NCBI GenBank assembly: GCA_030037525.1
Contig: JASHRC010000274.1
Coordinates: 1-36,473, forward strand
Length of the DNA stretch: 36,473 bases
Source of the DNA: Candidatus Acidiferrales bacterium
GTDB lineage: Bacteria > Acidobacteriota > Terriglobia > Acidiferrales > UBA7541
Direction of reading: 5' to 3'
Both the position numbers and the translations under genes were made by a program. A model generated the notes under the pieces. That model had not been told where the DNA came from, did not search any database, and saw only the letters and a program-made list of their open reading frames with translations. Within the stretch, counting starts at the first letter, position 1; each line of letters begins with the position of its first letter. Positions 1 through 36,473 of this stretch are shown in pieces.

Positions 1-228
1 TCGCACGCTCTCGAGGCCCCGATACACGCCGCTATCGGAGAACTCGACCGATACATCAGGGAGCTTCTTGGCGAAGCACTCATCCACGATCCGGTCGAAG
101 CGCTGTTTGAACAAGTAATGCACGTACTTCGATTGCAGCTGCTCGATCTCGATCCTGTCCTCGAGACGCTCGACTCGCGCGGCCAACCGTTCGACCACTC
201 GCAGCAGGTCGTCATGGCTAAGGGACAT
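1..228 (-). CDS. SnoaL-like / NTF2-like protein, N-terminal part (runs off the left edge)
   Basis: Reverse strand from ATG at 228..226 reads MSLSHDDLLRVVERLAARVERLEDRIEIEQLQSKYVHYLFKQRFDRIVDECFAKKLPDVSVEFSDSGVYRGLESVR with no stop to the edge. An N-terminal coiled coil followed by 'EIEQLQSKYVHY..' is typical of SnoaL-like proteins. Confidence 0.6.
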   Translation of the reverse strand, partial: MSLSHDDLLRVVERLAARVERLEDRIEIEQLQSKYVHYLFKQRFDRIVDECFAKKLPDVSVEFSDSGVYRGLESVR

Positions 229-458
229 AAAGGCTCCTTCCGCAGCAGAAACTTACCACTACCACGTGCGCTGGCACCACTTTCGCGAGCCCTTGAACCG
301 CTGTGGGACGCCTTTGTGGATAGACCAAACTGCGTAGCCCGCGGTGGATCGGAAAATGGGAGACCGAACTCGAGAGTCTCCGTGCATGGCGGCTAGGTCC
401 TCGGGACCGCGTGCCGGTATGATGGTGCGTCTCGTGTTCCGAATCCGGAGGTTCTTCG

Positions 459-866
459 ATGAATGGGCGCAAGAGAGCTGCACGGATTCTGGTTGTCTTG
501 GGCAGCATCGTTCTGTTCGCCAGTGCGGCGCTTCATTCCCTAGCCGCCTACCCGAACGTCTCTTCTGCGCTCGGCGGCTCGAATTTGAGCGCTCCTCTCC
601 AAGCCGCGCTGCGCGCTGTTTTTCTGCTGGTCGGGTGGGACTGGATCGTCATTGCGGTCGTCGCGCTGCTCGCTGCTTTCACTGAAGCAAAGTGGCGCAA
701 GATGCTCGTTTTGTTCTGCGCTCTGGCTCTACTCGTCGAGACCGGGTTGACGCTCGCTTTTATTGGCGTTTTTCTGGGCAACGAACTGATCGGTTCAGCG
801 GCGTTGTTGATTCTCTCGGGCGCGCTGCTGTTCGAGAATGGCGACTCAGGCAGAACCGGAGCCTGA
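459..866 (+). CDS. Small multi-pass membrane protein, function unknown
   Basis: 135 aa ORF with about four hydrophobic segments (ILVVLGSIVLFASAALHSL, VFLLVGWDWIVIAVVALLAAF, MLVLFCALALLVETGLTLAFIGVFL, LIGSAALLILSGALLF). A GGAGG motif lies upstream of the ATG. Confidence 0.65.
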   Translation: MNGRKRAARILVVLGSIVLFASAALHSLAAYPNVSSALGGSNLSAPLQAALRAVFLLVGWDWIVIAVVALLAAFTEAKWRKMLVLFCALALLVETGLTLAFIGVFLGNELIGSAALLILSGALLFENGDSGRTGA

Positions 867-900
867 GGCTGCCGGCAGGAGCCCACAACCGACCGAAGCG

Positions 901-2115
901 TTATCCATTCGCTGGGCGACGATCCGGCGTTATTCGTGTGAGCTCCCCCTTCACCGCTTGGAATTGCTCTACGGCAAACTCCAAATCTTCGCGGGTGTGC
1001 GCCGCAGAGATTTGAACGCGGATACGGGCCCGTCCCTGGGGCACCACCGGATAGGAGAATCCGACGACGTATACTCCTCTCTGCAGCAGGAGGTCGGCCA
1101 TCCGGGTGGCCAGCGCCGCCTCGCCCAGCATGACGGGCACGATGGGGTGTTCTCCCGGCAGAATCTCGAAGCCGGCGGTAGCCATGCGTTCGCGAAACAG
1201 CCGCGTGTTGGCGGAAAGGCGCTCGCGCAGCTCCTTGGTTTGGCCGAGCAAGTCCAACACCTTGAGTGAGGCTGCGACGATCATGGGCGCTACGCTGTTT
1301 GAAAACAGATAGGGACGAGACCTTTGCCGCAGCAGATCGACGATTTCCTTTCGGGCACTGGTATACCCGCCGCTTGCCCCGCCGAGCGCCTTGCCCAAGG
1401 TTCCGGTAAGGATGTCGATGCGACCCATCACGCCGTGATGCTCGTGAGTCCCGCGACCGTTCTCCCCCATGAACCCGACCGCATGCGAGTCATCCACCAT
1501 CACCATGGCCCTATAGCGCTCAGCCAGGTCGCAAATCTGAGGCAGCTTCGCAATGTAGCCGTCCATGGAGAAGACGCCGTCGGTGGCGACCAAGATTCGA
1601 CGCCGACCGGCAACCTCTTTCAGCGTAGCTTCCAGATCGTTCATGTCTCCGTTGCGGTAGCGAGCGCGCTGCGCTTTCGACAAGCGAATGCCGTCAATAA
1701 TGCTGGCGTGATTCAGCTCATCGGAGATGATCACATCTTCGGCGTCGAGCAACGTCTCAAACAGCCCTCCGTTGGCGTCAAAGCAGGAGCTGTAGAGAAT
1801 GGTGTCCTCCATGCCGAGGAACTCACTCAACCGTCGTTCGAGCTCCTTGTGGACCTGCTGCGTCCCGCAGATGAAGCGGACCGAGGAGAGGCCGTAGCCC
1901 CAGCGATCGAGCGCCTCGTGTGCGGCCCGGATGACTTCGGGATGATCGGCGAGGCCGAGATAGTTGTTGGCGCAGAGATTCAGCACGCCTTTGGCTTGTG
2001 GCAGGTCCACTCGCCGATTCTGAGGGCTCGCGAGGGTACGCTCGGATTTGTAGAGACCAGCTTCGCGAATCTCGCGCAGCTGCGATTCATAGAGGGGCCT
2101 TGCGGTCTGAAACAT
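901..2115 (-). CDS. kbl: 2-amino-3-ketobutyrate CoA ligase (glycine C-acetyltransferase)
   Basis: 404 aa; PLP-dependent alpha-oxoamine synthase signatures ([83 protein letters not shown]). Directly downstream of tdh. Confidence 0.95.
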
Positions 2116-2150
2116 CGGTTTTGGCTCCTATCGGTGCGCTTCGGAACCGA

Positions 2151-3185
2151 TCAATCAGACGCCCGCCAGTCCAAAATCACTTTTCCGGAGTCGCCCGACT
2201 TCATCACCTCGAATCCTTTTGCATACTCCTTCCACGAGAATCGGTTGGTAATGACCGGCCGGATGTCGAGTCCCGATTCCAGCATCACGGTCATTTTGTA
2301 CCAGGTCTCGTACATCTCCCGGCCATAGATACCCTTGATCGTCAGCATGTTGAAGATGACCTGTCGCCAATCGATCGACATCTCACCTGACGGAATGCCC
2401 AGCATGGCAATCTTCGCGCCGTGACTCATGTTCAGAAGCATCTCCCGAAACGCACTCGCGCTTCCCGACATCTCCAGCCCCACGTCAAACCCTTCCTGCA
2501 TGCCGAGCTTTTGCTGAACGTCCCTCAGGCGCACCTCGTTCGCGTTGACCGCACGCGTCACGCCGATTCGTTCCGCAAGCTTGAGCCGCTTGTCATTGAG
2601 ATCGGTGATGACGACGTGGCGCGCCCCGGCATGCCGCACCACCGCAGCCGCCATGATCCCGATGGGGCCTGCCCCAGTGATCAGCACGTCTTCCCCCAGC
2701 ACCGGAAACGATAGCGCCGTGTGCACGGCATTGCCGAAAGGATCGAAGATGGCGGCGATTTCCAGGTCCACCTTGGGGTTATGCCGCCAGATATTGCTCA
2801 TCGGCAGAACAATGTATTCGGCGAAGGCGCCCGGGCGATTCACTCCCACTCCAAGCGTGTGCGCGCATAGATGCCGCCTGCCCGCCAGGCAATTACGGCA
2901 GCGGCCACACACCACGTGGCCCTCGCCACTGACGATTTCCCCCGGAAGGAAGTCGTTGACATTGGCGCCCACGGCGACCACTTCTCCCACGAACTCGTGG
3001 CCGATGATCAGCGGGACGGGAATCGTTGCCTGGGCCCAAGCGTCCCAGTCGTAGATGTGCAGATCGGTTCCGCAGATTCCCGTCAGCAATACGCGGATCA
3101 GCACATCGTTGATCCCCGGCTCGGGAACGGGGACTTCCTCAAGCGAAAGCCCCGCTGCGGGTCTGGCCTTCACCAGCGCTTTCAT
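2151..3185 (-). CDS. tdh: L-threonine 3-dehydrogenase (zinc-dependent medium-chain dehydrogenase)
   Basis: [85 protein letters not shown] is open to 3218 but the start is probably the internal Met at 3185. 35 bp from kbl on the same strand. Confidence 0.95.
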
Positions 3186-3312
3186 CGATTTCGCCCACCC
3201 ATAGGAACGTAGCTCCAAGCTACAGGTCTAAATAAGCTGGTCTTTCCCACACCAGAGACAGGGCCACCTCGTCACCGATCACAGGGTGTCCCGGGGCCTG
3301 TCATCTCAACAC

Positions 3313-3330
3313 TGTTTCGCAAACGAAACA
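3313..3330. promoter_or_regulatory. Inverted repeat TGTTTCG-CAAA-CGAAACA, candidate operator upstream of tdh
   Basis: Perfect 7+7 bp arms with a 4 bp spacer in the tdh upstream intergenic region; size and form resemble TetR-family operators. Confidence 0.4.
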
Positions 3331-3643
3331 ATATCGAATCTCGACTCCGCCTAAGACATCAGCTCAGCAAAAGCCGGTCAATCTTAACTCCTTGGGTCCC
3401 GGAAACCCTAAAGGCCCTCAAGTGACTGACCCAGGTTGGGATTCTGCCGGCGATGCTGATCGCGGCCGCAGTCAGGCACTCACATCCAGCAGGTCGGGAG
3501 GGTGTCTTCTGTCCTTGGGAAGATAGGGGGTGACAAAGTCGCGAGAGAAAGGGAAAAAGCAGCGACCAGTTTTTCGGTTTGGGATTATACTTGCGCCGCC
3601 CAGCCCGCCTGGAGTACCACAACCGCCCGATGAGAGGTTCCGT

Positions 3644-4843
3644 ATGACTGCTCGAGCCTGGCTTCATCGAATGTCGTTTTGCCTGTTGCTCGGTCCTCTC
3701 TGCTTGACTTCTTCTACTTTCGCGCAAGATCCCCAGGGCAAGCCCAACATTGTGGTGTCTGCGAGTGAATCGGTCTGCCCTACGGCGCAATACAGTTCCA
3801 TTCAACAAGCCGTCAAGGCAGCTTCTCCGGGCGAACTCATTGAGGTTTGCGCGGGCACATACAATGAGCAAGTGACCATTGAAAAAAACATCCGCATTCA
3901 CGGCGATGACGGCGCGATTCTCCAACCGAATCCGATGACTGCGAATGGGACGGGGATTGTCTCGGGAGAACCCGTGGCCGCCGCGATTCTGGCACAAAAC
4001 GCCGCAGAAGTTGCGATCGAGGGCCTCATCGTGGACGGAACATTCAACGGTATCACGGCATGCTCCCCGACTCTTTACGGCATTCTGTTTCAGAATGCGT
4101 CGGGAGTGATCCGGCACAATGCCGTGAAGCATATGAGGCTTCCGGCAGTGCCGGGCTGCCAGAGCGGGAACGCCATTGCGGTCGAATCCCAGGGCGCAAG
4201 CTCCCAGGTGGATATATCCGCGAATAGCGTCCACGGGTATCAGAAGAATGGCATCACGGCGAACGAGTCCGGAACAAGCGTGAACATAGAAGGCAACACA
4301 GCAACAGCACCCGGGCCTGCGACCAGTTCGGATGCGGCGCCCAATGGAATCCAAATCGGATTCGGAGCGACGGGAAGCATCGTGGGCAACAATGTTGCTG
4401 ACCATGTCTGGACGCCCTGCGTTTCGGTCGACAGCTGTACGGCGAACGGAACGGGAATCCTGATCTTTGAATCCAATGGAGTTACGATCACAGAGAATAC
4501 CGTCGGTGTAAGTCAGATCGGCATCGCGGTCATCGGCGATGACGCTTCGATTATCGGGAATAACGTCTTTGACTCCAAGGTTCTTTGGGGCATCGTACTT
4601 CAGGGCAATAACAACGTCGCGGAAAGCAACAGGATCACACATTCCAGCGACGCCGGTATTTTCGTGCAGGGCAATGACAACACCATTCAGCAAAATCAAA
4701 TAAGTGATGCAGGGGTGGGCATTCAAAAGGCCGCCGGCTCCATGGGGAACGCGATCGCGGGCAACACCTTTTTTGACATTGCGGGCCAATTGGTCCAGGA
4801 CCCGGCCGGTTCCGAATCGCTCCAGGTCCAACCGATGCGCTAG
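3644..4843 (+). CDS. Secreted parallel beta-helix (pectin-lyase-like/NosD-like) repeat protein
   Basis: Signal peptide MTARAWLHRMSFCLLLGPLCLTSSTFAQ, then 'YSSIQQAVKAASPGELIEVCAGTYNEQVTIEKNIRIHG' and repeated N-rich rungs (GNNVFDSKVLWGIVLQGNNNVAESNRITHSSDAGIFVQGNDNTIQQNQISDAG). ORF is open from 3530; start placed at the ATG preceding the signal peptide. Confidence 0.85.
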   Translation: MTARAWLHRMSFCLLLGPLCLTSSTFAQDPQGKPNIVVSASESVCPTAQYSSIQQAVKAASPGELIEVCAGTYNEQVTIEKNIRIHGDDGAILQPNPMTANGTGIVSGEPVAAAILAQNAAEVAIEGLIVDGTFNGITACSPTLYGILFQNASGVIRHNAVKHMRLPAVPGCQSGNAIAVESQGASSQVDISANSVHGYQKNGITANESGTSVNIEGNTATAPGPATSSDAAPNGIQIGFGATGSIVGNNVADHVWTPCVSVDSCTANGTGILIFESNGVTITENTVGVSQIGIAVIGDDASIIGNNVFDSKVLWGIVLQGNNNVAESNRITHSSDAGIFVQGNDNTIQQNQISDAGVGIQKAAGSMGNAIAGNTFFDIAGQLVQDPAGSESLQVQPMR

Positions 4844-4854
4844 CTCTAAACCTT

Positions 4855-5345
4855 TGCCCCCCCCTCTCCCCTGCTGATCTCGCAGCGGGAAAGTGCCACG
4901 GACGAAAATCATGGGTGTCCACGCCGACATCGATCGAAAGTGATCGATCGAGGCTGGGCAGTCGCCCCTGCGAGTGCCGTACAAATGCCAGGCTGGGTGA
5001 ATGATTCCAGACGCGCATTGCGCAATGGCAAAGCACGATGCGTTGGCCATTGATTGAGACCTCCGCCAGATCGCCAAGCCAAGAAAACTCCTGAGTTACC
5101 TTGCGCGTGTCCTTGTCGTGGTTGCCGGGCACAGCGAATATCTTCTTGCATCGAACGCGCGGCGTAGCTCCACTGCCCTTGCTTTTGGACCGATGCAGAA
5201 GTCCCCGAGAAACTAGAAGATGTCGTTCGTTTTGACGAGGCTGTTCAACTGTTCGATAATTGTCCGATTCATCTCCTCGACCGTATCGAAAGGACGATTA
5301 CCATACCGAATGACGTTTTTGTGGCCGAGATGAAAATCGGCAATA
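4855..5345 (-). pseudogene. Degenerate calcineurin-like metallophosphoesterase
   Basis: Reverse-strand pieces in alternating frames: FIADFHLGHKNVIRYGNRPFDTVEEMNRTIIEQLNSLVKTNDIF*FLGDFCIG (in-frame TAG at 5215..5213), then PGNHDKDTRKVTQEF..INGQRIVLCHCAMRVWNHS, then PAWHLYG, then HSQGRLPSLDRSLSIDVGVDTHDFRPWHF. D-x-H, GD, GNHD and GHS-like motifs are recognisable. Boundaries approximate. Confidence 0.8.
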
Positions 5346-5667
5346 AATCAGAGGTTGAGCATCGGGGAGCTTCTCACCTAACCGTGGCGGCGACGCGAAG
5401 AATCTGTCTTTGAATGGAAGAACGCAGGTCCTTTGGGAGGAGGTCCGCCTGTTCGAGCGATTTCCAGCCTGCGACAGTCCTCTGCGCGGTTTCGACCGCG
5501 ATCTTCCAGAGCGGGCTTGCTGGAATTCTTGCCTTCGGTAAGGCATCCGGCGTTTCCAGTTCGCATAAGGTCACATCAAAGTTAACAGGTTCTAGGGTAT
5601 TGCAAATACAAAGCGGTGCGTAAAGTGGTATAACGGCCTTCAATCAGTACGATGGAGCTTCCTCGCC

Positions 5668-6357
5668 ATGGATCAGCGGGCTGCTGAGCGGTCATCTCCG
5701 AAAAAGGAACAACGGAGGGCCGTGCGTTTTCCGGTCCTGGTTCCTGTAGAAGCGATGTGGCAGGAGGCCGACGGCAGGATCGTGAAAGAGGCCGCTCAAG
5801 CCAGAGAGGTAAACCCACAAGGTGGCCTGCTGGACATGAAAACTTCCCCCAGCGTTGGCAGCCAACTTGAGTTGACCAACCTCCTTTCGGGCGAAACGTT
5901 TCGGGCGCGTGTTGTAGGAGCCCGCCGCTCGAAGGAGGGCAATCTATCAGGCGTGGCCGTTGAGCTTTTGGTTCCGAGTGAGACATTCTGGGGCGTAAAT
6001 TTCCAGCTCAAGAAAACCAGCGCCGAACTGCTCAGGCTGGAGCGAGCTATGCAGTCGGCCAGCGTGGACCCCCGCATACTAAGGGAGTTTCGCGAGGCCG
6101 TCGATTATGTGCGCAAGACGGCATGGGCCGTCCAAGAGTGGCACGAGCGCCAATTGCAGGACCACGATCCTCAGACGCTGCTCCCCTTGCTCACTGCTGA
6201 GCGCCTTCGCCGCGCCACTCAGCTTAGCAGGACGATCCTGGCAGACTTGGCTGCCCACGAAGTAACCCGCGAAACCCAAGGAATTGAAGAGTTCTTTCGA
6301 GCCGTCGAGAGCATGCACCAGCGCCTGCTGGGCCTGTTCAGGGATCTTGAACCCTGA
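5668..6357 (+). CDS. PilZ-like domain protein with C-terminal helical extension
   Basis: RRAVRFPVLVPVEAMWQ.. resembles the PilZ RxxxR start, followed by a beta-rich stretch to VELLVPSETFWGVNF, then a helical region rich in Leu/Arg/Glu. Confidence 0.6.
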   Translation: MDQRAAERSSPKKEQRRAVRFPVLVPVEAMWQEADGRIVKEAAQAREVNPQGGLLDMKTSPSVGSQLELTNLLSGETFRARVVGARRSKEGNLSGVAVELLVPSETFWGVNFQLKKTSAELLRLERAMQSASVDPRILREFREAVDYVRKTAWAVQEWHERQLQDHDPQTLLPLLTAERLRRATQLSRTILADLAAHEVTRETQGIEEFFRAVESMHQRLLGLFRDLEP

Positions 6358-6479
6358 TGGTGAGTTTCCAGTTGGTAGCAACGGGCCCAAACGAAGTCCT
6401 AGCTTGCGCAGGAGATTCTGGTCCGCTACTCGGGAACCCCCGGCAGGACGCAACAGCCGAATCCACTCGGGAGCCATAA

Positions 6480-8183
6480 GTGGATTTGCGACCTAGTAAC
6501 AGGTTGAGCTACGCGAGCGGACCAAGCGACGTGCCCCTCCTCGGTAGGTGTATCGGCGAAGCACTCGAAGACACCGCGGCCCGATATCCAGACAATGATG
6601 CGCTCGTCGTTTGTCATCAGGGCAAGCGCTATACGTACGACCAGCTTAACGAAGAAGTCGATCGCACCGCGCGCGGGCTGCTGAGTTTCGGCATTGAGAA
6701 AGGGGACAGGATTGGCATTTGGGCAACAAACTGTGCCGAATGGGTCCTGACCCAGTTTGCTGCGGCCAAGATCGGCGCCATTCTAGTGAATATCAATCCT
6801 TCAAACCGAGCGCGCGAGCTTGAGTACGTGTTACGCCAGTCCGAGTGCCAAACGCTGCTGCTCATCGAAGGATTCCGAGATATGGATTACGTACAGGCTG
6901 TCGGTGAGATCTGTTCGGAACTCGGTAGCGGCGACTCTGACACCGTGCACTCGAGGAACCTTCCGCAGCTGCGACGACTGATTCTCATCGGAGGGAAACC
7001 TCCTCGAGGAATGCAGGGCTGGGATCAGGTTGTGGAGCGCGGCACAAGGATCCCGTGCGAACAGCTCCTGGCACGCGAATCGCAGCTAGATTTTGACGAT
7101 GCCATCAACATTCAATACACCTCCGGAACTACGGGATTTCCGAAAGGCGCGACTCTTTCCCATCACAACATCGTGAACAATGGCGCACTGGTCGCACAAG
7201 CGATGCGGTTCACCGATCGGGACCGGCTGTGCATTCCAGTGCCCTTCTATCACTGCTTTGGAATGGTCGTGGCGAACATGGCGTGCGTGGTCAGTGGGGC
7301 CACCATGGTAGTGCCGTCCGCTTATTTTGAAGCGGAAGCCACGCTGAAGGCAGTCTCGGAGGAGCGTTGCACTGCGCTGCACGGTGTTCCCACCATGTTC
7401 ATCGCGGAGTTGCAGCACCCTGAGTTCAACAGATTCGACCTTGGTACATTGCGGACGGGCGTCATGGCTGGCTCGCCGTGCCCGATTGAGGTGATGAAGC
7501 GGGTCGTCAATCAGATGCACTGTCGCGAGATGACCATTGCCTATGGGTTGACGGAGGCGTCACCGGTGGTTACGCAAACTACCCCGGATGATCCTATTGA
7601 GCGACGTGTCACCACCGTTGGCAAGGCGTTACCGCATACAGAAGTCAAGATCATAGACCCGCTGAGCGGCAGGATCGTGCCTAGAGGAGTTACGGGCGAG
7701 CTTTGCACGCGCGGTTACCAGGTCATGAAGGGCTATTACAAGGATCCCGCAGCGACGAATGCCGCAATCGACAGGGGAGGATGGTTACACACCGGCGATC
7801 TTGCGGTGCTGGATGAAGAAGGCTACTTCCAGATTACAGGGCGAGCAAAAGACATGATTATTCGCGGAGGAGAGAACGTATATCCGCGGGAAATCGAGGA
7901 GTTTCTGTACACGTGCCCGGGGATCGCAGCTGTACAGGTCATTGGAGTTCCGGATCAGAAGTACGGGGAACAGGTGATGGCCTGGATCAAGTTGGAACCG
8001 GGTTCACAACTCGGCCCGCCGGAAATTCGGGCGTTCTGCGAAGGCAAGATTGCACATTTCAAAATTCCTCACTACGTCAAAATCGTCGACGAGTTTCCGA
8101 TGACCGTAACTGGGAAGGTGCAAAAGTTCAAAATGCGGGAGGCCGCGATCAAGGAGCTTGGGCTTGGCGGGTGTCAAGCATAG
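6480..8183 (+). CDS. AMP-binding fatty-acyl-CoA synthetase family protein
   Basis: 567 aa, GTG start; [95 protein letters not shown]. Confidence 0.93.
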
Positions 8184-8433
8184 GATCGCGCCCGTTAGAG
8201 GAGGGACTAGCGGGAGGCATCAAATGGTTCGAGTGCCCAGGCGGCTCGATACGGCTGCATTTTCATTTCTACCTCTATCGGAATGAGGCCCTCGTTTTGC
8301 TGAGCAGCTCTATAGAATGCATTTTTAGAAGAATTTGACAAAAGCGTGAGATCGCCGGAAATCCCCGAAAGAAAATGGAAGAGGGTCGCGCGAGCATAGC
8401 TGGGGGTGAACCAACCGTGAGGGGGGTGCGCCG

Positions 8434-9636
8434 ATGGCCATTGAGGGACTGCAGAAGGAGCAGCGGGGCCGCCGGCTGGGCGATTACCTCAGACGGCTGC
8501 GGCCAGAGCGTTGGCGGATGGCGCCCGTGCCCACTGCCGTCGCGGTCATTCTTTTTGTCGGTCTGGGCCTGTTTGCGGAGGCGTCGGCAAACGAGGGTGT
8601 GGCGTCCAGGACCTCGCCGTGTCCCTCCGGTTTCGTGGATAAAGCCACGCGAGCGCTTGAAAGCTATCGCGCGAGGAGCAAAGCTCCCGGCGTGGCCGTC
8701 GCATTCTTCGACAACAACAAAGCTTGCGTTCTGGTCAGCGGTGTCAACGGCGGGAGAAAGCCGGGTCCAGTCATTCCTCAGACTATCTTCGCCATGGGCT
8801 CGGTGCAGAAGGTCTTCAATGCGACCCTCCTCGCGTATGAGATTGCGCAAGGGAAAACGACGATTGATGACGCGGCAGCGAAATACCTGGTCGCAGCCAA
8901 CGGCAGAAGGGTTTCACCCAGATCTGCTTTCTTTGGAATTACTTTTGGAAATCTTGTAACTCACACGGCGTCGCTTCCCAACGGGCAGCCCCACGCGCCA
9001 GAACGAGACGGCTGGAGTCTCTATCGAGATCGGCCTATGCCATCGGCGCTGATGGCTTTTCTGAATTCTTGGAAGCCACCTTATCCTCCCGGAACGCGCT
9101 ACAGCTATTCGAACCTCGGATTTGTCATTCTGGGACACGCGGTCGCTACGATTGCCAATAGGCCCTACAGCGAGTTCCTCAAGGAGGCGATCACCCGACC
9201 CCTCGGCATGACACGCACCGCTCGGGCTATTTGCGACCGGCCAAACCCGTTGTGTGCGTCCGGGCACAACGCAGACGGGCAGCCCGCTGCCGGGAGTCCC
9301 GTGGGGCTTTGGACTACGGCCGAAGACATGTTGCTTTTCATCGAGGCGAATCTCGGGGCTCTCCCGTTGCCAGATTTGCAGGCCCGGGCAATCAGCATCA
9401 CCCATCAGGAGTTGTTTCGCGAAGACGCAAACCATGCTGTCGGCATGGCTTGGGAAGAGTGGCACAGCGGCGATGCTTTGCTTCTCTCCAAGAATGGCGA
9501 GGACTCTGGCTTTACCAGTTGGCTAGCCTTTCAGCCCAACCGCTACCGCGGGGTTGCCGTGCTCAGTAATGGAGCGGGGAAGCCGGCCCCCGCAAGCCTG
9601 GGACTAGAATTGTTGTCGATGTCCGCTGATCACTGA
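8434..9636 (+). CDS. Serine hydrolase, beta-lactamase class C / penicillin-binding-protein-like fold
   Basis: Hydrophobic N-terminal segment (VPTAVAVILFVGLGLFAEASA), SxxK-type motif in FAMGSVQKVFNATLLA, YSN motif in YSYSNLGFVILGHAVA, RPLGMTRT, C-terminal LLLSKNGEDSGFTSWLAFQP. Confidence 0.85.
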   Translation: MAIEGLQKEQRGRRLGDYLRRLRPERWRMAPVPTAVAVILFVGLGLFAEASANEGVASRTSPCPSGFVDKATRALESYRARSKAPGVAVAFFDNNKACVLVSGVNGGRKPGPVIPQTIFAMGSVQKVFNATLLAYEIAQGKTTIDDAAAKYLVAANGRRVSPRSAFFGITFGNLVTHTASLPNGQPHAPERDGWSLYRDRPMPSALMAFLNSWKPPYPPGTRYSYSNLGFVILGHAVATIANRPYSEFLKEAITRPLGMTRTARAICDRPNPLCASGHNADGQPAAGSPVGLWTTAEDMLLFIEANLGALPLPDLQARAISITHQELFREDANHAVGMAWEEWHSGDALLLSKNGEDSGFTSWLAFQPNRYRGVAVLSNGAGKPAPASLGLELLSMSADH

Positions 9637-9913
9637 TTCGAGACCTGGTAGGAATATCTTCCGAAACTTAAATTGCGTCGAAGCCTCTACGCGTGCGGCC
9701 CCGAAATGGGAAGTGCTGCCAGGCGGGCGTTAGAACGGCAAAAACCGCACGATGTCTGGATCTGTGTCTCTCCAACCGATGAGGGATGCGGCGGCAGGGC
9801 AGCGAATGCGCCGGGGCGACGCTGTGCCGATGTGGCAACCGCTGAAGATTGTTGAATTGAACCGGATGCGGCGGTGAGTATAGAGTTGCGCTGACCAGTC
9901 CGGCAGGTGCGCT

Positions 9914-11215
9914 GTGAAAGTTTTCCTCGCGACGGCTGTGTTCTCTCTGCTGCTGGTGGCGCTCGCGCAGCAACCCACGGAAGCGCCGACCGGATTCGAC
10001 AACCAGACGAACGGATTCGTGGATCAGGCGACGCACGCGAGCGACCAGGCGGCGTTCGAAGCGGTGCTGCAAATACCGGAGGGTCTGGGGCCGCTGTACA
10101 ACGCGCAGGCCTGCCGGGAGTGCCACCAGAATCCGACGTCGGGCGGACAGAGCCAAATCACGGAACTGCGTGTGGGGCATCTCGATGCCGCGGGCCATTT
10201 CCAGAATCCTGAAATTCCCATCGCGGATGGGGCCGAAATAATAAAGGGACGGTCGCTGGTTAACGATCGCGCCATTTGCCCGAACGCCTCTTTCCCGAAC
10301 ACGCAGATTCAGGAGCGAGTGCCAGATTCAGAAAAGGTGCGGACGTTGCGCACGTCGCTCAACCTGCTGGGCGACGGATTCGTGGAAGCCATCGCGGATC
10401 AAACTTTGATTGATCTGGCACGCGATCAGTGCAAGAAGAGCAAGCGCAAAATCTGTGGCCAGGTGCTGTACGTTCCGATCTTGGAAGCTCCGGGTAAGAT
10501 CGGCGTCGGAAGATTCGGGTGGAAGGATCAGCACGCGAGTCTGCTTTCGTTCGCAGGCGATGCGTATCTGAACGAAATGGGAATCACGAACAAGCTGTTT
10601 CCAACGGAAGTGACCTTACTGTGTAACACGGTGCGCGAGCCGAATGATGTTCCCGGCCCGAACGGGCTCGAGCACATTGATCAGTTCGCGCGATTCATTC
10701 GCGCGACCGAAGCGCCGGCACGTGACGCCGAGGCGGCCAAAACCACGAGTGCCCAGGTTGGTGAGGAGTTCTTCAATAAGATCGGGTGCGCGACCTGCCA
10801 CGTCGCCACGCTGGCCACAGCGCCCGCAGGCACGGTAATTGACGGCGGCACGCTGACGATTCCCGCGGCGCTGGGCAGCAAGACGATTCATCCCTGGGGC
10901 GATTTCCTGCTGCACGACGTGGGCACAGGCGACGGCATCGTGATGGCCGTGACCGAGCATTACGGCCGCACCTTCAGGTCAGAACAATGGCGGAGCTTTT
11001 CGATCGTGGATTTGGGCAGCACGCAGAACAAGATACGCACGGCACCCCTGTGGGGCGTGCGGCTGCGGTCGCGCTTGATGCATGATGGGGCCTCGCTGAC
11101 GTTCCGCGACGCCATTCTGCGGCATCAGGGTGAGGCAGCACATGTGACGCGAGAATTCACCAAGATGAAGCCGCAGGAGCAGGAAGAACTGTTCGATTTT
11201 TTAAGATCGCTCTGA
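9914..11215 (+). CDS. Di-heme c-type cytochrome / thiol-oxidoreductase-like protein (DUF1111 / DHOR type)
   Basis: 433 aa, GTG start; signal peptide MKVFLATAVFSLLLVALAQQ; two CxxCH heme motifs (CRECH, CATCH); LWGVRLRSRLMHDGASLTFRDAILRHQGEA near the C-terminus. Confidence 0.88.
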   Translation: MKVFLATAVFSLLLVALAQQPTEAPTGFDNQTNGFVDQATHASDQAAFEAVLQIPEGLGPLYNAQACRECHQNPTSGGQSQITELRVGHLDAAGHFQNPEIPIADGAEIIKGRSLVNDRAICPNASFPNTQIQERVPDSEKVRTLRTSLNLLGDGFVEAIADQTLIDLARDQCKKSKRKICGQVLYVPILEAPGKIGVGRFGWKDQHASLLSFAGDAYLNEMGITNKLFPTEVTLLCNTVREPNDVPGPNGLEHIDQFARFIRATEAPARDAEAAKTTSAQVGEEFFNKIGCATCHVATLATAPAGTVIDGGTLTIPAALGSKTIHPWGDFLLHDVGTGDGIVMAVTEHYGRTFRSEQWRSFSIVDLGSTQNKIRTAPLWGVRLRSRLMHDGASLTFRDAILRHQGEAAHVTREFTKMKPQEQEELFDFLRSL

Positions 11216-11414
11216 TCGCTGAATGCCGATCCATCAGGTCCTCCTCCAGGAAGGCCTTCCAAAGCAGTGAACCACACGCCCCGCGCCGGCGGTTCCCAAG
11301 TCGCGCGGTCCCAACCTGTGCGCTCGTACCTGTCCTTTTTCTGTCCTTTGAGAGCCCATTCCCCGTCTGGCCGATACGGCAAAATAGGGCAATGCTTTAG
11401 GGAGGTTATCCCCT

Positions 11415-13415
11415 GTGCGCTGGATTGGTGTTTGCGAAACGATGCTGATGCTCCTGGTGCTGAGCGCTTGCGCGGGCTCGACCGTTCCGGGCGGGGGCGG
11501 CGGCAACAACAATGTCGCGCCGACGATTACGACACAACCGACGAGTCAAACGGTGACGGCGCCCGCGTCCGCTACGTTCAGCGTGACGGCGACAGGCACT
11601 CCTGCGCCCGCCTACCAATGGCAAGAAGAGGCGGCGGGGCAGAACAGCTTCACGAACATCGCCGGAGCTACCTCGTCGACCTACAACACCGGGGCAACGG
11701 CGACGGCAGAGAGCGGATCGAAACTTCAAGTAGTGGTCAGCAATGCGGTCGGCTCGCAGACCAGCGTGGCAGTCACACTCACGGTGAATCCCGCGCCATC
11801 TCCGAGCAACATCACGGTTCTGACGTATCACAATGACAACTCGCGCACGGGCCAGAATCTGAATGAAACGACGCTCACGCCCGCCAACGTGGCTTCGGCG
11901 CAGTTCGGGGTGCTCGGAACGATCGTTGTGGATGGCCCAGTGGACGCGGAGCCTCTGTACGTTGGCGGCTTGACGATCAATGGCGTATCGCACAACGTCG
12001 TCTTCGCCGTCACTGAAAATGATTCCGTATACGCGTTCGACGCGGATTCGTTTGGGCAGCTGTGGCAAAACCAGGTGCTCAGCGGCACAGGTGAATCACC
12101 GAGCGATCCTCGCGATTGCAGCCAAGTCGAACCCACGATCGGCATTACTTCGACTCCAGTCATCGATCTCAACGCGGGGCCTCACGGCACAATCTTCGTG
12201 GTCGCTATGTCGAAAGATTCGGGGGGAAATTACCATCAGCGTCTGCATGCCCTTGACATCACGACCGGGTCGGATCTGATGACCGCGACGGAGATTCAAG
12301 CCAGTGGTTTTGCACCCGGTCAGTATGAGGAACGATCCGCACTGCTGTTGCTCAATGGCGTGATCTATTTGGCGTGGACGTCGCACTGCGACAACAGCCC
12401 CTATAACGCCTGGGTAATGGGCTACGGTGAATCATCGCTCCAGCAGGTGAGCGCGATCAATTTGACTCCCGATGGCGGCGGCGGAGGCATTTGGATGGCC
12501 GGCGACGGTTTGGCTGCCGATTCATCCGGCAATATCTACTTCTTGGATGGAAACGGCACGTTCGATACGACTCTCGAGAACGGATTCCCCAACGAAGGCG
12601 ATTACGGAAATGGCTTCATCAAGCTCTCAACGACGAACAACACTCTCGGTGTCGCCGATTATTTCGAAATGTTCGACACGGTCAATCAGTCAAATAATGA
12701 CCGGGACCTTGGTTCGGGAGGTGTGCTGCTCCTGCCTGACATGACCGATTCTGGCGGTGTTACGCGTCACCTTGCGATTGGTGCAGGCAAGGCGGACGCG
12801 AATACGGGAAACGTGATGCTGTATGTCGCGAATCGCGACAACATGGGCAAGTTCAATCCGAACAACGACAACGCGATCTATCAAGAACTCAGTGCCGCGC
12901 TTCAGGGAGGACAGGGAATTTGGGCTGCTCCCGCTTACTTCAATGGCACGCTCTATTACGGAGCTGTGAACGACAATTTGAGAGCGTTTGCAATCACACA
13001 GGCGATGGTGGCTTCTTCGGCGTCTTCCACGAGTCCGGAAACTTACGGCTATCCGGGCGCGACGCCGAGCATCTCCGCCAATGGGTCCACCAATCCACCC
13101 ACGAACGGAATCGTCTGGGCCATCGAATCATCCGGAACGCTGAATGCCTACAACGCGACCAACCTGGGCAACGAATTATTTAGCGCAGGATTCCCCGCGA
13201 ACGCCGCGACCAAATTCATCACGCCGATGATCGCGAATGGAAAAGTGTATGTCGGCACCGGCGCTGCAAGTGGCAACCCCGGCACAGTTGTGGTGTTCGG
13301 TCTATCCAACCAAGGTGCGGGGCTCGTGCGGAAGCAGCGACCCCCGCGCGACCGGCGCCGGTCGCTACCACAACTTAAGACGCCCCATCCGGGCAGCAGC
13401 ACTCCCGGTCTCTAG
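11415..13415 (+). CDS. Secreted lipoprotein with Ig-like domain and PQQ-like beta-propeller
   Basis: Lipobox-like MLMLLVLSACAGS; Ig-like domain PTITTQPTSQTVTAPASATFSVTATGTPAPAYQWQ..LQVVVSNAVGSQTSVAVTLTVNP; beta-propeller-like VDAEPLYVGGLTINGVSHNVVFAVTENDSVYAFDADSFGQLWQNQV. Confidence 0.85.
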   Translation: MRWIGVCETMLMLLVLSACAGSTVPGGGGGNNNVAPTITTQPTSQTVTAPASATFSVTATGTPAPAYQWQEEAAGQNSFTNIAGATSSTYNTGATATAESGSKLQVVVSNAVGSQTSVAVTLTVNPAPSPSNITVLTYHNDNSRTGQNLNETTLTPANVASAQFGVLGTIVVDGPVDAEPLYVGGLTINGVSHNVVFAVTENDSVYAFDADSFGQLWQNQVLSGTGESPSDPRDCSQVEPTIGITSTPVIDLNAGPHGTIFVVAMSKDSGGNYHQRLHALDITTGSDLMTATEIQASGFAPGQYEERSALLLLNGVIYLAWTSHCDNSPYNAWVMGYGESSLQQVSAINLTPDGGGGGIWMAGDGLAADSSGNIYFLDGNGTFDTTLENGFPNEGDYGNGFIKLSTTNNTLGVADYFEMFDTVNQSNNDRDLGSGGVLLLPDMTDSGGVTRHLAIGAGKADANTGNVMLYVANRDNMGKFNPNNDNAIYQELSAALQGGQGIWAAPAYFNGTLYYGAVNDNLRAFAITQAMVASSASSTSPETYGYPGATPSISANGSTNPPTNGIVWAIESSGTLNAYNATNLGNELFSAGFPANAATKFITPMIANGKVYVGTGAASGNPGTVVVFGLSNQGAGLVRKQRPPRDRRRSLPQLKTPHPGSSTPGL

Positions 13416-13481
13416 TGCGCTATTGATCCGAGTGCGCCGAGATTCTGAATGTGTACAACGGCGACGGACAGCGGGGGCGGA

Positions 13482-13501
13482 GGCGCCTTGCGGGAGGCGC
13501 C
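13482..13501 (+). other. GC-rich hairpin (GGCGCCT-TGCGGG-AGGCGCC) downstream of the beta-propeller gene
   Basis: Perfect 7 bp stem with a 6 nt loop about 67 bp after the stop codon; no following T tract, so terminator assignment is uncertain. Confidence 0.4.
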
Positions 13502-13887
13502 GGTGAAAGCTAGTGGCAAAGTAGCCCGCTCGGATTATTCTTCACAGTACGAAGCGGAAAGGCTCGCTTGCCCGTTGAGTCTGCAGGGCATTGTAAAGTC
13601 CCGACTTACTGCATTCCTACCGGAAGGAGCCAAAACGCGTGGAAAACTGTGTATGCCGTTTATCATCATAGACTTACATGTTCTCACCCGAAAAGAAAAT
13701 CAGGGGGTCTCGTGGTAAGGCTTTTTTTTAGAGAAACATCGCATTTCGGCGCGCCGAATGCAGGGACTCTCGAGCAGCTTTGCGGGAAATTCCAGTGAGC
13801 AAACCTCGAGGCGGGCAAATCGCGGGGTCGCGTGCAACCAATCAGATTCATTCAAACCTTACCGACAGCCTGAAACAGCACTGTAAA

Positions 13888-14976
13888 ATGATGGCCGTGA
13901 AATTTGCGCAGGAAAATTCGCGCTGGCGTTTTGGGGGCCAAGGCGGGCGCGTCGCGGTCCCCAATTGGCTCTTGGTCAGCGTAATTGTCCTGGCCTGCGG
14001 CTGTTCTGCACTTGCGCAAACGCCCCAGCCGCAGCAGGACCCCCAATCGCCTGACCAACAAGCGCCGGGAATAATCTATGGAACGGTGGTGGATCAATCG
14101 GGCGCTGCCGTGGCCGGAGCGCGCGTGAAACTCACGCGCCCGAATTCCACGGCCAGCGAGGTGACGGACACCAGCGAGACCGGCGTATTCTCGCTCGACA
14201 ATATCCCGCCGGGGTCTTATCAGCTCACCGTCGAAGCGGCGCAATTCGCAACGCAGACAATTTCCGCAACGCTCGAACCCGGGCAGATGTACCTCACGCC
14301 GACGATCACCATGGCGGTCGCGCCTGTAGTCAGCACGATCAAGGTCACGCCACCGACCTACGAAGTGGCGGAAGTGCAGCTCCAAGAGGAAGAGCAGCAG
14401 CGCATCTTCGGCTTCATCCCGAATTTTTATGTTACGTACGTTCCCCACGCGGTTCCGCTCAGTCCGAGGCAGAAATTCCGGCTGGCGCTGAAGACGATGG
14501 TGGATCCCGTGAACGTAGGCCTCGTCTCGGCCGCGGCGGGGATCGAGCAGGCGTCGAATCAGTTCGGCGGATACGGCCAGGGCCCGGAGGGCTATGGCAA
14601 GCGATTTGGAGCTTCGTATGCGGATTTTGTTACGAGCACATTAATCGGGTCAGCAGCGCTGCCTGTGTTGCTGAAGCAGGACCCGCGATACTTTTACAAA
14701 GGCACCGGGACCAAGAAATCGCGCGTTCTGTACGCCATCGCGAATGCGGTGATCTGCAAAGGCGACAACGGGCGCTGGCAACCGAATTATTCGAGCATCG
14801 CGAGCACGCTCGCCACGGGCGGAATTTCGAACCTCTATTACCCGCCGCACGATCGTACGGGCGCCGGAATGACGTTTGAGAACGCGGGGATCAGCTTCGC
14901 AGAAGGCGCGGCCACGAATCTGATACAGGAATTCGTCGTAAAAAAACTGACGCCGAACCTCCCGAATCGCAAGTGA
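13888..14976 (+). CDS. Exported protein with N-terminal carboxypeptidase-regulatory-like (CnaB-type) domain
   Basis: Signal-like NWLLVSVIVLACGCSALAQ; GIIYGTVVDQSGAAVAGARVKLTRPNSTASEVTDTSETGVFSLDNIPPGSYQLTVEAAQF. Start placed at ATGATG 13888; ORF is open from 13780. Confidence 0.8.
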   Translation: MMAVKFAQENSRWRFGGQGGRVAVPNWLLVSVIVLACGCSALAQTPQPQQDPQSPDQQAPGIIYGTVVDQSGAAVAGARVKLTRPNSTASEVTDTSETGVFSLDNIPPGSYQLTVEAAQFATQTISATLEPGQMYLTPTITMAVAPVVSTIKVTPPTYEVAEVQLQEEEQQRIFGFIPNFYVTYVPHAVPLSPRQKFRLALKTMVDPVNVGLVSAAAGIEQASNQFGGYGQGPEGYGKRFGASYADFVTSTLIGSAALPVLLKQDPRYFYKGTGTKKSRVLYAIANAVICKGDNGRWQPNYSSIASTLATGGISNLYYPPHDRTGAGMTFENAGISFAEGAATNLIQEFVVKKLTPNLPNRK

Positions 14977-15581
14977 AGAAATGCCGCGACTGCGACCTTC
15001 CTTGGCCGATGGCACGAGTCTTTCAGCACGTTCGTTTGGGTCTGGACACCCCGCCTGCGCCGGTATTAAGAGTGGCGTGGTTTAGGCCAGCCACGGCTCC
15101 GGCGCTCGTGTGGCGTCGAACATTCTGTCCACGATCGATGCGGGAAGCATTCGGGACCCGCTCGCAGTTCACCGAGCGTCCGAAAAAACGCCTACCGCGC
15201 CAGTATTCAGTCGTTTTCAGCGAAGGCTCAAGAGGTCCGACTCGGACTTTCTACAAATCGAAGGTCCCGTTTATTAACTTGCTGGTAACGTAATTCCACA
15301 GATTTAGCTCACCACCGATCCACCAAAGCTAGAATCAAGGCGATGGCCGACTTCTGTTTTTCGAGGGCCTGTTTCCACTAACGAACCCTGTTGTGCAGTC
15401 AAGAATCACATGTGGCGCCCCGGAAGACAGCGTTTCATTCTCGGTGCCGCTGGTCGTCCGCGAGTCGTTCAACGCGTGGCAAGAGGGTGACAGGCATCGC
15501 CAAGAGAGGACTGAGTCGGAAGCGCAGCCTGCCACCTGGGATGGCTTGGTTCGGGCCCTGTGATGGCAGGGGGCCGGAGAA

Positions 15582-17036
15582 ATGAATTTGGCGAGCGCCG
15601 AAGTCCATGCAGCACAAGCCGTCCATCCGTCCAGGAGACAAACGTACCATCTCGCCCTCGATGGCATTCGCAAGATCGAACGACGCGAGTGGCGTCTGTG
15701 GGCATGCGCCGTAGTCATAACGCTCCTTCTCACGCTGGGAATCGCCTCGTTCGTCTTCCCCAGGACCATTGTTTCCTTCCGAGTGCCCGAGGGGTTGAGC
15801 GGCACTGTGCTCGGGCTGATTGGCTTGGTTTTATTATTCGATGTCTACGTTATTTACCAGCAGTACCAAGTCCACAGCATTCGTCGCCAATTCAATGAAC
15901 GGGATGAACTTTTCCGGTTGATCACCGAAAAAGCGGCCGACATGATCGCGGTTGTAGACACGAAGGGTCACCGAGTCTACAACAGCCCGTCGTACGAGCG
16001 GATCTTGGGCTACACGCGGGAGCAGCTTGAGGCGACCTCGGCGTTTGAACAGATCCATCCCGACGACCGAGAGAAAGTCAAAGATGCAGCGGCAGAGGCA
16101 ATCCGCAATGGAGTGGGCCAGCGGATTGAATACCGGATGCGCCACGGAGACGGTAGCTGGCGCTGCCTAGAGTCCACTGCCAGCGCGATCTTAGGTGAAG
16201 ACGGGAACGTCGAGAAGCTCGTTATCGTGAACCGCGATATCACTGATCGAAAGCTCGCCGAGGATGCTCTCCAAGAACACAAGAATCATCTGGAAGAGCT
16301 CGTAGCGACGCGCACGGCCGAACTTGCCCGCAAGGTGGAGGAACTGGCCGGCTCCAACAGGGACCTGGAACAGTTCGCTTATGTGGCCTCGCATGATCTC
16401 CAGGAACCACTTCGGATGGTGGCGAGCTATACACAGCTCTTGGCGCACCGTTACAGGGGAAAGCTCGATTCCGATGCAGACGAATTCATTGGCTTTGCCG
16501 TGGATGGGGCGAGCCGGATGCAACAGCTTATCGAAGATCTCTTGTCCTATTCTCGCCTAACGACCAGAGGAAAGGCGCTCACTTGGACTCAGAGCGAAAC
16601 TGCCTGCAACACCGCCATTCGAAACCTGCAGGAGTCCGTTAAGGACTCGAACGCGGTCGTTCGCGTCGGAAGCCTCCCGGAGGTATTCGCAGATGCCGGC
16701 CAGTTGACGGCTCTGTTCCAGAATCTGATTGGGAACGCGATCAAATACCGCGAGCAGCGCAGCCCGGAAATCCAGGTTGATGCACGGCTCCGGGGACAAG
16801 AATGGGTTTTCTCCGTGCAGGATAACGGGATCGGGATCGAGCCGCAATACTTCGAGCGCATTTTTCAGATGTTCCAGAGGCTCCATTCACGCAAGGACTA
16901 TCCAGGGACAGGGATCGGACTGGCCGCCTGCAAGAAAATTGTGGAACGGCACGGAGGAAGGATTTGGGTGGAATCGCGCCCCGGCGAGGGGTCCACCTTT
17001 TTCTTTACCATCCCGGAGGTGGCGGGTAGCAAGTGA
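15582..17036 (+). CDS. Membrane-anchored PAS-domain sensor histidine kinase
   Basis: Two N-terminal TM helices, PAS ([35 protein letters not shown]), H-box [23 protein letters not shown], HATPase motifs [45 protein letters not shown]. Confidence 0.93.
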
Positions 17037-17476
17037 CAACTCCGAGAACCATCGAAATCCTACTGGTGGAGGATAATCCCGGCGACGTTCGCTTGACGCT
17101 AGAGGCATTCAAAGGGGCCAAGGTGCTGAAGAATTTTGCAGTCGTGAATGACGGGGTCGAGGCTCTCGCGTATCTCCGTCAACAAGGGCCATACGCCAAT
17201 TCGGTGCCTCCTGATTTGATCCTGCTCGATCTGAATCTGCCCAAGAAGGACGGGCGCGAGGTGCTCGCCGAAATCAAAGCCGACGAAAGCCTTAGAAAAA
17301 TCCCGGTTGTCATCTTGACCACGTCCTCAGCCGAAGAGGACATCGCGCGAGCTTACAGCGCCTACGCAAACTGTTACATCACGAAGCCAGTGGACCTGGA
17401 CCAGTTTCTCTGTGTGGTCAGTTCGATAGAAGACTTCTGGCTCAGGCTAGTCAAGCTACCTCCCAGGAGGAATTAG
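17033..17476 (+). CDS. Single-domain response regulator (Rcp1-like receiver)
   Basis: [65 protein letters not shown] start overlaps the kinase stop (GTGA). Confidence 0.93.
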
Positions 17477-17478
17477 CC

Positions 17479-18387
17479 ATGCCAACTGCCATCACCAGGA
17501 TTCTACTGGTCGAGGACAACCCCGGAGATGCTCGGCTCGTAAAAGAAGCGCTATCGGAAATCGCAAATCTGCGGTTTGAACTCGCCCACTGCGAGAGGCT
17601 GTCGAAAGCGGTAGAGATATGCTCAACCGCCGCCCCTGATGCGATTTTGTTGGACCTCGGCTTGCCTGATTCTCAAGGGCTGGACACCGTGCGCCGTATG
17701 CATAGCGCAGCCCCTGGAACGCCTATCGCCGTGTTGACGGTGAGAAACGAAGAAGAGTTGGCGATCCAATCCCTGCACGCGGGCGCACAAGATTATCTGC
17801 CAAAGACTCAAATTAGCGGGCCCTTAATTTGGCGTGCCATCCGCTACGCCATGGAACGCCAGCGGATACAACTGGAACTCCTCAACCTGTCGCTCATCGA
17901 TGAGTTAACTGGGCTTAATAACCGGAGAGGGTTTCTTGCCCTGGGGGAACATTATGTGAAGCTGGCGAACCGTTCGGGAACGCTGTTTATGGTTGCTTTT
18001 GTGGATGTGGACGACATGAAGAAAATTAACGACACCTTCGGCCACCAGGAAGGAAACCGCGCGATCGTCGATGCGGCGAACGTCCTGAAAGACTCGTGCC
18101 GTCGGTCTGACATCCTTGGTCGGATCGGAGGAGACGAATTCGCCATCCTGATTACGGATGCCGACACGACCTGCGGGAACGTAGTACTCAATCGCATCAA
18201 GCAGAAGCTGGATTCTCGTAACGCCTCTCTCGGCTGCCACTACCCGCTGTCTCTCAGTGTAGGACTGGTAGCCGCAAATGTGACTCAATACGCCGACCTT
18301 GGGCGGCTTCTCGATGAGGCGGACGCAGCCATGTATGTTGAAAAACAGAGGAAGAGGGCCGCGCCAGCCTTGAGCGTAACGGACTGA
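17479..18387 (+). CDS. Receiver-GGDEF diguanylate cyclase response regulator
   Basis: Receiver: [40 protein letters not shown] domain: DELTGLNNRRGFL..DVDDMKKINDTFGHQEGNRAI..RRSDILGRIGGDEFAIL. AGGAGG RBS immediately upstream. Confidence 0.95.
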   Translation: MPTAITRILLVEDNPGDARLVKEALSEIANLRFELAHCERLSKAVEICSTAAPDAILLDLGLPDSQGLDTVRRMHSAAPGTPIAVLTVRNEEELAIQSLHAGAQDYLPKTQISGPLIWRAIRYAMERQRIQLELLNLSLIDELTGLNNRRGFLALGEHYVKLANRSGTLFMVAFVDVDDMKKINDTFGHQEGNRAIVDAANVLKDSCRRSDILGRIGGDEFAILITDADTTCGNVVLNRIKQKLDSRNASLGCHYPLSLSVGLVAANVTQYADLGRLLDEADAAMYVEKQRKRAAPALSVTD

Positions 18388-18551
18388 GCGTGCCCAAAGC
18401 TTGTCGGAATTCCCGCCCGTGGCCCTGTGGTTTCCGAACGGGGCAAATTGCGCGCACACACACCGGCCCACCCAAGACAGTTTGTTTCCCGAATGCCGGA
18501 AAACCCAGATTTCGAACTCGAGACATCAACGACTTACAGGCCACCCGGTAA

Positions 18552-18698
18552 GAGGGAATTCCTCAGCTGCGGCACCTGCCGGGCAAGCTGCTGATCGTGC
18601 GGGACCAGCTGGCCGCCCACCGCAGCCGTGCCGTGTGGAAGTTTGTGCGGCAGCAGGGCGGGCGGGCGTCTCTGGCCCGGCCTCGCAACCCAAAATAA
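18552..18698 (+). pseudogene. IS630-like transposase C-terminal fragment
   Basis: In-frame reading EGIPQLRHLPGKLLIVRDQLAAHRSRAVWKFVRQQGGRASLARPRNPK* resembles the IS630-type DDE segment 'LPGKLLIIWDGSPIHRSRAVKEFL..GGRIWLERLP'. Preceded by a TAA in the same frame and not a called ORF. Confidence 0.6.
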
Positions 18699-18764
18699 AC
18701 CGAACCCTCAGAGCACCGCCGAAGTAGACTGAAGGGCACCAAGCAAGGCAAAAGACCAAGAGCA

Positions 18765-19535
18765 ATGACGTCCTTACGGGCCGCAATACTGGTTGGATTC
18801 TTCATGGGGTTTTTATCGCCCGTTGTCGCGTCTGGTCAAACCAGCTTTGGCGGTACGTGGAAACTTGATGTGGGCACTCTCCCGTACCCCAAACGTCCGC
18901 TGGTTTGGTTGGTCCAGAATGGAATGTATGAATGTAGATCGTGTATGCCTCCGATTCGTGTAAACGCGGACGGTCACGACCAAAGGGTCTCTGGGCAATC
19001 CTACGACACGATCAGTATTGCGATTGTCGATGGTCGAACAATTCGGCTAATCCAGAAGAAGAAGAACGGTCAAATCGACAGCGATGAAAAATTCACAGTA
19101 TCAGCCGATGGCAGAACGGCCACAGACGAATTCGCGAATTGGAAAATCAGCATGCGCCGAATTGCGGACGCTCCGCCCGGATCGCATCTCATGTCCGGCA
19201 CTTGGCAGCCCTTCAAAATCGAAAGTTCATCGGATCGGGAGCTGTTGGTGACATTTGAACTGCGCGGCGATGTGTTCAGCATGAGCCGTCCAACTGGTCA
19301 GTCCTATCGAGCCGTGCTCAACGGACCGGACGCGCCCTACGTCGGCGAGCCTCGCTTCAACGGAGTTTCAGTAAAGCGCATCGATGCCAAGACCGTCGTG
19401 GAAGACGCCAAGTTTGACGGAAGAGTGCTTAGCCGATCCCGAATGAGCATCAGTGCCGACGGAAGATCGATGAATATTCGTGTGCACGACCTAGAAGCCG
19501 GCACCACGGGGCAATTCACCGCGACAAAGCAGTAG
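18765..19535 (+). CDS. Secreted protein of unknown function (GTWKL-type start)
   Basis: 256 aa; signal peptide AAILVGFFMGFLSPVVASGQ, then TSFGGTWKLDVG..; later SGTWQPFKIESSSDRELLVTFELRGD. Confidence 0.7.
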   Translation: MTSLRAAILVGFFMGFLSPVVASGQTSFGGTWKLDVGTLPYPKRPLVWLVQNGMYECRSCMPPIRVNADGHDQRVSGQSYDTISIAIVDGRTIRLIQKKKNGQIDSDEKFTVSADGRTATDEFANWKISMRRIADAPPGSHLMSGTWQPFKIESSSDRELLVTFELRGDVFSMSRPTGQSYRAVLNGPDAPYVGEPRFNGVSVKRIDAKTVVEDAKFDGRVLSRSRMSISADGRSMNIRVHDLEAGTTGQFTATKQ

Positions 19536-19751
19536 AGCCTCTGCGGTCCTCACTGCGCGGCAGAGCCTTCTGGCACGCAAGACAGACGAGATCGCTTGGG
19601 GAACCGACGAGGCCGCTGCGGCGTACCAAACTACCAAAAGTCCCGACTAACGCAGCCCCTGACCGTCCAAGTGGGCACTATTGTTAGTAGGGACCCTTTC
19701 CGATTTGAAGACGGATCGGGCGGGGACCTGCTGCTCGACGATTCCGGCCTC

Positions 19752-20153
19752 TTAGGGCTTCTGGCGGCGGCTCCCTGACCGGGCCTTCCTCTTCTTCTCC
19801 TTCTTCGGATGAGGATGAATCCCGAATCTCCGGTCATCCCGCTTGATGGCTTCCGCCACTTGTTCCATCGTCGGTTCGAAGTCTTCATGCCGCGAGTCGA
19901 TGTAGAGCCATTTCTTGAGGATGTCATGAGGTGCCAGTTGCGGGAACTCTTCGATGATCGCGGGTTGATGCGCATGTTCCGTGCAGATCAGGACGCCATG
20001 CCACTTCCATCGGCCAGTTCTGGTTGGTTCTACAAGGACCATCATCTGGCGGCCGAACAGGTAGACGGCCAGTCCACCGAACATCCTCTTGGTCAGGAAG
20101 CTGGGATGGTCCTCGAATGCCTGACAGATCCATTCATTGTCGAACGTTTTCAT
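19752..20153 (-). CDS. TfoX/Sxy N-terminal-like protein
   Basis: MKTFDNEWICQAFEDHPSFLTKRMFGGLAVYLFGRQMMVLVEP..: 'RMFGGLAVYL..' resembles the TfoX N-terminal domain. Basic Lys/Arg-rich C-terminus. Start placed at the internal Met. Confidence 0.5.
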   Translation of the reverse strand: MKTFDNEWICQAFEDHPSFLTKRMFGGLAVYLFGRQMMVLVEPTRTGRWKWHGVLICTEHAHQPAIIEEFPQLAPHDILKKWLYIDSRHEDFEPTMEQVAEAIKRDDRRFGIHPHPKKEKKRKARSGSRRQKP

Positions 20154-20332
20154 CCAAGAGTTCCGCCAGCTCCTCCATAAGATAAACCAACCTGTGCTAG
20201 GGTCCACACACACCGATAGCGGCATCCGATCCGTCAGTGCCCGATTAAAGCAGCCGTTATCGGTAAGCGGGAACGGACTTGGAATTTTCCATTCGCAAAG
20301 CTATCCTCTCGAACCGCTGGAGGGCAGTAACA

Positions 20333-20692
20333 ATGAAACTCAACTACGTAATCGAATTTGTGGCCGATATGGATCGCGCCGTGAAGTTCTATCGGGATGT
20401 GGCTGGTTTGCAGTTAAAGTTCCAGTCGCCAGGCTGGAGCGAATTCTCGACTGGTGAAACGTCTTTGGGACTCCATCCAGCGTCAGAAAACAACCCCGCA
20501 GGACGCATCGAGCTCGGCTTTAGCGTCGCCAACCTCGAAAGGTTCTATCGCGAATTGAGTGCCAAAGGTGTTCAGTTCACCATGCCTCCGACAAAACAGG
20601 ATTTCGGAGGAGCCCTTGCGCAGTTCGTGGACTCGGAAGGTGGGCTTTGCAGCGTCGCCGAGCAAACGTCAAACGCTGCCAACCATCACTAG
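20333..20692 (+). CDS. VOC family (glyoxalase/bleomycin-resistance-like) protein
   Basis: MKLNYVIEFVADMDRAVKFYRDVAGLQLKFQSPGWSEFSTGETSLGLHP..GRIELGFSVANLERFYRELSAKGVQFTMPP..GGALAQFVDSEGGLCSVAEQ. Confidence 0.9.
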   Translation: MKLNYVIEFVADMDRAVKFYRDVAGLQLKFQSPGWSEFSTGETSLGLHPASENNPAGRIELGFSVANLERFYRELSAKGVQFTMPPTKQDFGGALAQFVDSEGGLCSVAEQTSNAANHH

Positions 20693-20793
20693 CGGGAACT
20701 TTTCCGATTTGCCGACAACCCAGAGGCTCCTTTCGACACCGTTGAATTTAGATTTCAGGAACGCGCGCTGGAGTGGATGTATATTCCGGTAGA

Positions 20794-21777
20794 ATGGCGC
20801 TTCACTCCATCCAGCCGACTGATCCCCGAACATGGCCGTGGATCCTTTACGTCTGGCTTGCATTCGCACTGCTCGGATTCGCAAAACCCGTCTGGCGTTG
20901 GTTCCAGCGCAAACGCGCGGAAACTTGGCCCGCGACGCAGGGCCGTGTTGAGGCCACCGAGATAAACCAGAGCAAACGATTTCCGACAAGCACTTCCTTA
21001 TCCATCGCATCTTTCAGGTATGTCTATGAAGTTGGCGGAACAAAATATATCGGGATCCATAAGAAGCAATTCGGCACAGACGAAGAGTCTGACAATTTTC
21101 TACGGGACCTTACAGGTAAGGAGGTCATGGTTCAATACGATCCAGAACAGCCGTCTCATTCCTTTGTACTGGACAGCTCGATCAACTCTCTCTTATCGAG
21201 TCGCCCGCCCTTAGCACCGTCACCCTTGGAGCTTCATCGCTACTGGAATCCTCTCCCGATGTGGCTCACTCGAGTTCTGCCTCTGGTTGAAGCTCTTGCG
21301 ATCATCGGGTTCGCATTGAGTGTCTGGGTCAACGTGGGGGCCTTAACTTCCCGATGGACTCCACCAAGTTACTTCTGGGCGCTTCACGTCGGTATTTTCC
21401 TGGTCTTCTTTCCGGCCCTGCTCGTGGCCCAAAAACGAGCAGGCAGCACCAATCGAAAGGATTTTTGGAAGGTCGTGCTCAAGGGCGCGCCCGAGTGGAT
21501 GAAGTATTTGCTTTATGCCCTATTTGCTTATGGCGCCGCGATTGGTATCCCATCCTGGATTCGGGCAACGCAACAACCTTCTGCTTCGCCGCAGTCTTCC
21601 GGTTTCGGCGACTGGACAGCATTCTCCGCGGCTTGGATCGTGTTTTACTGGTCGTCGTTCGCCATTCTCTATGCAGCAATGCAACAGGAGCGATTGAGCC
21701 CACGATGCGTCAACGGGCATCCTGCGCCTCCCGGCGCCAGCTTCTGCAGTCAGTGCGGCCAGCCGATTCGAACCTGA
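20794..21777 (+). CDS. DUF3592-like membrane protein with C-terminal zinc ribbon
   Basis: Hydrophobic helices; FRYVYEVGGTKYIGIHKKQFGTDEESDNFLRDLTGKEVMVQYDPEQPSHSFV is typical of DUF3592; C-terminal CVNGHPAPPGASFCSQCGQPIRT. Confidence 0.75.
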   Translation: MALHSIQPTDPRTWPWILYVWLAFALLGFAKPVWRWFQRKRAETWPATQGRVEATEINQSKRFPTSTSLSIASFRYVYEVGGTKYIGIHKKQFGTDEESDNFLRDLTGKEVMVQYDPEQPSHSFVLDSSINSLLSSRPPLAPSPLELHRYWNPLPMWLTRVLPLVEALAIIGFALSVWVNVGALTSRWTPPSYFWALHVGIFLVFFPALLVAQKRAGSTNRKDFWKVVLKGAPEWMKYLLYALFAYGAAIGIPSWIRATQQPSASPQSSGFGDWTAFSAAWIVFYWSSFAILYAAMQQERLSPRCVNGHPAPPGASFCSQCGQPIRT

Positions 21778-21942
21778 GCGGTGACGGGCAAGCGCATTTT
21801 TCGCGCAGGATCGTCTCCACTCGGAAGTTCTCCCGTTGGAAGCCACGACCCAATTCCAGAACATCCTCCGCTCTCCCGAATATTGTGGAGCTAGGCCGAC
21901 CAGGACGTTCCCATCCACCTCTCGACCAGCCCGACGGTTTCG

Positions 21943-24579
21943 TCAGCGCCGAGTCCGTTTTGTCGCAAGATCGATAAGCACGATGCCCGAGTTTTCCCGC
22001 AGTCGGTCGAAAACAATTCGGCTGCCGTCGGGAGTGATATCAAAGCTTCGCATTGCAGCCGGATTGTTCAGCCGAGTTAAGCGCCGCGATTGCATCCTGC
22101 GAACATCGAGCAGCCAGAAATCCTGCTCGGACAACGTATCCCCGAGCATGTAAACCAGTCCGGTGCCATCCGGGAGGAACCGCACACGTTCTCCGTCTCG
22201 CTGCACTCTGATGTCGGGCAACTTCACGGGCGCGCCATCGGGATGCACGGCGAGCAGTGGTGTCAGCGTGAACACCTGCGTGCCGCAATACACGATCAGA
22301 TCGCCCTTCGGAGACCACACGGGGTCCAGAAACGGTCCCGTTGCGATCCGAACCGGTAATCCTCCGTCAACCGGCAGTTTGAACAAGCCCAGCCCACTGG
22401 GGTCGCCGCCCGCCACGACAATCCATTTCCCGTCGGGAGACCAGGAAGCTGTACCGCGCACATCGACATCGCTCGAAAGAGGCCGTAATCCTGTTCCATC
22501 GGCGGACATGATGTGCATCTGCTGCTTTCCACCCCGCCTCAGCGCGAATGCGACGCTCGCTCCGTTGGCCGAGATGGCCGGGGGTATTCTCAGCGGGTGA
22601 TTCGAGCCCGCCCACACCTCCAGGGTTTGTCCGTCGCGATAGCTCCAAAGCCCGTCAGCCCCGTCCCGCGAACTCAAGTAGAAGAGCGACCCGCCGCCAA
22701 AGCGCGGCGCCCAGGCCCGCGAGGTAGGCAAGGTGAACGATTGGACGTCCTTCTCCTCGACAACGCGAGTCGTAATCGGAACGCTCCACAAACTGACTTG
22801 AGGGTTCACGATGCTCGCGGCCAGGCGGCGGCCATCCGTGGTGGACACAACGGCCGTGTATTGTTCCAGCCCGGAACTTACGCGGCGCGCAGTCCGAGTC
22901 TCCAAATCAAATGCCCACAACCACGGACCGATCCCGTCTTCATTGGGGGCGACGAACAGGACCGTCTGCTCATCAATCGGAGTCGGGTACGCGATATCGG
23001 TGTTGAGATGTGACAGTTTTTCTTCCTTTCCACCCTCTGGAGAAATCCGCCACAAGTCCATCTCGCGCGTGGCAGGCCGGCCCCGCACGAAATAGATCCA
23101 GCGCCCGTCGTTCGACCACACCGGGTAATGGTTGTGCAATCCGGGCTCGCTTCGCATGATCTGGCGTGGATCGGCGCCGTCGTGATCGGCCACAAACATT
23201 GGGTCGCCCGGGTCCCAAGTGTGATAAACCAGCCGCGAGCCGTCAGGGGACCAGGCAACTTCAGCGGCGTGTTCATCCATGAAATTGTGCGGCGCTCCGC
23301 CTATCAGGGGCCACAGCATGAGCCTTCTGGTCTCTGTTCCGCCGCTCCACACCTCCGATCCATCGCCTGAAAATCCGATGGCGCGAAGGGGTGCACGCGC
23401 GTCTCCGATCCGCCCGCGCGTTAGGTTGGCGAGGCTGCTACCGTTGGCTTGAACCACCCAGATGTCAAACATTCCGCCCCGGTCCGAGACGACGGCGACG
23501 AATTTCCCGTCCGGAGAAATCGCTGGATTCGTTTCGGCTCCGGTGAAGTCGGTAAGTCGCGTGAACTGCGCATCGGTAAGGGGATTTTCTGCTGCGGGCC
23601 TGGCGCGATTCGCGACAATCCACACAACGAATCCGGCCACCAGCAGCCCGAGGCCGAGGGCCGCAAGTGCCAGCCATTTCCGTTGCTGCTTTCGAGACGG
23701 TGCTGGCGGTGCCGTTGCGGAAATGCCGGAATCCGACAACGCCTCCAGCGCAAAAGCCAGGTCCGAAGCCGACTGGAAGCGCTGCTCCGGCTTTTTCTCC
23801 AGGCAGCGCTGGACGATTCTGTCCAGCGCGGGAGGGACCTTCGGCACGAACTGAGAAATGCCGGGAGGATCTTCGTGGAGGATGGCGTTCATCGTCTCCG
23901 CGGAGGTCGGCCTTTGGAATGCGCGCTTTCCCGCCACCATCTCGTACAATATCGCGCCGAACGCGAAGATGTCGGCGCGATGGTCGGCCGCTTTGCCGCT
24001 CACCTGTTCTGGCGACATGTAGCCGACGGTGCCCATCAGTGCGCCCGGCTCGGTCAGCTCGCTTATCGTGGGTGCGTTGCTATCGGCAACCCAAGCGCGT
24101 TGCGTGAGCTTGGCCAGGCCAAAATCGAGAATTTTCACTCTCCCATCACTGGTTACGAACAGGTTCTCGGGCTTCAAATCGCGGTGCACGATCCCTTTTT
24201 CGTGCGCCGCAGCCAAGCCCCGCGCGACTTGCACGCCATAATCAATCGCTTTCCGAAGCCTCACTGAGCTGCGCTTTAGCTGATCCCGCAGCGTAGCGCC
24301 TTCCAACAACTCCGAGACCAGGTAGGGCGCGCCTTCATACGTGCCCATCTGAAAGACGGCGAGGATGTTGGGATGATTCAGCGCTGCGGCAGCCCGCGCT
24401 TCCTGCTCGAAGCGCCGGAGCCGATCGGGATCGCTGGAGAATGCCAGGGGCAGAACCTTGATGGCTACATCGCGTCCGAGCTTTGTATCCCGTGCTCGGT
24501 ACACTTCACCCATCCCGCCCGCACCAATAGCTGACAGGATTTCGTAGGGGCCCAGCCGCGAACCTATTGACAGGGCCAT
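21943..24579 (-). CDS. Ser/Thr protein kinase with TM helix and C-terminal PD40/TolB-like beta-propeller
   Basis: [56 protein letters not shown] segment KWLALAALGLGLLVAGFVVWIVA; repeated ISPDGKFVAVVSD/WSPDGSRLVYH motifs. Confidence 0.95.
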   Translation of the reverse strand: MALSIGSRLGPYEILSAIGAGGMGEVYRARDTKLGRDVAIKVLPLAFSSDPDRLRRFEQEARAAAALNHPNILAVFQMGTYEGAPYLVSELLEGATLRDQLKRSSVRLRKAIDYGVQVARGLAAAHEKGIVHRDLKPENLFVTSDGRVKILDFGLAKLTQRAWVADSNAPTISELTEPGALMGTVGYMSPEQVSGKAADHRADIFAFGAILYEMVAGKRAFQRPTSAETMNAILHEDPPGISQFVPKVPPALDRIVQRCLEKKPEQRFQSASDLAFALEALSDSGISATAPPAPSRKQQRKWLALAALGLGLLVAGFVVWIVANRARPAAENPLTDAQFTRLTDFTGAETNPAISPDGKFVAVVSDRGGMFDIWVVQANGSSLANLTRGRIGDARAPLRAIGFSGDGSEVWSGGTETRRLMLWPLIGGAPHNFMDEHAAEVAWSPDGSRLVYHTWDPGDPMFVADHDGADPRQIMRSEPGLHNHYPVWSNDGRWIYFVRGRPATREMDLWRISPEGGKEEKLSHLNTDIAYPTPIDEQTVLFVAPNEDGIGPWLWAFDLETRTARRVSSGLEQYTAVVSTTDGRRLAASIVNPQVSLWSVPITTRVVEEKDVQSFTLPTSRAWAPRFGGGSLFYLSSRDGADGLWSYRDGQTLEVWAGSNHPLRIPPAISANGASVAFALRRGGKQQMHIMSADGTGLRPLSSDVDVRGTASWSPDGKWIVVAGGDPSGLGLFKLPVDGGLPVRIATGPFLDPVWSPKGDLIVYCGTQVFTLTPLLAVHPDGAPVKLPDIRVQRDGERVRFLPDGTGLVYMLGDTLSEQDFWLLDVRRMQSRRLTRLNNPAAMRSFDITPDGSRIVFDRLRENSGIVLIDLATKRTRR

Positions 24580-24792
24580 TCGAGTGGCGGTGATTCTACA
24601 CCATAGGCGTTACCTATCCGTCAGGCTTGAGTACGGACCTCTTGAAGTGGCTCGAGGGCATTTTCCGACTACACGTCCAACCCCTAACACAAAGGTCCCG
24701 AAGGCTCGATACAACGAGGCCCCAGGCTGACGGCGAGTGGAGAGGATCAGGGCGCTTGGGAGATCGTCGAGCGTGGGAGAAGAAGGTCTTCG

Positions 24793-25260
24793 CTACTGTT
24801 TGTCGTAGACTCGCGTGGTGGTGACCTTGTTACCGTTTGCGTCGGTCCGAGTGACGACCACGGTGCGCGTCTTGCCATCGGCGGAGACGGAAATCGTGGC
24901 TGACACCACAACCTTACCGCCCTTCGTCTCGCTTATCCGGAGCCTGTGATCGTTGACTCGCGTGTAGGACCGCATATCGACGTCGCTATAGCCGGTCAAA
25001 GGATATTCCTTGCCGTTGAATTTGCCGGCCCATTCCCCATGCGTCGGCTGGCCGCTGGCGTCAACGCCATCGGTGGTCACCTTCACGCTGTCACCTGCGG
25101 CGACCCACACAGCCGTTACGATTTTGTCGCCCCCTACAGGTATCTTGGACTTGGCCTCATTCAGTTTCCAGGTACCCATGAACGCGTCGTCCGCCGCGAA
25201 GCACACAGAGCCGGCAACGAACAATGTCACCACAGCCAGCGCAATCCTTCTTGTTCTCAT
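24793..25260 (-). CDS. Small secreted protein of unknown function (GTWKLNEAKSK-type)
   Basis: MRTRRIALAVVTLFVAGSVCFAADDAFMGTWKLNEAKSKIPVGGDKIV.. with signal peptide and beta-rich body. Confidence 0.75.
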   Translation of the reverse strand: MRTRRIALAVVTLFVAGSVCFAADDAFMGTWKLNEAKSKIPVGGDKIVTAVWVAAGDSVKVTTDGVDASGQPTHGEWAGKFNGKEYPLTGYSDVDMRSYTRVNDHRLRISETKGGKVVVSATISVSADGKTRTVVVTRTDANGNKVTTTRVYDKQ

Positions 25261-25550
25261 GGGGTCTCCTTTCGCGAATTGGCCTTCTGGCTTGGGGGAT
25301 GCTGGGCATGATACACCCAACTTGATTCGGGCAAGAGGAACGCGTCTGGGGATTTACCGGCATTTAACAGCTTCTCGCCGTCAGCAACTATGATTCTGTC
25401 GGTGCGACGGCGTGAGTCAAAAATCAGTAGTCCGCGGACCATGTTTTCTTCTTGTGAAAAATGGGCCGGCAAGAACTGACGCGCCGCCGTTCAGCGACTC
25501 TTCTTGACCACCACCGAGTTTCCCAACGTCACAGTTCCTCCGAGCCTGCT

Positions 25551-26726
25551 CTATTCCTCAAAAGGAAGCCCGGCATACTGTTCCGCCAGAGATGCCTGGG
25601 CGCGTTTGGAGGCAGCCAAATAGTCGAGTTGGTTCTCTCGAATTCGCTCATCAAACGGCGTATCGTTCGGGAAACGGTGCAATAAATTCGTCAGCCACCA
25701 CGACAACCGCTCGGCGCTCCACACCCGACGCAAGGCCATGGTGGAGTAGCTCTCGAGATAGCGCGTTCTGTCTTCTCTATAGACCTCTATAAACGCCCGA
25801 GAGAGGTAGTACACATCGGAAACGGCCAGATTGAGCCCTTTGGCGCCGGTTGGCGGAACGATATGCGCAGCGTCGCCGGCGAGGAACAATCGGCCGTATC
25901 GCATCGGCTCTGCCACAAAGCTTCTCAACGGCGCAATCGATTTCTCAATCGATGGCCCGGTAACGATCTGCGCGGCCATTTCCTCCGGACATCGCGCCTT
26001 GAGTTCTCGCCAAAATCGCTCGTCCGGCCACTCCTCCAGTTTCGTATCCACCTCGCATTGAATGTAATAGCGGCTGAGCATCGGGCTTCGCATGGAAGCC
26101 AGAGCAAAACCGCGCTCGTGATGGCAATAGACGATATCGGGGAACGGTGGTGTCGCCGACATGATTCCCAGCCATGCGAACGGGTACTGCTTTTCGAATG
26201 TCCTCAGCACGGAGCCGGGAATTGAATGGCGGCTCACGCCGTGAAAGCCGTCACAGCCGGCAACATAATCGCAATCGATACGCTGAATTTGCTCATCCTT
26301 GGAGTAGGTAACGAAGGGCTCGCTCGACGTCAGATCATGCAATTGCACGTTCTGCGCTTCATGGATGATTTGTCCCCCTACAGCATCCCTCGCAGCATAA
26401 AGGTCTTCCGTGATGGCCGTCTGGCCGTACGCCATCATGCGCTTTCCGGTGTACTTCTTCGCGTCGATTAAGAACCGGTCCCGCCCGGTCCACCTAATGG
26501 CGACGCCGTCGTGCCGATGACCTTCGCGCATCATCCGTTCCCCGAGGCCCACCTTGCAGAGGAGTTCCACCGTTCCGGGCTCCAGCACCCCGGCGCGTAT
26601 CCTCTGAACAACATGGCTCCGGCTGCGCCTCTCCAGCACGACGCTCTCAACACCGTTGCCGTGAAGGATGTGAGACAACAGCAGACCGGCTGGTCCGCCA
26701 CCAATGATCGCCACCTGCGTTCGCAT
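25551..26726 (-). CDS. pobA: 4-hydroxybenzoate 3-monooxygenase-like FAD hydroxylase
   Basis: MRTQVAIIGGGPAGLLLSHILHGNGVESVVLERRSRSHVVQRIRAGVLEPGTVELL (GxGxxG FAD site), RLFLAGDAAHIVPPTGAKGLNLAVSDVYYLSRAF; conforms to PobA along its length. Confidence 0.9.
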   Translation of the reverse strand: MRTQVAIIGGGPAGLLLSHILHGNGVESVVLERRSRSHVVQRIRAGVLEPGTVELLCKVGLGERMMREGHRHDGVAIRWTGRDRFLIDAKKYTGKRMMAYGQTAITEDLYAARDAVGGQIIHEAQNVQLHDLTSSEPFVTYSKDEQIQRIDCDYVAGCDGFHGVSRHSIPGSVLRTFEKQYPFAWLGIMSATPPFPDIVYCHHERGFALASMRSPMLSRYYIQCEVDTKLEEWPDERFWRELKARCPEEMAAQIVTGPSIEKSIAPLRSFVAEPMRYGRLFLAGDAAHIVPPTGAKGLNLAVSDVYYLSRAFIEVYREDRTRYLESYSTMALRRVWSAERLSWWLTNLLHRFPNDTPFDERIRENQLDYLAASKRAQASLAEQYAGLPFEE

Positions 26727-26889
26727 CACGCCAGACACACTTGGCTCCAAGTCAGCTTACAGCACTTTGTCCGGCTCGAATGCGCCCGGCAAGGGTGGCT
26801 TGCCGACGAATATTTCGGACTTCACGCCGCACGAGGAATCTCTCCATTGCACGCGCGGATAAGGTTTTAGCGCGGGACAAGGTTCGAAC

Positions 26890-27060
26890 GCCCTTATCGT
26901 TGTCGCACCGGAAACAGTCGTCCGATGGCATCGGGCCGGCTTCCACTGGAAGCTGATTATGGACCCAAAAGAAGTCCATTTATTGTTGGTGGCCGCTTCG
27001 TACCATCGCTACATTCGGCCGCATCCCACTCACACAGGTATGACGCCTAATAGTTACTAA
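26890..27060 (+). pseudogene. Remnant of an integrase-type (DDE, rve-like) transposase
   Basis: In-frame ALIVVAPETVVRWHRAGFHWKLIMDPK.. resembles the conserved 'LIIVxPxTVxRWHRxGFRxxWxWKSR' segment of integrase-core transposases; continues to TAA without further recognisable homology. Confidence 0.5.
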
Positions 27061-27376
27061 CCCTTAAAATGCAGAACGGTGTGTCAAATCATTACGTGTG
27101 TAGACTGGAAATACGCCGACGGATCGACTTGTTGCCTTTGCCACAGATAGGCGATTAGGGGACTCGTTTAGCGCTCGCGATGGTGTACGAAAGACGCCCA
27201 ATAGCGAGTGCGGCCGATAGCATGCTTCCACGCAGGCACTTTAGAGCGAGTTCCATACCCACGTTTGCGGTGGGCATCGTAGCACTGACTGCCGCTGGAG
27301 TGCGTCCTCACCTCGGGACGGCTGCCCGCTGCGCCCAATCACGGGCTCACGAAATACTCCGACTGGACGGCCAGTG

Positions 27377-29890
27377 ATGTGGCCCACACTGACAATCGTC
27401 GGATTCACCGCCACCGCCGTTCTGCTAGCATTCGCCTGGTTTCAAGCCCATCGTTTGTCCGAAGGACGAAGAGTCCAGCAGGAGCTCGAGAAATCATCGC
27501 AGGTCCTCGAAGAAGAGCGGAGAGTACTCGAGTTGATTGCCGAGGGTGCTTCGCTCAAGGAAGTACTGGACGCATTGACCATGGCCATCGAACGACTGGC
27601 CCCTGGCTGTTTTTGCTCGATTCTGCTTCTCGACGACGATCGCCGCAGATTACTAACGGGCTCAGGGGGTAGCCTGCCTCCCGAGTACGTGTGTGCCCTC
27701 GATGGACTGGAAATAGGGCCAGACGTGGGCGCCTGCGGCACCGCAGCCTTTCGAAATGAAACTACCATTGTGGAAGACGTCGCCACAGACTTTCGCTTTG
27801 CAGTCGCCAAAGATGTCCTGTTGTCGTTTGGCCTGCGCGCCTGTTGGAGTGTTCCGATCCGAGATTCCAACAAGAATGTTCTGGGAACATTTGCCATGTA
27901 CCACCAGCGCATCGCAAGCCCGCGCGAGCACGAGGTTAAGCTGGTGGAAGCGGGCGCCCATCTCGCCGGCAACGCTATCGAGCGCCTCCGCTCTGAGCAA
28001 AGCCTGCAAGAAAGCGCTGCGCGCTTTCAACTGGCCGAGAAGGCGGCCGCGTTCGGCGTCTGGCAAATCAATTTCCGTTTGGGAATGGTGACGATCTCAG
28101 ATGGGTTCTCTGCCTTGGCCGGTCTCGCGGGTCAGCCCCTACGCCTGACGCTTAGCCAATGGCGGGAGATGATCCACGTCGATGACCGGTCATCTTGGGA
28201 CACTGCCGTTGAGGGGGTCGTCGCTAAGCGGGCGTTTCAGGCTGAATACCGCATTGTCCTGCCAGATGGCTCCATCCGCTGGCTGCGTAGTCACGCCCAG
28301 ACGCAACTATCGGACGCGGGTTTGCATTTGCTCACTGGAGCGTCCATCGACATTACCGAGGCCAAAGAGTTGCTCATGAGGTTCTACAAGGCATTTAATG
28401 TGAACCCAGAGCCCATTGTCATCAATGCTTTTTCGGACGGCCGCTACGTCGATGTGAATGACAGTTTCCTTTGCGTGACTGGCTATCGACGCGAAGAGGT
28501 TCTTGGGCGCACGGCACGGGAAATGAAATTGTGGAGGCGGCCAGAAGATCGCGCCCGGTACTTGGAAATGCTCAAGGAAACAGGCTCGGTCCGCGACTTA
28601 GAAATCCTTTTCCAGACGAAGGCAGGGGCCCAACGCAAGGGGTTGATTTCGGCAGAGTTGATCGATATCGACGGCGAGAAATGTGCGATCGCTGTGATCA
28701 AGGACATTACTGAGCGGAGCATTTTGGAGAAGCAACTTCGCCAAGCGCAGAAGATGCAGGCCGTCGGGCAATTGACTGGTGGGATCGCGCACGACTTCAA
28801 TAACCTTCTCAGCGTGATTATGGGATACAGCGATATTCTCGAAGCAGGGTTGGACCCTGCCAGCAAATGGCAGAAGAGCGCTGCGCAGATCAAGAAGGCA
28901 GGGCAGAGTGCCGCGTCTTTGACTCGCCAACTACTGGCGTTTAGCCGCCAACAGGTGCTAGAGCCCACCGTGCTAGATCTCAACGCGATTGTAGTCGACA
29001 TGGAGAAGATGCTTCGGCGTCTGCTAAGGGAGAATATCGAGCTGAGAACCTTGCTAGAAGCCGGACTTGGCTGTGTCACCGCGGATCCGGGACAGATCGA
29101 GCAAGTCATCATCAATTTGGCTGTAAATGCCCGAGATGCAATGCCGCAAGGAGGAGTCTTGACGATCGAGACGGCGAATGTCGAGGCGGATGAGCACTAT
29201 GCTCGGCAATACCCTCCCATGTCCCCCGGCTCATTCGTTGCGCTAACCGTCACGGATAGTGGCGTCGGTATGGATGCCGAAATTCAGGCTCACATCTTTG
29301 AGCCGTTTTTCACGACCAAGGAAAGGGGCAAAGGTACCGGGCTCGGCCTAGCAACAGTATACGGAGTGGTGAAACAAAGCGGCGGCTTCATCTGGGTCCA
29401 GAGTGAACCCGGGCACGGCACTGCATTTAAGGTTCTTCTGCCGAGGGTTGAGAAACCTGCTCAAACAATCGTCGCCTATCCCAAGAGTTCCGGGGAATCC
29501 TCCAGGGGATCAGAAACCGTTCTCGTCACAGAAGACGAAGAGTCTCTGCGAGAGCTAATCCGGGACATGCTGGGCGAAAGCGGTTACACTGTCCTTGAAG
29601 CAGCCAACGGTACTCAGGCTATGGAAATTGCCCATCAAAATGACGGGAAGATCGACCTCCTCTTGACCGACGTGGTGATGCCAGGCATGAGCGGTCCAGA
29701 GCTGGCGGGCCAGTTGGTCTCGCTGTATCCGCAAATGAGGATAATTTACATGTCTGGGTACACGGACTTCGCCGCGCCGCAGAGCGAATTTCTCGAGCCG
29801 ACACGTCCTTTGCTGCGAAAACCTTTCACGCAAGGGAACCTGGTGCGCAAGGTTCGAGAGGTCCTGCAGAACAATTTCGCACCGGTGTGA
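27377..29890 (+). CDS. Hybrid sensor histidine kinase: TM-GAF-PAS-PAS-HisKA-HATPase-receiver
   Basis: One N-terminal TM; GAF (APGCFCSILLLDDDRRRLLTGSGGSLPPEYVCALDGLEIGPDVGACGTAAFRNE); PAS; H-box LTGGIAHDFNNLLSVIMGYSDILEAG; NLAVNARDAMPQGG; DSGVGMDAEIQAHIFEPFFTTKERGKGTGLGLATVYG; receiver VLVTEDEESLRELI..LLLTDVVMPGMSGPELA..LLRKPFT. Confidence 0.95.
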   Translation: MWPTLTIVGFTATAVLLAFAWFQAHRLSEGRRVQQELEKSSQVLEEERRVLELIAEGASLKEVLDALTMAIERLAPGCFCSILLLDDDRRRLLTGSGGSLPPEYVCALDGLEIGPDVGACGTAAFRNETTIVEDVATDFRFAVAKDVLLSFGLRACWSVPIRDSNKNVLGTFAMYHQRIASPREHEVKLVEAGAHLAGNAIERLRSEQSLQESAARFQLAEKAAAFGVWQINFRLGMVTISDGFSALAGLAGQPLRLTLSQWREMIHVDDRSSWDTAVEGVVAKRAFQAEYRIVLPDGSIRWLRSHAQTQLSDAGLHLLTGASIDITEAKELLMRFYKAFNVNPEPIVINAFSDGRYVDVNDSFLCVTGYRREEVLGRTAREMKLWRRPEDRARYLEMLKETGSVRDLEILFQTKAGAQRKGLISAELIDIDGEKCAIAVIKDITERSILEKQLRQAQKMQAVGQLTGGIAHDFNNLLSVIMGYSDILEAGLDPASKWQKSAAQIKKAGQSAASLTRQLLAFSRQQVLEPTVLDLNAIVVDMEKMLRRLLRENIELRTLLEAGLGCVTADPGQIEQVIINLAVNARDAMPQGGVLTIETANVEADEHYARQYPPMSPGSFVALTVTDSGVGMDAEIQAHIFEPFFTTKERGKGTGLGLATVYGVVKQSGGFIWVQSEPGHGTAFKVLLPRVEKPAQTIVAYPKSSGESSRGSETVLVTEDEESLRELIRDMLGESGYTVLEAANGTQAMEIAHQNDGKIDLLLTDVVMPGMSGPELAGQLVSLYPQMRIIYMSGYTDFAAPQSEFLEPTRPLLRKPFTQGNLVRKVREVLQNNFAPV

Positions 29891-30088
29891 TCCTCACGTT
29901 GACGAGTTCCAGACACTGCGGCGATTCCTCACGAACATCCGTGCGCCCTCGAGCATTCGGACTGTTCGGTATGCGCGTCGCCTTGCTACCACGCCGACCC
30001 GAATTCTCGCGTCTTGCGCGTGTCCACCGATGGCGTACGCAGTAGGCTGTTCCGAAATCGAGTCCAGCTTCGCATGAAGCCGGAAGGG

Positions 30089-30406
30089 TCAATTAATTGT
30101 GCTGTAGCTATGTGTACAGCCGGACTCTGTTGGCCCGCCCCGGAGCTGTAGGTCCACGCGAGTGCCGCCGGACTCTTCCAAGCCGTAGATCGAAGCAATA
30201 TTGGGGTGATCGAGAGAGGCAAGGACCTTGGCTTCGCGCTGGAACCGAGCCATGCGGTCCGGGTCACGTGCGAAGGCTTCTGGCAGGACCTTGATGGCTA
30301 CGTCACGGCCCAGCTTCGGATCACGGGCACGGTAAACCTCTCCCATCCCGCCCGCACCGATAGCGCCGGTGATTTCATAGGGGCCGAGTTTGGTGCCTGG
30401 CGTCAT
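30089..30406 (-). pseudogene. Truncated Ser/Thr kinase paralogue (array copy D), N-lobe only
   Basis: [105 protein letters not shown]; no HRD, DFG or propeller follows. Start overlaps the stop of copy C (ATGA). Confidence 0.9.
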
Positions 30407-33024
30407 TTCTTCAGCAGCGTCGGCCAGTTCACGACAATTGTGATCGGTGTTCCAGATTGCTCGGCCGCCGTCGGAATCAGAAAGCGGCCGTCCTTCGCGA
30501 TGCCGAACCATGAGAATTGGCCGCCTATCGCGTGAGGGTCAAACAGAGCTTCAGGCGCCCCTGCCTCGAAGGCGCCGCCCGGTCCACTCTTCACGCTCAC
30601 TGCCATCAGCTTTCCGTCTCCTCCGATGAAGTAGAGCTCCTTGCCGTCTCGGCTCCAGAGAGGGCGCGAGCCCCCGTTTATCGAGACTGGCCATTTGCCT
30701 CCTCGTTTGGGAAACGTCTGAACATAAACTTCATAGCGCCCGGTCTCATCGGAGGCGTACGCCAACCATTGGACGTTAGGCGAGAGCTTGCCTCCGATCT
30801 CATTGAATGGTTCGTCCAAATAAGGAAAGGATTTTTGATTGCCGCTCGCTTCTCCCTTGGATAATGGTAAAACCCACATAGAAAGCTTGGGACCCGCCAA
30901 AACTCCCTCGATCAGATAACGGCCATCGCTCGACCAATCCAATGGCACGGTGTAGCTGCCTGGAGTCTTGTCCAAGATCTCCATTTGGCCAACGCCGTTG
31001 ATGGCCTTTTGGTACAGACTAGTGTTGCCTCCGTCGCGGGTAGAGCGAAAGGCGACGTGACTTCCATCGGGAGACCACACGGGATATCCGTTATCCTTTC
31101 CATCGAATGTAAGGCGAGAGCGAGTGCCGCGCCCCAAGTTGTAAAGCCAGAGGTCCTCTCCTCCCTCCGCACTTCTGGAGACAACCACCGAGCTACCATC
31201 CGGTGAGATCGCGGGCTCGGGAGTTATGCCAGGTTCTCCCATGGTCCCAACGATCTTCCCCTGCCGGTTAAACAACGTCAGCTGAATGGGCGTGCTTCCT
31301 CCGAAGTAGGCCAGTAGGCCATTGTCGGATACCGTGAAATTGGTAACTTGCTGTAGGACCGGTACAGGATTACCTTTTAGCTCCAACCTAGTTTCGTCGA
31401 ACGCCTGAACCATAAGTGTGCCATTTTGCAGAAACACGACACTCCCGGGCACGGCGCGCGCTACTGCGCTGAGCAGCGGTCCGGAAGTTTGCTCTTTAGA
31501 TCCTGAATCTAGTGATCCCACATAGGTTCCCGCTGCGGTGCCAGGCGTACGCATGTACAGAAAATGCCGGCCGTCCGGAAGGAACCAGGGGTCCATATGC
31601 CTCACTTCCCCTCGCGAGGAATCTACCTTGGTTAGAAACGATGGCGTCCCGCCTGCCGCGGGGACCTGCATGAGACCTCCAATGAAACCCAACAAAATGA
31701 CGCCATCTCGATTCCACGCACCTCCATAAAGATTGGGGATATCGCAAATCGCTTGCGGGACGCCTCCGGAAATGTCAATCGTTTCGAGCTTGCTTCCACC
31801 TTCAAATCCGAGCAAGCGACTGTCAGGTGACCAGAAAGGACTGCTAGCACCTTCCGTGCTCGGCAAAGGGCGGACCACGAACGAATCCAAGTCGCGAACC
31901 CACAACTGACTCCGTCCGTCCTGCGCTGTTGCCGTGAACGCCAAATGGCGGCCGTCGGGAGAAAGAGCCAAAGACGTGCCGAAACTCGTCTTCTCCGGAG
32001 GAGGGATTTCGTAACGCAGCACTTGCGCTGGAGAGACTGGGCCTTCGCGGAAGTGAACGAAGGCTAGTGCTAGCGCAGTCACGACAGCTACACACGCAAT
32101 GGCCCAGGGCAGCGCGCGGCGCCATGCGGGTGCCGGCGGCGGAAGGCTAGGCGCGGCTTCGGGCGCTCCCGCAATAACTTCGTCAAGCGAAATCCGCGCG
32201 TCACCGATGTCGCGCAATCTTTGCTTTGGATCCTTCTGCAAGCAGCGCATGAGCAGAACACGAACGCGGACGGGGGTCGTAGGCGGTAGTTGTGACCAGT
32301 CCGGTTCTTCCTTGATGACGCCTGCAAGAGTGTCCGTCACCGTTTCACCGTGAAACGCTATCTTGCCGGCCAGCATCTCGTAGAGCACGCACCCGAACGC
32401 CCAGATGTCTGCTCGCCGATCCACGGGCTTGGCTTTGGCTTGCTCGGGTGACATGTAGGCCGCCGTCCCCAGCAGAACTCCCTGCTGAGTCGCCATCCGG
32501 CTAATCGTGGGCGACGTGGAAATATCGATGGAGGACGGATCGCCTTCGAGAGCTTTGGCTAGACCGAAGTCGAGCACCTTCACGCTATCGTCTGCGGCCA
32601 CCTTTATGTTGGCAGGTTTCAGGTCTCGATGGATGATGCCGCGTTCGTGGGCATATTCGAGTGCATCTGCAATCTGTCTTGCGATGCGAACAGCCTCATC
32701 GACGGGAATCGGACCTTGCTTGATGCGATCAGCGAGAGTCGGTCCTTCCACCAGCTCCATTACCAGCGCACGGGTGCTACCCGAATCTTCGAGTCCGTAA
32801 ATTGTGGCTATATTCGGGTGACTGAGTGAGGCGAGGACCTTGGCTTCACGCTGAAAGCGAGCCATGCGGGCTGCATCGCCGGCGAAGACTTCAGGCAGGA
32901 CCTTGATCGCTACGTCACGGCCCAACTTCGGATCGCGGGCGCGATAGACTTCGCCCATCCCACCCGCACCGATGGCAGCGATGATTTCGTAGGAGCCGAG
33001 TTTTGTGCCCGTCGCAATCGTCAT
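30403..33024 (-). CDS. Ser/Thr protein kinase with TM helix and PD40 beta-propeller (array copy C)
   Basis: [133 protein letters not shown]; repeated SPDGRHLAF/WSPDSRLLGF. The ORF extends to 33342, but the true start is the ATG at 33024. Confidence 0.95.
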   Translation of the reverse strand: MTIATGTKLGSYEIIAAIGAGGMGEVYRARDPKLGRDVAIKVLPEVFAGDAARMARFQREAKVLASLSHPNIATIYGLEDSGSTRALVMELVEGPTLADRIKQGPIPVDEAVRIARQIADALEYAHERGIIHRDLKPANIKVAADDSVKVLDFGLAKALEGDPSSIDISTSPTISRMATQQGVLLGTAAYMSPEQAKAKPVDRRADIWAFGCVLYEMLAGKIAFHGETVTDTLAGVIKEEPDWSQLPPTTPVRVRVLLMRCLQKDPKQRLRDIGDARISLDEVIAGAPEAAPSLPPPAPAWRRALPWAIACVAVVTALALAFVHFREGPVSPAQVLRYEIPPPEKTSFGTSLALSPDGRHLAFTATAQDGRSQLWVRDLDSFVVRPLPSTEGASSPFWSPDSRLLGFEGGSKLETIDISGGVPQAICDIPNLYGGAWNRDGVILLGFIGGLMQVPAAGGTPSFLTKVDSSRGEVRHMDPWFLPDGRHFLYMRTPGTAAGTYVGSLDSGSKEQTSGPLLSAVARAVPGSVVFLQNGTLMVQAFDETRLELKGNPVPVLQQVTNFTVSDNGLLAYFGGSTPIQLTLFNRQGKIVGTMGEPGITPEPAISPDGSSVVVSRSAEGGEDLWLYNLGRGTRSRLTFDGKDNGYPVWSPDGSHVAFRSTRDGGNTSLYQKAINGVGQMEILDKTPGSYTVPLDWSSDGRYLIEGVLAGPKLSMWVLPLSKGEASGNQKSFPYLDEPFNEIGGKLSPNVQWLAYASDETGRYEVYVQTFPKRGGKWPVSINGGSRPLWSRDGKELYFIGGDGKLMAVSVKSGPGGAFEAGAPEALFDPHAIGGQFSWFGIAKDGRFLIPTAAEQSGTPITIVVNWPTLLKK
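32290..33024 (-). repeat. Kinase-domain coding repeat unit (copy C), near-parallel to 35830..36473 (copy A)
   Basis: Long nucleotide similarity by eye, for example 'actccctgctgagtcgccatccggctaatcgtgggcgacgtggaaatatcgat' against 'actccctgctgagtcgccatgcggctaatcgtgggagaggtggagatgtcgat'. The two are in direct orientation. Confidence 0.7.
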
Positions 33025-33026
33025 CG

Positions 33027-33452
33027 TTAGAAGAGCAGTTTCTGACCGGGGGCTGTCCCTTCCACCGCGATCATCTTGACTCGAGTGGTCAGCATCGGTC
33101 CGTCGTCGCCGTGGATCTCCATCTGCAAACCGATGTAAATCCCTCGCAACTTTAAGATGCTTCCCCCGAAAGTCGCCCCGGCCAGCCGGGCGGGAGTCGC
33201 GTGGGGAAAGAACTGCCCGCCGCGAACCACGATCTCTCCCCTCCAGCCGTCCGTGACCATGATCTCGTACAGGCTGTTGCGAGTTCGCACCAGCAGCTTC
33301 TGCATCTCGTCCATCTGCTCGATCTGCACGCCATTGGTCCACGGCTCGTCGGACCAGAAGTCGAGCGTTGCTCCCGCGGGGATCGTTTGTGGCATCTGCG
33401 CCGACTGCTCCGCGTGCCGCGTGACGTAGCCGCTGATGTCCGTTGCGCTCAT
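33027..33452 (-). CDS. Uncharacterised 141 aa protein embedded in the kinase array
   Basis: MSATDISGYVTRHAEQSAQMPQTIPAGATLDFWSDEPWTNGVQIEQMDEMQKLLVRTRNSLYEIMVTDGWRGEIVVRGGQFFPHATPARLAGATFGGSILKLRGIYIGLQMEIHGDDGPMLTTRVKMIAVEGTAPGQKLLF; tightly spaced between copy B and copy C. No family recognised. Confidence 0.65.
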   Translation of the reverse strand: MSATDISGYVTRHAEQSAQMPQTIPAGATLDFWSDEPWTNGVQIEQMDEMQKLLVRTRNSLYEIMVTDGWRGEIVVRGGQFFPHATPARLAGATFGGSILKLRGIYIGLQMEIHGDDGPMLTTRVKMIAVEGTAPGQKLLF

Positions 33453-33459
33453 GGATTGC

Positions 33460-33944
33460 TCACTTCCCCGTCGGCACGAGGCGCTTCAACTCTTCGGTCC
33501 AGTTCAGCACGATGTTGATCTGCGTCGGCGCCGCCTGCTCATCGTCGGTCGGCTTGACCATGAGGAATCGTTGGCCGTCCGAGGGCACGTCATAATTGGG
33601 TATCGTTGCCACGCTCTGCTCGTATGGTCCCTCAAAGAGCATCTTCGGCTTGCCCACTGAAAAACTGGGCTGTGTCGTTATTTCCACCGCCATGATTTTG
33701 TCCCCGCTGCGATAGAACAGCTCCCGCCCGTTCCGGTTCCACACAGGTTCGCTGCCGCCTTCGGCGGAGATTAGGTACTTGCCGCCTGGGCCGCATCGCC
33801 AGCGAACGCCTCGGGTAGGACTTTGATGGCTACATCACGGCCAAGCTTCGAGTCGTGGGCGCGGTAAACTTCGCCCATGCCTCCCGCACTGAGCAGAGAG
33901 ATAATTTCGTACGAACCGAGCTTCGTCCCTGTCGCAATCGTCAT
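33460..33944 (-). pseudogene. Internally deleted Ser/Thr kinase paralogue (array copy B)
   Basis: From 33944: [57 protein letters not shown] (stop at 33773..33771). In another frame directly adjoining: [79 protein letters not shown]-lobe joined to the propeller C-terminus with the middle missing. Confidence 0.9.
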
Positions 33945-36473
33945 TTCTTCAGCGCCGCCTGCCAGTTCAGCACTACGGTGAACGGAGCTTGGCTAGTTTC
34001 CACCGGTGCCGCAAAAAGGAAGCGCTTGCCATCCGGCGCCACGTCCCACGACTGCCTAAATACCGAACGCAGTCTGTTTCGCGGGACCTGGAAAAGAACT
34101 TTGGGAACCCCTGCCCGGAATACTGGAGTCGTTGCAATCTCGACAGCCATCAGTTTCTCGTCCGGTGTAAGGTAGTACAAACCATTGCCATCCCCATTCC
34201 ACCGAGGTTCAGTTCCTCCTCCTATGGAGATTAGCCACTTCCCCTCGCCATCCGAAGCCGTCCCAACAAGATCAGGCGAAAACGTCCGCACATAAATCTC
34301 CTCGCGGCCGGATTCGTCAGAGACATAGGCGACGAAGCGCCCGTCGGGCGAGAACTGCCCCTCGCCGTTATTAAACCCCGTACACAAGAAGGGAATTGGT
34401 TTCTTATCACCTTCGAATGAAAGCACCCATAATTCTTTCCTTTTTGTCCTCGGGTCCGACGTCGAATAAAGCAGGAAACGTCCGTCGCGTGACCAGTTCG
34501 TCGGATGCTTGTTCTCGCTCGACTTCAGCACAAGCTCTTCATCCCTCACCCCGCTGGTGGACCTCTGATACAGATCGGATGCGCCGCCCCCAGTTCTGGG
34601 GAAGATTATTCGGCTCGCGTCCGGCGACCATGCGCCAGGGAGGGCATACGAAGCACCAAAAGTGAATCTTGCGCTTGTGCCCCGGGACAGATCGACCACC
34701 CATAGAAATGCTGTCGGCGCACCGCCGTCGAGCCGCACGACCGCGGCTCGAGTTCCATCCGGAGAGAGGCTTACACTCCCGTAGTTAGCCGGTTCCCCGA
34801 CAATACCGACTCGTCTTCCTCGCTGGTCAAGCCAAGTCAGCTGGTAGGCTCCGCCCGTCCTGTAAACCAGCACACCATTGGTTGAGGCTGAGAAAAGTCC
34901 GAAGGCTAAAACGGACCCAAGCCGCTCAGCGATGGTGATTGGCTCGCCTGAGAGCTCCAGGCGCCGGGAATCGAACAGCTGCGCCATCAGCATGTGCTCG
35001 CGCATGAACAGCAACTGCCCTGTGGTGCCCTCGAACGATGGGACATAGCACACTCCTAGATCCGTCGCCAGCAGTCGTTTTAAATTTTGCTCCTCGGGCT
35101 TGACATCGAGAGAGCCGATATAGACGCCGCTGTGCTCGCCCGCAGCCGAATACCGCAAGTAAACGAAATGTCGGCCATCGGGAAGCAGCCACGGCATAAC
35201 GTGCTGAATTTCCCCGCGGGATGGGTCGAGAGTGGTCACAGGAGAAGCAAATCCGCCGTTCGCCTGAACCCGCATGATCACACCCCCACCCGGCCCGAAG
35301 ATGATTACGTCATCACGGTTCCACGAACCTCCCACTGCGGCGAGCGCGAGATCGCACAACGTTTGCGCTGGCCCGCCAGCGATTCCAATTCGCTTGAGTT
35401 TTCCGCCAGCACTAAAAGCAATGTGTCGGCTATCGGGAGACCATACAAACGGCGGGATATTGGGAGATTCCGTGCCGAGCAGCGGGCGCGCTTCAAGCGA
35501 ATCCAGAGGGCGTATCCATAGTCGTAGAACGCCATCGGAGCCCGTCGCGGCAAAGGCTAACTGCCGGCCGTCGGGCGAGATCCCGAACACGCTCGTCGCT
35601 ATCAACACCACCTTCTCCGGCAACACAATTTCTAAGCGCATGAGCCCAGCGGCAGGCAGCTTTTCGCGGTCAGCAGACACCGGTTCTGGCGTGCCTAATA
35701 GAACTTCGTCGAGCGAAATGCGCGCGTCGCCGATGTCGCGCAATCGCTGTTTCGGATCCTTTTGCAAGCAACGTTGAAGCAAAACGCGCACGCGGACTGG
35801 CGTCGCTCCGGGAAGTTGCGACCAATCGGGGTCCTTCATGATTACTGCTGCCAGCGTGTCGGTTACCGTCTCGCCCGTAAACGTTTGTTTGCCCGTCAGC
35901 ATTTCGTACAGCACGCAACCGAACGCCCAAATATCCGCACGGCGGTCCACGGGCTTGGCCTTTGCTTGCTCCGGTGACATGTATGCGGCTGTCCCCAGCA
36001 GAACTCCCTGCTGAGTCGCCATGCGGCTAATCGTGGGAGAGGTGGAGATGTCGATTGCGGCGGGGTCGCCTTCCAGAGCCTTCGCCAAGCCAAAATCCAG
36101 CACCTTGACGGTGTCATCTGCGGCCACCTTGATGTTCGCAGGTTTCAAGTCACGATGGATGATTCCGCGCTCATGAGCGTATTCGAGAGCATCGGCAATT
36201 TGCCTAGCGATACGAACTGCCTCATCGACAGGAACGGGTCCCTGTTTGATGCGGTCGGCGAGCGTCGGCCCTTCCGCCAACTCCATCACCAGGGCGCGTG
36301 TGCTGCCCGAGTCCTCGAGTCCGTAGATCGTCGCGATGTTTGAGTGGCTGAGAGAAGCGAGAACCTTGGCTTCGCGCTGGAAGCGGGCCATGCGATCGGC
36401 GTCGCGGGCAAAGGTGGCAGGAAGGACTTTAATGGCTACGTCACGGCCTAGCTTGGGATCACGGGCGCGGTAG
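33941..36473 (-). CDS. Ser/Thr protein kinase with PD40 beta-propeller (array copy A; start lies beyond the right edge)
   Basis: Open frame to the window edge ([52 protein letters not shown]), [102 protein letters not shown]. Confidence 0.95.

Follow-up and report, generated by a model that had tools for sequence, protein, structure and literature searches.

The window analysed here, a 36,473-bp stretch comprising the whole of contig C85 from the draft source genome (G000; 4.2-Mb, 286 contigs, 93% complete), carries a head-to-tail array of PD40 Ser/Thr kinase genes and gene remnants, all on the minus strand and arranged along it in the order A, B, ORF141, C and D. As the initial annotation had described, whole copies (A and C) alternate with broken ones (B and D), and a non-kinase open reading frame separates B from C. 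Kinase A (33941..36473, minus strand) comprises the 3' 843 codons of a whole PD40 Ser/Thr kinase and is open at the contig end, whilst its promoter and the 26 codons that open it are found on the minus strand of contig C29 (1-274), the first 197 bases of which match the last 197 of C85 exactly. The copy had been called intact in the window, which holds only once the two contigs are joined to give a complete protein of 869 aa with the G-loop, VAIK, HRDLKP and DFG motifs and matches to the Pkinase (4e-48) and PD40 (PF07676; 1.7e-17) profiles. It begins MAIQSGTHLGPYEI downstream of a promoter-like block on C29; the start motif said to be common to all four copies is in the case of A absent from the window, reading THLGPYEI on C29.

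The ATG of kinase B, at 33944, overlaps the stop codon of A (ATGA). Its 5' stub (33789..33944, minus strand) consists of 52 N-lobe codons, the start being 73% identical to C (E 6e-23), and at a junction near 33789 the N-lobe gives way to a propeller tail read in a different frame, with a stop after 57 codons. This out-of-frame 3' tail (33460..33788, minus strand) retains ~110 codons of a propeller end, 72% identical to the kinase at L216 and 71% to the C-terminus of C116, and belongs to the propeller family of C116 and C214b. ORF141 (33027..33452, minus strand; 141 aa) follows, for which Pfam and NCBIfam searches gave no match; homologues were found in G014, G035 and G032 (48-56% identity), with a second G000 copy on C24 (53%). 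We rejected it as a conserved array member; in G014 the homologue is likewise close to the start of a kinase, at a point where its contig ends. Kinase C (30403..33024, minus strand) is whole (873 aa; Pkinase 5e-54, PD40 (PF07676) 3.7e-26) and comprises a kinase domain (32170..33024, minus strand; codons 1-285), the part that groups by genome, and a membrane helix and propeller (30403..32120, minus strand; from ~codon 302), which group across genomes in the subfamily and have C29b as their nearest relative. The catalytic motifs of the Hanks-type kinase domain are intact, and the C-terminal PD40 propeller present, in both A and C. Kinase D (30089..30406, minus strand) is a stub whose ATG at 30406 overlaps the stop of C; ~90 codons of N-lobe homology, reaching ~30125 and matching Pkinase at 2e-10 over profile positions 1-69 only, run into unrelated DNA up to a stop at 30089, and no repeat copy of this tail was found elsewhere in the G000 genome. 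The kinase homology of the B and D starts is, by alignment, well beyond chance; as read from their frames, which lack HRD and DFG, neither can be a kinase, and both are probably pseudogenes.

Upstream on C29, the K3-type kinase C29b is followed by ~6 kb of other genes and then by A; C29b sits ~12 kb upstream of C on the joined contig, the two forming the only close pair. The window also encodes another PD40 Ser/Thr kinase (21943-24579, minus strand; 878 aa), 41% identical to C over codons 2-410 and from a subfamily more remote from the array, and a hybrid histidine kinase (27374-29890, plus strand; GAF, PAS, HisKA, HATPase and receiver domains) that is convergent with the array and has CckA-like top NCBIfam matches below cut-off. 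An Rfam search of the window returned zero matches.

Seven largely whole copies of the subfamily were found in G000 (A, C, C29b, C204b, C126, C116 and C214b), a count that leaves out contig-edge fragments, along with stubs on C204, C119, C108, C72, C86, C264, C271, C65 and C207. The proposal of birth and death was thereby supported, with whole copies and both fresh and old stubs coexisting in the array and at ~10 further sites in G000. Upstream of 11 copies (four whole, seven stubs) stands a shared block that includes a TATACT box. A successor 5' stub followed six of the seven whole copies with a readable 3' side, the seventh being followed by C214b itself; these stubs ranged from ~ten codons (C29b, C126 and C204b) to 142 (C116, where the stub is of another subfamily), and ATGA start/stop overlaps were seen at stubs after whole genes. 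Such stubs are also carried by G014 and G001 which, with G003, G010, G007, G009 and others, are the sister genomes compared with G000; the genomes compared are draft MAGs, in which arrays are interrupted at contig ends.

The kinase domains of A and C share 86-91% protein identity and the propellers 43-48%, whilst synonymous sites are near saturation in both parts. The propeller of A groups with C204b and with genes of G001 and G014, and over the whole gene these array neighbours are not each other's closest relatives. Judged on this divergence, A and C are not recent duplicates, and the identity of their kinase domains would therefore reflect selection and old exchange rather than a recent copy. 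Most silent sites of the kinase domain were saturated among the G000 copies; synonymous difference was 0.33 in codons 1-15 and climbed to ~0.65, the lower values being confined to the first ~40 codons. This 5' to 3' gradient was found within G000 and was absent between G000 and the sister genomes.

Phylogenetic analyses separated the histories of the two halves of the protein. In nucleotide trees of the N-lobe and the C-lobe, all seven G000 copies fell together, and the copies of other genomes mostly did likewise, whereas protein propeller trees gave families that cut across genomes; within the kinase domain, the two lobe trees disagreed on neighbours. In the main set of protein trees, built on 34 kinases taken from genomes inside and outside the genus, the kinase-domain tree recovered exact genome groups, with 18 changes, the minimum, and clades for G000 (7/7, SH-aLRT 99), G014 (6/6, 98) and G001 (4/4, 81). 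The propeller tree was random with respect to genome, G000 requiring 6 changes against a shuffled mean of 6.6. AU tests rejected the two propeller families as clades on the kinase data (1.9e-7, 2.2e-5) and the genome clades on the propeller data (9.6e-10, 5.2e-5, 6.6e-4); the groups were named after earlier trees had been viewed, making these p-values somewhat generous, but the log-likelihood margins are large (98 to 593). The kinases were picked by kinase-domain similarity to C, a choice that could favour G000, but since G014 and G001 behave like G000 it is unlikely to have caused the grouping by genome. Codon bias or base composition was not supported as a cause, in that the grouping appears in protein trees and is absent from the genus's other subfamilies: in 45 other-subfamily PD40 kinases from the same genus, which served as a control for composition and method, the kinase tree required 24 changes (minimum 9, random 27).

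Identity profiles placed the change between the two histories at a sharp boundary. Over codons 1-280, same-genome pairs were more alike than other-genome pairs of the same propeller family, the latter mostly equalling random pairs, whilst after codon 300 same-family pairs shared 49-72% identity and same-genome pairs 22-55%, now the equal of random pairs. The switch fell at codons 281-300, where the kinase domain has ended and the membrane helix has yet to begin. Paralogues group by genome, against linked orthology, in the kinase domain and not in the propeller, a pattern expected under concerted evolution. Independent orthologues elsewhere, which the initial annotation had named as evidence against its own reading, were found for the propeller but not for the kinase domain. 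One subfamily kinase in the sister genome G007 (contig C103; L213, ~1130-3530) appears to be broken in two by a propeller frameshift, its two frames covering query positions 2-439 and 434-787.

We consider it probable (roughly 0.7) that ectopic recombination homogenises the kinase domains of a given genome whilst the sensors descend separately, and that deletions kill members and leave their 5' ends behind as stubs. The array would be part of an old, dispersed subfamily, in a Candidatus Acidiferrales-like acidobacterium, of PD40 Ser/Thr sensor kinases whose kinase domains, from the start to ~codon 285, may be kept alike by gene conversion or crossing-over with other loci. Between paralogues, the kinase domain is the sole part with 75-86% DNA identity, which would confine homologous recombination to it; the propellers, probably too diverged to recombine, would form separate families older than the species split. 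Repeated exchange would also give the differing neighbours seen in the N-lobe and C-lobe trees, and such homogenisation probably accounts for the grouping by genome. In a GENECONV-like permutation test, two kinase-domain tracts survived correction (C29b-C116 and C204b-C116), weakly so at Bonferroni 0.02-0.04, and zero tracts were found between A and C. No recent long identical tracts were found among the copies, so homogenisation would be old or work in short tracts.

Loss of members would proceed by illegitimate deletion. Crossing-over within the kinase domains of neighbours gives whole chimeras, so broken copies would need another process; illegitimate deletion is suggested both by the out-of-frame junction of B and by the way D runs on into unrelated DNA. 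The unequal crossing-over first proposed for the array thus does not on its own account for its broken members, although recombination among copies is indicated, genome-wide and in the kinase domain only. Where the next start overlaps the previous stop (ATGA), a deletion that removed the start would harm the neighbour; a deletion sparing it would leave a 5' stub and hence the sequence whole, stub, whole, stub, with B and D as such remnants. The junctions suggest this protection by overlap as the reason for stubs, but it cannot account for every one, as promoter-bearing stubs without an upstream kinase stop also occur.

Head-to-tail order, a common start motif and ATGA junctions would all be expected had A to D arisen by recent tandem duplication, in place through unequal crossing-over, and some copies then broken; yet the low propeller identity of A and C, their saturated dS, the grouping of the A propeller with C204b and with G001 and G014 genes, and the whole chimeras rather than stubs that kinase-domain crossing-over would yield, all speak against such an origin. 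It appears largely refuted by divergence, trees and AU tests, and we rate it as very unlikely. The same tree conflict and sharp boundary would arise if a single kinase gene had multiplied in each species and had acquired, again and again, propellers of older or foreign origin, a history whose trees are identical to those expected under conversion and for which single sensor swaps in the other-subfamily trees offer a precedent. It would nonetheless demand many independent and precise fusions at one codon, and the kinase-domain tracts and conflicting lobe trees favour repeated exchange inside the kinase domain, leaving this history unlikely. We think it quite unlikely that the promoter and kinase domain form a genomic module that spreads to fresh loci and attaches itself to further genes for sensors or enzymes, giving the sensors of a species one shared kinase core, with some stubs now serving as promoters or starts of unrelated genes, as an in-frame fusion to a cytochrome-c-like gene on C264 would suggest.

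A working role for the stubs, either as a silent donor library for the whole genes or as leaders capturing promoters, is highly improbable, although promoter and N-lobe are kept at seven stub loci and the reading frame of the C264 stub continues into the cytochrome-c-like ORF. Partial copies had been proposed as local recombination donors, but B and D resemble dispersed copies about as closely as they do A and C, their silent identity to these two being no higher, and long shared tracts are lacking, the longest exact ones measuring 12 bp (A-B), 20 bp (A-D), 16 bp (C-D), 14 bp (B-C) and 32 bp (A-C). Tract lengths, silent identity and the GENECONV-like test thus gave no sign of recent donor use of B or D, and silent copies sharing tracts with an expressed neighbour, as in donor-cassette systems, were not found. 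The leader role fares similarly: in six sister genomes (flanks 0.6 to 5 kb) no kinase precedes the transglutaminase-like gene that on C86 follows the stub, and the leader region of these genomes persists in G000 behind the stub, which would make that stub the remains of a kinase that this lineage acquired, not a promoter that the gene needs. With the D and C108 stubs running into convergent genes, promoter capture was rejected as a general reason for stubs. The left flanks of the C86, C271, C65 and C207 stubs showed no synteny in the sister loci compared. The leader upstream of the transglutaminase-like gene, GGCTTCACTTGA...CCTCCC...TAAGCGACCGTCGGCCGTT, is found in seven genomes (L041 ~2730-2810; L254-L259) and is a candidate RNA or regulatory element with no Rfam match at gathering score.

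Unrelated genes commonly come directly after stubs, and at three loci other genes lie between kinase scraps. On C264 (L096, ~2540-3040, minus strand), the kinase promoter and first 17 codons are in frame with a cytochrome-c-like secreted or lipoprotein ORF, beyond which lies a C-terminal kinase scrap (1267-1455). A TAT-signal amidase on C204 (L033, 1000-3147, minus strand) sits between a promoter-plus-N-lobe stub and a 26-aa C-terminal scrap, and a RidA gene on C119 also has kinase scraps on either side. The arrangement is suggestive of cargo insertion into kinases, but is explained equally well by an operon whose flanking kinases have decayed. On C271 (L042, 4115-6560, plus strand), the frame of a PQQ-dehydrogenase-like ORF (777 aa) opens with a kinase C-lobe remnant (codons 231-288) followed by a lipobox.

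Bacterial duplicate genes such as tuf and rRNA undergo concerted evolution by gene conversion. As in those genes, paralogues here are more alike within than between species; unlike the whole, near-identical tuf and rRNA genes, the process here would act on one domain of dispersed and tandem sensor genes, with a sharp edge, and be old and patchy. Domain shuffling has reportedly been surveyed in myxobacterial two-component sensor kinases, where a signalling core is likewise joined to varied sensor domains, but through one-off fusions, whereas here the core would be homogenised across the family and the sensors stay orthologous. The PD40/WD40-like propeller Ser/Thr kinases of Acidobacteriota, for example the paralogues of Solibacter usitatus Ellin6076, share with the array the same PF00069 and PF07676 order, many paralogues and low full-length identity; the excerpted text of that study reports large paralogue numbers, full-length identity under 50% and no positive selection, and describes neither a conversion test nor a division of kinase from sensor (PMC3174227), the halves that differ in history here. 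The proteins are ordinary PD40 kinases and the array itself is ordinary; kinase-limited homogenisation is apparently the new element. For these kinases, the literature searched, mostly outside subscription journals, did not describe homogenisation restricted to a single domain, which is weak evidence. If true, dozens of membrane sensors per cell would keep a common kinase core with distinct sensing halves, one protein evolving under two rules, its kinase half homogenised within the species and its sensor half descending from old ancestors. This would be relevant to the ways in which large families of kinases retain or avoid crosstalk, and kinase-domain trees, the usual practice, would give species-specific expansions that are unreal for the sensors. 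Among the records compared, one titled Bordetella parapertussis (MAG HRS-HS12-bin-180; L140, L153, L156, L166) encodes several PD40 kinases with 43-48% identity to C; the label looks wrong, and the genome is probably that of an acidobacterium.
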